NCBI GenBank assembly: GCA_021774335.1
Contig: JAJFJD010000012.1
Location: 181,331-245,330, forward strand
Length of the DNA stretch: 64,000 nucleotides
DNA from: Alphaproteobacteria bacterium
Lineage (GTDB): Bacteria; Pseudomonadota; Alphaproteobacteria; UBA8366
Direction: 5' to 3'
How positions within the stretch are numbered: position 1 is the first letter of the stretch; each line of letters opens with the position of its first letter. Positions 1 through 64,000 of the stretch are shown piece by piece. The position numbers and the translations under genes are program-made. Under the pieces are notes generated by a model. It ran no database searches, was not told where the DNA came from, and was given only the letters and a program-made list of their open reading frames with translations.

Positions 1-290
1 AACCGTTGGAGCAGTTGCTGATGCGGGTGACCCGCATGGGCATGCTCTATCGTGTCGCGGACAATCGCTACTATCTCCCGGACACATTGCGGCAGTTGGC
101 CGAGATCGCCGAAGGCGTCGCCAAATCGGCAGCGGACGGCACGTTCGACGTGCGCGACTATCGTGACGCGACCGGCATTGGCCGCAACGTGACAATCCAG
201 GTCTTGGAATTCTTTGACAAGCAGGGCTTTACCCGACGGACCGGCGACAACCGGGCGATCCATCAATCTTCGGCGGAGGTTTTCGGTTAG
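1..290 (+). CDS. selB: SelB, selenocysteine-specific elongation factor (C-terminal end only)
   Basis: Only the last ~95 codons are in the window; the gene enters from the left and ends with TAG at 288-290. SelB is the EF-Tu-like GTPase that brings Sec-tRNA to UGA codons; its C-terminal winged-helix domains bind the SECIS hairpin of the mRNA. The visible part fits the last winged helix: a strand with YRVADNRYYLP, then FDVRDYRDATGIGRN and VLEFFDKQGFTRR, a pattern typical of SelB C-termini. The GTPase domain cannot be seen. The call is supported by the tRNA-Sec gene 1.2 kb downstream and by two putative selenoprotein genes in the window. The next gene starts 3 bases after the stop, so they are probably co-transcribed. 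Confidence 0.85.
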   Translation, partial: PLEQLLMRVTRMGMLYRVADNRYYLPDTLRQLAEIAEGVAKSAADGTFDVRDYRDATGIGRNVTIQVLEFFDKQGFTRRTGDNRAIHQSSAEVFG

Positions 291-292
291 CG

Positions 293-1390
293 ATGCGTAT
301 CACTGAGTTCGAGTGCCACCGCATCCCGGTCAATCATCGGGGCGATTGGGTTTTCGTCCGGGTGGCGGACGACCTGGGCAACGCCGGGTGGGGTGAGGCC
401 AGCAGTTCGGGTGACGACGATGCGGTCATTGCGGCGATGACTGAGATGGCGTCGTCGCTGATACAGGTCGATCATGATTCGGATGCGCTGCTTACACAGC
501 TTCGGCAATCGGCCCCGGCGGAAAAGGTTCCGCGAACGGCCGCCAGTGCCGTCGAGCATGCGGTCACCGAGTTGGTTGCACGGTGCGCTGGCACGTCCGT
601 CGCCGAGATGTTTGCCGGCGGTGGCAGCATAAAGGACGCCGTTCCGATCTATGCCAATTTGAACCGGATGTGCCGTGATCGTTCGCCTGACACCGCCGCC
701 GCCGCCGCACGGCAAGCGGTCGCGGGTGGATTGGAACGAGTGAAATTCGCGCCGTTCGACGAGGTTACGCCCGAGGGGCTCGGCCGCGAGGGAACGGGCA
801 TTGCTGAACCCGGCGCGGACCGGCTACGGGCGTTGCGGGATGCAATCGGTCCCGACATCGCACTGATGGTCGACTGCCATTGGCGGTTCACGCCGGAGAC
901 CGTTCCCTATCTCGGTGATCTGGCGCGGGAACTCGACATCGGTTGGATCGAGGATCCGCTGCTGGAACTCGATCCCGATGAGATGCAACGGCTGCGCGAC
1001 CTGTCGGGCGCGCGTATTGCCGGTGGCGAGGCCTTGCTGCTGCAGGAAGACTTCGAAGCCCTGATACGCAGTCGCGCCGTTGACGTTTTGATTGCGGATG
1101 TGAAATTCGTCGGCGGCGTCGGACCCTTGGACCGGATCTGCAAGCTGGCGGCGGACCAGGGCATCACCTTCGCGCCACACAATCCAAGCGGTCCGATTGC
1201 GACCGCCGCGAGTGCCCACGTGGTGGCTGCCAATCCCAACGCCGAAGTGCTTGAGTTTCCTTTCGGCGAAGTGCCATGGCGCACCGAGTTTGCCGCCGGC
1301 GAAAGCCTGATCGAAGATCATTTCGCGGTTCAGGGCCCCGGCTACGGGGTGACCCTCATGCCGGATAAGGCCGGCACGCGAGCGACTTAA
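293..1390 (+). CDS. Mandelate racemase / muconate lactonizing enzyme-type enolase superfamily protein
   Basis: 365 aa, the usual length of the family. An N-terminal capping domain (about 1-120) precedes a barrel with three metal ligands: D194 in MVDCHWRF, E220 in WIEDPL and E246 in AGGEAL. Candidate bases are K151 (RVKFAP) and K271 (ADVKF), and H296 lies in APHNPSGP. These enzymes abstract the proton alpha to a carboxylate to racemise, dehydrate or cycloisomerise acids; the substrate cannot be told from sequence. The ATG is 3 bases after the selB stop, so it is translated right behind selB, an unusual partner. No functional link to selenium is known to me. Superfamily membership is secure, specificity unknown. 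Confidence 0.85.
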   Translation: MRITEFECHRIPVNHRGDWVFVRVADDLGNAGWGEASSSGDDDAVIAAMTEMASSLIQVDHDSDALLTQLRQSAPAEKVPRTAASAVEHAVTELVARCAGTSVAEMFAGGGSIKDAVPIYANLNRMCRDRSPDTAAAAARQAVAGGLERVKFAPFDEVTPEGLGREGTGIAEPGADRLRALRDAIGPDIALMVDCHWRFTPETVPYLGDLARELDIGWIEDPLLELDPDEMQRLRDLSGARIAGGEALLLQEDFEALIRSRAVDVLIADVKFVGGVGPLDRICKLAADQGITFAPHNPSGPIATAASAHVVAANPNAEVLEFPFGEVPWRTEFAAGESLIEDHFAVQGPGYGVTLMPDKAGTRAT

Positions 1391-1412
1391 TCCGGGTTTC
1401 CCCGCACCGCCC

Positions 1413-1440
1413 TTGACGCGGCACCGCCACTGCCTAGGAT
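1413..1440 (+). promoter_or_regulatory. Sigma70-type promoter of selC
   Basis: TTGACG at 1413-1418 and TAGGAT at 1435-1440 are separated by 16 nt, and the first base of tRNA-Sec lies 8 nt after the -10 box. This gives selC its own promoter just behind the enolase-family gene. Both boxes are read directly; activity is inferred. Confidence 0.65.
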
Positions 1441-1447
1441 CGGCGGC

Positions 1448-1542
1448 GGAGGAGTATCGGGGCCGGTGTCTCGTGCGGTCTTCAAAACCGTTGAGGGGCG
1501 TACAACGTTCCTGGTGGGTTCGACTCCCACACTCTTCCGCCA
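1448..1542 (+). tRNA. selC: tRNA-Sec (anticodon UCA)
   Basis: 95 nt including an encoded CCA (1540-1542) and discriminator G (1539), the same length and ends as E. coli selC. The acceptor stem has 8 bp (GGAGGAGT 1448-1455 with ACTCTTCC 1531-1538, one G-U pair). The D arm has a 6-bp stem closing a 4-base loop, CGGGGC and GTCTCG with G-U pairs, a hallmark of tRNA-Sec. The anticodon loop is CTTCAAA with anticodon TCA at 1482-1484, which reads UGA. A long variable arm follows and the T loop has GGTTCGACTCC. The gene lies close to selB, as is common, and is needed to decode the TGA codons at 4690 and 63873. Confidence 0.97.
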
Positions 1543-1573
1543 ATTTCCCCGACTTTCCGATCGAGGTGGAGCC

Positions 1574-2128
1574 ATGGCGCGCATTCCTTATCCCGACCAC
1601 GACGCGCTGCCGGACGACGTGCGCAGCTTCGTCGGCCGGATCTCGCCGATGCTGAACATCTATCGCATGCTGCCGCACGCTGAGACGTCGGTTTACGGCT
1701 TCATGAAGCTTGGCAATGCGCTGTTGTTCAAGGCGGACCTCGACCCTGTGCTGCGTGAGCTGGTGATCCTGCGCGTCGGCTATCTGTCGGAGGCGGCCTA
1801 TGAGCTGCACCAGCATGTGCGGGTGGCGCGCCATGTGGGTGTTGCCGACGAGAAGATCGCCGCGGTGCGGGACGATCCCGAGGCGGACCTGTTTTCGCCG
1901 CTCGAGCGCGCGGTCCTGCGCTACACCGACGAGGTCGTGCGGGACGTGAAAGCGAGCGATGATGCCTATGCCGCCGTGTCGGCGCTGCTGTCGCACCGCG
2001 AGATGTCCGAACTCACCCTGACCATCGGCTTCTACATGATGGTGTGCCGGTTCCTGGAGAATTTCGAGGTTGAGATCGAGAACGACGGCGTTATAGATCC
2101 AACCGTGAACATGCCGCCGGGCCGCTGA
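1574..2128 (+). CDS. Carboxymuconolactone decarboxylase / AhpD-fold family protein
   Basis: 184 aa. The ATG at 1574 is preceded by GAGGTGGA; longer readings would run back into tRNA-Sec. The protein resembles the alkylhydroperoxidase-like branch of the CMD family: an N-terminal PNIYRML-type segment, LRELVILRVGYLSEAAYELHQHVRVAR around residues 60-90, then DEVVRDVKASD and a C-terminal FYMMVCRFLENFEV helix. The CxxC pair that makes AhpD a peroxidase is absent; the matching stretch is EAAYELHQH. Peroxidase chemistry is therefore unlikely and a different small-molecule role is more probable. It starts 31 nt after selC and may share its transcript. Confidence 0.8.
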   Translation: MARIPYPDHDALPDDVRSFVGRISPMLNIYRMLPHAETSVYGFMKLGNALLFKADLDPVLRELVILRVGYLSEAAYELHQHVRVARHVGVADEKIAAVRDDPEADLFSPLERAVLRYTDEVVRDVKASDDAYAAVSALLSHREMSELTLTIGFYMMVCRFLENFEVEIENDGVIDPTVNMPPGR

Positions 2129-2138
2129 GCGAAGTGAC

Positions 2139-3077
2139 CTAGGTTCCGACCGATGTCGACGACGGAATCCCCAGGAGGTCCAGGAACCCCTCGGCGGCGG
2201 GCGATGTCGGGCGATTCCTGATCCGCAGCAGGCCGAGTTTTCGCGTGATCGTAGGATTCGTGAGCGGCCGGGAGGCGATCGCGGCGTCGGGCTCGATGGC
2301 CAGTGCCGCTTCCGGCACGATCGACACGCCGATGCCGGACCGCACCAATGAAAAAACCGTGGCGAACTGACTCACCGTAATCGTGCGGCCGAAGCTGATG
2401 CCGGCGGTCGCGGCGCTCCCGTCGATCAGGCGCCGCATGCCCGCGCCGAAGGGCATCGTGATCACCGTTTCGTCCCGCAGATCCTTGACGCCCAGGCGCC
2501 GCCGGTTGGCCAGAGGGTGGTCGGTGCGCAGCACCACACGGAACCGTTCCTCGCGCATCGGGGTCGCTTCGATGGCATCCGGCAGGGCGGGGGAGTTGGT
2601 GATGTCGCCGATCCCGAAATCGACGAGGCCGCTACGCACGTCTTCGATCACAGTGCTCAAGAGGCCCTCGCGAATCTCCAGATCAACGCCGCGATGGCGT
2701 TGGTGATAGTCCGCGATGACTTTAGGCAGCACGCCGTAGGCGACCGACATCAGGCAGGCAATGACCAGGCGGCCGCGTTCCCGGGTCTGCAGCGCCCGCA
2801 TATTCTGTACGCTGATCGCGAGGTCGGCGAGCAGGCGTTCCGCGACCGGTACGAATTCCCGGCCGGCGCCGGTTAGCGCAACCCGTCTTGTGCTGCGGGT
2901 GAACAGCCGCACGCCCAGTATTTCCTCCACCCGCATGATCGCCCGGGTCAAGGCCGGTTGCGACATGCCGAGGTCGGTGGCGGCGGCGACGAAACTTCCA
3001 TACTGCGCCAGCGAGACGACGCAGCGGAGTTGCCGGGAACTGAGATCCTGTTTGTCGGCGTCGGCGGGCATCGGCAT
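2139..3077 (-). CDS. LysR-type transcriptional regulator, divergent from the UGSC locus
   Basis: 312 aa. The N-terminal winged helix-turn-helix (about 12-75) shows the family pattern LRCVVSLAQYGSFVAAATDLG then SQPALTRAIMRVEEILGVRLF; residues ~95-300 form the periplasmic-binding-like effector domain. LysR proteins usually control the gene they face, and this one faces the selenoprotein operon that starts at 3198 across a 120-bp gap holding a 12-bp palindrome. It is therefore the likely local regulator of the UGSC selenoprotein and its partner; the effector is unknown. A second ATG two codons inside is an alternative start. Confidence 0.9.
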   Translation of the reverse strand: MPMPADADKQDLSSRQLRCVVSLAQYGSFVAAATDLGMSQPALTRAIMRVEEILGVRLFTRSTRRVALTGAGREFVPVAERLLADLAISVQNMRALQTRERGRLVIACLMSVAYGVLPKVIADYHQRHRGVDLEIREGLLSTVIEDVRSGLVDFGIGDITNSPALPDAIEATPMREERFRVVLRTDHPLANRRRLGVKDLRDETVITMPFGAGMRRLIDGSAATAGISFGRTITVSQFATVFSLVRSGIGVSIVPEAALAIEPDAAIASRPLTNPTITRKLGLLRIRNRPTSPAAEGFLDLLGIPSSTSVGT

Positions 3078-3089
3078 ACGATGATCCTA

Positions 3090-3101
3090 TTTATGCATAA
3101 A
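3090..3101. promoter_or_regulatory. 12-bp AT palindrome in the LysR / UGSC divergent promoter
   Basis: TTTATGCATAAA is a perfect palindrome between the LysR gene and the 3198 gene. LysR proteins bind AT-rich dyads near T-N11-A. It is the only strong dyad in the gap and is a candidate operator; the role is inferred. Confidence 0.4.
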
Positions 3102-3197
3102 GTGGAATAATAGAGCGAATTAGGAAAGTATTGAAGCGTTACGGTGTTCTGCGCATAGTTGGGCAACGGTTATTGCCACCAAGGGAAAGCAGAATCG

Positions 3198-4331
3198 ATG
3201 ACGGGTGACGCCCTCGCGAAACACAGCGCCGACAAGGAGACAGAGCCGTCGGTGGTTCCGAACGATATCGACCTGATCGAGTGGTATTACGAGAAGGGAT
3301 ATTCCGACGGTTTTCCCGTCGCGCCGCCGACGCCGGAAAAGGTCGAGGCGATGCTCGCGGCCCTCGGCGGCGATCCAGATTATGTCGAAGCCCGCGTTCC
3401 GCCGCGATGGGGCAATCTCACCCGTGAGGTGCTGGCCATCAACATGGTGATGGCCGGCTGCAAAACGGAATACGCGCCGGTCGTCCAGGCGGCGATGCTG
3501 GCACTGTGTTCCACCGCATTCAATCTGGTCGGCGTGCAGGCGACGACGCATATGGCGTCGCCGCTGCTGGTTGTGAATGGACCGATCCGGAACGAAATCG
3601 GCATGAACAGTGGGCACAATGTTTTCGGATCGGGCAACCGGGCAAACGCGACGATCGGCCGGGCGATCCGCATGGTCCTGTTGAACGTTGGCGGCGGATG
3701 GCCGGGAGAGTTGGACAAGAGCACGCTCGGCTCGCCTGCGAAATACACCTATTGCATCGCCGAGAACGAAGAGATCGGCTGCCTGGCGCCCTATCATGTC
3801 GAGAAGGGGTTCGATCAGGAGGACTCGACGGTTTTCGTGATGCCCGCCGAACCGCCGCACAGCGTAACCAACCATGTCTCGGACGATCCGGAAGGCATTC
3901 TCGACAGTATCGTCTCGGCGATGAGCACGATCGCGCATAACAACGCCGTCAGCGCCGGGCATTGCGCGGTCGTCATCGGGCCGGAGCATGCCAAGGTCAT
4001 GGCGAAATATCAGTGGACCCGTCACGATATCCGGCATTACCTGTGGTATCAGGCGACCAACACCTTCGGTGATGTGGCGTTCCAGCACCGCTACGGTAAG
4101 GTCTATAACCGCAGCCTGCCGAAATGGTACAAGCGCGATGTGGACGCCCGCATTCCGGTCGTCCCGACCCCGGACCACATTCATCTGTTCTGCGCCGGCG
4201 GCGAGGCCGGCCGATTCTCCGCCTTCATTCCGGGCTGGGGCCATATGGCAAGCCCGGTTCTCCGCGAACTGAATGGGCGTGCGCCGGCCGCCGGCGGCAT
4301 GATCTGCGAAGACGGAACGTGCCATCTGTAG
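3198..4331 (+). CDS. Uncharacterised partner protein of the UGSC selenoprotein
   Basis: 377 aa; the ATG at 3198 follows AAGGGAAAGC, better than an upstream TTG at 3159. I do not recognise a characterised family. Visible features are no signal peptide, no clear membrane segment, an N-terminal stretch DLIEWYYEKGYSDGFPVAPP, a central ATTHMASPLLVVNGPIRNE, and many cysteines, including IGCLAPYH, HLFCAGGEAGRF and a C-terminal CEDGTCHL with two cysteines four residues apart. The gene lies 55 bp upstream of the UGSC selenoprotein in the same direction, so the two probably form one operon under the divergent LysR protein. A redox or metal-related partnership with the selenoprotein is inference from this pairing and the cysteines. 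Confidence 0.75.
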   Translation: MTGDALAKHSADKETEPSVVPNDIDLIEWYYEKGYSDGFPVAPPTPEKVEAMLAALGGDPDYVEARVPPRWGNLTREVLAINMVMAGCKTEYAPVVQAAMLALCSTAFNLVGVQATTHMASPLLVVNGPIRNEIGMNSGHNVFGSGNRANATIGRAIRMVLLNVGGGWPGELDKSTLGSPAKYTYCIAENEEIGCLAPYHVEKGFDQEDSTVFVMPAEPPHSVTNHVSDDPEGILDSIVSAMSTIAHNNAVSAGHCAVVIGPEHAKVMAKYQWTRHDIRHYLWYQATNTFGDVAFQHRYGKVYNRSLPKWYKRDVDARIPVVPTPDHIHLFCAGGEAGRFSAFIPGWGHMASPVLRELNGRAPAAGGMICEDGTCHL

Positions 4332-4386
4332 CGGCCGCCCGCTGGCTACCGTTTTATCTAACGAGATAACCAAGCAAGGAGGTGAC

Positions 4387-4932
4387 ATGCCACTTGATGC
4401 CCCACAAACAGGCCAGGCCGTCTATGACCCGCGCGGCGTGGTCGAGGCGGTGCCGGTGCCGATTGGAAAGCGCGTCGAAGCGCTGAACGGTCTGCGCCTT
4501 GGCATTCTCAGCAATAAGAAGTGGAACGGTAACAATCTGCTGCGCAAGACGCAGGCCATTCTGCAAGACCAGATCGATTTCGCCGAGGTTCGGTTTTACG
4601 AGAAGGAGAGCTTCTCGAAGAACGCCGATCCGGGTCTCCTTGGAGACATCATCGCGGAAAACGATATCGTCCTCACCGCGATCGGTGATTGAGGGTCCTG
4701 CACGTCGTGCTGTATGCATGACGCCGTATCCCTCGAAGGCCAGGACCGTCCGACGGCGGTCATCGTGACGACGGAATTCGTTCATGAAGCCGAAGTGCAG
4801 CGCGACGCGCTTGGCATGAACGAGCTTGAGCCGGTTGTCATCACCCATCCGCTGAGCACGTTGTCCGACGAAGAAATCACGGAACGCGCGCAACAGGCCG
4901 CCGATCAGGCCGTGAAAATCTGGCTGGGTTAG
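4387..4932 (+). CDS. UGSC-family selenoprotein (in-frame TGA at 4690 read as Sec102)
   Basis: The ATG at 4387 has a strong AAGGAGGTGAC site. The frame meets TGA at 4690-4692 and then continues open for 79 more codons to TAG at 4930. Around the TGA the protein reads AIGD-U-GSCTSCCMHDAVSLEG, the signature of the UGSC family, in which U or C begins a (U/C)GSC motif; the family was noted in selenoproteome surveys of marine bacteria. Total 181 aa: a beta-rich N-terminal half (LRLGILSNKKWN) and a C-terminal half with TAVIVTTEFVHEAE. Sec102 and Cys105 make a redox-type UxxC pair, and Cys108 and Cys109 follow. A SECIS-like hairpin lies just downstream and selC is 2.8 kb upstream. Function is unknown; ending the gene at 4692 would split a conserved motif. 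Confidence 0.9.
4690..4722 (+). promoter_or_regulatory. Bacterial SECIS element of the UGSC gene
   Basis: The UGA at 4690-4692 is followed by a 7-bp stem, GTCGTGC (4704-4710) with GCATGAC (4716-4722, one G-U pair), closing the loop TGTAT (4711-4715). The loop begins 18 nt after the UGA and has G as its second base. This fits the published bacterial SECIS consensus of a short hairpin 16-37 nt away with G in the first two loop positions. A weaker alternative hairpin exists at 4700-4710. Confidence 0.7.
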
Positions 4933-5158
4933 GCTTAAACCATACGTTTTCCCGTGTGTTGAGCAGGCGCCGCTTATCCGGATATTTCGGTGGGTGGCGC
5001 CGCTTCCATTTCTGGCTGTATTGAAGATCGATACGCGACAACTTGCGCTGAAAATGCGCCGATAATTTGTGCAAAAGGCCGCATTTTAAGGTTTGCTTAA
5101 CCTCCCCAAGACATGGTCGAGGCTGTTACGGTCCAAGAATTGGAGCGCAGCCGGCAGA

Positions 5159-5755
5159 ATGGCGGCAGTTGAGCAAAACGGGTTTGATTTCGGTATCTTG
5201 AATGCCGCCGCGGTCGATTTGAGCGGCGGCGATCAGCATGCTTTGGATAAGCTGTTCCTCGGCGATGGAAATCAGCCACCCACGGTCAAATGGGAACCCT
5301 CCGTCGATGATTTGCCGCGGGATGGACTGCGGTTTCTCCTTACATATTGGCAGGGCAAGGAAACGGATGGTGCGTTGCCGCTTGCCGACGACCTTGACCC
5401 GATTGATCTAAGACCGGCGCTCGGCAACATCATGCTGGTGGATGTTCTCGATGACGGGCGCGATTTTCGGTATCGGCTCTACGGATCCGCCATCGCTTTC
5501 ATAAGCAGCGGCGACAAAACCGGCCACAGTGTGATTGATTTCGAGGGAATAGCCGCTCAATTCTTCTACATCGTCTATCGGGCGGCCTTGATCCGGCAGC
5601 GCCCGATCTACACGCATCACTATCCAACGGGTACATCTAATTTCCGTCGCTGGCATCGACTGCTCCTGCCGCTTGCCGACAAATCGGGCAACGTGGTCCG
5701 TTATCTGATCGGATGCTATGCAGATCCCAAATCCGAGACGTTGAACAAGCCATAG
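5159..5755 (+). CDS. PAS_5-type sensor domain protein
   Basis: 198 aa from the ATG at 5159; an upstream TTG at 5093 would add 22 residues without a good ribosome site. The core (about 60-190) has the pattern LLTYWQGKETDGALPLADDLDP then LGNIMLVDVLDDGRDFRYRLYGSAI, typical of the alphaproteobacterial PAS_5 family. It ends with a strand RWHRLLLPLADKSGNVVRYLIG. These are cytosolic single-domain proteins thought to sense small ligands; no kinase or output domain is attached. It converges with the SMP-30 gene 21 bp downstream. Confidence 0.8.
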   Translation: MAAVEQNGFDFGILNAAAVDLSGGDQHALDKLFLGDGNQPPTVKWEPSVDDLPRDGLRFLLTYWQGKETDGALPLADDLDPIDLRPALGNIMLVDVLDDGRDFRYRLYGSAIAFISSGDKTGHSVIDFEGIAAQFFYIVYRAALIRQRPIYTHHYPTGTSNFRRWHRLLLPLADKSGNVVRYLIGCYADPKSETLNKP

Positions 5756-5776
5756 CCGGCGGTGTCGTTCCCGGCG

Positions 5777-6700
5777 CTAGTCCATATGCGAGTACATGAC
5801 CTGGCCCGGCGTCGGCAGTTCGGCGCGCAAGATCGTGCCGGTATCGGATTCCGTGATAAAGAGCGACCGGTTGTCCGGCCCGCCGAAAGCGACATTGGTC
5901 GGGAATAGGCCTCGGCAAGACTTGATCCGGTGCAGCGGTTCGCCCAACGGATTGAACACCCAGACCGATCCCCCGCCCGCATGGCAGACCAGGATATTCC
6001 CGTCCGCGTCCACGGCCATGCCGTCAGGGCCGCTGCCTCCCGAGATTTGAACGAAATTCCCGACCTTGGTGGTTCCCCCGTCGGGTAGCAATGGCATTCG
6101 CCAAACCTGATTGGCGCGTGTCATGGCGACGTAGAGCCAGCGCTCGGTGGGGTCTAGGACCAGGCCGTTCGGGCTGGGCCCGTTGTCGACGAGTTGATCG
6201 AGCGTCCCGTCCGGTTTCAGTCGGTAGACCCGCCCGGTTGGGTCGTGCAGTCCGGTCAGACCTTGATCGGTGAAATACATGTCGCCGTTGCTGGCAAACA
6301 CCAAATCGTTTACCCCCTTGAACCCCTCCACGCGATAGCGGTCGCAATGCGGTGTGACGGAACCGCTTGCCGGGTCCACCAGCATGATCCCATTCTTATA
6401 ATCGGCGACGAAGATGCGGCCGTCTTTATGAATTTTCAGGCCATTCGGTTCGCCGTCATACTCCGCCACCAAATCGAACTCTCCGCCGGGGCTTACTCGG
6501 AAGATCCGCCCCCAGGGGATATCGACGATGAAGAGGTTCCCGTCGCGGTCGAATGCTGGCCCTTCGATGAACGAATGGATCGTCTCACCCTTGTTGTTCG
6601 CACTCGACCAGGTTGAGTAGGCCTTTTCCTTTCGGAACTTCGCAGGAAGTTCGGCGAACACCTCGGTCTCGAGTATTTCGGGCGGCGGATACAAGCTCAT
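5777..6700 (-). CDS. SMP-30/gluconolactonase (LRE) family protein
   Basis: 307 aa from the ATG at 6700, which has GAGGAAC seven bases upstream; a longer reading from 6763 lacks such a site. The sequence shows six-bladed propeller repeats with family patterns: IEGPAFDRDGNLFIVDIPWGRIFRV near the start, FKGVNDLVFASNGDMYFTDQG in the middle, GPSPNGLVLDPTERWLYVAMT, and GPDGMAVDADGNILVCHAGGG. The acidic and asparagine residues that hold the calcium or zinc ion (E in IEGPAF, N in GVNDL, D in PDGMAVD) are present. A lactone or sugar-acid ester hydrolase is likely. The neighbouring divergent dehydrogenase could act in the same pathway; this is inference. Confidence 0.85.
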   Translation of the reverse strand: MSLYPPPEILETEVFAELPAKFRKEKAYSTWSSANNKGETIHSFIEGPAFDRDGNLFIVDIPWGRIFRVSPGGEFDLVAEYDGEPNGLKIHKDGRIFVADYKNGIMLVDPASGSVTPHCDRYRVEGFKGVNDLVFASNGDMYFTDQGLTGLHDPTGRVYRLKPDGTLDQLVDNGPSPNGLVLDPTERWLYVAMTRANQVWRMPLLPDGGTTKVGNFVQISGGSGPDGMAVDADGNILVCHAGGGSVWVFNPLGEPLHRIKSCRGLFPTNVAFGGPDNRSLFITESDTGTILRAELPTPGQVMYSHMD

Positions 6701-6857
6701 GTTTGTTCCTCGGGTTGCGGCATCGGGACTCCAGGGCGAGGACCGAAGCTGAGTGCGGGGCAAGTCCGCCTTTATTTGATATCATCATTGGAAGAAACGA
6801 AAGTCGGGGTCCGCGGGTGTCCGGGTCCTTCTTTCCTGTTTATCAAGGAGGATGAGA

Positions 6858-7754
6858 ATGCCGTCACAGACAGTTGCGATTCTGAGCCCTGGCGATATGG
6901 GCCATAATGTCGGGAAGGTCCTCAAGAAGGAGGGCCTTCGGACAATCACCTGCTTGGCCGGGCGTAGCGAACGGACGCGAAGCCTTGCCGAAGCCGCCGC
7001 GGTGGAGGACCTGCCGTCGCTCGAAGCGGTCATGAGCGAGGCCGACCTTGTGCTGTCGATCATGCCGCCCTCGCTGGCACTCGACTCGGCCAAGACATTC
7101 GCGGCCGCGATGACCGCCGCGGGATCGACCCCGACCTACGCAGATTGCAACGCGGTCTCGCCGCAAACGGCGCAGGCCGTCAGCGACGTTGTTCAGAGCG
7201 CCGGCGCGGCCTTCGTCGACGCGGGTATCATTGGTCCCGGACCGGGGACGCGCGAGAAGCCGACCCGCTTTTATGTCAGCGGGCCGAAGGCGGCTGCGAT
7301 GGACGTGCTGCATGGCCCGCATATCGATGTCATTAATATGGGGCCGGATATCGGCAACGCATCCGCGATAAAGATGTGCTACGCGGCCATAACGAAGGGA
7401 ACCTGGACTCTGTACACGGCGGCGCTAACGGCTGCAGAGGCGCTTGGCGTGACCGACAACCTGCATGACGAGATTTCCTATAGCCGGCCCAACGATTTCG
7501 CCGAGATGGAACGGATGGTGCCGCGCATGCCGTTAGATGCCGGACGCTGGATCGGTGAGATGCATGAGATCGCCCATACATTGGAGGGGACGGGTGTCAC
7601 GCCGAACTTCCATAAGGGCGCCGCGGATGTTTTCGAACTCCTGGTAAAGACGCCGATTGCCCAAGAAACCCGTCAAACGGTGGATAAGAGCCGAACGTTG
7701 AAACAGGCGTTGGCGATCTATGCCGAACAATTGCCGGGCGGGTCGAAGACTTGA
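6858..7754 (+). CDS. NAD(P)-dependent beta-hydroxyacid dehydrogenase-like protein (DUF1932 type)
   Basis: 298 aa. AAGGAGG at 6845-6851 favours the ATG at 6858 over the one at 6852, which touches the site. The N-terminal Rossmann fold begins VAILSPGDMGHNVG, a GxMGxxxG nucleotide motif as in 3-hydroxyisobutyrate and 6-phosphogluconate dehydrogenases. LVLSIMPPSLAL and YADCNAVSP follow in the expected places, and the C-terminal half is helical with AIKMCYAAITKGTWTLYTA in the DUF1932 manner. The catalytic lysine region is KMCYAAITKG. The substrate is unknown. It is transcribed away from the SMP-30 gene across about 150 bp. Confidence 0.85.
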   Translation: MPSQTVAILSPGDMGHNVGKVLKKEGLRTITCLAGRSERTRSLAEAAAVEDLPSLEAVMSEADLVLSIMPPSLALDSAKTFAAAMTAAGSTPTYADCNAVSPQTAQAVSDVVQSAGAAFVDAGIIGPGPGTREKPTRFYVSGPKAAAMDVLHGPHIDVINMGPDIGNASAIKMCYAAITKGTWTLYTAALTAAEALGVTDNLHDEISYSRPNDFAEMERMVPRMPLDAGRWIGEMHEIAHTLEGTGVTPNFHKGAADVFELLVKTPIAQETRQTVDKSRTLKQALAIYAEQLPGGSKT

Positions 7755-7862
7755 TTTAGATCGTGGCCGCTTGGCGTGGTTTTTGCTCTCTATGGGGATG
7801 AGGTGACATCGCGGATGCGCGCTCACTGCGGAGTTGGGGCGCGACATTAAGAAGGGACAAGC

Positions 7863-9650
7863 ATGAGCTCCTTGGATCTGGCTCTGATCGGAAATGGCAG
7901 CATCGGTGCGCTTGTCGATACCAAGGCGCGCATCGTCTGGGGATGTTTCCCGCGGTTCGATGGTGATCCGGTTTTTTGTTCGCTTCTGAAGGATCATGGA
8001 GAACCGGACCACGGGTTTTTCGATATCGAGCTGATGGATTTCGACCGTGCCGAACGTGTGTATCGGCCGAATTCCGCGGTCCTCCTGACCAAGCTGTACA
8101 GCAAGGACGGCGCCTGCGTCGAAATCACCGACTTCTCGCCGCGCTTCAAGCAGTTCGGGCGAACCTTCCGGCCGACTATGTTGATCCGCCATATTCGACC
8201 GCGCGCCGGTAATCCGCGCGTGCGGATCCGTCTGCGCCCCGCTTGCGGTTACGGCAGCCATCGTCCCGAAATGACGCGGGGATCGAACCATCTCCGCTAT
8301 ATCATGCCAGATATGACGCTTCGGCTGACCACGGATGCGCCGGTCGTCTACGTCGCCGACGAAATGCCCTTCAATCTCGAACGGCCGATCACCATGGTGC
8401 TGGGTCCGGACGAAAGCCTGGAATATCCGGTGGCGCAGACCGGGCGAGATTTCTTCGAAAAGACGGATGACTATTGGCTCGAATGGTGCCGCTATCTTGC
8501 GCTGCCTTTCGAATGGCAGGCCGCCGTCGTGCGGGCGGCGATTACGCTCAAACTCTGCCATTTTGAAGAGACCGGCGCGATCATCGCCGCGATGACGACG
8601 TCGATACCAGAGGCTGCGAATTCCGCCCGCAACTGGGATTACCGGTATTGCTGGCTCCGCGACTCTTACTTCGTGGTGCAGGCACTGAACCGGTTGGGCG
8701 CCACCCGGACGATGGAAGGGTATCTCAGCTACATCAACAACATCGTCGCGACCGTCGATGATGACGATGACCTGCAACCGGTCTTCGGGATCGCCCATGC
8801 GCATAAGCTCGACGAATGGGAAGTCGAGTCGCTTGAAGGGTATCGCGGCATGGGGCCGGTGCGCGTCGGCAACCATGCTTACACGCAGGTGCAGAACGAT
8901 GGCTATGGAAGTGTCATCCTGGCCGGTGCGCAAAGCTTCTTCGATGTTCGGCTGCGCCGGCCGGGCACGATCGATCAGTTTCGGCGGTTGGAAAAACTGG
9001 GCGCGCGGGCGATCGCCTTGTGGAACAAACCGGATGCGGGAATGTGGGAGTTGCGCACGCGACAGAGCGTCCACACCTTCTCCAGCATTATGTGCTGGGC
9101 CGCTTGCGATCGACTGGCGCGGATATCCGGCCGGCTGGGATTGTCGGACCGACAGGCGTATTGGGGCGACCAGGCCGAGATAATCCGTGATGGCGTTCTT
9201 GAAAAGGCCTGGAACACGTCGCTTAACAGCTTCACCGGCACGTTCGGTGGGGATGAGGTGGACGCGAGCCTTCTGTTGATGCCGGAAATCGGGTTTCTCG
9301 AGCCGGACGATAAACGGTTCCATGGCACGCTGTCGTTGATTGAGGATCGCTTGAAGAATGGGATGCATCTCTTCCGATACGGCAATGAGGACGATTTCGG
9401 TTGCCCGGAAAATGCCTTCAACATCTGTACCTTCTGGTATATCGACGCGCTCGCGATGGTCGGGCGGACGGACGAAGCCCGCGCGCTGTTCGAGAATATG
9501 CTAGCCTGTCGTAACTCCGTTGGGTTGTTGTCTGAGGATCTCGATCCGAAGACCGGTGAGTTGTGGGGAAATTTCCCGCAGACCTATTCGATGGTCGGGA
9601 TCATAAATTCTGCAATGCGGCTTTCGAAACCGTGGGAGCAGGCTTTTTGA
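7863..9650 (+). CDS. Glycoside hydrolase family 15 enzyme (glucoamylase/trehalase type)
   Basis: 595 aa, no signal peptide, so cytosolic. The N-terminal beta-sandwich domain starts LIGNGSIGALVDTKARIVWGC, followed by an alpha/alpha barrel. The key GH15 motif ARNWDYRYCWLRDS lies near residues 254-267, with GNHAYTQVQNDGYG near 338 and FGGDEVDASLLLMPE near 460. GH15 enzymes hydrolyse alpha-glucosides from the non-reducing end; bacterial members next to otsA are often trehalases or maltodextrin hydrolases. The stop overlaps the start of otsA, so both are translated together, pointing to trehalose turnover. The exact substrate is not decided by sequence. Confidence 0.88.
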   Translation: MSSLDLALIGNGSIGALVDTKARIVWGCFPRFDGDPVFCSLLKDHGEPDHGFFDIELMDFDRAERVYRPNSAVLLTKLYSKDGACVEITDFSPRFKQFGRTFRPTMLIRHIRPRAGNPRVRIRLRPACGYGSHRPEMTRGSNHLRYIMPDMTLRLTTDAPVVYVADEMPFNLERPITMVLGPDESLEYPVAQTGRDFFEKTDDYWLEWCRYLALPFEWQAAVVRAAITLKLCHFEETGAIIAAMTTSIPEAANSARNWDYRYCWLRDSYFVVQALNRLGATRTMEGYLSYINNIVATVDDDDDLQPVFGIAHAHKLDEWEVESLEGYRGMGPVRVGNHAYTQVQNDGYGSVILAGAQSFFDVRLRRPGTIDQFRRLEKLGARAIALWNKPDAGMWELRTRQSVHTFSSIMCWAACDRLARISGRLGLSDRQAYWGDQAEIIRDGVLEKAWNTSLNSFTGTFGGDEVDASLLLMPEIGFLEPDDKRFHGTLSLIEDRLKNGMHLFRYGNEDDFGCPENAFNICTFWYIDALAMVGRTDEARALFENMLACRNSVGLLSEDLDPKTGELWGNFPQTYSMVGIINSAMRLSKPWEQAF

Positions 9651-11062
9651 GCCGACTTGTCGTCGTTTCAAATAGAGTTGCACCGGTAAAGCAGCCGAGG
9701 CCCGGCAGTCAGGGCGGGCTCGCCGTCGGCGTGTTGGCCGCGCTGCGGGACCGTGGTGGCATCTGGTTCGGCTGGAACGGCAAGATTTCGCAACAATCCG
9801 GTCAGAAGCCCGCGATCGTGTCCGCCGGCCGGCTGACATACGCGACCATCGACCTCAATCAAACGGATTATGACGAGTACTACTTCGGCTTCGCCAATCG
9901 GTCGTTATGGCCGCTTTTCCATTACCGGCTCGACCTGTCCGAGTTCAATCGTCGCGACTACGAAGGCTACCGCCGGACCAACCGGCTGTTCGCAAGCAGA
10001 CTGCGGCCGTTGCTGGAGCCGGACGATCTGATCTGGGTCCACGACTATCATTTGATTCCGATGGCCGAAGAATTGCGCAGTGCCGGGTGCGACCAGCGTA
10101 TCGGTTTCTTTCTGCACATCCCGTGGCCCTCCGTGCAGGTCCTGCTGGCATTGCCGCAGCATCACAACATCGTGCGTGCGCTGTGCACCTATGATGTCGT
10201 CGGATTTCAGACCGAGAGCGACCGCAGGGCATTTTGCAGTTACATCCGCGAAGAGGCCAAAGGGTTGATCGGCGACGATGGGTTGGTCAATGCCTTTGGC
10301 CGCACCGTGAAAACCGGCGTGTTTCCCATCGGTATCGACACGGAAACCGTGACGCGTTTCGCCGCCGGCGCCGTCGACTCGCGGACGACACAACGCCTGA
10401 AAAGCAGCCTTGGCGGGCGCGACCTGATGATCGGCGTCGACCGTCTCGACTATTCCAAGGGCCTGACGCAGCGGATGGAGGCGTTCGAACATCTGCTCGA
10501 AAACTATCCCGAGCATCGCGGTCACATCGTCATGCTGCAGATTGCGCCGCCGTCACGCAGCGACGTCCCCGAATATCAGCAGATTCGGCGCGAGTTGGAA
10601 GCGATGGCTGGGCATGTGAACGGCCGCTACGCCGAGTTCGACTGGGTGCCGACCCGGTATCTCAACAAGGGGTTCAACCGGCGGACCTTGTGTGGGTTTT
10701 TCCGCAGCAGCAAGGTGGGCTTCGTCACGCCGCTGCGGGACGGTATGAACCTTGTGGCCAAGGAGTATGTTGCCGCGCAGGATCCTAAGGATCCCGGTGT
10801 CCTGGTCTTGTCGCGGTTTGCCGGGGCGGCGGAGGAACTCACCGAGGCGTTGATCGTGAACCCCTTCGATACCGAAGGGGTGGCCGAAGCGTTGCAGCGT
10901 GCCCTGACCATGCCGCTGGCTGAGCGCCGCGACCGCTGGCAAGCGATGTACGACCATTTGTGCCAACACGATGTGACGGCATGGCGCGAATCTTTTCTCG
11001 ATGTTCTGGGCGCGGCGCCTTACGGGACCGCGCGGCCAGGAGCGGAAGCGCCGGCCGCCTAA
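9647..11062 (+). CDS. otsA: Alpha,alpha-trehalose-phosphate synthase (GT20)
   Basis: 471 aa. The TTG at 9647 overlaps the TGA of the GH15 gene and has GGGAG nine bases upstream; the protein then begins SRLVVVSNRVAP, the usual OtsA N-terminus. OtsA joins glucose from UDP- or ADP-glucose to glucose-6-phosphate to make trehalose-6-phosphate. Signature segments are WVHDYHLIP near residue 130, DRLDYSKGL near 265, LRDGMNLVAKEYVAAQ near 363 and LVLSRFAGAAEEL near 385. No trehalose-6-phosphatase (otsB) is next to it in this window, so dephosphorylation must be encoded elsewhere. Confidence 0.95.
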   Translation: MSRLVVVSNRVAPVKQPRPGSQGGLAVGVLAALRDRGGIWFGWNGKISQQSGQKPAIVSAGRLTYATIDLNQTDYDEYYFGFANRSLWPLFHYRLDLSEFNRRDYEGYRRTNRLFASRLRPLLEPDDLIWVHDYHLIPMAEELRSAGCDQRIGFFLHIPWPSVQVLLALPQHHNIVRALCTYDVVGFQTESDRRAFCSYIREEAKGLIGDDGLVNAFGRTVKTGVFPIGIDTETVTRFAAGAVDSRTTQRLKSSLGGRDLMIGVDRLDYSKGLTQRMEAFEHLLENYPEHRGHIVMLQIAPPSRSDVPEYQQIRRELEAMAGHVNGRYAEFDWVPTRYLNKGFNRRTLCGFFRSSKVGFVTPLRDGMNLVAKEYVAAQDPKDPGVLVLSRFAGAAEELTEALIVNPFDTEGVAEALQRALTMPLAERRDRWQAMYDHLCQHDVTAWRESFLDVLGAAPYGTARPGAEAPAA

Positions 11063-11210
11063 TGACTTTACTCAATCGGGTGCAATGGCGGCACGGTTCT
11101 GTTAAGATTAGTTAACCTGATCATGAGAGCACGGAACAGACGTGCAGGGAGAAACGAAGGCCAAGGAGTATCCCTCTGTCGCACAAAATTCTGTCCGGCG
11201 GAACTGTGTG

Positions 11211-11341
11211 CCGCGAACTGGGGTGTCGTATGCTTTCAGGACAGTCTTGTGACGGGAACCGCTTGGGGCTTTAACGCCTAAGCGGTATTTTGTAACCTAG
11301 GCGCACCCTGGCCGTTCGGGCTTTGCACGGACGGCGCTTTT
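11211..11341 (+). ncRNA. Structured RNA candidate, 6S RNA-like
   Basis: The 357-bp gap between otsA and the hydrolase cluster holds no credible gene but folds into a long rod. CGAAC (11214-11218) pairs with GTTCG (11314-11318), TGGGGTGT (11219-11226) with GCACCCTG (11303-11310). After a large internal bubble an inner hairpin of 11 or more pairs forms, with CCGCTT (11259-11264) against AAGCGG (11280-11285) and GGC against GCC inside. Closing stem, central bubble and terminal stem are the plan of 6S RNA, the RNA polymerase mimic. The identity is tentative; an mRNA leader is the alternative. Confidence 0.38.
11311..11341 (+). terminator. Possible intrinsic terminator behind the structured RNA
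   Basis: GCCGTTCG (11311-11318) can pair with CGGACGGC (11328-11335, one G-U) and is followed by GCTTTTC. It competes with the closing stem of the RNA candidate, as a terminator at the 3' end would. The T-run is short. Confidence 0.4.
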
Positions 11342-11419
11342 CTTGTCAGCAATGTCGAGACTGCGCATGTTGAGCGGCGGCGCCCCTGTGCGGGCGATTG
11401 AGTTTGAGAGGGACGCAGT

Positions 11420-12313
11420 GTGAACGACGGTGATCCGTCGGTCGTTACGGACCGTCTACATGCCCGGTGTGAAAAGCGAACGACCCCCTGCGGTGACGGC
11501 CGCATGGTGTGGCGCATCTGGGGTGACGGCGAGCCGGTCGTCTTCTTGCATGGCGGGTCTGGATCGTGGACGCATTGGATCCGCAATCTCCCGGCGCTGG
11601 AGGATCAGTACCGGCTCTATGTGGCGGATATCCCCGGCTTCGGTGATTCCGATCTTGCGCCGCGCGAGTACGATGTTGATCGGCTTCCCGAGTCGACTGA
11701 CCATCTGGCGGAAATCGTCTGTCAGGGCCTGGCGGAATTATTGCCGCCGCCCACACGCTATCATCTCGTCGGTTTTTCCTTCGGCAGCGTCATGGGGGGG
11801 TATGTGGCCCGCCGCGAGGGCGCGCGCCTGGCCTCCTTCACATTGATCGGTGCGGCGGCGCTTGGTGTGCCCTGGCCCGGATTGACCACGGCGATTCGCA
11901 CCGCGAAAGAAGGCATGAGTCGCGAGGAGGTTATGGACGTTCAGCGGCATAACCTGAATGCCATCATGATGGCGACGCCGCCGGCGGATATTGACGACTA
12001 TGCCGTCTGGCTGCAGATGGAGAATGTGCGGCGCGCGCGGATGCGGTCCCACGTGGTGGCCGGTACGGACACCCTGTCGCAGACTCTGCCGGATATCGTT
12101 GCACCGATGACGGTCATTTGGGGGGCGGAGGATGTTTTTGCTAAACCTGGTCTTGCGGACCGGCAGGCGGTCTTCCGGTCGGTCCAGCCGGATGTTGCGA
12201 TACACCTCCTCGACGATGTCGGTCACTGGGCGATGTACGAGGCGGCGGAACCGGTAAACGACCTGTTGCAGGATGTGCTGAAGCGCTATGCGATTCGAGG
12301 CGATGATGAATGA
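11420..12313 (+). CDS. Alpha/beta hydrolase 1 of a tandem set of four
   Basis: 297 aa, GTG start. A classic alpha/beta-hydrolase: oxyanion-hole segment VVFLHGGSGSWTHWIRN (about 40-56), nucleophile elbow GFSFGS with Ser near 118, acid in GAEDVF near 238, and the catalytic His in DVGHWAMYE near 271. No signal peptide. It shares the opening CGDG-MVWRIWGDG and the W-THWIRN stretch with the next three genes, so the set arose by tandem duplication. It overlaps the next gene by 8 bases. Substrate unknown; ester, lactone or C-C bond hydrolysis are all possible for the fold. Confidence 0.85.
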   Translation: MNDGDPSVVTDRLHARCEKRTTPCGDGRMVWRIWGDGEPVVFLHGGSGSWTHWIRNLPALEDQYRLYVADIPGFGDSDLAPREYDVDRLPESTDHLAEIVCQGLAELLPPPTRYHLVGFSFGSVMGGYVARREGARLASFTLIGAAALGVPWPGLTTAIRTAKEGMSREEVMDVQRHNLNAIMMATPPADIDDYAVWLQMENVRRARMRSHVVAGTDTLSQTLPDIVAPMTVIWGAEDVFAKPGLADRQAVFRSVQPDVAIHLLDDVGHWAMYEAAEPVNDLLQDVLKRYAIRGDDE

Positions 12314-13181
12314 AGAAATAGTCGGCGACCCAGACACGCTTGTTGCCCAGCTAGACGCGTCGGCGGAGCGGCGCCTGACGCCGTGCGGTGATGGCGACAT
12401 GGTTTGGCGGATCTGGGGCGACGGACCGGCACTTGTCTTGCTCCATGGCGGGCATGGATCCTGGACGCATTGGATCAGGAACATTCCTGATTTGGCGGCA
12501 AACTACCGGCTCTACGTGCCGGATCTGCCAGGCTACGGCGATTCTGGAACGCCGGACGAGCCACACACGTCGGAGAATTTAGGCGAGATTGTCGCGAATG
12601 GCGTCAATCTCGTACTGCCGCCCGAGACACCCTGTGCGATGGTTGGATTCTCGCTCGGCGGGATCATCGGCGGCAGCGCGGTCGCCTTGCTCGGGCCCCG
12701 GGTTCACACATTCGTCGTCATCGGCTCCAGCGGGCTGGACCTGCCGCGGGTGAACATCGGTGGTTTGCAGAAATGGACACCCGATATGCCTGAGGCAGCG
12801 TTGCGCGATATTCATCGGCAGAATCTTGCGACCATCATGGTTGCCGATCCGAACAACATCGACGCCTTGGCGCTGCAGCTCCAGATGTCCAACACTTTGA
12901 AGGCCCGAGTGAAAGGCAGTGCGATCGCCCGATCGGATGCGCTACGGCGCGCGCTGCCGGCGATCAAGGCACGCCTGGTCTGCATTTCCGGCGCGTCGGA
13001 TGTCTACGTGGTCGACAGCGTGGATGAGCGAAAGGCGTTGTTCCACGCCGTTCAGCCGGACACGCCCTTTCACTCTATCGACGGTGCCGGACATTGGGTG
13101 ATGTATGAGGCGGCGGACACGTTCAATAGCGCTCTCGATCAGGCGTTACGGGCGGCGGCGCCCGGGAGCGTTTTCGTATGA
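12306..13181 (+). CDS. Alpha/beta hydrolase 2 of a tandem set of four
   Basis: 291 aa. The ATG at 12306 has GAGG five bases upstream; an ATG three bases earlier is the alternative. Catalytic features are LVLLHGGHGSWTHWIRN, nucleophile elbow GFSLGG, acid in GASDVY, and His in GAGHWVMYEAAD. It is closest by eye to copies 1 and 3. It overlaps copy 1 by 8 bases and copy 3 by the 4-base ATGA, so the set is translationally coupled. The lid region between the elbow and the acid (SSGLDLPRVNIGGLQKW) differs between copies, suggesting different substrates. Confidence 0.85.
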   Translation: MNEEIVGDPDTLVAQLDASAERRLTPCGDGDMVWRIWGDGPALVLLHGGHGSWTHWIRNIPDLAANYRLYVPDLPGYGDSGTPDEPHTSENLGEIVANGVNLVLPPETPCAMVGFSLGGIIGGSAVALLGPRVHTFVVIGSSGLDLPRVNIGGLQKWTPDMPEAALRDIHRQNLATIMVADPNNIDALALQLQMSNTLKARVKGSAIARSDALRRALPAIKARLVCISGASDVYVVDSVDERKALFHAVQPDTPFHSIDGAGHWVMYEAADTFNSALDQALRAAAPGSVFV

Positions 13182-14062
13182 GCGGTGCTGTACCCGACCC
13201 AATACAAATTGATGAATCCCCCGCGGAATGCGTGCGGCGTTTCGCGGAGGCGGCGGAACGTCGAACCACACCGTGCGGCGACGGTGATTTGGTTTGGCAT
13301 ATCTTTGGCAACGGCCCGCCGCTCGTTCTCTTGCACGGCGGGTTTGGGCGGTGGAGCCATTGGATTCGCAACATCCCGGTTTTGGCTCGGCACTTCACGT
13401 TGTATCTGCCTGACATCCCCGGCCATGGCGATTCAGCTGTGCCACCGGAACCCTACACCGGGCTTTCGATTGCGGCGCTCATCAAGGACGGATTGCAGAC
13501 ACTAGTCCCTGATGGACCGGCCATTTCCGCTGCTGGTTTTTCATTCGGTGGGATTATCGGCGGATGCCTGGCGGCGCAATACCCGCGAGTCAAAATGCTT
13601 GCCGTCTGTGGGTCGAATGGACTGGGATTGCAGCGGGGCGCAATCACCGGACTGCGGCACTGGCGCGGCGTCACCGACCCGGACGAGCTAGCCGCGGTCC
13701 ATCGCAACAATCTGGAAATCGTGATGTTCGGCGACCCGGGCCGCGTCGACGATCTGGCGGTCCACCTGCAAACAACCAATGCGCCGGACTCTCGAATCAA
13801 AGGACGGCTGATCGCCGTAACCGACGCGCTGGCGGCAGCAATGCCGGCCGTCGAAGGGAGGATCGTCCCGATTTTCGGTGCGCTGGATTGCTACGCGAAA
13901 GACTATATGGATGAACGCATCGCACTGTTTCGCTCGATCCAACCCGATAGCGAGTTCAGGGTCATCGAAGACGCGGGGCACTGGGTGATGTACGAACAGC
14001 CAGAGCGATTCAACGCCGTCCTGTTGGATGTGCTGGGCGTGCGGGACGGTGCCCATGGATGA
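13178..14062 (+). CDS. Alpha/beta hydrolase 3 of a tandem set of four
   Basis: 294 aa, start overlapping the previous stop as ATGA. Catalytic features are LVLLHGGFGRWSHWIRN, nucleophile elbow GFSFGG, acid in GALDCY, and His in DAGHWVMYEQPE. N-terminal TPCGDGDLVWHIFGNG matches copies 1 and 2. The cap segment GLQRGAITGLRHWRGVTDPDE resembles that of copies 2 and 4, each having a -GLQ/R-W block. It overlaps copy 4 by 8 bases. Likely a cytosolic hydrolase; substrate unknown. Confidence 0.85.
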   Translation: MSGAVPDPIQIDESPAECVRRFAEAAERRTTPCGDGDLVWHIFGNGPPLVLLHGGFGRWSHWIRNIPVLARHFTLYLPDIPGHGDSAVPPEPYTGLSIAALIKDGLQTLVPDGPAISAAGFSFGGIIGGCLAAQYPRVKMLAVCGSNGLGLQRGAITGLRHWRGVTDPDELAAVHRNNLEIVMFGDPGRVDDLAVHLQTTNAPDSRIKGRLIAVTDALAAAMPAVEGRIVPIFGALDCYAKDYMDERIALFRSIQPDSEFRVIEDAGHWVMYEQPERFNAVLLDVLGVRDGAHG

Positions 14063-14951
14063 CGCAATCGCCCGGCCGGCCGCATCAGACGGGACGGCTG
14101 GTGAAACGCCGCCGGAAACGGTGGCGCGGATCGACGCGCTTTCCGAGCTGCGCCGCACCCGGTTCGACGGCGGTGAAATGGTTTGGCGGGTTTGGGGGCA
14201 GGGCCGTCCGCTTGTGTTATTCCACGGCGGTTATGGGACTTGGACGCATTGGATCAAGAATGTCGTGCCGTTATCCCGGCATTTCCAAATCTTCGTGGCG
14301 GATATGCCGTCGCATGGCGATTCCGACACACTGCCCGGTCGCCCGTCGCGCGATGCGATGGCCGACGCTATCGGTGCGGGGCTAGACCAGCTTTTCGGTA
14401 AGGAACAGGCCTACGATATCGCCGGGTTTTCCATGGGGGCCAATCTTTCCGCGGCCATTGCATTGGCGCACGGTGGCAAGCTCGACAATCTTGTCGTGGT
14501 TGGCCCGGGCGGCCTTGGAGTCTCGTCTCAGAAAATCACGGGGCTGCAGCGCTGGCGCCCGGATTTGCAGCGCGAGATTCTGGACCGGCGGCACCGCAAC
14601 AATCTTGGTGTCATCATGTTCCACGACAACGCCCGGATCGACGATCTGGCGGTGCATCTTCAGCGCGAGAACGGGTTGCGCATGCGGTTCCGGATCTCGC
14701 GCAGCGGCATCAACACGCTGTTGAAGGACAATCTGCCCAAGGTGCAATGCCGGCTTACTTGTATTTGGGGCGATGGCGACGTCTATGCCGTGGGCGGACG
14801 TGATGAGCGGATAAGTGTGATGCGACGGTCCCATCCCGATCTGGAGACACGCATCGTGGCGGATGCCGGGCATTGGGTGATGTACGAACAGGCCGAGGCT
14901 TTCAATGCCGCCTTGCTGCAATCTCTGGGCGTGACCGACACGCCTGCATGA
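14055..14951 (+). CDS. Alpha/beta hydrolase 4 of a tandem set of four
   Basis: 298 aa from the ATG at 14055. Catalytic features are LVLFHGGYGTWTHWIKN, nucleophile elbow GFSMGA, acid in GDGDVY, and His in DAGHWVMYEQAE. This copy has diverged at its N-terminus: the CGDG motif of the others is replaced by FDGGEMVWRVWGQG. It ends the four-gene run and converges with the exporter operon 24 bp downstream. No dehydrogenase, CoA ligase or transporter lies within the run, so the pathway is not evident. Confidence 0.85.
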   Translation: MDDAIARPAASDGTAGETPPETVARIDALSELRRTRFDGGEMVWRVWGQGRPLVLFHGGYGTWTHWIKNVVPLSRHFQIFVADMPSHGDSDTLPGRPSRDAMADAIGAGLDQLFGKEQAYDIAGFSMGANLSAAIALAHGGKLDNLVVVGPGGLGVSSQKITGLQRWRPDLQREILDRRHRNNLGVIMFHDNARIDDLAVHLQRENGLRMRFRISRSGINTLLKDNLPKVQCRLTCIWGDGDVYAVGGRDERISVMRRSHPDLETRIVADAGHWVMYEQAEAFNAALLQSLGVTDTPA

Positions 14952-14974
14952 TGTTGTGAGGGGGCGTGAGACGA

Positions 14975-16102
14975 CTAAACCTGCGCTACGGTGAGACTCT
15001 TCCGCACTCGGGCGGCGGCAAAGGCGAAGAATAGACCGCCGATCGCGACGACAAGGGCGAATTTTGGCCAGACAATGTCGAAACCGGCGTCGCGGTAGAG
15101 AATCGCTTGAGCGAAGCTGACGAAATGCGTTGCCGGAACAGCCTGCATGATGGTCTGGAGGATTTCCGGTTGGCTCTCGAGTGGTGTATTGGCCCCCGAC
15201 AGTAGATTCATCGGCAGAACGACCAGCATGAACAGGAGGCCGAATTGCGGCATGGACCGGGCGATTGTCCCGAGGAATATGCCAAGGGCCGTCGAGAAGA
15301 ACAGGTAGCTGGCGGTCCCTGCCAGAAAAAGCAGCCTTGAACCGGCAATGGGCACTTGCAGCAATGTTTCGACGACCAGCCACATGGACAAACCCGTGGC
15401 CACCAGAATCACGAGGCCGTTGGCCCAGACCTTTGCCATCATGACTTCCAGCGGCGTTAACGGCATCACCAACAGATGTTCGAGCGTCCCATGTTCGCGT
15501 TCTCGGATCAGGGCCGCACCGCTCAAGATGATCGACAGCATCGTAATTTGTTGGATGAGCTGCATGATGCTGGTGAACCATGCGCTTTCCACGTTTGGAT
15601 TGAAGGCGAACCGTGTTCTGAGTTCGGCTGCGGTTGCCGCGGTCTCGGCGCCGGGTTGGATGAAGCGGGCGACTTCCTGGGTCAGAATTCTGTTTATGTA
15701 TCCGTTCCCGATCCCAGCCTGCATCATCGCCGTCGCGTCGATGTTGACCTGCACGGTCGGTCGGCGTTCCGCGAGGATGTCGGCTTCGAAATTGCTGGGG
15801 ATGACCATGACGAACGTATAAAGGCGGGCATTCATCGCCGGGTCGATCTGGTCGAAGGAAATTAATTCGGGTTTGCGGAAATAGGGCGGTAGAAATGCCT
15901 GCCGGATACGCGTCGATAGCTGCGAGCGGTCGTGGTCCACGATCGCGATCGACCCGTTTCGGAGGTCATGGGACATGCCGGTCGCCGCGCTATAGATCGA
16001 CAGCGTAAATGCCCAAACGATCAGGACAAGCATGACGTTGTCCCGGCGTAGGCTGAACAATTCCTTGATGCCCAGGCGATAGATGTTCTCTAGGCGGTGC
16101 AC
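14975..16102 (-). CDS. ABC-2 type permease (YhhJ/YbhR-like)
   Basis: 375 aa. One N-terminal membrane helix (about 22-42) is followed by a large outside loop to ~170, then five helices in the C-terminal half, the ABC-2 layout. The loop has the pattern GSIAIVDHDRSQLSTRIRQAF seen in drug-export permeases of this group. IREREHGTLEHLLVMPLTPLE after the second helix is the conserved coupling segment. It is the last gene of a three-gene operon with a 2-base gap to the double ATPase. With the adapter and ATPase it should form a YhiI-RbbA-YhhJ or YbhGFSR-like exporter for hydrophobic compounds. Confidence 0.88.
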   Translation of the reverse strand: MHRLENIYRLGIKELFSLRRDNVMLVLIVWAFTLSIYSAATGMSHDLRNGSIAIVDHDRSQLSTRIRQAFLPPYFRKPELISFDQIDPAMNARLYTFVMVIPSNFEADILAERRPTVQVNIDATAMMQAGIGNGYINRILTQEVARFIQPGAETAATAAELRTRFAFNPNVESAWFTSIMQLIQQITMLSIILSGAALIREREHGTLEHLLVMPLTPLEVMMAKVWANGLVILVATGLSMWLVVETLLQVPIAGSRLLFLAGTASYLFFSTALGIFLGTIARSMPQFGLLFMLVVLPMNLLSGANTPLESQPEILQTIMQAVPATHFVSFAQAILYRDAGFDIVWPKFALVVAIGGLFFAFAAARVRKSLTVAQV

Positions 16103-16104
16103 GG

Positions 16105-18837
16105 CTAGCGTTCCTGCTTCTTCAAGAGGAGCACGCTCAGGGCGGTCAGGATCGGAAGGAAGATCAATAGTGCGACGAACTCCGACGACAACTCGCTAAA
16201 CCCGAGGCCTTTGGTAAATGTACCGACGCTGATATTCATGAAATATGTCGTCGGAATGATTTTTGCGATGATCGCGGCACCGCCTTCGAGCGACGAAACG
16301 GGCTGCATCATGCCGGAGAATAGGATCGACGGAATGATTGTCGCGATAGCGGTGCCGAACAATGCGGCGATCTGGGTCCTGGTGAAGGCTGAAATCAGTA
16401 GGCCGACGCCGGTGGATGCCGATACAAAGAGCACCGCACCCAGGCACAATGCGGCAAAACTTCCTTTGATCGGAACCTCGAACAGGAAGATCGCCATCGC
16501 CACCAATATGAAGAAGTTGATCAGCGCGATCGCGATATACGGAACCTGCTTGCCAAGCAGGAACTCCAGGCGGGTCACCGGGGTGACATAGAGATTGGTG
16601 ATCGACCCCAATTCCTTTTCCCGCACGATCCCGAGGGCCATCAGGATCGCCGGTATCTGCATGAGAAGCAGCGCGATCGTTGAGGGAACCATCGCGAAGA
16701 CGCTCTTGAAGTCTTGATTGTATTTAAACCGGGGTTCGATTGCCGCCAGCGATATGGCTGGCGGCGGGCCGATGGAGTCGCGCCAAAGTTCGTCCAGATA
16801 GCGTTGATGCAGTCCTTCGACGTAGCCGCGGATGGTCTCCGCACGGAACGGCATGGCGCCGTCGATCCAAGCAGAGACCTCCGGGTTGCGTCCTTGCAGC
16901 AGGGCTTTACCGAATCCCGGCGGGATTTCGATCGCCAGCGTGATGTCGCCGCTTCGGAGCCGAAGGTCCGTCTCGGCATGACTCTGGATCGGCGCTCGGC
17001 GCAGGAAGTATCGCGACCCGGCGAACCCTTCCAGGTAGGTGCGGCTTTGCGGTGTTTGATCTTGGTCAAAGACCGCATATTTGAGGTCTTCCACGTCGAA
17101 CGTGATGCCGTATCCGAAGACGATCATGAGGATGGCCGTCCCAAGAATCGCGAAGGCGAGCCGGATTGGATCGCGGGAAATCTCCATCATCTCGCGCCGG
17201 CAATAGGCCGTGAGCCGTCGCATGCTGAAGCCACTGGGCGGCGGTGCCGATATGCCGTTCTGCGCTGCCGCGTTCGTCAGCGGTTCCGTTGGCGCGGGCT
17301 CGTCGTTCGCCTCCTCCAAGTAGGCGATGAAGGCGTCTTCCAGTGTCTCGACGCCGCGTTGTTGCATGAGTTCAGCGGGTGTGCCGTCGGCCAAGACGAG
17401 GCCGGCATGCATCAGGGATATTCGATCGCATCGCTCCGCTTCGTTCATGAAATGCGTGGAGATGAATATCGTTACGCCTTGTTTCCGGGAGAGATCGATC
17501 AACAGTTCCCAGAAAGTATCCCGGGCGATCGGATCGACTCCGGACGTCGGTTCGTCCAGGATCAGCATTTCTGGTTCGTGGATGACCGCGACGGCGAGCG
17601 AAAGCCGCTGGCGCACGCCCAAGGGCAGTTTCTCCGCCAGATCATCAACGTAATCGGCAAGGCCGAACCGGTCGATTAAGTCATCGATCCGGTCGGCGAT
17701 GCGATGGCGTGGCAGATGGAATAGCCGGGCATGCAGTTCGAGGTTTTGCGCGACCGTTAGTTCCGCGTATAGCGAGAATGATTGCGACATGTATCCCACG
17801 CGTTTGCGCGTCTCGAGGTCGGATGCCTTGGTTTCTTCACCGAAGAGCCATGCCTTGCCCGATGTTGCCGGCAGCAGACCCGTCAACATTTTCATGGTCG
17901 TTGTCTTGCCGCAGCCGTTCGAACCCAGAAAACCGAATATCTCTCCGCGCTCGATTTCGAAACTAACGCTATCGACGGCGGTGAAATCGCCGAAACGCCG
18001 TGTCAGATTCTGTGCGACGATCGCTGGTACGCCGTCGTGAATAGGTCGGGTAGGGATTGCGAGAGGTTTGCGCTCACGGCCGTCGGTCGCGGGTAACAGT
18101 TTGACGAAAGCATCCTCAAGGGTCTCCGCGCCGACATCGCGCTTGATATCCGCCGCGCTGCCGGTCGCGAGGATCGCGCCGTTGTTCATGGCGACGAGGC
18201 AATCGAAGCGTTCGGCCTCATCCATGTAGGCGGTCGAAACCAAAACCCCCATGCCGGGCCGTTGGATCCGAATACTTTCGATGAGGTCCCAGAATTGTCG
18301 GCGTGATAGCGGGTCGACTCCGGTTGTAGGTTCGTCGAGTATCAAAAGATCCGGATCGTGGATTAACGAGCAGCAAAGTCCCAATTTTTGCTTCATGCCA
18401 CCGGACAGTTTCTTTACCGGCCGGTTGGGGAACGGGTCGAGGCCTGTGCTCTTTAGAAGTTGAGAGATGCGTCTTCGGCGCTCCGCATGGTCTTGCCCGA
18501 ATAGGCGGCCAAAGAATTCCAAATTTTCGAAGACGGTTAGGTCCATATAGAGGTTCTTGCCGAGACCCTGCGGCATGTAGGCGATTCGCGGGCAAACGCT
18601 TTTCCGATGCCTGCTGTCGGCGATATCGCCGCCCAGTACATCGACCCGCCCGGATTGGATTTTGCGGGCGCCTGCGATGAGGCCGAGTAATGTCGATTTG
18701 CCGACACCATCGGGACCGATCACGCCCACTATGCCGCCAGCGGGAAGAGTGAGCGTAACGTCGTCGAGAGCCACCGTTTCTCCGTATCGATGCGAGACGG
18801 CCTGAAGACGGACGGCAACCTGTTGTTCCATGATCAT
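16105..18837 (-). CDS. RbbA-like ABC transporter: two ATPase domains fused to an ABC-2 permease
   Basis: 910 aa. Domain 1 (about 8-235): Walker [10 protein letters not shown], signature LSGGMKQKL, Walker [13 protein letters not shown]. Domain 2 (about 270-500): Walker [10 protein letters not shown], Walker [13 protein letters not shown], but its signature reads LPLGVRQRL instead of LSGGQ. The rest (about 540-910) is an ABC-2 permease with [24 protein letters not shown] and six predicted helices. This ATPase-ATPase-permease order is that of RbbA. The start overlaps the adapter stop. The altered second signature suggests that the two ATP sites are unequal, as in many heterodimeric exporters. 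Confidence 0.9.
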
Positions 18838-19829
18838 TGAGCCGGTGGCGGCAGTTTCACCTTGAGGCTATCCGGCCATGTCGCGTCGGGGCCGAGGAGG
18901 ACATAGGCTTCGCCGGGGACGCCGGTCTTTACCTTTTGCATATGCTGTCGGAGAAGTGCCGGATCGATCTTGACCTTGATTCGGAACATCAGCTTCTCCC
19001 GTTCGCTGCGTGTTTCCACCGCGCGCGGCGTGAATTGGGCTTTCGCCGCAACAAAGGAGATTTGGGCTGGAATCACATACTGCGAAATCGCATCCAGGAT
19101 AATGCGCGCCTCGGAGCCCACGAGGACGCGGCCGACCTTGGCTGTAGGCAAGAAGATCGTCATGTAGACGTCCGTCAGATCGAGCACGGTGAGGACTTTG
19201 CCACCGGCAGGCAGAACTTCGCCCGGTTCGGCCAGTCTGTATTGGATCCGTCCCTGTCTCGGCGCCTTGAGTACGGAGTCGTCTATTTGTGTCTGGATTC
19301 GTTTGGTTTCCGCTTCGGCCGAATCCACGGCCCGTTGTGTGCTGACCAGGCGAGCACGTGCCGCCGTAAGGACTGCCTTAGCCGTATCGCGTTCAGATTG
19401 GCGACGGTCCAGACGCTCGCGGGAAACATGCCCCTTCTGGACCAGGAATGCCGCACGACCCAACTCTTGATTTGCGAATTTAAGCTCGCTTTCCCGTTGG
19501 GCGATTTGGGCGTTTGCCTCGGCAACGTCCTGCTGCGCTTGCGCAACTATCGCCTTCGCCCGGGCGAGGCTGGCGTCCAGTTCCGCCGTATCCATTCGCG
19601 CCAGAATCTGGCCGGCGGCGACCATTTCGCCTTCCTCAACGGAGACATCGGCAACCCGCCCTGCATATTTGGCGGCGATGTGAACTTCCTCCGCTTCAAT
19701 ACGGCCGTTGCCGGATGCGATGTCTGCCGGCAAGTGGTTCTGCTGCTGTTGCCACCAATAGTAACCCGCGCTCGCCGCGGCCACGATGAGAGCGGCGGCA
19801 ACGAGGATAATCCGATAGCGTGTCATCAA
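18834..19829 (-). CDS. HlyD-type membrane fusion protein
   Basis: 331 aa. An uncleaved N-terminal membrane anchor (about 6-26) precedes a biotinyl-lipoyl half-motif [21 protein letters not shown], a long alpha-helical hairpin (about 80-190, rich in Ala, Gln and Glu), the second lipoyl half ending [22 protein letters not shown], and a beta-barrel. It is the first gene of the exporter operon and should link the inner-membrane transporter to an outer-membrane channel; no TolC gene is nearby. Its last bases overlap the ATPase start. Confidence 0.9.
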
Positions 19830-19912
19830 CTGCCGCCTTCGTTAACGTGGAGCTCGGCGCGAATCCGAGAGACTAGCCATGCTTTTCGAGTGCATGAAGA
19901 CCGTATCGCCTT

Positions 19913-19948
19913 GGGGTAAAACCCGCCGCGTATGGTCTACGCGGCGGG
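19913..19948 (-). terminator. Rho-independent terminator of the Hsp20 gene
   Basis: On the minus strand an 11-bp perfect stem (19922-19932 with 19938-19948) with a 5-base loop is followed directly by TTTTACC. It lies 38 bp after the Hsp20 stop and separates that gene from the exporter operon that starts at 19829. Confidence 0.8.
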
Positions 19949-19985
19949 CTGACCGCAGGACGGCAACCTTGGGGGAAAGCCGTTC

Positions 19986-20519
19986 CTACTTCTTCGATTT
20001 CACCGAAATTTTTTGCTCTTTGGATTTTGCCTTGGCACATTTCGGCAGCGTCAGATTCAAGACTCCGTTGGAAAACTCAGCTTTGATCTTGCCCGAGTCG
20101 ACATCGTCCGGAATCTGAAATGTCCTCTCGAACGAACCATACCGGCGCTCCGACATGTGAACGTTCTTGTCCTTCTTTTCTTTTTCAGACTTCTTCTCGC
20201 CGCGCAGGGAAAGCCGATTGTCCCGGACAGTCACTTCGACGTCGGACTCATCGACGCCGGGCAATTCGGCTTCGATGCGGTAACCCTTTTTGTCTTCGCT
20301 GACGTCAACGGTCGGCGCGGCCACGCCGGGTTTCGCGAAAAAGGCATCGTCGTCGAAGAACCCACGGCCCATCAAACCACCGAACTTCGGCCAATCCGCA
20401 AACATCCGATCGAAGGCGCGGTCGATATCGTCGCGCAGCGCGCTCAGCGGTAGTGCCGACGGGGGTGTTTTGACGGCGGGCGTACTGCCGCTTTCCGCAG
20501 TCGATTTTTCTTTCGCCAT
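19986..20519 (-). CDS. Hsp20 / alpha-crystallin small heat shock protein
   Basis: 177 aa from the ATG at 20519, which has AGAGGAG nine bases upstream; a longer frame from 20558 lacks a site. A low-complexity N-terminal tail is followed by the alpha-crystallin domain (about 70-165): PTVDVSEDKKGYRIEAELPGV, DVEVTVRDNRLSLRGEKK, YGSFERTFQIPDDVD and FSNGVLNLTLPK. A lysine-rich tail ends the protein. It is an ATP-independent holdase that binds unfolding proteins. It stands alone with its own terminator. Confidence 0.95.
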   Translation of the reverse strand: MAKEKSTAESGSTPAVKTPPSALPLSALRDDIDRAFDRMFADWPKFGGLMGRGFFDDDAFFAKPGVAAPTVDVSEDKKGYRIEAELPGVDESDVEVTVRDNRLSLRGEKKSEKEKKDKNVHMSERRYGSFERTFQIPDDVDSGKIKAEFSNGVLNLTLPKCAKAKSKEQKISVKSKK

Positions 20520-20596
20520 GTCCGATTGCTCCTCTGCAACAGAAATCATCCATTCCAATGCTCAGAGGAATTCTACCGCGCCGGACGGTGCGGACA

Positions 20597-20610
20597 TTGA
20601 CATGCGTCAA
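20597..20610. promoter_or_regulatory. Inverted repeat upstream of hsp20
   Basis: TTGAC-ATGC-GTCAA lies about 80 bp upstream of the hsp20 start, in the gap to the LysR gene. It could be an operator, or on the minus strand the -35 part of a heat-shock promoter (CTTGAC). Low confidence. Confidence 0.25.
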
Positions 20611-20623
20611 GAGGTGGACGTGT

Positions 20624-21541
20624 TTAGGCAGCCGGCGCGCGGCGGCGGGTTTCGCCTGTCAGCGGGGCAGCTTCCCGCTTGAAGAGGTCGACCAATTCGT
20701 CCATCACGGCGCGTACGAGCGGCACCCGGCGCAGGTCCGGATGCACGATGAGATGCTGTTCGCTCTCAAGTTCCTCGATGGGCGGCGTCAGCCGCACGAA
20801 GGACGGGTCATTGTCCGCGGTGAAACAGGGCAGGATGCCCAGGCCAACGCCTTTGCGGACCGAATCGAACAGCACCAGGCCATTGTTGACGCGGACCACC
20901 GGCTGTCGACCGGCGAGTTTTTTTGCCAGCCAAATCTGGGTGTCGAATCGCGCATGGTCGCCGTCGTAGCCAACCCAAGGGCATTCATGGAAGCGCGCCT
21001 CGGATTGGGCGGCCGGATTGCGCCGGACCAAGGCGGTCTCGCCATACACAGCGTAGGAGATTGCGCCAAGTTTGCGGGCAATCAGCGCCGGATTTTCCGG
21101 CAGGCAGGCGCGCAGCACCAGATCGGCTTCACGTTTGGAGAGATTGGCGTTGGAATGGCTGATGGCGACTTCGAATTCGACTTCGGGAAGCCGCTCCTGC
21201 AATTCGGACAGGTGGTCGGTCAAAAATTGTGCGGCAATCTCGAACACGGATAGGCGAATCGTGCCGCTGACTCGGTCGGCCAACGTCGGCTGCCGGCGCT
21301 GAATGGCTTCGGCGGTTTGTTCCATCGCCTCGGCCAACGGCAACAGTTCCTCCCCTGCGGGTGTCGGTACAAAACCGTGTGGCAGCCGGTCGAACAAGCG
21401 CGCGGACAGGCTTTCCTCCAACGCTTTCAGGCGTCGGCCGACCGTTGGCTGCGTGACCTTCAACACCCGGGCTGCCGCCGAAAGATTGCCTTCACGGGCA
21501 ACGGCGAGGAACACTTGCATATCGTCCCAACTCAAACTCAT
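20624..21541 (-). CDS. LysR-type transcriptional regulator
   Basis: 305 aa. The N-terminal helix-turn-helix (about 5-65) shows MQVFLAVAREGNLSAAARVL then TQPTVGRRLKALEESLSARLF; the effector domain spans about 90-295 with LSKREADLVLRACLPENP. It belongs to the group with a W-DMQVFLAVA opening, often activators or repressors of transport or catabolic genes. It faces the large ABC exporter gene at 21697 across 155 bp that hold a 12-bp palindrome, so that exporter is the most likely target. Confidence 0.9.
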   Translation of the reverse strand: MSLSWDDMQVFLAVAREGNLSAAARVLKVTQPTVGRRLKALEESLSARLFDRLPHGFVPTPAGEELLPLAEAMEQTAEAIQRRQPTLADRVSGTIRLSVFEIAAQFLTDHLSELQERLPEVEFEVAISHSNANLSKREADLVLRACLPENPALIARKLGAISYAVYGETALVRRNPAAQSEARFHECPWVGYDGDHARFDTQIWLAKKLAGRQPVVRVNNGLVLFDSVRKGVGLGILPCFTADNDPSFVRLTPPIEELESEQHLIVHPDLRRVPLVRAVMDELVDLFKREAAPLTGETRRRAPAA

Positions 21542-21622
21542 GCGCCGATCCTATTCGAAATTTGTCGAATTTTACCTATACACAATTGTTTAAAGGGTAT
21601 GCGATTTCGAGAAGAGATCAAC

Positions 21623-21634
21623 ATTAATATTAAT
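21623..21634. promoter_or_regulatory. 12-bp AT palindrome between LysR and the fused ABC exporter
   Basis: ATTAATATTAAT is a perfect palindrome about 60 bp upstream of the ABC exporter start. Candidate LysR operator; inference from position and symmetry. Confidence 0.35.
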
Positions 21635-21696
21635 GGTTAGATCGCCAATTGAGAATCAGTGTCAAATGGTTCCGTAGCGTGTAAGGTCTCTTTTCC

Positions 21697-24600
21697 ATGT
21701 ATTTCGACACAAGACTTTGGGGTTTCACGAAGGGCGTCCGTGGGCGCATCGCGTGGTCTGTTCTGATCGGCATTCTGGCCGCCACCGTCGGCGTCGCGCG
21801 GCTGGCGATGTTGGGCTGGTTGTTGGCGATGGTGTTTCAGGGCGCGCCGCTGGACGACCTGCTGTGGCCATTCGCGAGCGTCGCTGTGGTGATGGTATTA
21901 CGCGGCGGTCTGGAATATGTCCGCATCATGATCGCCCATCGCACCGCGGCGATCGTGCAGCTTCATATCCGCAGGCAGCTCTTCGACAAGATGATCGAAC
22001 TGGGCCCGGCTTACCTGGGGCTGGAACGGACCGGGGCAGTGATAACCTCGATGATAGATGGGGTCGAGCAGCTCGAAACCTATTTCGGCCAGTATCTGCC
22101 ACAGCTTTTCGTCGCGACGCTGACGCCGGTCGGCATCTTCTTGTTCGTTATGTTCCTCGATCTGCCGGTTGCTCTCGTGCTGACCGGGTTTGCGCTGTTG
22201 ACCCTGATCGCGCCACAGGCGTTCCATCGCATGGATCGCAAGAACAGCAAGCGGCGGTCCATCGCCTATAAGGCCTTTGCGGCCGAATTCCTGGATTCGG
22301 TACAGGGCTTGGCGACGCTCAAGGCTTTCGGACAAAGCGGGTCACGGGCGCGCATGTTGGCTGAAAAGGCCCATGATCTGTTCCAAAGCACCATGTGGGT
22401 GTTGGCGACCAACGCCCTGGCGCGCGGCATCACGGATGTTGGCATTGCGGTCGGTGCGGCGGCTACCCTGGCGGTCGGCGCGTATCGGGTCAGCGAAGGG
22501 GACATGACTCTGGCCGCACTGCTCATCGTTCTGATGATGGGCGTAGAGACATTCCGGCCGCTGCGGGAACTGCGGTCGTTGATGCATCAGGGCATGGTCG
22601 CCCAGGCATCGGCGCAGGCGGTATTTGGCTTGCTCGATTCCGAGCCGATTGTACGCGATGCCGAGGGCGCGTCGGCGGCGGAGCGGCTGGACCCGACAAT
22701 CGAGTTCAACGACGTCACCTTTTCTTATCCGAGCGGCCGCAGCCCGGCGCATCGGGGCTTGTCCTTTACCGTTGCCGCTGGCGAGCGGATCGGCGTGGTC
22801 GGGCCGAGCGGGTGCGGCAAGTCTTCCATCGTTCGCCTGTTGTTGCGGCAATATGATCCGCAGGAAGGCGCGGTGCGGATTGGCGGCAAGGATTTGCGCG
22901 ACCTCAGCCTGGATGCCATTCGCAGCCAACTCGCCGTCGTCAATCAGGACACCTATCTGTTCCACGGCACGGTCGAGGATAACCTGCGCCTCGGCAAGCC
23001 CGATGCGACGCAGGAAGAGTTGGAGGAAGCGGCGCGGACGGCGAACGCGCATGATTTCATCCGACATCTGCCGCATGGCTACGAAACGGTCGTCGGCGAG
23101 CGCGGATTGCGCCTGTCGGGCGGCCAACGGCAGCGCATCGCAATCGCCCGCGCCTTGCTGCGCGATGCGCCGATCCTGGTTTTGGACGAAGCGCTGTCCG
23201 CAGTCGATGCGGAGAATGAGGCGATTATCCAGGACGCGTTGGACCGGTTGATGGAAGGGCGGACGACCTTGATTCTGGCCCACCGCTTGTCCAGCGTAAT
23301 CGGGGCGGACCGTATCCTGGTGATCGAGGAAGGCCATGTCAGTCAATCCGGGTCGCATGCCGCGCTGATGGCGCAGGGCGGGGCGTATCATCGCCTGATG
23401 GCCGGGCAGGCGCAGGACCGTGACCCGGGCGAGGCCGAGCTCTTCGTGGCGCAAGCGGGCGATCCGCCGCCGGCGGAAGATTCGATTCCCGGCATGATCG
23501 ATACGGCACAAATGGAGCCGACCGACGCGATCCTGCGGGCCGAGGGCATGGGTTGGGCCGACTGTGTCCGGGAACTCATGACCTTTGTGAAGCCGTGGAA
23601 GGGCAAGCTGACCTTCACCTTCGTTCTTGGCGTTGCGCGGACGCTCGCCTTTATCGGCGTCGGCCTGTTCAGTGCGCTCACCGTCGCGGCGATCAAGAAT
23701 GACGCGCCCTACGAGGCCTATTTGATCTGGCTTGCCGTCGCCGCGCCGTCCGCCGGTATCTTACACTGGCTCGAGTCGTGGATGGCGCATGACATGGCGT
23801 TCCGCCTGCTGTCGGACATGCGAATCGACCTGTTCCGTAAACTCGACCAACTGGCGCCGGCCTATCTGCTGCGCCGGCGGACCGGCGACCTGACCGGTAT
23901 GGCGACGCAGGATGTGGAGAAAGTGGAGTATTTCTTCGCGCACACCATCGCGCCGGCTTTCGTTGCCGTGCTCATTCCCACGATGGTGCTCGCGACCCTG
24001 GTCGTTTTCGGATGGCAATTGGCCGCTGTCCTGTTGCCGTTCCTGGTGATTGTTGCCATGAGTCCCTTTTTCATGCGCAAGCGCATCGACGAACTTGGCT
24101 CACGCGCGAGCGAGGTGCTCGGTGATCTCAATGCCTTCACCGCGGACTCGGTTCAGGGCCTCGGCGAAATCCTCGCGTTCCAGCAATCAGATCGACGGCG
24201 TGGAATTTTCGTCGACAAGATCGAACAGCATCACCGCGTGCGCATGCCGTATTTCAGCGACCTGACTGCGCAGATGGCGATTCTGGAAGGGGCGACCGGC
24301 CTCGGCGGCCTTGCGGTCATTGTTACGGGTACAACGCTTGTTGGCGTCGGATCGTTGGACAGCGCCTATCTGCCGCTGCTGTCCTTGCTGGCGATGGCCG
24401 CCTTCCTGCCGATTTCAGAAATCGCGCATATCGGCCGTCAACTCGCCGACACGCTCGCATCGACCCGACGGCTGTATGCCGTGCACAACGAGCCGACTAT
24501 CGTGCTCGATGGTCCCGGTGTGCCGGCGGCCCCGGGGATTGCCGGCGGTGCGGCGTTGGAACTGGAGGATGCGAGTTACAGCTATCATGGCGGCAATCGC

Positions 24601-25290
24601 GCGGCCTTGCGTAACATCACCTTCGCTGCGCCCGCCGGCCGGACCATCGCGCTTGTCGGGCCATCCGGTGCGGGTAAGACGACGTTGGCGCATCTGTTGA
24701 TGCGGTTCTGGGATCCGGACGAAGGCGTCGTGCGGATGGATGGGCATGCGCTGACCGACTACACGCTCGACGACTTGCGCGGCCGGATGGCGCTTGTCGC
24801 GCAGGATACGTATCTGTTCAACGACACGCTGCGCGCCAATATCCTGATCGCCCGTCCCGAAGCGACGGAGGCCGATGTCCAACTGGCGGTCGACCGGGCT
24901 TCGTTGCGCGAATTCGTCGACAGTGTTCCCGAGGGGTTGGAAACCCGCGTCGGCGAACGGGGTATGCGTTTGTCCGGTGGGCAGCGCCAGCGCGTCGCCA
25001 TCGCCCGCGCCTTCCTGAAGGACGCCCCGGTGCTGATTCTCGACGAAGCGACGTCGCATCTGGACGCGGTGAATGAGCAGGCTGTACGCGGTGCACTCTC
25101 GGAACTAATGGGCGACCGGACGACCGTCGTCATCGCGCATCGGCTCTCGACGGTGCGCTCGGCGGATCTTATCGTCGTCATGGATGAGGGACGCGTTGTG
25201 GAAACGGGATCGCATCAGGAATTGCTGGGGCGTGGCGGGCTATACGCGAAGCTTGTGTCGCGGCAGATTTCGGGCGCCGCGGCGGAGTAG
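21697..25290 (+). CDS. Fused double ABC exporter (two membrane-ATPase halves, CydDC-like layout)
   Basis: 1197 aa, the result of two complete half-transporters in one chain. Half 1: six-helix membrane domain (about 10-310) and ATPase with Walker A GPSGCGKSS, signature LSGGQRQRI, Walker B LVLDEALSAVD. A ~45-residue acidic linker follows (around 590-625). Half 2: membrane domain (about 640-930) and ATPase with GPSGAGKTT, LSGGQRQRV and LILDEATSHLD. Both ATP sites have intact catalytic glutamates. The layout recalls CydDC thiol exporters, but no cydAB is nearby; lipid or drug export is equally possible. The MFS gene follows after 9 bp, so they probably share a transcript. Confidence 0.88.
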   Translation: MYFDTRLWGFTKGVRGRIAWSVLIGILAATVGVARLAMLGWLLAMVFQGAPLDDLLWPFASVAVVMVLRGGLEYVRIMIAHRTAAIVQLHIRRQLFDKMIELGPAYLGLERTGAVITSMIDGVEQLETYFGQYLPQLFVATLTPVGIFLFVMFLDLPVALVLTGFALLTLIAPQAFHRMDRKNSKRRSIAYKAFAAEFLDSVQGLATLKAFGQSGSRARMLAEKAHDLFQSTMWVLATNALARGITDVGIAVGAAATLAVGAYRVSEGDMTLAALLIVLMMGVETFRPLRELRSLMHQGMVAQASAQAVFGLLDSEPIVRDAEGASAAERLDPTIEFNDVTFSYPSGRSPAHRGLSFTVAAGERIGVVGPSGCGKSSIVRLLLRQYDPQEGAVRIGGKDLRDLSLDAIRSQLAVVNQDTYLFHGTVEDNLRLGKPDATQEELEEAARTANAHDFIRHLPHGYETVVGERGLRLSGGQRQRIAIARALLRDAPILVLDEALSAVDAENEAIIQDALDRLMEGRTTLILAHRLSSVIGADRILVIEEGHVSQSGSHAALMAQGGAYHRLMAGQAQDRDPGEAELFVAQAGDPPPAEDSIPGMIDTAQMEPTDAILRAEGMGWADCVRELMTFVKPWKGKLTFTFVLGVARTLAFIGVGLFSALTVAAIKNDAPYEAYLIWLAVAAPSAGILHWLESWMAHDMAFRLLSDMRIDLFRKLDQLAPAYLLRRRTGDLTGMATQDVEKVEYFFAHTIAPAFVAVLIPTMVLATLVVFGWQLAAVLLPFLVIVAMSPFFMRKRIDELGSRASEVLGDLNAFTADSVQGLGEILAFQQSDRRRGIFVDKIEQHHRVRMPYFSDLTAQMAILEGATGLGGLAVIVTGTTLVGVGSLDSAYLPLLSLLAMAAFLPISEIAHIGRQLADTLASTRRLYAVHNEPTIVLDGPGVPAAPGIAGGAALELEDASYSYHGGNRAALRNITFAAPAGRTIALVGPSGAGKTTLAHLLMRFWDPDEGVVRMDGHALTDYTLDDLRGRMALVAQDTYLFNDTLRANILIARPEATEADVQLAVDRASLREFVDSVPEGLETRVGERGMRLSGGQRQRVAIARAFLKDAPVLILDEATSHLDAVNEQAVRGALSELMGDRTTVVIAHRLSTVRSADLIVVMDEGRVVETGSHQELLGRGGLYAKLVSRQISGAAAE

Positions 25291-25299
25291 ACGTTTGTC

Positions 25300-26505
25300 G
25301 TGACCAAACCTCGGACGCTCGTCGTCGCGCTTTGTACGGCGCTCGTCCTCACCATGACCGGGTTTATGCCGGTCGCGGCGGTCCTTCCGGAAATTTTTGC
25401 GGATTGGCGGATTACCGAAGCCGAGGCGGGTTGGCTGAACGGCGTGTTTTTCGGTGGCTATGCGGCTGGCGTGCCGTTGCTGCTGCCGCTGACCGACCGT
25501 ATGGATTCGCGCCGGGTCATACTCTTCGCCTTCATGCTCAGCGCGATCGGCGGCTTCGGCTTTGCCTTCTTTGCCGACGGTCTATGGTCCGGGATGGCCT
25601 TTCGGGTGTTGGCGGGTATCGGGTTGGCGGGGATTCATTTTCCGGGGCTCAAGCTCATCGCCGATCGGCTGGAGGGAGCCGCGCGGGACCGTGGATCGTC
25701 GGTCTACATCTCCATGTTCAGCATCGGCGGCGCGGTCTCTTTCATCGGCGCCGGTGTGATCGTCGAATTCCTGCATTGGAAGGCGGTGTTCACGGTTTCT
25801 GGCATTTGTGCAGTGCTGGCGCTGCTGCTGACGGCGATTGTCGTCCCGGCGCGTGCGGTGATTGCACCAAAAGACGTCGGACTGCTGCCGGATTTCCGTC
25901 CCGTGTTCCGGAACGGCCCGGCGATGCGCTACGTCATCGCCTATTTCGGTCACGTATGGGAGGTCTTCGCGATGCGGGGATGGTCGGTTGCGCTGTTGAC
26001 GTTTAGCGCAGCACAAATCGGCAATGAAGGATTCACCGGATGGAATATGGCGATTCTCTCCGGTGCGGTGTCGATGCTGATGATGCCGACCAGCGTCGGT
26101 GTGGCGGAGCTTGCAGCCCGGTTCGGACGGGTTCGGACGATCTGTTTCGCATCGGCGGTGACCGTCCTGCTTGTCGTGTTGCTCGTGCTGTTCAAGACGG
26201 GGCCGTTCCTTCTCATCGTGGTTTTCATCGGCGCCTATCTAATGGCCGGCTTCGGTGATACCGCGACGCTTGCCAATGGGATCGTCGGCGCGGCGGAAGA
26301 TCGATACCGCGGCATCACGCTTGCGGCCTACGCGCTCTCCGGTTTTCTCGGCGGTATGGTCGGCCCGGTGGTGTTTGGGATCGTTCTCGATTTCTCGGGT
26401 GGGCGGGACAGTGGCACGGCGTGGTCCTGGGCGTTCGGCAGTCTCTTGCTTGGGACGCTCGTTGTCGTCCTGCCGTTGACGCTGCGGCGGCGAAAAACCG
26501 CTTAG
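25300..26505 (+). CDS. Major facilitator superfamily transporter
   Basis: 401 aa with a GTG start 9 bp after the ABC exporter. Twelve hydrophobic segments are evident. The loop between helices 2 and 3 has DRMDSRRVILFAFMLSAIGG, a variant of the MFS motif A (DRxGRR). Early sequence FMPVAAVLPEIFADWRITEAEAGWLNGVFFGGY is like the cyanate/nitrate-type CynX branch. The direction of transport and the substrate cannot be inferred. Its stop overlaps the end of the convergent DMT gene by 4 bases. Confidence 0.85.
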   Translation: MTKPRTLVVALCTALVLTMTGFMPVAAVLPEIFADWRITEAEAGWLNGVFFGGYAAGVPLLLPLTDRMDSRRVILFAFMLSAIGGFGFAFFADGLWSGMAFRVLAGIGLAGIHFPGLKLIADRLEGAARDRGSSVYISMFSIGGAVSFIGAGVIVEFLHWKAVFTVSGICAVLALLLTAIVVPARAVIAPKDVGLLPDFRPVFRNGPAMRYVIAYFGHVWEVFAMRGWSVALLTFSAAQIGNEGFTGWNMAILSGAVSMLMMPTSVGVAELAARFGRVRTICFASAVTVLLVVLLVLFKTGPFLLIVVFIGAYLMAGFGDTATLANGIVGAAEDRYRGITLAAYALSGFLGGMVGPVVFGIVLDFSGGRDSGTAWSWAFGSLLLGTLVVVLPLTLRRRKTA

Positions 26506-27377
26506 GTCTGCCGCCGCCGGGTTTCGCGATACATGATGTAAAGCCCGCTGCCGACCACGACGGTCGCACCGACGATCACCCAGAAATCGGGAATGTCACC
26601 CCAGATAACGTAGCCAAAGCCGGTGCCCCAGATCAGCGTTAGATATTTGAACGGGATGATCAGCGAGGCTTCGGCGTTGTGGAAGGCCTGGATTACCAGA
26701 TACTGCGCGCAGCCGACTACGATGCCGACAGTTGCTAGTAACAACAGATCTTGCATCGGGACCGGACTCCAGCCGAACGGCAATGTCGTGAGGCCCGCGA
26801 GCCCGACGGCCAGCATGGTGAAGGTGAGGATTGCTACAGGTGAATCGGACATGCGGATCTTGCGTGTCAGGATATCGCGGAACGCGCCGCAGAACGCCGC
26901 GCAGAGCGGAAACACCGCGAACCATTGTATGGCGTCGCCGCTTGGTCGCAACATAATCAGGATGCCCACGAATCCGACAGTGACCGCAGTCCATCGCCGC
27001 CACCCGACGATTTCGCCCAATAGCAGATGGGCGAGCGCGGTCACGAACAGGGGTCCGGAGAAGGCGAAGGCGATGGCGTCCGCCAGGGGCAGGTAAATCA
27101 GGCCTGTGACGAAAAGAAACGACGAACCAACGGCACACGCTGCGCGCAGGGATTGCAGCCGAACATTGCCGAGGCGCAGCGCTCTGAGGCCGCCTGCGTG
27201 CCAGACAAAAACAGCTATCGGCAATAGTGTGAATACGGAGCGGATCGCCATGATCTGGCCAACCGGATAACCATCGGTTAGCCATTTCGTTATGGTATCG
27301 CTGATCGTCAGCAGCAAGCCGCCGGCGACCATCATTCCGATGCCGCGAAGATGCGTCGATGGAGCCGCAGCGCTCAT
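26502..27377 (-). CDS. EamA/DMT family permease
   Basis: 291 aa with ten membrane helices in two repeated EamA halves (about 8-140 and 150-285). Each half ends with a G-x-x-L-I/M-x-P stretch, for example VGFVGILIMLRP. Start ATG overlaps the stop of the upstream gene 27374-28243 (ATGA), so the two are co-translated. Members of this group export amino acids or metabolites. The near neighbour 27374-28243 and the gene at 52544 are close paralogues by eye (shared SDTITKWLT / SDAVSKWLT / NDAVSKFLT opening). Confidence 0.85.
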   Translation of the reverse strand: MSAAAPSTHLRGIGMMVAGGLLLTISDTITKWLTDGYPVGQIMAIRSVFTLLPIAVFVWHAGGLRALRLGNVRLQSLRAACAVGSSFLFVTGLIYLPLADAIAFAFSGPLFVTALAHLLLGEIVGWRRWTAVTVGFVGILIMLRPSGDAIQWFAVFPLCAAFCGAFRDILTRKIRMSDSPVAILTFTMLAVGLAGLTTLPFGWSPVPMQDLLLLATVGIVVGCAQYLVIQAFHNAEASLIIPFKYLTLIWGTGFGYVIWGDIPDFWVIVGATVVVGSGLYIMYRETRRRQT

Positions 27378-28243
27378 TGCCGCCGCGCTTCGCGGTGCAG
27401 GATATAAATACCACTGCCGACGATGAGCACGGAGCCGACGATGATGTAGGCGTCCGGGAACTCCGCCCAGATCAAATAACCGAGGATAACACCCCAGATG
27501 ATTGAGGTGTATTTGAACGGCGATACGATCGCGACTTCAGCCAGGCGATAGGATTCGATCATCAGGTAGTGCGCGATGCCGAGCAACACGCCGGACGACG
27601 CCATCAACAGGAAGTCGATCATGCTCGGCGTCTTCCAGGCGAAGGGCAATGTGGCGCCCGAGGCGACGAGCAAGCCGACGATGGACCAAGTGAGGACGAC
27701 ATTGGTCGACTCATAGGCGCTCATCCGGCGGGTGACGATGTCGCGCAGCGCCGTCGCGGCGGCGGCGGCGATGGGGACCAGGACCGCGATCTCGAAGGCG
27801 GCACTCCCCGGCCGCGCCATGACGAGGACGCCGGCGAATCCGGCCAGCACCGCGAACCAGCGATGAATGCCTACCCGTTCGCCGAGCAAGGGCATCGCCA
27901 ACGCGGTGATCATCAAAGGGGCCGCATGCAAAAAGGCGATGGCGGTGGCGAGCGGTAGCAGTTTGATCGATGTGATGATCAGGAAACTCGAAGCGACGAA
28001 CAGCAGCGATCGCGCGAAATGCCAATTCCAGCTTCGCACCCGCAGCGAAAACCGTTCTTGCTGACGCCACATCATGAAGGCGATCGGCGCATACATGAAG
28101 AAGCAGCGGACGAAGATGATCTCGCCGATGGGATATCCCTGCGTCAGCCATTTGGAGACGGCATCGCTCATCGTGAAGAAGAAGAGCGACAACACCATGC
28201 AAAGGATGCCGCGCAACGGGGAAATGGAGACGGCGGCGGACAT
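27374..28243 (-). CDS. EamA/DMT family permease, paralogue of the next gene
   Basis: 289 aa, ten helices in two EamA halves. It opens PLRGILCMVLSLFFFTMSDAVSKWLTQGYPIGE, and the C-terminal half ends SVLIVGSGIYILHREARR, almost as in the 26502 gene. The pair arose by duplication and overlaps by 4 bases, and the two proteins may pair in the membrane as small DMT proteins do, though at ten helices each could work alone. Substrate unknown. Confidence 0.85.
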   Translation of the reverse strand: MSAAVSISPLRGILCMVLSLFFFTMSDAVSKWLTQGYPIGEIIFVRCFFMYAPIAFMMWRQQERFSLRVRSWNWHFARSLLFVASSFLIITSIKLLPLATAIAFLHAAPLMITALAMPLLGERVGIHRWFAVLAGFAGVLVMARPGSAAFEIAVLVPIAAAAATALRDIVTRRMSAYESTNVVLTWSIVGLLVASGATLPFAWKTPSMIDFLLMASSGVLLGIAHYLMIESYRLAEVAIVSPFKYTSIIWGVILGYLIWAEFPDAYIIVGSVLIVGSGIYILHREARRQ

Positions 28244-28372
28244 GGGCGGCGGCGGGCCAATCGTCAGTTTTGGGGGAATGGGTCGACGGAGCGTCGATCA
28301 TAGCCCTAAACCGGGAGGTCCGACCATGACCGAATGTACAGTGTCAGTCGGTCGCCCGCACTTGCACTGTGT

Positions 28373-28606
28373 CTACGGTGCGGTTGCCAAATACAAAAAT
28401 CGGTAAATAACGACGGGGACCGCGATCCAATAGATCAGCAGGAAGCGGCGGACGGCCGATTCGCTGCGAAGGCCAATCCGCGCCGCCACGGCTCTTGGGA
28501 AATGCGGTTTCCAAAAGCAGAACGCGATGATGGCCGCGGCGATGGCAAGGTAGACAATGCTGTGCGTGCCAAAATTCATCTGCCGGAAAAGACCCAGGTT
28601 TCGCAA
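28373..28606 (-). CDS. Small hypothetical membrane protein
   Basis: 77 aa from a TTG at 28606 (or 68 aa from an ATG at 28579). Two hydrophobic segments, IVYLAIAAAIIAFCFW (about 18-33) and FLLIYWIAVPVVIYRFLYL (about 55-73), are separated by a basic loop. No family is recognised. It fills the gap between the DMT pair and the aldehyde dehydrogenase; the membrane pattern is better than expected for a chance frame. Confidence 0.4.
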   Translation of the reverse strand: MRNLGLFRQMNFGTHSIVYLAIAAAIIAFCFWKPHFPRAVAARIGLRSESAVRRFLLIYWIAVPVVIYRFLYLATAP

Positions 28607-28693
28607 CTTTCGGGTCGACTTGCGTTCGAGCCCGGGAAAGGGTTGTAATTCGCCTGCACCTTACCGGCAAGCGATGCCACGCGGGAGGACATC

Positions 28694-30181
28694 ATGGCGG
28701 ACCTGAAGAAGTATCAGCAATATATCGGCGGCGAATGGGTCGATCCGGTGTCGGGCGAATGGTTCGAGTCCCATAATCCCTATACCGGCAAGCCATGGGC
28801 ATTGTTCCCGCGCGGCAACGCGGCGGACGCCGATCGTGCGGTCGCGGCGGCACATAAGGCCTTCACCAGCGGCGACTGGCCTGCGATGACGGCGACGCAG
28901 CGTGGCGCGCTGGTCCGCAAGCTGGGCGACGTGTATGCGAAATACGCCGACCATATGGCCGAGATCGAAGTGGCGGACAACGGCAAGCTGATCGCCGAAA
29001 TGGCGGCGCAGAATGCCTATGTGCCGCAGTGGTATCAATATTTCGGCGGGCTCGCGGACAAGATCGAGGGCGCGGTCATTCCGATCGACAAGCCCGCCAC
29101 CTTCAACTACACGCGGCACGAACCGCTCGGCGTGATCGCGGCGATCACGCCGTGGAATTCACCGATGCTGCTGACGGCGTGGAAGCTGGCTCCGGCGCTT
29201 GCGGCGGGCAATACGGTGGTGCTGAAACCGTCCGAATTCACCTCGGCCTCGGCGTTCGAATTGGTGCGCATCATCGAGGAAGCCGGGTTCCCGCCGGGGG
29301 TCGTCAATGTCATCAGCGGCTATGGCGTCGAAGTGGGCGAACCGATGGTCACCGACGACCGCGTCGCCAAGGTCGCCTTCACCGGCGGTTCGATGAGTGG
29401 CCAACGCGTCTATGAAAAGGCGGCGAGCGGCCTGAAAAAAGTCAGTCTGGAGCTGGGCGGCAAGTCGCCGAACATCGTGTTCGAGGATGCGGTCATCGAC
29501 AATGCGGTGAAGGGTGCGATCTCTGGCATCTTCGCGGCGTCCGGCCAGACCTGCATTGCGGGGTCACGGTTGCTGGTTCAGGAATCGATCCATAACGAGT
29601 TCGTCGACAAGCTGGTGACCTTCGCCAAGACGGCGCAGATGGGCGACCCCATGTCCTATGACACTCAGGTCGGGCCGGTCACCACGCCGCCGCAATTCGA
29701 GAAGATCCTCAGTTATCTGGATGTGGCGAAGGAAGACGGCGCCGAATGCGTGCTCGGGGGGTCGAAGGCGACGCGGCCCGAATGCGGCGACGGCTGGTTC
29801 GTCGAACCGACTATCTATACCGGCGTGAACAATCAGATGCGGATCGCCCAGGAGGAAGTATTCGGCCCGGTGCTGTCGATCATTCCCTTCCGCGACGAAG
29901 AAGAGGCGGTCGAGATCGCCAACGACGTGGTCTACGGCCTGGCGGCGGGCGTGTGGACGCAGGATATCCGCAAGGCAATCGAAATTCCCAACCGGATCCA
30001 GGCGGGCACCGTCTGGGTAAACACCTACCGCGCCGTCAGTTTCTTGTCGCCCTTCGGCGGCTACAAACGGTCGGGCCTGGGCCGGGAAAGCGGCCAGCAG
30101 GCGATCCAGGAATATATGCAGACAAAGAGTATCTGGATCAGCACCGCGACCGAGGTGCCGAATCCGTTCGTGATGCGTTAG
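28694..30181 (+). CDS. NAD(P)+-dependent aldehyde dehydrogenase
   Basis: 495 aa, the standard ALDH length. Oxidises an aldehyde to the acid. The cofactor and active-site motifs are in place: ITPWNSPM near 150, VVLKPSEFTSASA near 175, FTGGSMSGQRVYE near 228, general base Glu in LELGGKSPN near 252, and the nucleophilic Cys in SGQTCIAGSR near 286. EVFGPVLSIIPF and the C-terminal SPFGGYKRSGLGRE close the fold. It resembles the betaine/gamma-aminobutyraldehyde-like group. The MmgE/PrpD gene begins 34 bp downstream behind AAGGAG. Confidence 0.92.
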   Translation: MADLKKYQQYIGGEWVDPVSGEWFESHNPYTGKPWALFPRGNAADADRAVAAAHKAFTSGDWPAMTATQRGALVRKLGDVYAKYADHMAEIEVADNGKLIAEMAAQNAYVPQWYQYFGGLADKIEGAVIPIDKPATFNYTRHEPLGVIAAITPWNSPMLLTAWKLAPALAAGNTVVLKPSEFTSASAFELVRIIEEAGFPPGVVNVISGYGVEVGEPMVTDDRVAKVAFTGGSMSGQRVYEKAASGLKKVSLELGGKSPNIVFEDAVIDNAVKGAISGIFAASGQTCIAGSRLLVQESIHNEFVDKLVTFAKTAQMGDPMSYDTQVGPVTTPPQFEKILSYLDVAKEDGAECVLGGSKATRPECGDGWFVEPTIYTGVNNQMRIAQEEVFGPVLSIIPFRDEEEAVEIANDVVYGLAAGVWTQDIRKAIEIPNRIQAGTVWVNTYRAVSFLSPFGGYKRSGLGRESGQQAIQEYMQTKSIWISTATEVPNPFVMR

Positions 30182-30215
30182 AATAGAACGAATATTGTAA
30201 GTAAGGAGTCCCCTC

Positions 30216-31586
30216 ATGGCCCAACCCGCTTTCGACCGACCCGATGCGACCGGTCTCACCCGGAAAATCGCCGAGAACAGCGCGTCCCTGACCTTCGATG
30301 CGCTGCCGAGAGATGTCGTTTCCATCGCCAAGTGCTGCCTGATCGACTGGCTCGGCGTGACGCTGGCCGGGGCCACGGAGCCGCTCAGCGAGATATTGCA
30401 GGAACAGGCCAAGGACGAGGGCGCTCGCGAGCAGGCAACGGTCATCGGCGGCGGCTTCAAGTCCTCGCTGACCCAGGCGGCGTTGTTGAACGGGTCCGCG
30501 TCGCACGCGCTGGACTATGACGACGTCAACCTGACGATGCCGGGGCACCCCACAGTGCCGGTCGTGCCAGCGATCCTGGCCCTGGCCGAGCGCGATGGTA
30601 TCGACGGCAAGGCCTTCATCGCCGCTTTCATTGCGGGCGTCGAAGCTGAATGCCGGATCGGTGCCCTGATGGGCGAGTCACATTACCAGAAGGGCTGGCA
30701 TACCACGGGTACGGTTGGCACGTTCGGCGCGGCGGCAGGGGCGGCGCATATGCTGGGCCTGGACACCGATACCTGTGTCTCGGTGTATGGCATCGCCGGC
30801 ACGCAGGCGGCGGGCCTCAAGAGCAACTTCGGCACCATGTGCAAACCGTTGCATGCGGGTAATGCCGCGGCCAATGGATTGAGCGCGGCGCTGCTCGGCG
30901 CGAAGGGTTTCACGAGCAACCCTGAAATCTTGGAATGCGTGCAAGGCTTCGGCGATACACAGACCGAGGAGTTCCAGCCGGATCTTGCCTTGGATGGGCT
31001 GGGAGAGAGGTTCCATGCGCGCGGCATCCTGTTCAAGTATCACGCGGCCTGTTACGGGACGCATGCGGCAATCGAGGCGGCAACGAAGATTCGCGCTGAG
31101 CACAACCTCACGCCGGACCGCATCGAGAAGATCGAGCTGCGCGTGCCGGAGAGCTACCTCAAGATGTGCAACATCCTGGAGCCGACCACCGGTCTCGAAG
31201 CCAAGTTTAGCCTGCGCGTCACGGCGGCGATGGGCCTGGCCGGGGAGAATACCGCCAAGATCGCGAACTACAATGAAGATCTCTGCACGGACGGGACGAT
31301 CGTCAACCTGCGGGACAAGACCACGGTCGTGCCGGAAGCCAAGTTCGAGCACGCGAATTCAGAGGTCATCGTATCGACGCAGGATGGCCTCGTGTTCCGG
31401 CAGCATAGCGATGCGAGTATTCCGGAAGACGACCAAGACCGTCAGTGGTTCCGTCTTTCCTCCAAGTTCCGCGACATGGCCGAAGGGTCGATCGGGTTGG
31501 ACAAGGCTGACGCGGTCGTGGAGGCCGTCGGCAAGCTGGAAGACCAGGCGTCGTTGGAAGAGATTGCTGAGCTCTGCCGCGGGTAG
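30216..31586 (+). CDS. MmgE/PrpD family protein
   Basis: 456 aa. Typical opening LTRKIAENSASLTFDALPRDV and CLIDWLGVTLAG, then SASHALDYDDVNL near 100 with the conserved DYDD, and GWHTTGTVGTFGAAAGAAHMLG near 165. The family covers 2-methylcitrate dehydratase, cis-aconitate decarboxylase and related (de)hydratases or decarboxylases of tricarboxylates. No other methylcitrate-cycle gene is nearby, so the substrate is open. Strong AAGGAG site; probably in an operon with the aldehyde dehydrogenase and perhaps the antiporter. Confidence 0.9.
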   Translation: MAQPAFDRPDATGLTRKIAENSASLTFDALPRDVVSIAKCCLIDWLGVTLAGATEPLSEILQEQAKDEGAREQATVIGGGFKSSLTQAALLNGSASHALDYDDVNLTMPGHPTVPVVPAILALAERDGIDGKAFIAAFIAGVEAECRIGALMGESHYQKGWHTTGTVGTFGAAAGAAHMLGLDTDTCVSVYGIAGTQAAGLKSNFGTMCKPLHAGNAAANGLSAALLGAKGFTSNPEILECVQGFGDTQTEEFQPDLALDGLGERFHARGILFKYHAACYGTHAAIEAATKIRAEHNLTPDRIEKIELRVPESYLKMCNILEPTTGLEAKFSLRVTAAMGLAGENTAKIANYNEDLCTDGTIVNLRDKTTVVPEAKFEHANSEVIVSTQDGLVFRQHSDASIPEDDQDRQWFRLSSKFRDMAEGSIGLDKADAVVEAVGKLEDQASLEEIAELCRG

Positions 31587-31643
31587 GTCGTGGCGGTTGC
31601 TGCCGCTGGAGTTCCGCTTTCGCAAGGGTGAGAGGATGATGTT

Positions 31644-32927
31644 GTGTACCATCTGACACTCTTCAACATTGCGGCGATCGTGCTCACGCTCGCGGCGTTG
31701 TTCGGCTACATCAATCACCGCTGGCTCAAGCTGCCAATCACCATCGGATTGGTCGTCATCGCGCTTGTCGTGTCGCTTTGCGTGCTCGGTTTAGACGCGT
31801 TGCTGCAAAATTTCGAATCCGAACGCACCATCCGCACGGTGCTCGAGCGGATCGACTTCGACGACACATTGATGAAAGGCATGCTCAGCTTTCTGCTGTT
31901 CGCCGGCGCGCTGCATGTCGATCTGAACCAGCTTCTCGCCCGCAAATGGGTGATCGGGGCGATGGCCACGTTTGGCGTGGTCACGTCTACCTTCTTCGTC
32001 GGGTATGGCGCGTATCTGCTGTCTGATCTGCTGGGACTCGGCATTCCCTTCATGTGGTGTCTCGTCTTTGGCGCGCTGATTTCGCCGACCGATCCGGTCG
32101 CCGTCATGGGCATCCTCAAGACGATCAAGATTCCGCAATCGCTGGAAGCCAAGATTGCGGGCGAAAGCTTGTTCAATGACGGGGTCGGCGTCGTGGTGTT
32201 TACCATCGTTGTCGCCATCGCCATGTCGCAGACCGGCAGCGGCGGGGCGGAGATCACGGCATTGGACGTGGCGAAGCTGTTCCTGTTGGAAGCTGTTGGG
32301 GGCGCGGTGCTCGGTTTTGTCACTGGTTACATCGCCTACCACGCGATGAAGTCGATCGACGAGTACAATCTCGAAGTCCTGATCACCCTGGCGCTGGTCA
32401 TGATGACCTACAGTATCGGCTTTATCATTCACGTCTCGGGGCCGATCGCGGTCGTGGTCGCCGGATTGTTGATCGGGAACCACGGCACCCGTTTCGCCAT
32501 GAGCGAAAAGACCCGGGATCATATCAATACATTCTGGGAACTGACCGATGAAATCCTCAACGCGGTCCTGTTCCTGCTGATCGGCTTCGAGGTTTTCGTG
32601 CTGACCTTCCCGGACAAGATAGCCTGGCTGATGGTTGCGGCGATCCCGCTCGTGTTGTTGGCGCGCTTGATCGCCGTGTCGCTTCCAATTGCCGTAATGG
32701 GGATCAAACAGGAATTCACGGCGGGCGCGGTGCCGGTTCTGACTTGGGGCGGATTGCGCGGCGGGATCTCCGTCGCCTTGGCCTTGTCGTTGCCCGCGGT
32801 CGCCGAAAAGGATGCCATCCTCGCGCTGACATATGCGGTGGTCGTGTTTTCGATTATTGTACAGGGGCTGACATTCAAATCGGTGGTTGCCCGTTTCGTC
32901 GATGGAGGCGGCCAGCCAAAGCAATAA
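31644..32927 (+). CDS. Na+/H+ antiporter, CPA1 (NhaP) type
   Basis: 427 aa, GTG start. About twelve membrane helices. ALISPTDPVAVMGILK near 150 and AGESLFNDGVGVVVFTIV near 172 are the CPA1 signature, with the ND pair (Asn-Asp) expected to bind the cation. VLTWGGLRGGISVALALSLP near 365 is the conserved C-terminal helix. It should exchange Na+ or K+ for protons across the inner membrane. It lies 57 bp after the MmgE/PrpD gene and 19 bp before the amidase. Confidence 0.92.
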   Translation: MYHLTLFNIAAIVLTLAALFGYINHRWLKLPITIGLVVIALVVSLCVLGLDALLQNFESERTIRTVLERIDFDDTLMKGMLSFLLFAGALHVDLNQLLARKWVIGAMATFGVVTSTFFVGYGAYLLSDLLGLGIPFMWCLVFGALISPTDPVAVMGILKTIKIPQSLEAKIAGESLFNDGVGVVVFTIVVAIAMSQTGSGGAEITALDVAKLFLLEAVGGAVLGFVTGYIAYHAMKSIDEYNLEVLITLALVMMTYSIGFIIHVSGPIAVVVAGLLIGNHGTRFAMSEKTRDHINTFWELTDEILNAVLFLLIGFEVFVLTFPDKIAWLMVAAIPLVLLARLIAVSLPIAVMGIKQEFTAGAVPVLTWGGLRGGISVALALSLPAVAEKDAILALTYAVVVFSIIVQGLTFKSVVARFVDGGGQPKQ

Positions 32928-32946
32928 TCACAGCGGAGATAGAGCA

Positions 32947-34584
32947 ATGAGTGCCGACATGCATTTCATGACGATTGCGGAGATGGCAGATGCGCTCGAA
33001 GCCAAGACGCTGTCGCCGGTCGAACTAACCGAATCTCTGCTGCGCCGGATCGAGGCGCTGAACCCGCAGCTTAACGCCTTCATCACCGTCACGGCCGAGG
33101 CGGCGCTCGACGCTGCGCGCGAGGCCGAGCGCGACATGGCCGGCGGGGTCTACCTAGGGCCGATGCATGGCGTGCCCTTCGGGTTGAAGGATATCTACGA
33201 TACCAAGGGCATCCTGACCTCGGGCCATTCGAAAACCTGCGCCGATCGCATCCCGACCGAGGATGCGACGACGACCGCCAAGTTGCTGGCTGCCGGCGCG
33301 ATCCTGATGGGCAAACTGTCGACCCATGAATTCGCGCATGGCGGACCGTCCTTCGACTTGCCGTGGCCGCCTGCCCGCAACCCGTGGAAGACGGACTGTT
33401 TCACCGGCGGTTCGAGCAGCGGCTCGGGTGCAGCGGTTGCGTCGGGCATGTTGCCGGGCGCGATGGGTAGCGATACCGGCGGTTCGATCCGCACGCCGGC
33501 GGGGCTATGCGGCCTGGCGGGGATGAAGCCGACCTATGGGCTGGTCAGCCGCTTCGGCGTATTGCCGAATTCCTTCACTTTCGATACCTGCGGTCCGATG
33601 ACCTGGACGGTCGAGGACGCCGCCATCATGCTGCAGGTCTTGGCGGGACACGACCCACGCGACCCGGCGAGCGCCGACCAGCCGGTGCCGGATTACCGGG
33701 CAGGCCTGAGCGAGGATATCCGTGGCCTGCGCATTGGCGCGGTTCGGCATTTCTGGGAAGAAGAACTCCCCGCCAACGAGGAGACCCGCCAATCCATGGA
33801 TGCGGCGGTCGAGGTCTTCCGGGGGTTGGGCGCGATCGTCGAGGATGTCCGCCTCGAGCCGATGCAAATCTACACCGACGTAAAATTGCTGATCGCGGAA
33901 GCGGAACTGTTCTCGATCCACAGTCCGACACTACGGGAACGGCCGCAGGATTACGGTTTCGATTTCCGGGGCCGCGTGATTCCGGCTTGCCTGTTCACCG
34001 CCGACGATTATGTCCAGGCGCAGAAGCAGCGCCGCAAGTTGGTGGATGCGATGCGGCCGATCTACGAGAAATACGACGTGCTGATCGCGCCGTCGACCTA
34101 CGGTCCGGCGTCGCGGATCGACGACCATTCGACCGTCAGTTTCTGGCAGAAGCCCAAAATCACCACGGTGTTTAACGTGACGGCGGGGCCGGCGTTGTCG
34201 CTCTGCGCGGGCTTCAGTGAGTCCGGATTGCCGCTGCCGATGCAGATCGTCGGGCGACCCTTCGAGGATGCGACGGTTCTGAAAGCGGGATACGCCTTCG
34301 AGAAGGCGACGCCGTGGCGCGACCGGCGGCCGGACCTCACGCCGGGTGACGACCCGCTGCCGGTTGGAACACCGGACATGTCCACGGATATCTCCGATGT
34401 CGATGACGCCACGCGGACGCGGGTCGATATGGCCTTGGCGTATGCCGGTCTCGATTTGCCGGAGGAGATCTATCGTCAGGTTTTAGAGGCCGCGCCGCAT
34501 GCGTTGGCCTTGGCCGGGCGCATTCCGCGCGATCACGGGTTCAAGGACGAACCGGCGAATACCTGGAGCTTCCCTAACGCTTGA
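32947..34584 (+). CDS. Amidase signature family hydrolase
   Basis: 545 aa from the ATG at 32947, which follows GGAGAT. Hydrolyses a C-N amide bond with a Ser-cisSer-Lys triad: Lys near 81 in PFGLKDIYD, cis-Ser near 156 in TGGSSSGSG, and the nucleophile Ser near 180 in DTGGSIRTPAG. The C-terminal part has NVTAGPALSLCAGFSESGLPLPMQIVGRPF, usual for amidases and GatA-like proteins. No gatB or gatC is nearby, so a stand-alone catabolic amidase is more likely than a tRNA amidotransferase. Its end overlaps the convergent phosphoesterase by 11 bases. Confidence 0.92.
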   Translation: MSADMHFMTIAEMADALEAKTLSPVELTESLLRRIEALNPQLNAFITVTAEAALDAAREAERDMAGGVYLGPMHGVPFGLKDIYDTKGILTSGHSKTCADRIPTEDATTTAKLLAAGAILMGKLSTHEFAHGGPSFDLPWPPARNPWKTDCFTGGSSSGSGAAVASGMLPGAMGSDTGGSIRTPAGLCGLAGMKPTYGLVSRFGVLPNSFTFDTCGPMTWTVEDAAIMLQVLAGHDPRDPASADQPVPDYRAGLSEDIRGLRIGAVRHFWEEELPANEETRQSMDAAVEVFRGLGAIVEDVRLEPMQIYTDVKLLIAEAELFSIHSPTLRERPQDYGFDFRGRVIPACLFTADDYVQAQKQRRKLVDAMRPIYEKYDVLIAPSTYGPASRIDDHSTVSFWQKPKITTVFNVTAGPALSLCAGFSESGLPLPMQIVGRPFEDATVLKAGYAFEKATPWRDRRPDLTPGDDPLPVGTPDMSTDISDVDDATRTRVDMALAYAGLDLPEEIYRQVLEAAPHALALAGRIPRDHGFKDEPANTWSFPNA

Positions 34585-35431
34585 GCGGGCGAGGCGGCAG
34601 CTTGGTGGTCGACCCGTGTGCGGCCATCCAGTTGCGCATGTCGTTGTTGACGAACAGTGGTGGCTCGACCAATTCGTGCGTCACCGTTGTGCCGACGAGG
34701 GTGTAGCGGATGTAACCGACGCGGCGGGTGAGGCGGCGTCCTTCATTTGATTTTCGGGTATCGATGAAGGACGAGGCGGGGGCCCAGACCAAGCGGGTGC
34801 CGCCGTGCCGCAGGCTGCGGTAGCAATGGCGGTGTCCGCTCGCCACCAGTTTGACCTTATGTTTTTCGCACAGCGCGAGGAGGCGTTTGCGGCTCTTGGG
34901 CCAGAGCGCTTGCAAGGACTGCCCGCGCTCGGTGGCCAATTTATTATAAAGCGGCTTGTGGATCAGAATGGCGCACTGCCGTGCTGCTGCGGTGCCCAGG
35001 GCATCCGTCACCATTTCCATTTGCGCCGTTTCGCCGGGCAGGCCGCTGTCCATGAGTTGCGCATTCAGGCCGATGAACCGCCAATCGCCCAGATCCTGCA
35101 CCCAGAAGTCGTCGCCGAAGGCCTTGCGATAGGCCGCGCGCCGAGATCGCGTGATCGGTCCCTTCAGCCGGGTGTCGGGTGGCGTATCGCCGATATCGTG
35201 GTTGCCGGGTATTGCCCGCCACGGGACGGGCAGCCGGTCCATCTGTGCCCGCGCGAATGGCAGGTCTCCGGGGACCTTCGGGCCGTTCATGCACATGTCG
35301 CCGGTGACGAACACGAAATCCGGTTTCTCCTCCGCCATGCAATCCAGGAACGCGTTCCAATTGTCCTGGAAATAGGCGTGGCTCTGGCTGAGATGCGTGT
35401 CTGAAACCTGGACGATGCGAAGAGGGGGCAT
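34574..35431 (-). CDS. Calcineurin-like metallophosphoesterase
   Basis: 285 aa with all two-metal motifs in order: VSDTHLS near 9, GDMCMNG near 45, GNHDIGD near 76, a lone H in LIHKPLY near 160, and SGHRHCYR near 200. It resembles the cyclic-nucleotide phosphodiesterase/CpdA-like group and has no signal peptide. It precedes the HIT gene on the minus strand with a ~36-bp gap in between, so it may be co-transcribed. Confidence 0.9.
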   Translation of the reverse strand: MPPLRIVQVSDTHLSQSHAYFQDNWNAFLDCMAEEKPDFVFVTGDMCMNGPKVPGDLPFARAQMDRLPVPWRAIPGNHDIGDTPPDTRLKGPITRSRRAAYRKAFGDDFWVQDLGDWRFIGLNAQLMDSGLPGETAQMEMVTDALGTAAARQCAILIHKPLYNKLATERGQSLQALWPKSRKRLLALCEKHKVKLVASGHRHCYRSLRHGGTRLVWAPASSFIDTRKSNEGRRLTRRVGYIRYTLVGTTVTHELVEPPLFVNNDMRNWMAAHGSTTKLPPRPLKR

Positions 35432-35467
35432 GCGGGATTCTACAATCGAGATTGTTGATGTTGTTCG

Positions 35468-35890
35468 CTACAGCGCCCGCCGTATCTCGGCTGCGATTTC
35501 TTCATACTGCCGATCGGAGAGGTTCTCCACATTGGCCGGTTCAATCGGGTCGGCGCCCGAACACGGATCGTCCGCGTATCGGGGGATAGCATGCCAATGC
35601 TGATGCGGTACGATGTTGCCGTAATTCGCATAGTTCATGCGTATCGCGCCGAAGGCGGCTTGGATCGCTTTCGCCAGGACACGTAATTCTTGAGTGATCG
35701 ATGCGAACTCGGCCTCGGGTATGGTCAGCATGTCTTCAAAGTGGGTTTTCGCCATAAGCGTCGTGCGGCCACGGAAGCTTTGCCGAATGTCCAGGAATGC
35801 TGTCGTGTGATCGAAATCCGCGACCCATCTGGGGTTGGTCCGGGACTCGATCATGAGCTGGCAAATCTCGCAGTCGTCCGTTCGTCCCAT
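35468..35890 (-). CDS. HIT family nucleotide hydrolase/transferase
   Basis: 140 aa. The catalytic HxHxH triad is H96, H98 and H100 in VPHQHWHAIPRY. The front has a CEIC pair (7-10) that may hold a metal, as in HINT-type proteins, and RTTLMAKTHFEDM near 42-54. HIT proteins cleave or transfer nucleoside monophosphates. The gene starts 18 bp after the DppC-like permease ends, so it may be read through from the importer operon. Confidence 0.9.
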   Translation of the reverse strand: MGRTDDCEICQLMIESRTNPRWVADFDHTTAFLDIRQSFRGRTTLMAKTHFEDMLTIPEAEFASITQELRVLAKAIQAAFGAIRMNYANYGNIVPHQHWHAIPRYADDPCSGADPIEPANVENLSDRQYEEIAAEIRRAL

Positions 35891-35907
35891 GGTATTTTGC
35901 CTCCCGT

Positions 35908-36786
35908 TTACCGTCCGCGCAGGGTCGGGTCGAGCCTATCACGCAACCAATCGCCGACGATACTGATCGACAGCGTCGTGAAGAAAATGGTCAGGCCGGG
36001 AATGACCGAAATCCACCAGGCGAAGATAAGGTGGTTACGTCCGGCGCCGAGCATCTGTCCCAGGCTCGTCAGCGGCGGTTGAATGCCGAGGCCGAGGAAG
36101 CTGAGCGATGTCTCCAGGAGGATGGTGGAGGGAAAGTTCAACGTGAACTGCACGATCAGGGCACTGGCGATATTCGGCAGAATGTGGCGGCCATAGATCC
36201 GCATCGGCCGTGCGCCCAGCGACCGCACTGCGACGGCATAGCCATGCGTCGTGGTCGACAGCACCATGCCGCGGGTCAGCCGGGCATATCCTTCCCATCC
36301 GTTGATACCCATGATGATGATGAAAAGCGTCAGGCTGTTGCCGAAGAAGGCGAGTACGGCGAGCGCGATGATCAGGAAGGGCACGGACGCCTGCACGTCG
36401 ACCATCATCATGATGGTTTCTTCGACCCAGCCGCGGCAGTGCGCCGCGAGGAAGCCGAGAAAGGTACCGAGGACTGCGCCGATGATTGTGCCCAGGATGG
36501 CAACAAAGACGCTGACTCGGATCGCGAAGAGGAGGCGGCTGACGATGTCGCGGCCTAACTCGTCGGTGCCCAGCAGATATTGTTCCGGCCCGCCCAGCCA
36601 CGACGGCGGTTTGAGCCGGTTCAGTAAGTCCTGCGCCGTAAAGAGTTTCGGCGCAATGAAGTCGGCGAAGATCGCTGCAAGCAGGACGGTTGCGATGAAG
36701 GCGAAACACAGTAGGACGAGAAAGGGGTACTTTCGCGTCAATCGCGATGCCTTGGAACCGGGAGCATTGGACGTGCTGTCGGCCAT
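35908..36786 (-). CDS. Opp/Dpp-type ABC importer permease (DppC-like)
   Basis: 292 aa. An N-terminal helix (about 24-45) and five more helices. LGTDELGRDIVSRLLFAIRVS near 80 is the family hallmark before the transmembrane domain, and the EAA-type coupling loop is VRSLGARPMRIYGRHILPNI near 190. It pairs with the DppB-like protein 3 bases upstream. Last gene of the five-gene importer operon on the minus strand. Confidence 0.92.
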   Translation of the reverse strand: MADSTSNAPGSKASRLTRKYPFLVLLCFAFIATVLLAAIFADFIAPKLFTAQDLLNRLKPPSWLGGPEQYLLGTDELGRDIVSRLLFAIRVSVFVAILGTIIGAVLGTFLGFLAAHCRGWVEETIMMMVDVQASVPFLIIALAVLAFFGNSLTLFIIIMGINGWEGYARLTRGMVLSTTTHGYAVAVRSLGARPMRIYGRHILPNIASALIVQFTLNFPSTILLETSLSFLGLGIQPPLTSLGQMLGAGRNHLIFAWWISVIPGLTIFFTTLSISIVGDWLRDRLDPTLRGR

Positions 36787-36789
36787 CGA

Positions 36790-37728
36790 TCAATCCTTAT
36801 CCATGGCGGAACTTACGCGGATACGCGGGTCGATCCAGCCGTATGCCAGATCGACAATAAGATTGGCGATGACCATTGTGATGGCGACCAAAATCAAGAT
36901 TGCCTGCACGATGGCGAGATCGCGGTCGCTGACCGATGTCACGAGAAGGCGGCCGACGCCCGGCCATGCGAAAACGGTTTCTGTTATCACCGAACCGGCC
37001 ACCAGGTCTCCGAGACGGAAGCCGATCACCGTGACAATGGGGATGGCGGCGTTGGGCAGGGCATGCCAACTGATGCGTCGGAACCAGGGAACGCCCTTGG
37101 CCGTTGCGGAACGCATGTAGGATTTATTGAGGACTTCGAGCATCGACGACCGCGCGAACCGGGCAAGCGATCCAGCGCCGGCGGTGCCGAGCGTAATCAC
37201 TGGCATGATCATATGCTGCCAAGTGCCGCTGCCGGCGCTCGGAAGGAATCGCAGCCACATGGCGAAGACGAGAATCAGGACGATACCCAAAAAGAAATTC
37301 GGAATGCTATAGCCGAAGACGGCGAATCCCATCGTGAAACGGTCTAACGCCGTGTTGCGGTAAAGGGCGGCAAGGATACCAAGCGGCACGCCGAGCAGAA
37401 GGCCGAAGGCGAAGGACGTCAATCCGAGTTGCAGCGTCTTCGGGATTCTCTCGGTGACGACCTCTATCGCATCCCTCTCGTCCTTGAAGGAGAGGCCGAG
37501 ATCGCCCGCCGCGATACCTTGGAAGTAGAGAAAATATTGCTCGTGGAGCGGCCGGTCGAGGCCATATTTTGCGCGGTAGTATTCGATCACCTCCGGGTCG
37601 GCTTCGTCGCCGACCAGGTTTTCGATGGGATCGCCGGAAACCCGCAATACGATAAAGACGAAGCTCAGCACGATGAGAACGGTGATCAGTGCCCGTAATA
37701 TTTTGATCGCGAAGAACCGGATATTCAC
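36790..37728 (-). CDS. Opp/Dpp-type ABC importer permease (DppB-like)
   Basis: 312 aa from the GTG at 37728, which overlaps the ATPase stop (GTGA) and has AAGGTGG upstream; a longer frame to 37989 would run through the ATPase gene. Signature features are the N-terminal helix, VVTERIPKTLQLGLTSFAFG, GYSIPNFFLGIVLI, and the coupling loop SATAKGVPWFRRISWHALPNA. With DppC it forms the inner-membrane channel. The protein opening NIRFFAIKILRALITVL is standard for DppB. Confidence 0.92.
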   Translation of the reverse strand: MNIRFFAIKILRALITVLIVLSFVFIVLRVSGDPIENLVGDEADPEVIEYYRAKYGLDRPLHEQYFLYFQGIAAGDLGLSFKDERDAIEVVTERIPKTLQLGLTSFAFGLLLGVPLGILAALYRNTALDRFTMGFAVFGYSIPNFFLGIVLILVFAMWLRFLPSAGSGTWQHMIMPVITLGTAGAGSLARFARSSMLEVLNKSYMRSATAKGVPWFRRISWHALPNAAIPIVTVIGFRLGDLVAGSVITETVFAWPGVGRLLVTSVSDRDLAIVQAILILVAITMVIANLIVDLAYGWIDPRIRVSSAMDKD

Positions 37729-38723
37729 GACGTCCACCTTTCCGCAAAATGACAGGCGGCGTGGCGGCCGTCTTCGACTAGACGAAGCTGCGGTTCCTCG
37801 TTGCGGCATTTCGCTTCGGCGAATGCGCATCGCGTGTGGAACCGGCAGCCGCTGGGAATATCGACCGGGCTTGGCGGATCCCCTTCGAGGATAAGACGGT
37901 CGGTTTGGATGTCCGGATCGGGAATGGGGATCGCGGATATCAGGGCCCGGCTGTATGGGTGTAAGGGCTTGTCGAACAGGGTTCGGCAATCGGCTGTTTC
38001 AACGATCTTGCCAAGATACATGACGGCCACCCGTTCGCAGATATGCCGGACGATACCGAGGTCGTGGGAAATGAAGAGATACGCTAACTGAAACTGTTCC
38101 TGCAGCTTGGCCAGCAGGTTTACGACCTGAGCTTGCACGGAGACGTCGAGCGCCGAGACCGGTTCATCGCAAACGATCAATTTGGGCCGTAAGACCAGCG
38201 CACGCGCGATAACGACCCGCTGCTGCTGCCCGCCGCTAAGTTCGTGCGGAAAGCGCTCTCGCACGACGCGCGACAATCCGACTGCATCGAGCATTTCATC
38301 TACCTGTTTATCGCGATCGGCGATCGAGCCGATGCCATGAATGTCCAATGGTTCGCGTATCTGGCGTGCGACCGACATGCGGGGATCGAGGGCGCCATAT
38401 GAATCTTGGAAGATCATCTGCATGTTGCATCGATCTTTACGCCATGCCTGTATCGAATGATCGCTAAAGGACCGGCCCTCGAAACGAACGTCGCCAGAGG
38501 TCGGGTCATCCATGCCCAATGCAAGCCGTCCCATGGTTGATTTACCGCAGCCGCTTTCGCCGACAATGCCCAATGTTTCGCCGGCGCGAAGCTGAAAACT
38601 GATACCGTCCACGGCGCGAACAACGCTCGGTTTGCTAAAGATTGATTTTCCGCGCAGTCGGAAATGTCGAACCAGATCGCGCACTTCGAGCAAGGGTAGG
38701 TCGTCGGTCCTGGCGTCGCTCAT
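37725..38723 (-). CDS. Opp/Dpp-type ABC importer ATPase (OppF/DppF-like)
   Basis: 332 aa from the ATG at 38723, whose last base is shared with the stop of the preceding ATPase (TGATG-type junction). Walker [10 protein letters not shown] near 58, Q loop MQMIFQDSYGALDPRM, signature LSGGQQQRV, Walker B LIVCDEPVSALD. The C-terminal oligopeptide-ATPase extension holds CRFHTRCAFAEAKC, a four-cysteine iron-sulfur-like motif known in OppF/DppD proteins. Couples ATP hydrolysis to import together with the next ATPase. Confidence 0.93.
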   Translation of the reverse strand: MSDARTDDLPLLEVRDLVRHFRLRGKSIFSKPSVVRAVDGISFQLRAGETLGIVGESGCGKSTMGRLALGMDDPTSGDVRFEGRSFSDHSIQAWRKDRCNMQMIFQDSYGALDPRMSVARQIREPLDIHGIGSIADRDKQVDEMLDAVGLSRVVRERFPHELSGGQQQRVVIARALVLRPKLIVCDEPVSALDVSVQAQVVNLLAKLQEQFQLAYLFISHDLGIVRHICERVAVMYLGKIVETADCRTLFDKPLHPYSRALISAIPIPDPDIQTDRLILEGDPPSPVDIPSGCRFHTRCAFAEAKCRNEEPQLRLVEDGRHAACHFAERWTS

Positions 38724-39712
38724 CAAGTGCCCGCCCGCGGGTGAAAACATGCGACCTGGTGGTCGTTTTGACTCTGAGGGGCCATCACCGGTGCGGCCAA
38801 ATCCGGATTTGTGTCTCTGCATTGTTCGGTGGAATACGGGCAACGCGGTTCGAAACGGCAACCCTCAGGCAGCTCGAAGGGGGAGGGCACCCACCCTTCG
38901 ATCGGCGTCAGGTCTTCCAAATCCCGATCCACCCGTGGCAGGGACCGGAGGAGGCCCTCCGTATACGGATGCCTCGGGCTGTGGAAGAGGTCGTGCGCCG
39001 TGGCTTCTTCTACGACACGGCCGCAATACATGACGGCAACGGTGTCGGCCATTTCTGCGACGACGCCTAGGTCGTGCGTCACGAGTATGATGGACATTTG
39101 CAGTTCGTCTTGAATTCCGCGCAGAAGATCCAGGATTTGCGCTTGGATGGTGACGTCCAATGCGGTCGTTGGTTCGTCCGCAATCAAGAGCTTGGGACGG
39201 CAGGCCAGTGCAATGGCGATCATGACGCGTTGGCTCATGCCGCCGGACAATTGATGCGGGTATTCCCGAAGGCGCGCTTTGGCTTCTGGGATGCCGACGA
39301 GGTCGAGCAGCCGAAGGGATTCACTGAGTGCTTCCTGCCGGCTGAGAGCTTGATGGAGGACGAGGCTTTCGACCAATTGTGCGCCGACCGTATGCACTGG
39401 GTTGAGAGCGCTCATCGGATCCTGAAAAATCATCGCAATTTCGTTGCCGCGGATTTTGGTCAATCGATTACGGTCGAGGCCAAGAAGGTCGGTGCCTTCG
39501 AACTCGATCGATCCGCTGACGATTCGGCCATTCGGCGGCGTGAGTTGCAGCACTGCGTGGCAAGTTACGGATTTTCCACAGCCGCTCTCGCCAACAAGAC
39601 ATAAAGTCTCACCCTGGCCGAGCGACAGATTGACACCTTCAACCGCAGGGACAACACCCTCTTCGGTATCAAAATGAATGCGAAGGTCGTTGATCTTGAG
39701 AAGATCGGCCAT
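38723..39712 (-). CDS. Opp/Dpp-type ABC importer ATPase (OppD/DppD-like)
   Basis: 329 aa. Walker [10 protein letters not shown] near 40, Q loop [15 protein letters not shown], signature LSGGMSQRV, Walker [13 protein letters not shown]. The C-terminal extension ends with [18 protein letters not shown], carrying the cysteine cluster of the family. It begins 84 bp after the binding protein and is coupled to OppF. Confidence 0.93.
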
Positions 39713-39796
39713 CGGTTTTCCAAAAGGAACACCGTCTTCCCGATCGAATTGAACTCGGGAAGACGGCGTATCAGTATGCAGGATGGTCCCGCGTGT

Positions 39797-41488
39797 TTAG
39801 TTTTTCGCGGTAATCTTCAAGTTGTCTGGACGCAAATCCAGGAAGTACAGCGAATAGGGCGTAAACTCGATACCCTTGCGGAGGCCATACGATGCGATCG
39901 GGTTGTAGAGCAACGTGCCCGGCATCTCGTCTTCAAAAATGTCGAGCGCGTTCTGGAAGATTTTTGATCGTTCCTTCACGTCGCCGGAACCCAACATCGC
40001 CTCCATGGCATTGTTGAAGGGTTCGGGCGCTTGCCAGAATTTGTACTTCCGCTGGACGGCGGATTTCGGTCCCCACAGAACGTAGATTGCGCCCGCCGGA
40101 TCGGGATAACGGAAGGTGTTGGACCATGGGTAGATCGCCGCACCTTTCGCGCGAACCGCTTTGAAGTTTTCCACCGGGTCGAGCTTGATCTTAAAGCCGA
40201 TCGATTTCCACATCTCTTGGATGATCTGTGAGGCTTCGGTGCTGTTCGTGTAGTAGCCCGGGATGAACCGGTAGCTCACCGTTTCGCCCTTGTAGCTCGA
40301 GGCTTTTAGAAGCTTCTTCGCTTCCGCAGGATCGTATTTATAGCCAACGCGTTTTTTGTCGTAGCTTGCTCCGAAGGCCGGGAGTTGGTGACCGTTCGGT
40401 GTGAATGTCTTCCCGCCCCAAAGCGCATCAATCAGCTTCTGCCGATCAATCGCAAGGCTGAGTGCCTGACGGATTTTCTTGTCTTTCAGGATCTTGTGTT
40501 TCGTGTTGAAGACGATGACATGAGAATTGTCGAGCACCACGGACTTGGTCTGAATGTCCTTGTATTTTTTCAGGACCGGAAGTTGATCGGGAGGAATCTC
40601 GACGATCATATCGTATTCGCCACTCACGAGGCCTGCGATACGGGCGGAAACTTCCGGAATAAGCTTGAACGTCACGGACTTCGCCGCTGGTTTGCCCAAG
40701 AAGTAATTGTCATTCGCGACAAGCGCGACATAGTCACCGCTTTTCCAGTCCTTGAACTTGTAGGGACCGGTTCCGACGGGCGCCCAGGTCACTTGCTTGA
40801 TGGCCAAATTCATCCAATGCGGCTTCGGTCCTTTCTTCTTTTTCTTCTTTTTTTGGCCTTTGGCCGCGGTGGCCTTCATCTTTTCCATATCGGCCTTCGC
40901 GGCGGCTTCACCTTCGGCCTTGTACTTATAATAGGCTTTCTTGCTGACGACCCATGAGGCGTAGGACGACAGCCTTTGCTCCAAGACGAGATCGGGGTTC
41001 TTCGTGATGAACCGTACTTTGTGGTCTCCCAACTTTTCGACCTTGTCGATATTGTCGAAATACCGTCGACCGCCGGGAATGGCTGCTTTCTTGCCCCGGA
41101 CTCGGTCTTTCGAAAAAGTGAAGAGGACGTCGTCGGCAGTAAAGTGCTCGCCGTCGTGGAACTTGACGTTCTTCCGCAGGTCGAGCTCAAGCGTGGTCGG
41201 GCTGATGCGCTTCCATGACGTTGCGAGACCGGGCTTGAGTTTGGAGGAGTTGCCCTGCTTGGACGCCAGAAAATCACGGCGAATCAAAGTGTCGAAAAGG
41301 GAATAGCTGACGCGGACATCCACGTTGCCGGTTCGGACGGCAGGTTCCAATCCGCGTGGCAGTTTGTTCACGGCAATGACAAGCGCGGGTCGGCCGTCGG
41401 CCATCACGGTCTGGCTTGCCGGCAAGATCATCGCGACGGCAATAGCCGCGGCGGCGAGTGGCCGTATGAGTGTCGTTAGTTTCAACAT
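39797..41488 (-). CDS. Periplasmic substrate-binding protein of the Opp/Dpp-type importer (SBP_bac_5)
   Basis: 563 aa. A signal peptide (about 1-30: charged start, AAAAIAVAMILPAS, cleavage near TVMA-DG) is followed by the SBP_bac_5 fold. Familiar segments are TSWKRISPTTLELDLRKNVKFHDGEHFTADDVLFTFSK near 90-125, split in the usual way, and VIVFNTKHKILKDKKIRQALSLAI near 330. A lysine-rich insert near residues 205-225 contains seven lysines in a row (about 40828-40862), which I do not know from other members. The bound ligand may be a peptide or an oligosaccharide; the neighbouring RpiR and GDPD genes hint at a sugar or phosphodiester. Confidence 0.9.
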   Translation of the reverse strand: MLKLTTLIRPLAAAAIAVAMILPASQTVMADGRPALVIAVNKLPRGLEPAVRTGNVDVRVSYSLFDTLIRRDFLASKQGNSSKLKPGLATSWKRISPTTLELDLRKNVKFHDGEHFTADDVLFTFSKDRVRGKKAAIPGGRRYFDNIDKVEKLGDHKVRFITKNPDLVLEQRLSSYASWVVSKKAYYKYKAEGEAAAKADMEKMKATAAKGQKKKKKKKGPKPHWMNLAIKQVTWAPVGTGPYKFKDWKSGDYVALVANDNYFLGKPAAKSVTFKLIPEVSARIAGLVSGEYDMIVEIPPDQLPVLKKYKDIQTKSVVLDNSHVIVFNTKHKILKDKKIRQALSLAIDRQKLIDALWGGKTFTPNGHQLPAFGASYDKKRVGYKYDPAEAKKLLKASSYKGETVSYRFIPGYYTNSTEASQIIQEMWKSIGFKIKLDPVENFKAVRAKGAAIYPWSNTFRYPDPAGAIYVLWGPKSAVQRKYKFWQAPEPFNNAMEAMLGSGDVKERSKIFQNALDIFEDEMPGTLLYNPIASYGLRKGIEFTPYSLYFLDLRPDNLKITAKN

Positions 41489-41565
41489 ACCTCCGTACTC
41501 CCAATCAGTAACAGTGGATTGTAGGCGCCGGTGGAGCCGGCATTGCGTTTGCTCTCGGATGCTTC

Positions 41566-42402
41566 TTACTTGGCGAATGTCTCCTCGAGCTCATTCAGTT
41601 TTTCCAGAGACGTCAGCGATTTGCCGTCGTCGAGGCGGGAAATTTCCAATATCAGCGTGTTGCAGACCGCCAAGGGAACTGTCAGCGACTGCGATTCACC
41701 GCGCTCGCCGCGGGACGCTGCCAGCAAAATGTCAGGGTTGGGCCGGAGCGTCGCGCCGGTATAGTCGCTGACGATCATGCTCAACGCGCCTGCATTCTGC
41801 GTGTATCGCAGCAAGTCCTCGAGGCCTTCCGGCGGCTTGGTGAAGGCGAAGCCGATTACCAGATCGGTCTCCCGCAAATCGATCAACTCGTCCGCCAATT
41901 CCTTGCCGTGCTTGTCGATTGCCGTCGCCAGGTATCCGGACCGTTGCAGCCGCAGCGTCAGAAGTTGTTTCAGGGTTGCCGCATGATTGCGGCCGAAGAC
42001 ATAGATGCGGCGCGCGCGAATGATCGCGCGGGCGGCGGTCTCGATATCGTCTTGCGAAATCTTGCGCGGAAGATCCTGAAGCGCCGCGATCTCGCTTTCG
42101 ACAAGGGCGGAGAGGATCGATGGACCTTCCATATGGGCAAGCCGCGCGCGCACCCGTTCCGCCGGTGGCAGCACGTCGAGCATTTCGGATTGAAGCTGCG
42201 AGCGCAGTTCCGGGTAACCGCTATATCCAAGTTTCTGGGCCAGCCGAACCGCGCTCGTCGGATGAGCATCCGCTCGGTTTGCAATCTCCGGCAGCGACAG
42301 CAGGGCGCCTTCCCGTGGATTGGTGAGCAGTTCGTCGATTATCCGGCGATCCGTTTTCGTCAATCGGCCGGGAAATTTCTCGATCACTTGTTCAAAGGTC
42401 AT
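41566..42402 (-). CDS. MurR/RpiR family transcriptional regulator
   Basis: 278 aa from the ATG at 42402. N-terminal HTH_6 domain (about 1-75: KFPGRLTKTDRRIIDELL, then HPTSAVRLAQKLGYSGYPELRSQL) and C-terminal SIS domain (about 115-250, starting ARRIYVFGRNHAATLKQLL) that binds phosphosugars in this family. It lies 77 bp beyond the binding-protein gene on the same strand and faces two glycerophosphodiesterase genes, so it likely controls both sides. The gap holds matching dyads. Confidence 0.92.
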   Translation of the reverse strand: MTFEQVIEKFPGRLTKTDRRIIDELLTNPREGALLSLPEIANRADAHPTSAVRLAQKLGYSGYPELRSQLQSEMLDVLPPAERVRARLAHMEGPSILSALVESEIAALQDLPRKISQDDIETAARAIIRARRIYVFGRNHAATLKQLLTLRLQRSGYLATAIDKHGKELADELIDLRETDLVIGFAFTKPPEGLEDLLRYTQNAGALSMIVSDYTGATLRPNPDILLAASRGERGESQSLTVPLAVCNTLILEISRLDDGKSLTSLEKLNELEETFAK

Positions 42403-42474
42403 TCTTGACCAATCTCGCGGCAATTTTCGCGTTTCGATGGATTTATGCTACAACCCGGCCCAGCATTATGCAAT

Positions 42475-42517
42475 ATTCTGTGCAGAATAAAGTTTTTTGC
42501 ACATTTCATTGCAGAAT
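42475..42517. promoter_or_regulatory. Repeated GCAGAAT sites between the RpiR gene and the GDPD genes
   Basis: ATTCTG-TG-CAGAAT (42475-42488) is a dyad with 6-base arms, and the half-site GCAGAAT returns at 42511-42517, 29 bases further on. The repetition in a divergent regulator gap suggests an RpiR operator. Inference. Confidence 0.4.
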
Positions 42518-42576
42518 TGTGACGCGGGCCACCGGCGAAGGACCGACAGGCCCAGAGTTTGCGAGAAGGGCGGAAG

Positions 42577-43323
42577 ATGGAATTGTCGACGAAATCATTG
42601 CGGGAGCGCGGTAATCGCCGGCCGACGGCGGTAATCGCCCATCGTGGATTTTCGGCGGCGTATCCTGAAAACACCCATGAAGCATTCGAACGGGCGGTTG
42701 ATGCCGGCGCGGATCTCGTGGAAACGGACATTCGTCTCAGCTCCGACGGCGTTTTTGTTTGCCACCACGACCCGACGACCGGCGGCCATGAGATATCGTC
42801 GTTGAGTGCGGATGATCTTGCGGCGCGGGGCATCGTTCCATTGGATGAAGTGTTCGATCGGTTGATGGGGCGGTCGAGGCTGTTGCTTGATTTGAAGATT
42901 AAGACGCCGGCTTTTGCGTCGTCGGTCGTGAAATCGATCTTGGATCGGTCGCTTGGCTGCCAAGTCGTCGTTGGCGTCCGGAGTGTGGAGCAGGTCCGCA
43001 CCGTTCGAAGCTTGTCCGAAGACGTGGTTATCCTAGGACTGTTACGGAATTATGAGACTTTCCAGGATTTTTACCGGGAGGGCGGCGATATCGCTCGCCT
43101 TTGGGAGGAGCATCTCTCTGAGAAATGCCTTGAGGATGCGCGATGCGGCGATCATGCCGTTTGGGTCACGACCCGCCGTGGCAAGGGGATCGAGCCGCCC
43201 GGCATGGTCGATGACGAACGGATGCGCCGATTACTCGGCCTCGAGGTGGATGGTGTCCTGGTCAACGATCCGGCGTTGGCGATGAAAGTGCGGCAGGCGA
43301 CAACGCCCGCATCGTTGCCGTAG
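42577..43323 (+). CDS. Glycerophosphodiester phosphodiesterase 1 (GDPD)
   Basis: 248 aa from the ATG at 42577; GAAGGGCGG precedes it. TIM-barrel GDPD motifs: [18 protein letters not shown] near 22-40 (HR and the E-N pair), [20 protein letters not shown] near 54-73 with the metal-binding E-x-D and the catalytic His, and LLLDLKIK near 112 with a metal ligand. The middle-to-end part is divergent ([17 protein letters not shown]). It hydrolyses glycerophosphodiesters to sn-glycerol-3-phosphate and an alcohol. No signal peptide. Starts the pair facing the RpiR regulator. Confidence 0.88.
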
Positions 43324-43331
43324 CCGTGCCC

Positions 43332-44066
43332 ATGTCACCGCAAATCGTTCCCGCACAATTTCGGATCATCGCGCATCGCGGCGCGTCGGGCTATGCGCCG
43401 GAGAATACACTGGCCGCTTTTCGACAAGCAGAGGCCATGGGTGCGTCGGAGATCGAATTCGATATCCAACTGTCGAAAGACGGGAAGCTCGTGGTCGTTC
43501 ATGATGACACACTCGATCGCTTCGGATTTCCCAACCGGGCTGTGGTCGAAATGACACTCGCTGAGTTGAAATCCTTGGACATGGGCGGATGGTTCGAAGG
43601 GGGCGAATTCGCCGGCGAACGGATCGCTACGGTTTCCGAGATCTTCGATGCCTTCGGCGAGTTGTTCATTTACCACGCCGAAATCAAAGCACCGAGCCAT
43701 GCGCTTGCAGATGATCTCATCGCCCTGATCGACGATCGGGGATACCGGGACCGCGTGATCGTAACGTCTTTCGACTATGACATCCTGTTATATGTGCGCG
43801 AGCAATTCCCCGAACAACGAGTCGGATGGCTGGTGCGTCACGATGGCTTCTCAGCCGCCAATGTCGAAAAAGCCGATGCCGCAGGGTTTTTTCAGTTCTG
43901 TCCGCGGGCGGATGAGATGACGGCGGAACGTGTTATTGATGCGAAGAAGCGCATCCCTGAAATTCGGGCGCATGGCATCAAGACGAAAGCCAATCTCGCG
44001 CAGGCGGTCGCCGCCGGGTGCGATGGAACGACGGTGAACTGGCCGGATTGGCTGACCAAGGGTTGA
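43332..44066 (+). CDS. Glycerophosphodiester phosphodiesterase 2 (GDPD)
   Basis: 244 aa from the ATG at 43332; a GTG two codons earlier (43326) is the alternative, and neither has a clear ribosome site, suggesting coupling to GDPD 1. Motifs: IAHRGASGYAPENTLAAF near 13-30, IEFDIQLSKDGKLVVVHDDTLDR near 42-62 with both halves of the catalytic His pair, and YHAEIKAP near 115. It is closer than GDPD 1 to the UgpQ type. The two proteins are only distantly alike by eye, so they may take different head groups. Confidence 0.88.
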   Translation: MSPQIVPAQFRIIAHRGASGYAPENTLAAFRQAEAMGASEIEFDIQLSKDGKLVVVHDDTLDRFGFPNRAVVEMTLAELKSLDMGGWFEGGEFAGERIATVSEIFDAFGELFIYHAEIKAPSHALADDLIALIDDRGYRDRVIVTSFDYDILLYVREQFPEQRVGWLVRHDGFSAANVEKADAAGFFQFCPRADEMTAERVIDAKKRIPEIRAHGIKTKANLAQAVAAGCDGTTVNWPDWLTKG

Positions 44067-44085
44067 GGCCAGCCGGTCGCGTCCG

Positions 44086-44766
44086 TTAGCCGCTCAGATG
44101 ATGCGCCGGGTCGGCGATCCATTCTTTGAAGGCGGGGCGCTCACGGATGGCGGCATACCAGCGTTCGAGGTTCGGCATCGCGGGGCGTTCGATGTCGAAC
44201 AGGTACCAGCGGTGAGCGCGGATGCCGAGCGGGATGTCACCCATGGTGAACCTGTCGCCGGCGACGTAAGGGGATTTTGACAGCGCCTCGTCAAGGATAC
44301 CGAAGGGCTTCAGCAACTCCTGGCGGGCCGCTTCCAGGACGGCGGGATCGCGTTGGTCCTCGGGGAGGCGGACGAGCTGCATCACCAGGGTGTGTTGTCC
44401 GTGCAGCAGTTCGTTGTTCTCCCAGTCCATCCATCGGCTGGCGGAGGCAAAGGTCCGGACGTCGTCACCGTAGAGAAGGTCGGGGGCATGTTGCATCGCC
44501 AGATAGCGGACGATCGAATTGGATTCCCAAAGAATGAAACCGTTATCGTCGATCGTCGGCACCGTGCCGTTCGGGTTCATCACCCGGTAGTCCGGCGTAT
44601 CCACAACGCCGTATGGATTCCCGCCTTTGGATACATGACCGCTCGCGCCCATGGTCGCGCTCGACAGGATGAACTCGAAGTCGAGACCGATCTCCGCCAA
44701 GGCCCACAGGACCTTTAGCGTGCGCGCGGATGTCGGGCGGCCCCAAAGCCTGATTTTACCAGCGAT
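44086..44766 (-). CDS. Glutathione S-transferase family protein, apparently started by ATC
   Basis: 226 aa in the reading proposed here. The thioredoxin-like N-terminal domain, KIRLWGRPTSARTLKVLWAL then FEFILSS and MNPNGTVPTIDDNGFILWESNSIVRYLA, is complete only if translation starts upstream of any ATG, GTG or TTG near it. In frame, an ATC at 44766 lies 8 bases after a perfect AGGAGG (44775-44780). The first usual codon, TTG at 44700, would cut off the first strand and helix with the glutathione-binding residues. The helical domain (about 95-215) has the FTMGDIPLG motif. Substrate unknown. A sequencing error turning ATG into ATC is the alternative. Confidence 0.8.
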   Translation of the reverse strand: MAGKIRLWGRPTSARTLKVLWALAEIGLDFEFILSSATMGASGHVSKGGNPYGVVDTPDYRVMNPNGTVPTIDDNGFILWESNSIVRYLAMQHAPDLLYGDDVRTFASASRWMDWENNELLHGQHTLVMQLVRLPEDQRDPAVLEAARQELLKPFGILDEALSKSPYVAGDRFTMGDIPLGIRAHRWYLFDIERPAMPNLERWYAAIRERPAFKEWIADPAHHLSG

Positions 44767-44780
44767 ATCGTGGTCCTCCT
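44764..44780 (-). promoter_or_regulatory. AGGAGG ribosome site placing an ATC start for the GST gene
   Basis: On the minus strand AGGAGG (44780-44775) is followed by eight bases and then ATC (44766-44764) in the GST frame. Spacing is ideal and no ATG, GTG or TTG in frame is available there. Confidence 0.6.
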
Positions 44781-44949
44781 GAATTGCGGTGGCGGATGCG
44801 ACGGCCGATCGGTGAGTGGCGCCTGTTGATCCAGAGGTTGAAATAAATCTGGTCCTACGGTCGCCGAGGTTCTAGGCTTTGAAAATAACGAATAATTTCG
44901 GCGATGAGCAAAAGTTTTGTCGGGTACTACACTAAGGGAGACATCAAGC

Positions 44950-45834
44950 ATGTTAAAGAAATTCGGTTTTGCTGCGGCGGCTTTGCTGCTGGCGACGACG
45001 GTGGGCGTACAAGCGTCTGCGGCCGACGATTCCTATGTCCTGAAGCGGATCAAGGAACGCGGCGTCATTAATATGGGGCATCGCGAAGCCTCTATCCCGT
45101 TTTCCTATCTCGGCGATAGCGGAAAGCCGCAGGGCTATTCGGTCGACCTTTGCATGAAGATTATCGACCGCGTCAAAGCGGAAATCAAAATGCCGAACTT
45201 GAAAGTCAAGTTCGTCCCGGTCACGTCGCAGACCCGTATTCCGTTGATGGCCAATGGAACGATCGACATTGAGTGCGGTTCCACGACGAACAACCTGACC
45301 CGCCAGAAGCAGGTCGACTACCTCGCCGTGACCTTCATCACCGGCACCAAGCTGGCGAGCAAGAAGGGGTCGGGGATCAAAGAGATCGAAGACATGAACG
45401 GCAAGGTCATCGCCCTGTCGCTCGGCACGACCAACGAGAAAGCGATCAAGCGCGTCGCTAAGGAAAAGGGCATCAAGCTCAAATACGTCATGGTGAAGGA
45501 TCATCCGCAAGGCTGGCTGTCCCTCGAGACGGGCCGCGCCGACGCGTATGCCACTGACGACGTGTTGCTGTTCGGCTTGATCAGCAAGTCCAAGAATCCC
45601 AGCCAGTTCCAGGTAACCGGCCGGTTCCTCAGCTATGACCCGTATGGGATCATGGTGCCGCGCAACGATTCGACCTATCGCCGCATCGGTAACATGGTGA
45701 TGGCTGATTTGATGCGGTCGGGCGAGGCCACCAAGATCTACAACAAATGGTTCAATCCTGGGCCAACCGGAATCAAGATGCCGATGAGCACGACGCTCGA
45801 AACGGCGTTTGAAATCCAGGCTCTGCCTTACTGA
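44950..45834 (+). CDS. Periplasmic amino acid-binding protein (GltI/AatJ-like)
   Basis: 294 aa from the ATG at 44950 behind GGGAG. Signal peptide about 1-24 (KKFGFAAAALLLATTVGVQASA, cut before ADD). The mature part matches SBP_bac_3 proteins of the glutamate/aspartate type: VLKRIKERGVINMGHREASIPFSY, VDLCMKIIDRVK, VPVTSQTRIPLMANGTIDIECGSTTNN near 110 and GRADAYATDDVLL near 205. It likely binds acidic or related amino acids. First gene of a four-gene importer operon; a stable hairpin follows. Confidence 0.92.
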   Translation: MLKKFGFAAAALLLATTVGVQASAADDSYVLKRIKERGVINMGHREASIPFSYLGDSGKPQGYSVDLCMKIIDRVKAEIKMPNLKVKFVPVTSQTRIPLMANGTIDIECGSTTNNLTRQKQVDYLAVTFITGTKLASKKGSGIKEIEDMNGKVIALSLGTTNEKAIKRVAKEKGIKLKYVMVKDHPQGWLSLETGRADAYATDDVLLFGLISKSKNPSQFQVTGRFLSYDPYGIMVPRNDSTYRRIGNMVMADLMRSGEATKIYNKWFNPGPTGIKMPMSTTLETAFEIQALPY

Positions 45835-45836
45835 TC

Positions 45837-45883
45837 AATGCGAAATGTGGGAGACCCGGTTAGAGGTCTCCCGCAGTCGCATT
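45837..45883 (+). other. mRNA hairpin between binding protein and permease genes
   Basis: GGGAGACC (45849-45856) pairs perfectly with GGTCTCCC (45865-45872); AATGCG (45837-45842) pairs outside with CGCATT (45878-45883). There is no T-run. Such hairpins after binding-protein genes often protect the upstream mRNA and raise its level over the permeases. Confidence 0.6.
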
Positions 45884-45943
45884 CAGGTGTAGCGGCGGCT
45901 CGGCGGGGGCCGGCCTGCATGGCTTGGGGCATGAGGGGAGCCC

Positions 45944-46666
45944 ATGAACTATAACTGGGATTGGGGCGTCTTAACGAAGGAGCCCTATTACGATTGGATT
46001 TTGTCGGGGTTCGGTTGGACGCTGGCAACCGGTTCGGCGGCATGGCTGATTGCCATCAGTCTAGGGTCGATAATCGGCGTGATGCGAACCACGGACATAC
46101 CGATCCTTCGGACGATCGGCACTGTATACGTCGAGATTTTCCGTAATATTCCGCTACTCGTTCAGATGTTCCTTTGGTATTTCGTGCTGCCGGAAATCGT
46201 GCCGCGCGATAGCGGCATGTGGCTCAAGCGCGAACTGCCGATGCCGGAATATTCGACGGCGGTTGTCTGCCTCGGCATGTATCACGCCTCCCGCGTTGCG
46301 GAGCAGGTGCGCGCGGGCATCGAGTCCATCGGACAGGGACAGCGCTATGCGGCGATGGCGATCGGGCTTACCCCGGTTCAAGTCTACCGCTACGCATTGT
46401 TGCCGGTGGCGTATCGCATCATCGTGCCGCCGCTGACCAGCGACTTCCTCGGCATCATGAAGAATTCCTCGCTTGCGCTGACCATCGGTGTGTTGGAACT
46501 AACTGCTCAAACGCGGCAAATCGAGGAGTACACCTTCCAAGGGTTCGAGGCATTTACCGCGGCGACGATCCTCTACATTCTGATAACCGCCGTCGTAATG
46601 GCGGCCATGCGTATCGTCGAGAAGCGAACTGTCGTTCCCGGCATGATTTCGCTGGAGGCCAAGTAG
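45944..46666 (+). CDS. Amino acid ABC importer permease (GltJ-like)
   Basis: 240 aa, HisMQ family. It opens WGVLTKEPYYDWILSGFGWTL, has three to five helices, IFRNIPLLVQMFLWYF near 65, and the EAA-type loop YAAMAIGLTPVQVYRYALLP near 145. The longer N-terminus than its partner is normal for GltJ. It ends directly at the next permease start. Confidence 0.9.
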   Translation: MNYNWDWGVLTKEPYYDWILSGFGWTLATGSAAWLIAISLGSIIGVMRTTDIPILRTIGTVYVEIFRNIPLLVQMFLWYFVLPEIVPRDSGMWLKRELPMPEYSTAVVCLGMYHASRVAEQVRAGIESIGQGQRYAAMAIGLTPVQVYRYALLPVAYRIIVPPLTSDFLGIMKNSSLALTIGVLELTAQTRQIEEYTFQGFEAFTAATILYILITAVVMAAMRIVEKRTVVPGMISLEAK

Positions 46667-47326
46667 ATGTCTGGCGGGTTCGATTGGAATGTCATCTTCA
46701 AACACATTCCTTTCCTCTGGGAAGGCATGCAGGTCACGTTCCTGCTGACATTTCTCGCGATACTGGGGGGTGTCCTGGGCGGCACCTTGCTGGCGCTTTG
46801 CCGCCTCTCGAAATATTCGTCTCTGTCATGGTTCGGCGGCTGTTACGTGAATTTTTTCCGTTCGATGCCGCTGATCCTGGTGATCTTCTGGTTCTACTTC
46901 CTTGTGCCGATGCTCTTGGGGCGGCCCGTAGGAAGTTTCTATTCGGTGTTGATCGCCTTCACCCTGTTCGAGGCGGCCTATTACTGTGAAATCATCCGTG
47001 CCGGGATTTCGAGCGTCGGACAGGGACAGGTCTATGCGGGGCGGGCGATCGGGCTTACCTATCAGCAGATCATGCGCTACATCGTCCTGCCGCAGGCGTT
47101 CCGCAATATGGTACCGATCCTGCTGACACAGGGGATCATCCTGTTTCAGGATACGTCGCTCGTCTACGTCGTCGGGCTCAAGGATTTCCTTGTCACCGCC
47201 GACATCGTGGCGAACCGGGATAATCGCTTGATCGAAATGTATTCGGCCGTCGCGGTGGTGTACTTCGTATTGTGTTTGTTGGGCTCGCTTGGCGTGCGCC
47301 GGCTTCAGAGGAAATACGCTCTATGA
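46667..47326 (+). CDS. Amino acid ABC importer permease (GltK-like)
   Basis: 219 aa, HisMQ family. [16 protein letters not shown] near 62 and [19 protein letters not shown] near 124 are the family motifs. It starts on the base after the previous stop and overlaps the ATPase start by 4 bases (ATGA), so the membrane pair and ATPase are made together. Confidence 0.9.
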
Positions 47327-48051
47327 TCCAGATTGAACATGTCAGCAAATGGTATGGCGACTTTCAGGTCCTGAAAGATTGCTCGACGAGCGTCGCCAAG
47401 GGCGAGGTGGTTGTCGTCTGCGGGCCATCCGGATCCGGCAAAAGCACGTTGATCAAATGCGTCAATGGCCTGGAGCTTTTTCAGGAAGGCAAAATCTCGG
47501 TGAACGAGACATCGGTCGGCGATTCCGGGACGAACTTGCCGCAGTTGCGATCGCGCATCGGCATGGTCTTTCAGAACTTCGAACTGTTCCCTCATATCAC
47601 TGTCGCGGACAACATTAAACTCGGACAGGTGAAGGTGCTTAACCGGGGTGACGATGAAGCGAACGACCGGACGATGGTGCTGCTCAAGCGTGTCGGCTTG
47701 GAGGATCAGGCGGACAAGCATCCGGCGCAGCTTTCCGGCGGTCAGCAGCAGCGCGTGGCGATCGCGCGAGCCCTCGCCATGGATCCGATTGCGATGCTGT
47801 TCGACGAACCGACGTCTGCGCTTGATCCCGAGATGATCAACGAGGTTCTCGACGTGATGGTCGAGTTGGCGCAGGAAGGCATGACCATGATGGTCGTGAC
47901 GCACGAGATGGGTTTCGCCCGGAAGGTGGCAGATCGCGTTATCTTCATGGACGAGGGCCGGATAGAGGAAGACGCAACCAAGGAAGAGTTCTTTGGCGCG
48001 CCGCGCGGCGATCGAGCGCAGTTATTCCTGTCCAAAATTCTCCAACACTAA
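47323..48051 (+). CDS. Amino acid ABC importer ATPase (GltL-like)
   Basis: 242 aa. Walker [10 protein letters not shown] near 34, Q loop [14 protein letters not shown], signature LSGGQQQRV, Walker [14 protein letters not shown] near 157, and [21 protein letters not shown]. The family N-terminus [17 protein letters not shown] fixes the ATG at 47323. It powers the importer; the phosphonopyruvate decarboxylase-like gene follows after 77 bp. Confidence 0.93.
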
Positions 48052-48128
48052 TCCCGGTACCGGGCGCGCAACTTCAGCTGAACATCGTGCCCACGCATCT
48101 GGGAACTGGAAAAGGATCGGTTGCCTCG

Positions 48129-49265
48129 ATGATTCACGCGCAGACTTTCTTGGACCAGGCCGCCGAGCGCGGTTTCGACTTCTATACCGGCGTACCTTGC
48201 TCCTTCCTGACGCCGATCATCAATCGCGTGATCAGCGACAAGGGGACCGAGTATATCGGCGCGGCGAGCGAAGGCGAGGCTGTCGGCATCGCATCCGGCG
48301 CTTGGCTGGCCGGGCGATCCACTGTCGTCATGTGCCAGAACTCAGGGCTCGGCAACACGATTAATCCGCTGACCTCGCTGAACTGGCCGTTTCGCATTCC
48401 GACCATGATGTTGGTAACGCTGCGGGGCGAGCCCGGCTTGAAGGATGAGCCGCAGCACGAACTGATGGGTGAAATCACCGCCCGACTGCTGGACGATATC
48501 CGCGTCCCCAACGGCCCGTTTCCAGAATCCGACGAGGCCATCCCCGCGGCGCTTGAATCCGCCTGCGCGTCCATGGCGTCGAATGATTTGCCGTTCGGCT
48601 TCATCGTGCGCAAGGGTACTGTCGCAGACGAAGCGCTCGATGAGCAGCCGACCACCGCGCGTGCCAAAGGTGTGTTTCGCGACCGGGCGGAAAATGGCGA
48701 GCGGCCGACGCGCTATGCCGCGTTGGAACAGGTCCTGGCGTCCGTGCCCGACGAAGCCGCGATCATCGCGACCACGGGAAAGTGCGGCCGCGAATTGTTC
48801 ACCCTCGCCGACCGGCCACAGCATCTGTATCAGGTCGGGTCGATGGGCTGTGCCAGCGCGATGGGGCTGGGTGTGGCGGTGAACGTGGATCGTCCGGTTG
48901 TCGTGCTCGACGGCGACGGCGCCGCGCTGATGAAGATGGGGTCGTTCGCGACCGTCGGCGCGGAAGCACCGAAGAATTTGATCCATATCGTCCTCGACAA
49001 TGGCGTCCATGATTCGACCGGCGGGCAGGCGACGGTGTCGGCCGGCGTGGATTTCGCCGAGGTGGCGATTGCTTGTGGCTATGCCGGTAGCAGCGCTTGC
49101 GACAGCACGAGCGGGTTGGCGGCGGCGCTGAAAACGGCGCAAGCGGAACCGGGGCCGCATCTCATCCACATCCGTATCAAACCCGGCAGCCTCAAGACGC
49201 TTGGCCGCCCTACGGTCCAGCCGCCTGAAGTGGCGCGCCGGTTCCGCGATTTCCTATGCGGTTAA
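48129..49265 (+). CDS. aepY: Phosphonopyruvate / sulfopyruvate decarboxylase-type TPP enzyme
   Basis: 378 aa from the ATG at 48129; a GTG at 48087 is less likely. Full-length alpha-beta chain: the pyrimidine domain starts FDFYTGVPCSFLTPIINRV with the catalytic Glu in AASEGEAVGIASGAWLAG, and the diphosphate domain has DGDGAALMKMGSFATVG, then VLDNGVHDSTGGQ (the GDG...N TPP motif). It decarboxylates 3-phosphonopyruvate or 3-sulfopyruvate to the aldehyde. PEP mutase (pepM), the usual partner in phosphonate synthesis, is absent here. Sitting between an acidic amino acid importer and a racemase, a sulfonate role (cysteate to sulfopyruvate) is an alternative. The symbol follows the family. Confidence 0.8.
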   Translation: MIHAQTFLDQAAERGFDFYTGVPCSFLTPIINRVISDKGTEYIGAASEGEAVGIASGAWLAGRSTVVMCQNSGLGNTINPLTSLNWPFRIPTMMLVTLRGEPGLKDEPQHELMGEITARLLDDIRVPNGPFPESDEAIPAALESACASMASNDLPFGFIVRKGTVADEALDEQPTTARAKGVFRDRAENGERPTRYAALEQVLASVPDEAAIIATTGKCGRELFTLADRPQHLYQVGSMGCASAMGLGVAVNVDRPVVVLDGDGAALMKMGSFATVGAEAPKNLIHIVLDNGVHDSTGGQATVSAGVDFAEVAIACGYAGSSACDSTSGLAAALKTAQAEPGPHLIHIRIKPGSLKTLGRPTVQPPEVARRFRDFLCG

Positions 49266-49323
49266 TCCGATCCAAGGCATAATCGCCGCGCATTCGATCT
49301 TTCCTATCAGGAGTTTTATTGAC

Positions 49324-50085
49324 ATGGCGGCTACCGATTGGCCCGTTTCCGTCGATAGCAGGCCGGACACGCTCGGCGTTTTGGGCGGCATGGGACCGCT
49401 GGCGACGGTCGATCTGTTATCCAAATTGATCGCCGTAACGCCGGCCAAACAGGACCCGGATCATATTCCGGTGATCGTGTCGTCCGAACCGCATATCCCC
49501 CGGCGCGTGGCGGCCTTTCTCGACCCGGAGAAAAACGACGCGCCCGCGGCGGCTATTCGCGCGCGTCGTGATCGATTGATCGACGCGGGTGCACGCTGTC
49601 TCGTCATGCCCTGTAATACGGCGCATTACTGGTATGACGAGTTAACGGCCGATTGCCCGGTTCCGTTCATCCATATCGTGCATGCCACCGCCGATGAACT
49701 CGTCCGGCGAGGATTGTCGAGCGGCACGCTCGGCTTGTTGGGAACGGAGGCGACATTGGCCGGCAAGCTGTTTGAGACACCGCTCGTCGAACGCGGCTAT
49801 CGCTGCATCGCCGCCGATGATGCGGTCATGCGCGAATTCGCCCGGCCCGGCATCGACATGGTGAAGCAGAACCGGATTGCGGATGCCGAACCGCTGCTGC
49901 GCCGCGCGGTCGATGCGATGCTGGATCAGGGCGCCGACGCCGTAGTGCTCGGCTGCACCGAAATCCCCGCCGGCCTGCCGATGCAGGATCCATGGGCGCG
50001 TAAGCATTGTGTCGATCCGACCGAGGCGTTAGCGCAAGCCGCCTACGCTTGGGCCTGCGACGTCCGCGCCGCCGAAGGCCTCTAA
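49324..50085 (+). CDS. Aspartate/glutamate racemase family protein
   Basis: 253 aa from the ATG at 49324 behind AGGAG. The paired catalytic cysteines are in CLVMPCNTAHYW near 100 and VVLGCTEIPAGLP near 210, on the two halves of the fold, as in RacD/MurI-like cofactor-free racemases. The opening TLGVLGGMGPLATVDLLSK is the YgeA/RacX-type N-terminus. It follows the decarboxylase by about 58 bp. A D/L amino acid taken up by the adjacent importer is a likely substrate; this is inference. Confidence 0.9.
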   Translation: MAATDWPVSVDSRPDTLGVLGGMGPLATVDLLSKLIAVTPAKQDPDHIPVIVSSEPHIPRRVAAFLDPEKNDAPAAAIRARRDRLIDAGARCLVMPCNTAHYWYDELTADCPVPFIHIVHATADELVRRGLSSGTLGLLGTEATLAGKLFETPLVERGYRCIAADDAVMREFARPGIDMVKQNRIADAEPLLRRAVDAMLDQGADAVVLGCTEIPAGLPMQDPWARKHCVDPTEALAQAAYAWACDVRAAEGL

Positions 50086-50209
50086 ATCCCCTCACGGAAG
50101 TTTGACGTTGTGCGCGGCGGGAATGCCGTAAGCTGACCGCACTGTTTCGGCAGTGATGCGGAAAGGCGCGGAGCGCGCCATCGATGCCAACGGTTTAGGA
50201 GGGCAGGGG

Positions 50210-50713
50210 ATGGCTGGACTAAGCAGACTGACACGGCGGCTGGGCGTGATCGTCGTGGCGAGTGTTCTGGTCGTCTTCGTATTTGGAACGGGGATGGCGG
50301 CGGAAAAAGCCGCTACGCCTCCCGCGCCGACAGCGGAACAGAAACAGGTGCTGTCTGCCAACGAGGCGTTCTATGCGGCATTTCGTGGCCGCGATCTCAA
50401 GGCGATGGACGCGATCTGGGCCCAGAAGGCCGAAGTCGCTGTCATTCATCCCGGCTGGCCTAGCCTGAACGGCCGTAAGAATGTCATGGAATCCTGGCGC
50501 GGGATCATGGATTCCGGCGCACCGAACATTCATAGCGTCGATCCGAAAGCCTATGTCATGGGCGATAGCGCCTTCGTCATCTGCTACGAGGATGTCGGCG
50601 GCGGATTCCTGATCGCAACGAACATCTTCGTGCGCGAGGGCGGCGCCTGGCGCATGGTCCATCATCAGGCTGGTCCGACGCCGGTGACACCCAACAAGGG
50701 CCCCCGAATTTAA
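50210..50713 (+). CDS. Secreted SnoaL-like / DUF4440 NTF2-fold protein
   Basis: 167 aa from the ATG at 50210, behind AGGAGGGCAGGGG. A signal peptide (about 1-31, with LGVIVVASVLVVFVFGTGMAA) precedes an NTF2-like cone fold: VLSANEAFYAAFRGRDLKAMDAIWA, VAVIHPGWPSLNGRKNVMESW and FVREGGAWRMVHHQAGPTP. Closest to the YybH/SnoaL-like ketosteroid isomerase relatives. The substrate is unknown; many bind small molecules. Signal prediction is by eye. Confidence 0.75.
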   Translation: MAGLSRLTRRLGVIVVASVLVVFVFGTGMAAEKAATPPAPTAEQKQVLSANEAFYAAFRGRDLKAMDAIWAQKAEVAVIHPGWPSLNGRKNVMESWRGIMDSGAPNIHSVDPKAYVMGDSAFVICYEDVGGGFLIATNIFVREGGAWRMVHHQAGPTPVTPNKGPRI

Positions 50714-51045
50714 GTCAGCCGGCCTCGGGCGGATGGTGCTGGTGCAATTTGGCGACAACCACAAATTCCCGTCCATCATCGCTGGATTCGACTTCTCCTT
50801 GTCGGAGACTCCGGCTATAGTCCGCGCCATGTCAAAGACCATTGGAAAAATCCGCGCCCTCGGCGCCCCGACAGGTTCGCATTCCGCGTTCTTGCCGGCG
50901 GGCGACCCGGTCGTGCCGGTAAATTGGATGGAGGATTTCCGCCCTTAGCGTGCGTTGATGAACAGCGGCGACGTGGAACGGGCGGACCTTGGGTTCGCCT
51001 TATTTTTTTGCCCCGCGGACCCGTAGTTTGGATTTGAGGCGAGTG
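50714..51045. other. 332-bp gap without a credible gene
   Basis: Between the SnoaL-like gene and the MATE gene. A short frame from an ATG at 50829 would give 39 residues ending at 50948 (MSKTIGKIRALGAPTG...), but it lacks a clear ribosome site and a recognised family. No strong palindrome or terminator was seen. Confidence 0.5.
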
Positions 51046-52479
51046 ATGGACGGAACGAAATTTGACGGCGCGGTCGATGCAGCGCCAACGCAAGGGTGGT
51101 GGCGCAAGGAGCTGGCCGAGACGGTTCGGCTGGCGGCGCCGATCGTCCTGACGCAGTTGGCCTGGGTCGCCATGCTGATCACGGACACGGCGATGATCGG
51201 TCGCCTTGGCGCGGAGCCGCTGGCCGGTGCGTCCCTCAGTCTGATGATCTTTTTCCTGATGTATGTCTTCTGCTTCGGCGTGATCACGGCGACGGCCGCC
51301 TTGGCTGCCCAGGCCTTCGGCGCGCGCAAGCCGCGTACGGTCCGGCGGGTGATTCGGCAGGGGTTGTGGGTGACGATCCTGTTATCCGTCCCGTTGGTTT
51401 TCCTGCTCGGATTCACTGAGCCGGTGCTCACCATACTCGGCCAGCCGGTTGAGACGTTGACGCATGCCGATGCCTATATGAGCACGTTGAAATACTGCCT
51501 GCTGTCGTCGGTTGCCTTCGGGGTGCTGCGCAATTTCGTGGCAGCATTAAACCGGCCGATCGTCGCACTGTGGATCATGATAGCCGGCGCGTTGGTCAAC
51601 GTGTTCCTGGACTATGCGCTGATCTTCGGGAATTTCGGCTTTCCGCGCCTGGAACTCGTCGGCGCGGGGATCGCGACGTCGGCGGTCAACGCCTTCATGT
51701 TCCTCGGCTTGCTGGCGATTGCCATATTTAAGAAACCGTTCCGGCGATACACAATCCTCGGCCGGTTTTGGCGGCCGGATTGGTATCAGTTCCGGCAGAT
51801 CTTCCGGGTTGGGACGCCGATTGCCGGGACCATGCTGCTCGAGTCCGGCTTCTTCATCGGTGCGGTCTTTGTACTAGGCCAGTTCGGTGCGATCGCTATC
51901 GCTGCACATATGATCGCGATCCAGCTGCCGCATGTCACATTCATGGTGCCGATGGGTCTGTCCCAGGCGGCGACGGTACGGGTCGGGCAGGCAGTCGGGC
52001 GACGCGACGTGGTGGGCGCTTATCGGGCCGGATGGATCGCGATGGGGCTGACGCTCGCCTTCATGTTGGTCATGACGGTCGTCGTGGTCATGATCCCGGA
52101 ACTCTTTGCATCCCTGTTCCTGGACAGCGCGCGGGCGGATAGCCCGGCGGTGCTGGCGTTAGCGGTGACATATCTATTCTACGGGGCCTTCTTTCAGGCC
52201 GCCGATGGATTGCAGGCGGTTGCCGCCGGGGCGCTGCGAGGGTTGAACGATACGGCCATCCCGATGGGCATCGCCGCCGCAAGTTATTGGGGCGTCGGGT
52301 TTGGAATCGGTCTTTGGCTTGCCTTTGGTGCCGGGATGGAAGGGGTTGGTATTTGGCTAGGCTTCGTGTTCGGCCTCGGCTGCGCGGGCATACTCCTGAC
52401 TTTGCGCTTCCGCAGATTGGCGCGGCGCGGATACCTGCCAACCCTGGCGCCCGATACGGCCGACCCGGGCGCGCGTTGA
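51046..52479 (+). CDS. MATE family efflux transporter
   Basis: 477 aa from the ATG at 51046. Twelve helices in two six-helix halves. It opens ETVRLAAPIVLTQLAWVAMLITDTAMIGRLG, the NorM/DinF-like pattern, and has VGTPIAGTMLLESGFFIGAV at the start of the second half, plus QAATVRVGQAVGRRDVVGAYRAG near 325. It should export cationic or toxic compounds using Na+ or H+. A DMT gene follows. Confidence 0.92.
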   Translation: MDGTKFDGAVDAAPTQGWWRKELAETVRLAAPIVLTQLAWVAMLITDTAMIGRLGAEPLAGASLSLMIFFLMYVFCFGVITATAALAAQAFGARKPRTVRRVIRQGLWVTILLSVPLVFLLGFTEPVLTILGQPVETLTHADAYMSTLKYCLLSSVAFGVLRNFVAALNRPIVALWIMIAGALVNVFLDYALIFGNFGFPRLELVGAGIATSAVNAFMFLGLLAIAIFKKPFRRYTILGRFWRPDWYQFRQIFRVGTPIAGTMLLESGFFIGAVFVLGQFGAIAIAAHMIAIQLPHVTFMVPMGLSQAATVRVGQAVGRRDVVGAYRAGWIAMGLTLAFMLVMTVVVVMIPELFASLFLDSARADSPAVLALAVTYLFYGAFFQAADGLQAVAAGALRGLNDTAIPMGIAAASYWGVGFGIGLWLAFGAGMEGVGIWLGFVFGLGCAGILLTLRFRRLARRGYLPTLAPDTADPGAR

Positions 52480-52543
52480 CCCCTGGCGGGCGGGATGCTT
52501 TGCTGGCGTCCCGCCGCCGCCGCCGACTGAAAGAAACGCACCC

Positions 52544-53404
52544 TTGCCGAAGTCCGATCCCGTAAAGGGCATTCTTGCCATGATCCTCGGCGCGGCGCTG
52601 CTGTCGCTGAACGACGCGGTGTCGAAATTCCTGACCGAGAGTTATCCGATCGGGCAGGTTATCGGTTTGCGGCAGGCAGCCTCGTTGTTGGTGATCTTGC
52701 CCTACGCCTACTACACGACGGGATGGGGCGGATTACGCGTCGTAAATTGGGGTGGGCAGGGGTTTCGCGGAGCGGTGTTCGTCGCGACGGCGATCCTGAT
52801 GGTCCTGGGGTTGAGCCTGTTGCCGATTGCCACGGTCACTGCCATTGCCTTCGCCAGCCCGGTCTTCGTCGCCGCGCTTTCGGTGGCGCTTTTGGGCGAG
52901 CGTGTCGGCTGGCACAGGTGGGCGGCGATTGTTGTCGGATTCGTTGGCGTGCTGATCATCGTGCGTCCGGCCGGGGCAAGTTTTGAATGGGCCTTGATGA
53001 TCCCGGTCTGCGCCGCCCTCGCCAACGCGCTGCGGGATATCGCGACGCGGAAGCTTTCGCGGACTGAAACGTCGATCTCTATCCTGTTTTGGTCGACGAT
53101 CATCGTCGTCGTCGCGTCGCTCGCCTCGATCCCGTTCGGATGGAAGCCGATCACCGGCGCGGCGGCTTTGTGGTTCCTGCTCAACGGATTGCTCGCGGCA
53201 GGCGCGCATTTCCTGATGATCGAGGCCTTGCGCTTGGGTGAGGCGGCGTTGATTGCTCCGTTCCGCTACACCGCGCTGCTCTGGGCGATTCTGACCGGCG
53301 TGCTGGTCTGGAACACCGTGCCTGACGCCTTCGTCCTGATCGGCGCGTTGCTGGTCGCGGCCAGCGGCATCTACATCCTGCAGCGCGAAGCCCGGGCGAA
53401 ATAG
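52544..53404 (+). CDS. EamA/DMT family permease
   Basis: 286 aa, TTG start. Ten helices in two EamA halves (about 6-137 and 148-282). The opening GILAMILGAALLSLNDAVSKFLTESYPIGQ and the end GALLVAASGIYILQREARAK make it a close relative of the DMT pair at 26502-28243. Substrate unknown. A third family member within 27 kb suggests a local radiation of these permeases. Confidence 0.85.
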   Translation: MPKSDPVKGILAMILGAALLSLNDAVSKFLTESYPIGQVIGLRQAASLLVILPYAYYTTGWGGLRVVNWGGQGFRGAVFVATAILMVLGLSLLPIATVTAIAFASPVFVAALSVALLGERVGWHRWAAIVVGFVGVLIIVRPAGASFEWALMIPVCAALANALRDIATRKLSRTETSISILFWSTIIVVVASLASIPFGWKPITGAAALWFLLNGLLAAGAHFLMIEALRLGEAALIAPFRYTALLWAILTGVLVWNTVPDAFVLIGALLVAASGIYILQREARAK

Positions 53405-53470
53405 CCGGTTCGGCGGCGTGCGCCGTCTTCCGATATACTGTTGGAGGAACCAGCGTCGGAGGGACAGGAC

Positions 53471-54319
53471 ATGGGCAAGTTGGACGGAAAGAATGTACTC
53501 GTCACCGGGGCGAGCCGGGGCATTGGGCAGGCGATTGCCGAACTGTTTGCGGCCGAGGGCGGCAAGGTCGTCTGCGTCGCGCGGACGGTGCAGGAAGGCG
53601 ATCACGTGCTCGAAGGGTCGCTGACCCGCACGGTTCAAACGATCAAGGATGCCGGCGGGGAAGCCTGCGCCGTCGCGGCCGACATCTCCAAGCCCGAGAA
53701 CTGTCTCAAATTGGTCGAGGATGCCCGCGCCGCCTACGGGCCGATCGATATCCTCGTCAACAACGCCGCGCTGAACTATTACGTCCCAATCGAAGACTAC
53801 AAGATCAATCGCTGGATCAAGGCCTTCGAAATCAACGTGCATGCGCCTTTCATTCTGTCGCAGGCGGTGCTGTCGGACATGACCGGCGGGCGCGGCGGGG
53901 CCATCGTCAACATCAGTTCCGGCGCGGCCATCGGCTACGGCCGTGCACCTTACGAAGACACGTCCGTGCGCGGCGGCACTATGTATGGCGCTAGCAAGGC
54001 GGCGCTCGAACGCTTTACCCAGGGGCTCGCCCAAGAGGTCGCGCAATACGGCAATATCAGCGTGACCGCAGTGTCGCCCTCGCATGTGGTGCCGACGCCG
54101 GGCACCGTGTTCCACAAGCTGGTCGAGGGCATGGAAGATCCGAAGGGCGAGTCGCCGGACTACATGGCGAAGGCGGCGTTATTGCTCGCCTCGGAACCGG
54201 TGGAGAAGGTGAACGGCCGGGTGACCTATAGCCAGTTGATCCTGGAAGAGTTCGGCTGGATGGAGAACGCGCGCGGCCGCGGCATCGATTCCGACGGATC
54301 GGGCTATTCGCAGATTTGA
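53471..54319 (+). CDS. Short-chain dehydrogenase/reductase
   Basis: 282 aa from the ATG at 53471, behind GGAGGG. Rossmann motif TGASRGIGQAIAELF near 12-26, the NNAALNY segment near 98, catalytic Ser in VNISSGAAIG near 145 and YGASKAALERF near 172 with the Tyr-x-x-x-Lys pair. An insert GRAPYEDTSVRGGTM precedes the tyrosine. It leads a catabolic-looking run with a CoA-transferase and a molybdoenzyme subunit. Substrate unknown. Confidence 0.92.
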   Translation: MGKLDGKNVLVTGASRGIGQAIAELFAAEGGKVVCVARTVQEGDHVLEGSLTRTVQTIKDAGGEACAVAADISKPENCLKLVEDARAAYGPIDILVNNAALNYYVPIEDYKINRWIKAFEINVHAPFILSQAVLSDMTGGRGGAIVNISSGAAIGYGRAPYEDTSVRGGTMYGASKAALERFTQGLAQEVAQYGNISVTAVSPSHVVPTPGTVFHKLVEGMEDPKGESPDYMAKAALLLASEPVEKVNGRVTYSQLILEEFGWMENARGRGIDSDGSGYSQI

Positions 54320-54388
54320 TTGCGCCGCTGCCCGGCTGCTAGCGTGGGTGAGACGGCTGAAGACACATAAAAACCGGGAGGACCGACA

Positions 54389-55819
54389 ATGAGTTCCGTG
54401 AAATCCGCATTCCAAGAAGTCATGGACGCGCGCGGCATGGGAATGCCCGCTGACGGGGAGGTGTCGATCACCGGGGCCGACCCGGTCTTCTCGACCCAGT
54501 TCAAGATTGGCGAAACCTGTGCCGCGGTGCTGGCGGGTGTCGGGACCGCCGTCAACGATATCTGGGAACTCAAGACCGGCCGCCGCCAGACAGTGGGCAT
54601 CGACGTGCGCCGCGCCGCGGGCGCGTTGCGCAGCACGAAATATTTGCAGAAAGCGGACGCGAACGGCGATTTCCAGCCGGTGATAAATGAAAATCACGAA
54701 CGGATGATCCAGATCACGCAGCCTTGGCCGACCAAGGACGGGCGCTGGTTCCTGCCGCATTTCGGCCTGCCGAACCTGCAGGCGCGGGTGTTGAAAGTGC
54801 TCGATTGCGAGCCCAACCCCGACTCCGTCTCCAAGGCGGTCGCCAAGTGGGACGCGCTCGACCTGGAAGCGGCGATCGACGAGGCGCGCGCCTGCGGCGG
54901 CATGGTGCGCAGCAACCCCGAATGGCTCGACAGCGAACACGGCAAGGTGCTGCAGGCCAAGCCCATCGTCGAGGTGATAAAGATCGGCGACAGCGAGCCG
55001 GAACCGATGCCCGAGGGCGACCGGCCGCTCAGCGGCATCCGTGCGCTCGACCTGACGCGTATCCTCGCTGGTCCGATCTGCGCGCGCACGCTGGCGGAGA
55101 ACGGCGCGGAAGTGCTGATGATCACCGCCGACGGGCTGCCGCAGATCATGGAACACGTCATGGACACGAGCCATGGCAAGCGAAGCTGCTATCTCGATCT
55201 CAAGGACAGCACCGACAACGCGCGGCTCAAGGAATTGGTGCGCAACACGGACGTCTTTTCGCAGGGCTATCGGCCCGGCATGCTGACCAGCCTTGGTTTC
55301 GCGCCGGAACAGCTTGCGGAAATCCGGCCCGGTATCATTGCCTGCTCGATCAGTTGCTTCGGCGCGGACGGCCCGTTCAGCCATCGCGGCGGTTGGGAAC
55401 AGGTGGCGCAGACCGTAACGGGTATCTGCCAGGAAGGCAGCCCGGAGCGACCGAAGCTACTGCCGGCGGCGGCCTGCGATTACACCACCGGCTATCTCGG
55501 CGCCTACGGTATCCTGTTGGCGCTCGCCCGCCGTGCGCGCGAAGGCGGCAGCTATCATGTGCGTGTCTCGCTCTGCCAGTCGGGCATGTTCATCTACCGT
55601 CAGGGCAAGACCCAGCCCGTCGCCAAACCGGATCTCGATTTGTCCGAGGCGGAACTCGATGTGTTGCGCGTCCAAAGCGAGACGGGTCACGGTGCGTTGC
55701 GTCATCTTGGTCCGGTGCTCGATCTATCGGAAACCAAGCCGCACTGGGTACGCCCTACGCCGATCCTCGGCGGGGACTCGCCGGAATGGCCGGCTGCGGT
55801 CGCGGAAGCGGCGGAATAA
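54389..55819 (+). CDS. Class III CoA-transferase (CaiB/BaiF family)
   Basis: 476 aa. The C-terminal ~270 residues carry the family core: LSGIRALDLTRILAGPICARTLAENGAEV near 215-245, HGKRSCYLDLKD near 265 and SCFGADGPFSHRGGWEQVAQ near 325. The N-terminal ~200 residues look like a decayed first half (FLPHFGLPNLQARVL). It would move CoA between carboxylic acids. It lies 31 bp upstream of the CoxL-like gene, in the same direction. Confidence 0.88.
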   Translation: MSSVKSAFQEVMDARGMGMPADGEVSITGADPVFSTQFKIGETCAAVLAGVGTAVNDIWELKTGRRQTVGIDVRRAAGALRSTKYLQKADANGDFQPVINENHERMIQITQPWPTKDGRWFLPHFGLPNLQARVLKVLDCEPNPDSVSKAVAKWDALDLEAAIDEARACGGMVRSNPEWLDSEHGKVLQAKPIVEVIKIGDSEPEPMPEGDRPLSGIRALDLTRILAGPICARTLAENGAEVLMITADGLPQIMEHVMDTSHGKRSCYLDLKDSTDNARLKELVRNTDVFSQGYRPGMLTSLGFAPEQLAEIRPGIIACSISCFGADGPFSHRGGWEQVAQTVTGICQEGSPERPKLLPAAACDYTTGYLGAYGILLALARRAREGGSYHVRVSLCQSGMFIYRQGKTQPVAKPDLDLSEAELDVLRVQSETGHGALRHLGPVLDLSETKPHWVRPTPILGGDSPEWPAAVAEAAE

Positions 55820-55850
55820 CGCCGCGCGCGCTACAGGGAACAGGGGAAAA

Positions 55851-58196
55851 ATGATGTCCATGATGAAATTCGCCATCGGCCAGTCCGTGCCGCGCACCGA
55901 AGATCCGCGTCTCCTCCGGGGGCGCGGTCAGTATGTGGATGATTTCGCGCTGCCGCGTCAGGCGCATGCGGTCATGGTCCGCTCGCCGTACCCGCACGCG
56001 GATATCAAAAGCATCGACGCCGCGGCAGCGTTGGCCTTTCCGGGGGTTATCGATGTGCTGACCGGCGCGGATTATGCGGCGGACGGTTTGGGGAACATTA
56101 TGGGACCCACACCCTACAAGCGCCGCGACGGTTCCCCCATGTTCCGCCCGCCGCGCCCGGCGATCACCAACGACCGGGTGCGCCATGTCGGCCAGATCGT
56201 CGCCGTCGTGATCGCGGAAAGCGTCAATGCCGGTAAGGACGCGGCGGACTTGGTCGAGGTGGACTACGACCCGCTGCCGATCGTCCTCGGCACCGCCGAA
56301 GCGGCCGATGTTGGACAAGTGCAGATTTGGGACGACTGTGCCAACAACGAATCATTCCTGTTCGAGAGCGGCGACCGCGCGGCCACCGACGCGGCCATCG
56401 CCGCCGCGCCGCGCGTCATCACCAACACCTTCGTGATCAACCGCATCCACGCCAACACGATGGAACCGCGCGGCGCGCTCGCCGAATACGACCCCGGGCG
56501 CGATCACTACACGATCTATTCCGGCCTGCAGCGCGCCTTCGCGGGCCGCGCGACCTTGTGCAAGAACATCTTCAAGATCCGCCAGAACCAGATGCGCTTC
56601 GTCACCGGCGACATGGGCGGCTCCTTCGGCATGAAGGGGGCGATGTATCCGGAAATCCCGCTTGCCGGCTGGGCGTCCAAACGGGTTGGCCGGCCGGTCA
56701 AATGGCGCTGCGACCGCAGCGAAGGGTTCATGGCCGACGACCATTGTCGCGACAATGTCAGCACGGTCGATCTGGCGCTCGACGACGACGGCAAATTCCT
56801 GGGGCTGCGCGTGCGCACGAACGCCAACCTCGGCGCGTATCTGTCGTCCGGCGGCTTTGGCCCGCCGACCAACAACCTCGGCGGCCTCGCCGGGGTCTAC
56901 ACGACGCCGGCGATCCATGTGGAGGTTGCGGCCGTGTTCACCAACACCTCGCCGACCTCGGCCTATCGCGGCGCGGGGCGGCCCGAGGCGTCTTACATCC
57001 TGGAGCGCAGCATCGACATGGCAGCGCGCGAGATGGGCGTCGACCCCGCCGAACTGCGCCGGCGCAACATGATCGCGCCGGAAGCGATGCCGTATAAAAC
57101 GCCGCTCACCTTCATCTATGACTGCGGCGAGTTCGAGACGGTGCTGGACCGCACGCTGGAGAAGGCGGGCTATGCGGGCTTCGCCGACCGGCGCGCCCAG
57201 TCGGAAGCGGCGGGCAAGCTGCGCGGCATCGGCATGTCCTACACCATCGAGCGCGCGGCCTCGCCAAGCTCGGAAACCGCCGAACTGCGCTTCGATACAT
57301 CGGGCACGGCCACGGTCCTGGTCGGCACCACGCAGCATGGCCAGGGGCATGAGACGGTCTACAAGCAGATCCTCTGCGAGAAGCTCGGCCTTGAGCCGGA
57401 AGACATCGCGGTGATCGAGGGCGACACGGACAAGGTGAGTTACGGTACCGGCACCGGCGGCTCGCGCTCGGCGGCCATCGGCGGCACCGCCGTAATGCAG
57501 GTCGCCGACAAGGTGATCGACAAGACCCGCAAGATCGCCGCCCATCTGCTGGAGGCATCGGAACAGGACATCACGCTGGAGGACGGCAAGTTCGTGATCG
57601 CCGGCACCGACCGCTCGATCCCGTTCCAGGAAGCCGCCGTCGCCGCCTTCAACCCGAAAAAAATCCCGGAAGGGATGGAGCAGGGACTCTACGAGTTCGC
57701 CACCTATTCGCCGGACGTGAATAACTACCCGAACGGCTGCCACGTCTGCGAGGTCGAGATTTCGAAGGAGACCGGCGAGATCGACGTGTTGCAATACACG
57801 GTGATCGACGACTGCGGCGTCGAACTGAACCCGCTGCTGGTGAAGGGTCAGGTGCACGGCGGCATCGCCCAGGGCGCGGGCCAGGCGTTGATGGAGAATA
57901 TCGTCTACGAGGAGACCGGCCAACTCGTCTCCGGCTCCTTCATGGACTACACCATGCCGCGCGCCGACGACTTCTGCAGCTTCGACATCAGCGCCCATCC
58001 GGTCCCGACGAAGACAAACCCCCTCGGCGTCAAAGGCGTCGGCGAGGCGGGGACGGTCGGCTCCTTGGCGGCGGTGATGAACGCGGTCAACAACGCGCTG
58101 GAAAGCATCGGTGCGGACCACCTGGAAATGCCGTTGACGCCGCCTAGGGTGTGGCGTGCTGTGCAGGGAGCGATGACCGCCAAAGCTGCGGAGTAA
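55851..58196 (+). CDS. Xanthine dehydrogenase family molybdopterin-binding subunit (CoxL-like)
   Basis: 781 aa from the ATG at 55851. N-terminal a/b-hammerhead domain (about 1-140, starting IGQSVPRTEDPRLLRGRGQYVDDF), then the molybdopterin-cytosine-dinucleotide binding domain: MGGSFGMKG near 256, the AYRGAGRPEASYILER motif near 370, and GQGHETVYKQILCEKLG near 499. The C-terminal GVKGVGEAGTVGSLAAVMNAV holds the active-site Glu. The AYRGAGR motif is that of form II CoxL-type enzymes rather than true CO dehydrogenase (AYRCSFR). The FAD and 2Fe2S subunits that normally sit beside it are not in this window. Confidence 0.93.
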   Translation: MMSMMKFAIGQSVPRTEDPRLLRGRGQYVDDFALPRQAHAVMVRSPYPHADIKSIDAAAALAFPGVIDVLTGADYAADGLGNIMGPTPYKRRDGSPMFRPPRPAITNDRVRHVGQIVAVVIAESVNAGKDAADLVEVDYDPLPIVLGTAEAADVGQVQIWDDCANNESFLFESGDRAATDAAIAAAPRVITNTFVINRIHANTMEPRGALAEYDPGRDHYTIYSGLQRAFAGRATLCKNIFKIRQNQMRFVTGDMGGSFGMKGAMYPEIPLAGWASKRVGRPVKWRCDRSEGFMADDHCRDNVSTVDLALDDDGKFLGLRVRTNANLGAYLSSGGFGPPTNNLGGLAGVYTTPAIHVEVAAVFTNTSPTSAYRGAGRPEASYILERSIDMAAREMGVDPAELRRRNMIAPEAMPYKTPLTFIYDCGEFETVLDRTLEKAGYAGFADRRAQSEAAGKLRGIGMSYTIERAASPSSETAELRFDTSGTATVLVGTTQHGQGHETVYKQILCEKLGLEPEDIAVIEGDTDKVSYGTGTGGSRSAAIGGTAVMQVADKVIDKTRKIAAHLLEASEQDITLEDGKFVIAGTDRSIPFQEAAVAAFNPKKIPEGMEQGLYEFATYSPDVNNYPNGCHVCEVEISKETGEIDVLQYTVIDDCGVELNPLLVKGQVHGGIAQGAGQALMENIVYEETGQLVSGSFMDYTMPRADDFCSFDISAHPVPTKTNPLGVKGVGEAGTVGSLAAVMNAVNNALESIGADHLEMPLTPPRVWRAVQGAMTAKAAE

Positions 58197-58218
58197 AGCC
58201 GGAAAGATTCCTGAGGAA

Positions 58219-58269
58219 TGGTGCCGCCGAGTGGAATTGAACCACTGGCCTCGCCCTTACCAAGGGCGC
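58219..58269 (-). repeat. 3'-half copy of tRNA-Thr(GGT), attachment-site remnant
   Basis: On the minus strand: anticodon stem-loop CGCCC-TTGGTAA-GGGCG (anticodon GGT), short variable loop, T arm AGTGG-TTCAATT-CCACT, acceptor 3' strand CGGCGGC, A, CCA. The 5' half with a matching GCCGCCG is missing, so it is not a working gene. A tyrosine recombinase lies 74 bp away. Integration into a tRNA 3' half leaves such a copy, so this is one attachment site of an integrated element. Confidence 0.85.
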
Positions 58270-58342
58270 ACAATAGGATAATTTGTCTATATATTTCAGG
58301 GTATTGTACACTTGGCGTCTCGGTTGCCCTGCTTTTGCCCAA

Positions 58343-59350
58343 CTACATCCGTTCTTTCAGCGCACGCTGACGCTCGACATTGGTGTGCGTATAGCGCATC
58401 GCCGCTGATACCGACCTCCAACCACCGGCGTCCATCATGTCCTTCAATGAAGCCCCTTTGGCCTGTGCCTGGTCGCCGAAGGTATGGCGGCCCATATGCG
58501 GATGGAACTTGATACCGGTACGTTCGACGAGCTTCTCGATCGCGCGGCGCGGCCCTGAGCGCGTTTTCCACCGGATGAATTTGTCATCGGCTTCAAATTT
58601 ACAGCGCTTCAAGGCTGCTTTGGTTCTTTCGTGCATCGCCCGCCAATGAACCCGCTCAACTCCGCCCTTGCGCTGAATCGTCTTGATCGTGCCGTCCCTG
58701 ATATCTGCGTATGGGTATTCCGGATGGTTGCAACGGCGCAGTTCGATGGACTCGGTTAGCCGCAGGCCGTCGAGAAACCAGAGGCAGAGTACTGCCTCCA
58801 AATCTCGGTCATCCATGTTGCGAGCCTCAGATATCAGGATATCGCGCTCGTGTTCGTCGAGTGCGTCATATGCCTGGCTCTCGATTTCCTTCATCTTCGG
58901 GCGTTTGACATTGACCGTGATGCACGAATGGTTCAGCGCCGCGAGGAGCGGCGTAAATACTTGTCGGTTCCATGTCTCGTTGCTGCACCTGGGGTACAGC
59001 CTCATACAGCAGCGATCAAATTCGGCCTGTGTCACGTCTTCGGCAGGCAGCCCGCCAATTTCACCGCCGATAAGGTCGATATATGCAGCGTCCTTTTTGG
59101 ATGGGCGACGTGCCTCTTTGTACGCTTCGATCACGTCGGCGACACTCCCCGGAGCGGGACCACGTTCGTTCCCGAGTTCCTGGATGAATTCGAGCGTTTC
59201 TGCTTCAGCCTCTTTCTCAGTTCGCGCGTCTGTGCGGATTTCGTAAGGCTCGCCCCGGAACCGGAAGCGCACGATCCACTTCTCGTTGGTGTATTTCTTG
59301 CCCCGGACCTCTTTGGTCCTTTTGCCGGGCGGGTAGTGCTTGAATGCCAT
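58343..59350 (-). CDS. int: Tyrosine recombinase / site-specific integrase
   Basis: 335 aa. Catalytic residues can be placed: R197 (DGLRLTES), H285 and R288 (HPHMGRHTF), W311 (AGGWRS), Y320 (AMRYTHTN). An N-terminal arm-type domain (about 15-60: KYTNEKWIVRFRFRGEPYEIR) and a SAM-like core-binding domain (about 70-160) precede it. It is transcribed towards the tRNA-Thr fragment, as usual for elements in tRNA genes. The other end of the element, with an intact tRNA-Thr, is not in the window. Confidence 0.93.
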   Translation of the reverse strand: MAFKHYPPGKRTKEVRGKKYTNEKWIVRFRFRGEPYEIRTDARTEKEAEAETLEFIQELGNERGPAPGSVADVIEAYKEARRPSKKDAAYIDLIGGEIGGLPAEDVTQAEFDRCCMRLYPRCSNETWNRQVFTPLLAALNHSCITVNVKRPKMKEIESQAYDALDEHERDILISEARNMDDRDLEAVLCLWFLDGLRLTESIELRRCNHPEYPYADIRDGTIKTIQRKGGVERVHWRAMHERTKAALKRCKFEADDKFIRWKTRSGPRRAIEKLVERTGIKFHPHMGRHTFGDQAQAKGASLKDMMDAGGWRSVSAAMRYTHTNVERQRALKERM

Positions 59351-59538
59351 GCCAATTCCCTTTTCAGCCGCTCAATGCTCCCTGGGTCGAAGCAGTATTT
59401 GCCATTTTTGCCGACCTGCCAAAAAAGGTGCTGCCCGCGGCGGTCAACCGGGCCGATCTTCTGCAGCACAGATCGCAAGGCACGCACACTGTAGCCTGTT
59501 GCTTCCGCTGCATCGTCTATGGTCAGCGGGCGGCTCAC
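59131..59538 (-). CDS. Helix-turn-helix protein overlapping the integrase start
   Basis: 135 aa from a GTG at 59538, with GAGGAG 12 bases upstream. The first ~70 residues hold a MerR/excisionase-like HTH: LTIDDAAEATGYSVRALRSVLQKIG then RLKREL. The remaining ~65 residues are read out of frame over the integrase start for 220 bases and are basic and low in complexity. The real protein may end as seen, or the tail may be an accident of an open GC-rich frame. Likely a regulator or directionality factor of the element. Confidence 0.5.
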   Translation of the reverse strand: MSRPLTIDDAAEATGYSVRALRSVLQKIGPVDRRGQHLFWQVGKNGKYCFDPGSIERLKRELAWHSSTTRPAKGPKRSGARNTPTRSGSCASGSGASLTKSAQTRELRKRLKQKRSNSSRNSGTNVVPLRGVSPT

Positions 59539-59541
59539 GGA

Positions 59542-59817
59542 TTATCTCTGCTCCTCATGTGCGGTGATTGTCATGCGGTTATTCCTTGGCAAATGACATG
59601 AGTTTCCTGAGCCTTCTCTGCTGCCAGTCTTTCGGGCGCGCGCGAGTATCCACTCGTCGATCAGCGACATGGTTGTCGTCCACTCGCCGTTCGGCAGACA
59701 TGCAGCAGGAAAGTCTTCAGTGTCGATCCAGCGCCGGATCGTCCACCGGGAGCGCCTAAAAGCAGCGCCTATGGCGTTGAGGCCCACCAGAACCGGACCG
59801 TACTGTAGTGCGTTCAT
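59542..59817 (-). CDS. Helix-turn-helix (AlpA/excisionase-like) protein
   Basis: 91 aa from the ATG at 59817, behind GAAGGTG. The first ~65 residues form an HTH of the AlpA/excisionase kind: LNAIGAAFRRSRWTIRRWIDTEDFPAACLPNGEW, with a C-terminal IDEWILARARK helix. It ends 3 bases before the next HTH gene starts on the minus strand. With the integrase it makes a minimal integration module. Confidence 0.7.
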   Translation of the reverse strand: MNALQYGPVLVGLNAIGAAFRRSRWTIRRWIDTEDFPAACLPNGEWTTTMSLIDEWILARARKTGSREGSGNSCHLPRNNRMTITAHEEQR

Positions 59818-60054
59818 TAAGCACCTTCGTCGCAATTGAGTTGCAACCAGGGTGCATTATCTTGATTTCTGATTTTTACTTCAACTGCTCGGCCCGGGCC
59901 GTCGCCCGCCCGCGATCGCGCCGTTGAGCCCCGCTGTTTCACCGGATATCGCCTGCGCCATTCCGAGGGGGAAAACCTTATGAAACGTCTCCGCTAAAGA
60001 ACGGCATATAGCCTAACCGCACGAGGGCCATGGGGGGGCTAGGGGGTACCCGAA

Positions 60055-60080
60055 TGTCTGCTTCTGGGTGTAAAGCAGAC
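60055..60080. repeat. GTCTGCT palindrome, copy 1
   Basis: GTCTGCTT and AAGCAGAC form perfect 8-base arms around a 9-base loop. Confidence 0.75.
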
Positions 60081-60100
60081 CTAGCTTAAGAGCGCCAGGA

Positions 60101-60127
60101 TGTCCGCTTCTAGCCAGAAGCGGAAGT
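60101..60127. repeat. GTCTGCT palindrome, copy 2 (CCGCTT variant)
   Basis: TCCGCTTC and GAAGCGGA form perfect 8-base arms around TAGCCA. Both arms changed T to C and A to G in step, a compensatory change. A third half-site, TGTCTGCTTT, follows at 60131-60140. Confidence 0.7.
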
Positions 60128-60199
60128 CGCTGTCTGCTTTCGACCTACTTGTATTCCGAAGATCGTGGCAGCTACACTCTCGCCATAACGGAGGGACCC

Positions 60200-61012
60200 A
60201 TGGTCAAAAACGATTTCAGATTGGCGGATGGCGCTGCGCGGATCTATGAAGAACAAAAGGTGCCCGCTCTTTTTGGCCCACTCGCGGTCGCCACTGTAGA
60301 GCGGATGCCGCCGCAAGATGGCGACCGTATCCTGGATTTGGCCTGCGGCACCGGCATCCTCGCGCGCACCCTGAGACAAGGGGCCTCGGCCGACACTAAG
60401 ATCACCGGTGCGGATTTCAACGCCGGCATGCTGGCGATGGCCGCCGAGGTTGCGGACCCAGCCCTAGGCCCCATCGAATGGCACGAAGCCAATGTCATCG
60501 ACTTGCCATTTGCCGATGGAGCTTTCAACAAACTCTATTGTCAGCAAGGCTTTCAGTATTTTCCCGAAGAGCAGGCGGCATTACGCGAAATGCACCGGGT
60601 GATGGAGCTCGGCGGCCAGCTGCTCATGACAATTTGGCGCGGCGATAGTGCGTTATTCGAAGCCGTTGCGCAGGTGTTGGCTGAACATTTCGATCAGGCC
60701 ATGGCGGACAAAGCCATGTCGCCATTCCGCTATGGCGGTCGAGACAGCTTGATTGAACGTATAGCGGCAGCTCGATTTTCCGATGTTTTGCGAGACAGTC
60801 TGCCTATGGACAAAGTTATTCAGAACAGTCACGAGGCCATTGAACTGGAAATCACGGGCAGCCCGGTGGGGGCCGATCTAACTGGGGTGGATACCGCGCA
60901 CATGCAGGAAATTGTGGCCCAATGTCACGCAGCGCTGGACCAGTACCGACAAGGCAACAATTTAATCCTAAGGCAAACAACTGATGTTTATCTGGCGACC
61001 GCCAACGCTTGA
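60200..61012 (+). CDS. Class I SAM-dependent methyltransferase
   Basis: 270 aa from the ATG at 60200. SAM-binding motif I ILDLACGTGILARTL near 45-59, motif II DFNAGMLAMAAEV near 72-84, and IDLPFADGAFNKLYCQQGFQYFPEEQ near 102-127, the UbiE/Methyltransf_11 layout. No arsenite-type cysteines are seen. It is a clear homologue of the gene at 62268 (shared CQQGFQYFPE / CQHGLQFFPE and EMHRV). Target unknown. Confidence 0.88.
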   Translation: MVKNDFRLADGAARIYEEQKVPALFGPLAVATVERMPPQDGDRILDLACGTGILARTLRQGASADTKITGADFNAGMLAMAAEVADPALGPIEWHEANVIDLPFADGAFNKLYCQQGFQYFPEEQAALREMHRVMELGGQLLMTIWRGDSALFEAVAQVLAEHFDQAMADKAMSPFRYGGRDSLIERIAAARFSDVLRDSLPMDKVIQNSHEAIELEITGSPVGADLTGVDTAHMQEIVAQCHAALDQYRQGNNLILRQTTDVYLATANA

Positions 61013-61072
61013 TCAGCCATTTACACATCGCCCAAATTGAGTAGGACGGCTACGTTTGGGTTTAGTTGCTAC

Positions 61073-61096
61073 TTCCGCTCAGGGTCATAAGCAGAC
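61073..61096. repeat. GTCTGCT palindrome, copy 3 (imperfect)
   Basis: TTCCGCT and AAGCAGAC with loop CAGGGTCAT; one C-A mismatch in the arms. CAGGGTCA is shared with the copy at 62161. Confidence 0.55.
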
Positions 61097-61116
61097 ATCG
61101 CGTATGGCTGCTGGAA

Positions 61117-61142
61117 TGTCCGCTCCTGGAGCTAGAGCAGAC
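61117..61142. repeat. GTCTGCT palindrome, copy 4 (imperfect)
   Basis: TGTCCGCTC and GAGCAGAC around CTGGAGCTA; one C-A mismatch. It is only 20 bases from copy 3 and 20 from copy 5. Confidence 0.6.
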
Positions 61143-61162
61143 GCCAATCTGGAACGACAGAA

Positions 61163-61187
61163 TGTCTGCTACTAGCCATAAGCAGAC
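61163..61187. repeat. GTCTGCT palindrome, copy 5
   Basis: GTCTGCT and AGCAGAC form perfect 7-base arms; the loop ACTAGCCATA resembles copy 2. GTACG follows, as after the 62161 copy. Confidence 0.7.
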
Positions 61188-61212
61188 GTACGCCGGTTGC
61201 CAGGACGCATTG

Positions 61213-62037
61213 TCATCGCAATTGTTGTCGGTGAAGCCAATCAGAGCGGTTGAGACGAAATTCAAGCCAAGCCGGATTGTCAAAACCAAGTTGCACATTT
61301 CCCTGAACCAGTTCATCGACGGTTTGGTTCGGAACTGCGATCTGACCCAAGATCAAGTCCACTGCCTCTTCTTGCGAGTGTAGTCTCTCGGCCGCGAGCT
61401 GCCCCATCTTGACACTTACTTCCCTTAGAACTGGAGCCAACTCTGATTCTGAAGCACACGAGGCTCGCCAGAGTTCGAATTTTGCAATGTCTCTCATCCG
61501 GTCTTCACCATGCGCCTCTCGCACACTGTGGCGTCCCACAAGTTCATACCCCATCTTTCTTTGGACGGCTTCACTACGCGGATTAAGCAATGGCCAAATC
61601 TCGGTGTATACGGCCTTTGTGTCGGTCTCATGAAATACATAGTCCAAAAGAAGCCGTGTTATTTCACTCGCGAGGCCCCTTTGCCAATGCGATTTCGCTA
61701 GCGCGATAAATGTGCCAACGCAGTTTTCCGGCAAGTTCTTATCGACATTGAACCCACGGATGCCAATGAGGCGCTCGGCAGATTTGCCTGCAGCTTCATC
61801 GACGAGCGCCCAAGCCCCCAACCTTCTTTGAGTCCAATTTGATTGAGGACTATCGATGGCATGACGTTCGCACCAGACAGCAGCGCATTTGCGCCGACTT
61901 TCTGCTGTCGAAGCGTCGTGGGCCAGCGTCTTAGCTACGTCAGGATCGCCGAAAATGACATTCGTCAATGCCTCGATGTCTCGTAGTTCTAGAGGACGCA
62001 ATCGAAAGCCGGGTGTCTTCAGATCAGTTGAGAACAT
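61213..62037 (-). CDS. GNAT family N-acetyltransferase (RimJ/RimL-like) with extra C-terminal region
   Basis: 274 aa from the ATG at 62037; a longer start at 62085 is possible. The first ~180 residues fit an Acetyltransf_3 domain: FRLRPLELRDIEALTNVIFGDPDV, CVGTFIALAKSHWQRGLASEITRLLLDYVF with the acetyl-CoA loop RGLASE, and RKMGYELVGRH. About 90 residues of unknown role follow (ASESELAPVLREVSVKMGQLAAERLH). The substrate is unknown. Confidence 0.78.
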   Translation of the reverse strand: MFSTDLKTPGFRLRPLELRDIEALTNVIFGDPDVAKTLAHDASTAESRRKCAAVWCERHAIDSPQSNWTQRRLGAWALVDEAAGKSAERLIGIRGFNVDKNLPENCVGTFIALAKSHWQRGLASEITRLLLDYVFHETDTKAVYTEIWPLLNPRSEAVQRKMGYELVGRHSVREAHGEDRMRDIAKFELWRASCASESELAPVLREVSVKMGQLAAERLHSQEEAVDLILGQIAVPNQTVDELVQGNVQLGFDNPAWLEFRLNRSDWLHRQQLR

Positions 62038-62160
62038 TGGGGCCTCGAAATCTGATTGCGAGCCACGGAGGCTTGTGACCTGCACCCACGGTTAGCATCA
62101 CTCGTTAGTTTAGACCATGCTCAGTCTCTAGCAAGCGCCAGGCTACCTCAAACGCCTAAC

Positions 62161-62184
62161 GTCTGCTCAGGGTCACGAGCAGAC
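62161..62184. repeat. GTCTGCT palindrome, copy 6
   Basis: GTCTGCTC and GAGCAGAC form perfect 8-base arms around AGGGTCAC; GTACGT follows. Confidence 0.75.
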
Positions 62185-62267
62185 GTACGTGCGGGTGGCC
62201 AATTTGGTCCGCGAATAGCCAATACCTGACATTCAGTGTTGACCGGACGTCACATTGGTCTGCGGCC

Positions 62268-63092
62268 TCAACGATGTCCAATTGCCAGATGCGCCTCGAT
62301 CGGGACAGCTAAGCCATCGCCGACCCTGTAGGTTTCCAGCGCGTTACGAACATCAGCAACGATTTTACCCTGTACCGCGGCATCCAGTTTCGCGACAGCT
62401 CCGGCAACAGGCGTGGCGGAAATATAGCCGGGGACGTATTCCTCCAGCGACGCGTGGCGGATTGTCTCGGCTTCGACGCGAATCTCAACATCTCGAAATC
62501 CCGCATCGACGACGTTTTGACGCAGCTGTTTGGCGTCGCCAAAACCGAATGCCGACCGAACTAATGCGGCCTCATCCTTACCCACATGGCGATCAACAGC
62601 CTCTGCAATGGCTGATTGCCAGGGACAATGTTCGATCGATCGCCAGACACTCACCAGGAGACGCCCCCCTGGTGCTAACACCCGATGCATCTCGGAAAGC
62701 GCCGCCGGCTTTTCGGGGAAAAACTGAAGACCGTGTTGACAGAGGATGCAATCGAAACTCGCGTCATCGAACGGCATTTCTGTGACGCTGCCTTCGTGCC
62801 AGTCAATCGTAGTGGGATTATCCTTAGATGCGCGCGCCCGGGCGAGCATACCGGCGTTGAGATCGAAACCGACCACACTACCTTTCGGTCCCACTTCCTT
62901 CGCTGCCAAACGAGTTACAACGCCAGTGCCGCAGGCAACATCCAGTACACTGTTGCCGGGCTCGATTTCGGCTGCCTTCACGAGACGTCGCGAGTAACCT
63001 CGCATGAAGGCGTCGACGATATAGGTGTCGTAGGCGAGCGGCGCATCACCGCCTAATTGCCAACCTGAGCCTTGCGCATTTGTTCCCGACAT
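62268..63092 (-). CDS. Class I SAM-dependent methyltransferase
   Basis: 274 aa with GGGAGACGGAGA in front of the ATG. Motif I VLDVACGTGVVTRLAAKEVG near 48-67, motif II VVGFDLNAGMLARARA near 73-88, and EMPFDDASFDCILCQHGLQFFPE near 106-128. Close in pattern to the methyltransferase at 60200, and like it of the UbiE type. It is transcribed away from the MerB-like gene. Target unknown. Confidence 0.88.
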   Translation of the reverse strand: MSGTNAQGSGWQLGGDAPLAYDTYIVDAFMRGYSRRLVKAAEIEPGNSVLDVACGTGVVTRLAAKEVGPKGSVVGFDLNAGMLARARASKDNPTTIDWHEGSVTEMPFDDASFDCILCQHGLQFFPEKPAALSEMHRVLAPGGRLLVSVWRSIEHCPWQSAIAEAVDRHVGKDEAALVRSAFGFGDAKQLRQNVVDAGFRDVEIRVEAETIRHASLEEYVPGYISATPVAGAVAKLDAAVQGKIVADVRNALETYRVGDGLAVPIEAHLAIGHR

Positions 63093-63410
63093 TCTCCGTC
63101 TCCCTGCACGCCAATCAAAAGCATCCTAACGCCGAGACTAGCGGTTTTGCGGTAATCACAACACTCTTCAGTTACAGGCAACCTATCCGTTGTATGTCCG
63201 GAGATGAGGGAACAGCGGACCACGATCAGCGGCGGGCTGACTTTGCTTCGTAGCCAACTCCGTAAGTCTCACCACCAAACTCGCTTGGCCAATTTGACGT
63301 TCTGAAATGAAGGATTTATGGCGGGATTCGATCCAACGCGTGCGGGGCGATGATGGACAATTGCCGGATCATGACCGTATGATGTGACACGATTATCGGA
63401 GGTTGTGATG
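63093..63410. other. 318-bp divergent gap before the MerB-like gene
   Basis: Holds the promoters of the methyltransferase (minus) and the MerB-like selenoprotein gene (plus). TTGACG occurs at 63294-63299 but no good -10 box at standard spacing was found. The MerB-like ribosome site GGAGG lies at 63398-63402. No gene was seen. Confidence 0.5.
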
Positions 63411-64000
63411 ATGGGCACGAGTCAGCTGGATCAGACCTATCATTTTATCATTCGGCGCTTCGTCGAAACCGGTCGGGCGCCCCACTACACCGACATCGCG
63501 CGTGAGTTTTCAGTGTCCCCCGATGATGGCAAGCACCTGCTGCATGAGCTGATGGCAGTCAGCTTGCCGAACTGGCTTTATCCGGAAACGGACCAGATCG
63601 TCTCCTTCGCGCCGTTCAACAATCTGCCGACGCATTACCGGGTCAGCGTCGATGGCGAGCAGAAGTGGTTCGCGCAGTGCGGATTGGAGTCGGTCGCGCT
63701 GTCCTGGCTTTTCCCCGGCAAGCAAGTCCGTGTCGATGCACCCTGTCTCGCGACCGGCGAGCCGCTCGGTTTTGCGATGCGCGACGGCGTCTTCGAAAGT
63801 CGCGAACCGGATGGCATTTGCATGTATGTCGACCTGCCAGTTTCCAAATGGTTCGGTAACCTGCCCTTTGCCTGAAGCCGCATGAACCTCTTTCGGTCGA
63901 AAGAGGATGCTCAAGACTGGTCGGAGTTCAAGCCGGGTACGGAGGACGGTATCCTGCCTCTGACCGTCGCTGCGGACCTGCTGTGCACGCCCCGCCACCG
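63411..64000 (+). CDS. MerB-like organometal lyase selenoprotein (in-frame TGA at 63873 read as Sec155), partial
   Basis: The ATG at 63411 lies 8 bases after GGAGG (one at 63408 is possible). MerB cleaves carbon-mercury bonds with Cys96, Asp99 and Cys159. Here PTHYRVSVDGEQKWFAQCGLES puts C90 at Cys96 and E93 at Asp99, followed by WLFPGKQVRVDAPCLATGEPL. The frame meets TGA at 63873 and continues open to the window end as SRMNLFRSKEDAQDW, the counterpart of MerB's stretch CNHVHFFAS after Cys159. So TGA sits exactly at the second catalytic cysteine and is residue 155. A SECIS-type hairpin follows. The N-terminal winged helix (GRAPHYTDIAREFSVS) is also MerB-like. The gene runs off the window. Confidence 0.85.
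63873..63906 (+). promoter_or_regulatory. Bacterial SECIS element of the MerB-like gene
   Basis: The UGA (63873-63875) is followed by CCTCTTTC (63887-63894), loop GGTC (63895-63898) and GAAAGAGG (63899-63906), a perfect 8-bp hairpin. The loop starts 19 nt after the UGA and opens with two G bases. The GGUC loop is the same as in the E. coli fdhF SECIS. This is strong support for reading the UGA as Sec. Confidence 0.85.

What the first reader, a model, noticed from the sequence alone, without database searches (positions are those of the whole stretch)
63411..64000. MerB-like organometal lyase with selenocysteine at a catalytic cysteine position
The frame of a MerB homologue is cut by TGA at 63873 and continues in the same frame with clear MerB C-terminal sequence. 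The TGA falls where MerB has Cys159, one of the two cysteines that attack the carbon-mercury bond, while the other (C90) is kept and Asp99 is Glu. A perfect hairpin with a GGUC loop 19 nt after the TGA matches the SECIS consensus. Selenium binds soft metals more tightly than sulfur, so a Sec lyase could have altered turnover or act on other organometals.
Basis: partly seen in the sequence, partly recalled or inferred. Interest (0 to 1): 0.95.

Follow-up and report, generated by a model that had tools for sequence, protein, structure and literature searches.

The report
Selenocysteine version of mercury lyase MerB
An alphaproteobacterial gene related to the mercury-detoxifying enzyme MerB carries a stop codon exactly at one of MerB's two metal-binding cysteines, and relatives in six bacterial phyla do the same (six genes at both cysteines), so it is very likely a family of selenium-containing enzymes, predicted to break carbon-metal bonds, that gene predictions usually cut short.

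Summary
Observation confirmed. The frame 63411-64000 (cut by the contig end) is predicted to have the MerB fold, and TGA 63873-63875 aligns with MerB Cys159. All 13 relatives from genome contigs have TGA at this codon, as do 43 of 48 distinct genes examined; 5 have Cys. A GGUC-loop hairpin follows, over which synonymous divergence is lowest in the gene; constraint continues after the TGA. tRNA-Sec is in 35 of 37 hosts of the TGA form, 1 of 5 hosts of the Cys form; the own genome has selA, selB, selC, selD.

Sec in this column is not new in itself: SaoL (NF040728) has its TGA there too, and earlier selenoprotein lists may hold members I could not see. New, as far as I could search: a broader Sec branch outside the SaoL model, and six genes with TGA at both metal-binding positions (MerB C96 and C159); 27 database proteins with Trp at both sites may add to these.

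Chemistry is untested. A carbon-metal lyase is most likely, but mercury need not be the substrate: 4 of 33 hosts have MerA above cut-off, and the window's MAG holds a separate mer cluster with a Cys-type MerB relative.

The parts
63411..64000 (+). Sec-MerB-like gene, cut at the 3' side by the contig end; ATG 63411 (or 63408); CGGAGG at 63397-63402 as likely ribosome site
   Evidence: homologues start at the matching Met
63678..63680 (+). Cys90 codon (TGC), MerB Cys96 equivalent; TGA in 6 relatives
63687..63689 (+). Glu93 codon, MerB Asp99 equivalent (proton donor in MerB, recalled)
63744..63746 (+). Cys112 codon, conserved, MerB Cys117 equivalent (number recalled)
63873..63875 (+). in-frame TGA, inferred Sec155, MerB Cys159 equivalent
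63887..63906 (+). bacterial SECIS-type hairpin, 8 bp, GGUC loop 63895-63898
1448..1542 (+). tRNA-Sec (selC); selB ends at window base 260, selA lies before the window
4414..4932 (+). second selenoprotein gene of the window: UGSC family, Sec at TGA 4690-4692 (start codon not fixed)
   Evidence: NF041046 138.8 bits over cut-off 125
62268..63092 (-). divergent neighbour: SAM-dependent methyltransferase (UbiE/ArsM-like; below the cut-off of every NCBIfam family shown)

Best explanation
The gene encodes a protein predicted to have the MerB fold, its UGA codon at the MerB Cys159 position is very likely read as selenocysteine through the hairpin just downstream, and the product is predicted to be an organometal lyase that would grip a soft-metal alkyl with Cys90 and Sec155 and split the carbon-metal bond. 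Shown by calls: the column, the conservation of TGA and hairpin, constraint after the TGA, the Sec machinery. Predicted: the fold. Inferred: that the full protein is made, and the reaction. As in MerB (mechanism recalled), the Sec selenolate and the Cys thiolate would displace the ligands of R-Hg+ or a similar cation, and Glu93 would protonate the leaving carbon. In six relatives both metal ligands would be selenolates. The substrate is left open: methylmercury is one candidate; another organometal is as likely for the window's organism, because its MAG also holds a Cys-type MerB relative beside MerA.
Against: No product has been seen. phmmer against wild-type MerB places residue 155 on Cys160, one off. 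E93 is not Asp. No neighbour family is shared by more than 6 of 34 loci and I recognised no mer genes beside the gene; MerA passes its cut-off in 4 of 33 hosts (four further hosts were not asked). The window's MAG has a mer cluster with a Cys-type MerB relative on another contig, so the Sec gene is not needed as its mer lyase; that MAG is 7% contaminated, so the contig could be foreign. Hosts G564 and G584 showed no tRNA-Sec, and one Cys-type host (G049) has it. Covariation is weak: the stem hardly varies, its outer pair is broken in 6 of 43 genes, and 119 of 500 shuffles reach the number of pairs changed on both sides. One relative (L023) has an in-frame TAG near its start and two (L025, L071) look frameshifted. 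No Rfam family matches the hairpin.
Confidence: 0.6

Rival explanations
1. It is a selenoprotein of MerB fold but not a lyase: the Cys90/Sec155 pair serves as a metal or metalloid carrier, or as a selenenyl-sulfide redox pair.
For: No mer neighbours recognised, MerA over cut-off in 4 of 33 hosts, Asp99 replaced by Glu; within 3 kb in five loci lie other selenoprotein genes: DsrE-like in L015, GrdB-like in L016 and L097, UGSC in L018 and L020.
Against: The C96, Asp/Glu99, C117 and C159 positions of MerB are kept as C or U, an acid, C, and U, which a plain carrier would not need; the six double-TGA genes keep the acid at 93.
Confidence: 0.25
2. Translation ends at the TGA and restarts at the ATG two codons after it, giving a two-piece MerB; no Sec.
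For: Met158 follows the TGA in all 43 TGA genes (A10 T11 G12 invariant); database gene calls mostly stop there (91 of 120 listed homologues end at the site by length and last residues).
Against: Cys-type homologues without a stop mostly keep a Met there (P0004 CSNMNLF, L082 CSTMLFF, and one place on in L045, L048, L050 CSNTMVFF), though L012 has Val; among the 43 genes the stop is always TGA, never TAA or TAG; tRNA-Sec tracks the TGA form.
Confidence: 0.04
3. Ordinary decay: a merB pseudogene with a nonsense mutation.
For: The mer cluster elsewhere in the MAG could make this copy dispensable; L023, L025 and L071 look damaged.
Against: The same stop in six phyla, purifying selection on both sides, near-invariant hairpin.
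Confidence: 0.01
4. A narrower form of the best explanation: it is simply the methylmercury lyase of these bacteria, a Sec-upgraded MerB for trace methylmercury.
For: Fold and ligand positions as in MerB; G000, G465, G206 and G100 have MerA; affinity of Se for Hg (general chemistry).
Against: 29 of 33 hosts lack MerA over cut-off; the window's MAG has a Cys-type MerB relative in a mer cluster.
Confidence: 0.3

Closest known systems
SaoL, MerB-like organometallic lyase of the Sec-assisted organometallic (SAO) system (NF040728)
   Same: MerB family (PF03243), one Sec, and its TGA falls in the same alignment column (L083: TC-TGA-NVMNFF). Listed with one Sec and motif CU in PMC13188914; a MerB-like selenoprotein with the same accession is listed in PMC9312934 (passages seen).
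   Different: The window protein scores 27 bits against the SaoL cut-off of 140; two close relatives, five of clade B and three Cys-type proteins score 30-53. No Cys before the Sec in the window. A double-TGA form exists. Sao proteins were not searched for by model, so absence of an SAO operon is not shown.
MerB, organomercurial lyase (NF033555, NF009710, PF03243)
   Same: Predicted fold, C96/C117/C159 positions, acid at 99
   Different: Sec for C159 (in six genes also for C96), Glu for Asp99, Ser in place of Cys160, no mer neighbours recognised, 26-33 bits against cut-offs of 193-200
MerB2 (PDB 5c17)
   Different: Cys enzyme; Ser at the Asp99 position in the alignment
Cys-type MerB-like proteins in hosts where no tRNA-Sec was found (L045, L048, L050, L082)
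   Same: Homologous, Cys in the TGA column
   Different: No hairpin (by eye); 24-26% identical to the window

Membership tests
MerB superfamily (PF03243) | Pfam profile above its gathering score | tested here: met
   65.9 bits against 27
MerB superfamily (PF03243) | MerB fold | tested here: met
   predicted model only
organomercurial lyase MerB (NF033555 / NF009710) | curated score cut-off | tested here: not met
   26.1 and 33 bits against 200 and 193; the Cys-type relative of the own MAG also misses them, 68.2 and 64.3
organomercurial lyase MerB (NF033555 / NF009710) | two Cys ligands (96, 159) and Asp99 (recalled) | tested here: not met
   Cys90 kept, TGA for C159, Glu for Asp99
organomercurial lyase MerB (NF033555 / NF009710) | protonolysis of the C-Hg bond | not testable with these tools
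   needs an enzyme assay
SaoL (NF040728) | curated score cut-off | tested here: not met
   27.3 bits against 140
SaoL (NF040728) | Cys-Sec pair at the site | tested here: not met
   Ala-TGA in the window; Ala, Ser, Arg, Leu, Met or Thr before the TGA in the relatives printed
SaoL (NF040728) | Sec in the MerB C159 column | tested here: met
SaoL (NF040728) | SAO operon around the gene | tested here: inconclusive
   neighbours of 34 loci were listed and read by eye and six proteins scanned; Sao models were not run on them; the window locus has no downstream side
bacterial selenoprotein gene | in-frame TGA aligned with Cys of homologues | tested here: met
bacterial selenoprotein gene | SECIS-type hairpin just after the TGA, conserved | tested here: met
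   conservation strong, covariation weak
bacterial selenoprotein gene | Sec machinery in the genome | tested here: met
   selA, selB, selC, selD
bacterial selenoprotein gene | Sec found in the protein | not testable with these tools
   needs 75Se or mass spectrometry

The most novel reading that the evidence does not exclude
A large, overlooked branch of the MerB superfamily works outside mer operons with selenium in its active site, and part of it is a true diselenolate enzyme in which both metal-gripping cysteines are selenocysteine, each with its own SECIS; Cys and Sec have exchanged repeatedly at the first site while the second stays Sec with rare reversion, pointing to a new selenium-based organometal chemistry in bacteria of six phyla.
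Probability: 0.5. Interest if true: 0.88.

Novelty: new variant of a known kind. Interest (0 to 1): 0.73.

Why it matters
MerB is the best-known carbon-mercury lyase (recalled). A widespread Sec branch that gene callers mostly cut at residue 155 (91 of 120 listed homologues), and that scores far below the NCBI MerB and SaoL cut-offs where tested, could be missed or miscounted in merB surveys. The natural series Cys/Cys (P0004), Cys/Sec (window) and Sec/Sec (L019, L043 and others) on one scaffold offers a direct test of what selenium adds to metal-carbon bond cleavage.

Tried and rejected
The hairpin alone as proof: rejected, about 0.5% of TGA triplets in the window have a stem of 7 or more at that spacing, and the fold z-score is -1.12. 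Rfam for a SECIS family: no match. A shared operon: none over 34 loci (one search used a poor ORF caller, 66 and 67 replaced it; recurring families, at most 6 loci, sit at varying places). The pattern search TGACGGTC was uninformative and only gave the window's place in the genome. Recoding as Trp (code 4) for the database proteins with Trp at both sites: not accepted, because L043, the nearest DNA-read relative of one of them (P0041), has TGA at both sites and its host has tRNA-Sec; but the DNA of those 27 proteins was not seen, so they are counted apart. First SECIS of the double genes: a stem of 6 or more (G-U allowed) in 6 of 6, but a median of 5 in 28 single genes, at least one of which has 7, so this is weak. 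Cys159 against Cys160: pairwise alignments disagreed, multiple alignments gave Cys159.

Papers: PMC13188914 and PMC9312934 were seen as passages only. Both credit their MerB-like entry partly to the 2008 GOS paper (PMC9312934 also to the 2016 ISME J paper); the main texts of those two hold no 'MerB' and their supplements could not be read, so members of this branch may already be in such lists. Haft and Gwadz 2023 and Haft and Tolstoy 2025 are not held. The deep-Sep paper holds no 'MerB'. Statements on print rest on the search listings.

Rows dropped before counts: six duplicate loci (L055, L056, L066, L072, L080, L081) from the 43; duplicates, L025, fragments and clade B from the 33; eight 155-residue proteins of A4 from the tree; of the 27 Trp/Trp proteins 11 were put in that tree.

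Full report

The TGA is conserved. A scan of genome contigs gave 13 relatives from records titled Alphaproteobacteria, Burkholderiales, Nitrospinae, Deltaproteobacteria (labelled Myxococcota), Chloroflexota or Dehalococcoidia, Rokubacteria and Actinomycetes or Acidimicrobiaceae, i.e. six phyla. All 13 and the window have TGA at the same codon. Profile searches at 1e-20 matched 11 of 400 genomes in the phylum of G103 (three of the 11 with Cys), 23 of 95 in the phylum of G102 (G102, G104, G107 and G109 known before; some matches are fragments) and 2 of 385 in the own class (the window and a Cys form). Of 48 distinct genes that cover the site, 43 have TGA and 5 have Cys (L012, L045, L048, L050, L082). 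The 43 include five genes of a distant clade B, 24-27% identical to the window, with Asp at position 93 (L046, L047, L049, L051, L053). In the protein database 1130 of 7996 scored candidates pass 1e-5 (a capped search); of the 120 listed, 91 end at the site, 85 of them at exactly 155 residues.

The hairpin. In the window it is 63887-63906, 8 pairs, loop GGUC. Over 43 genes 97.7% of the cells of the 7-pair stem are paired, against 44-59% when the partner is slid. One pair changed on both sides (C-G to U-A in the window, L013 and L014), four vary on one side, the outer pair is broken in 6 genes, and the number of pairs changed on both sides is reached by 119 of 500 shuffles, so covariation is weak. 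Sequence conservation is the stronger sign: in 33 genes the synonymous divergence of the seven-codon windows starting at 160 and 159 is 0.15 and 0.16, the two lowest of 161, median 0.58. Codons 166-196 evolve under constraint, pN/pS 0.40 in 84 close pairs, against 0.22 for codons 40-150. This is the pattern of a translated tail that also carries an RNA element. The Cys-type genes lack the hairpin (by eye). On its own the hairpin is weak: 8 of 1752 TGA triplets in the window have a perfect stem of 7 or more at that spacing.

The machinery. The own genome has selA at C4:178312-179667, selB at C4:179701-181590 (ending at window base 260), tRNA-Sec at window 1448-1542, and a selD match that itself contains a TGA. 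tRNA-Sec is in 12 of 12 searchable hosts, best hits 65-82 bits (the host of L014 is not held, and weak hits occur in control genomes there) and, at 1e-9, in 22 of 24 further hosts, missing in G564 and G584 (3 of 14 control genomes ring). With the own genome that makes 35 of 37. Of five hosts with a Cys-type gene only G049 has it. The window also holds a UGSC-family selenoprotein gene, TGA 4690, above the family cut-off.

Two selenocysteines. Six genes (L019, L042, L043, L052, L054, L070) have TGA at codon 90 too, the MerB Cys96 position; the other 33 TGA genes that cover both sites have Cys there. After this TGA each has a stem of at least 6 (G-U allowed), for example with loop GGUCA in L019. 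Single-TGA genes have a median of 5 and one printed has 7, so this element is only weakly supported. Among 29 database proteins that span both sites, 27 have Trp at both and two (P0004, P0010) have Cys at both. Trp at exactly these two columns is best read as TGA translated with code 4, but their DNA was not seen. On a tree of 31 DNA-read genes the single/double label needs at least 4 changes, 3 forced by well-supported branches. The wider tree, with 11 Trp/Trp rows, mixes them among single-TGA rows and puts the Cys/Cys protein P0004 inside the TGA group. So the first site exchanges Cys and Sec repeatedly.

What it may do. The positions of MerB's metal ligands and acid are kept, with Sec for one or both ligands, so a carbon-metal lyase is the most likely function (inferred). 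The substrate is open. No neighbour family is shared by more than 6 of 34 loci, and I recognised no mer genes among the two nearest ORFs on each side. MerA passes its cut-off in 4 of 33 hosts of the TGA form (G000, G100, G206, G465) and 1 of 4 Cys hosts. The window's MAG has a cluster on contig C13 with MerA (509 bits), a Cys-type MerB relative (PF03243, 3e-31; 64-70 bits, below the NCBI MerB and SaoL cut-offs) and a TlpA-like protein, though that MAG is 7% contaminated. Within 3 kb of the gene in some relatives lie other selenoprotein genes: DsrE-like (L015), GrdB-like (L016, L097), UGSC (L018, L020). A carrier or redox role therefore stays possible.

What is known. The 2026 review lists one MerB-like selenoprotein, SaoL, with one Sec and the motif CU (PMC13188914, passages); the 2022 review lists a MerB-like selenoprotein under the same accession and credits the GOS 2008 and ISME J 2016 papers (PMC9312934, passages), whose main texts do not name MerB. 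The primary SaoL paper is not held. A search of 395 genomes found SaoL above its cut-off in 2; in the one I read, L083 (175.7 bits), the TGA aligns with the window's. So Sec in the Cys159 column is known from SaoL. The branch described here is outside that model. I found no report of a MerB with Sec at both sites in the listings and 71 of the open-licence library; the two Haft papers and the supplements could not be read.

Noticed in passing
window 3159-4331 and 4414-4932 (+), TGA 4690-4692: A UGSC-family selenoprotein gene follows a 390-residue ORF that matches no Pfam or NCBIfam model. A UGSC gene and a relative of that ORF (42% identical over 324 columns in L020) also lie upstream of the Sec-MerB gene in two Rokubacteria loci (L018, L020), with one small ORF between.
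   Followed up: partly
L110 (G000:C13:9000-14528): Own MAG has a mer cluster at a contig end: MerA, a small ORF, a Cys-type MerB relative below the NCBI MerB cut-offs, and a TlpA-like protein.
   Followed up: partly
L016:2130-3017 (+); a similar gene in L097: GrdB-like protein with TGA in UPVCHQTVS, upstream of the Sec-MerB gene; the L016 copy passes Pfam GRDB (25.4 against 22) but misses the NCBIfam GrdB and PrdB cut-offs.
   Followed up: partly
L015:4114-4473 (+): DsrE-like gene (PF02635) with an in-frame TGA just upstream of the Sec-MerB gene.
   Followed up: partly
G246 (L042, L052, L054): One genome of the phylum of G103 carries three different double-TGA MerB-like genes.
   Followed up: no
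G000:C38:4650-5579: selD match with one in-frame TGA, and a second SelD match over the cut-off at C62:27362-28279 without one.
   Followed up: no
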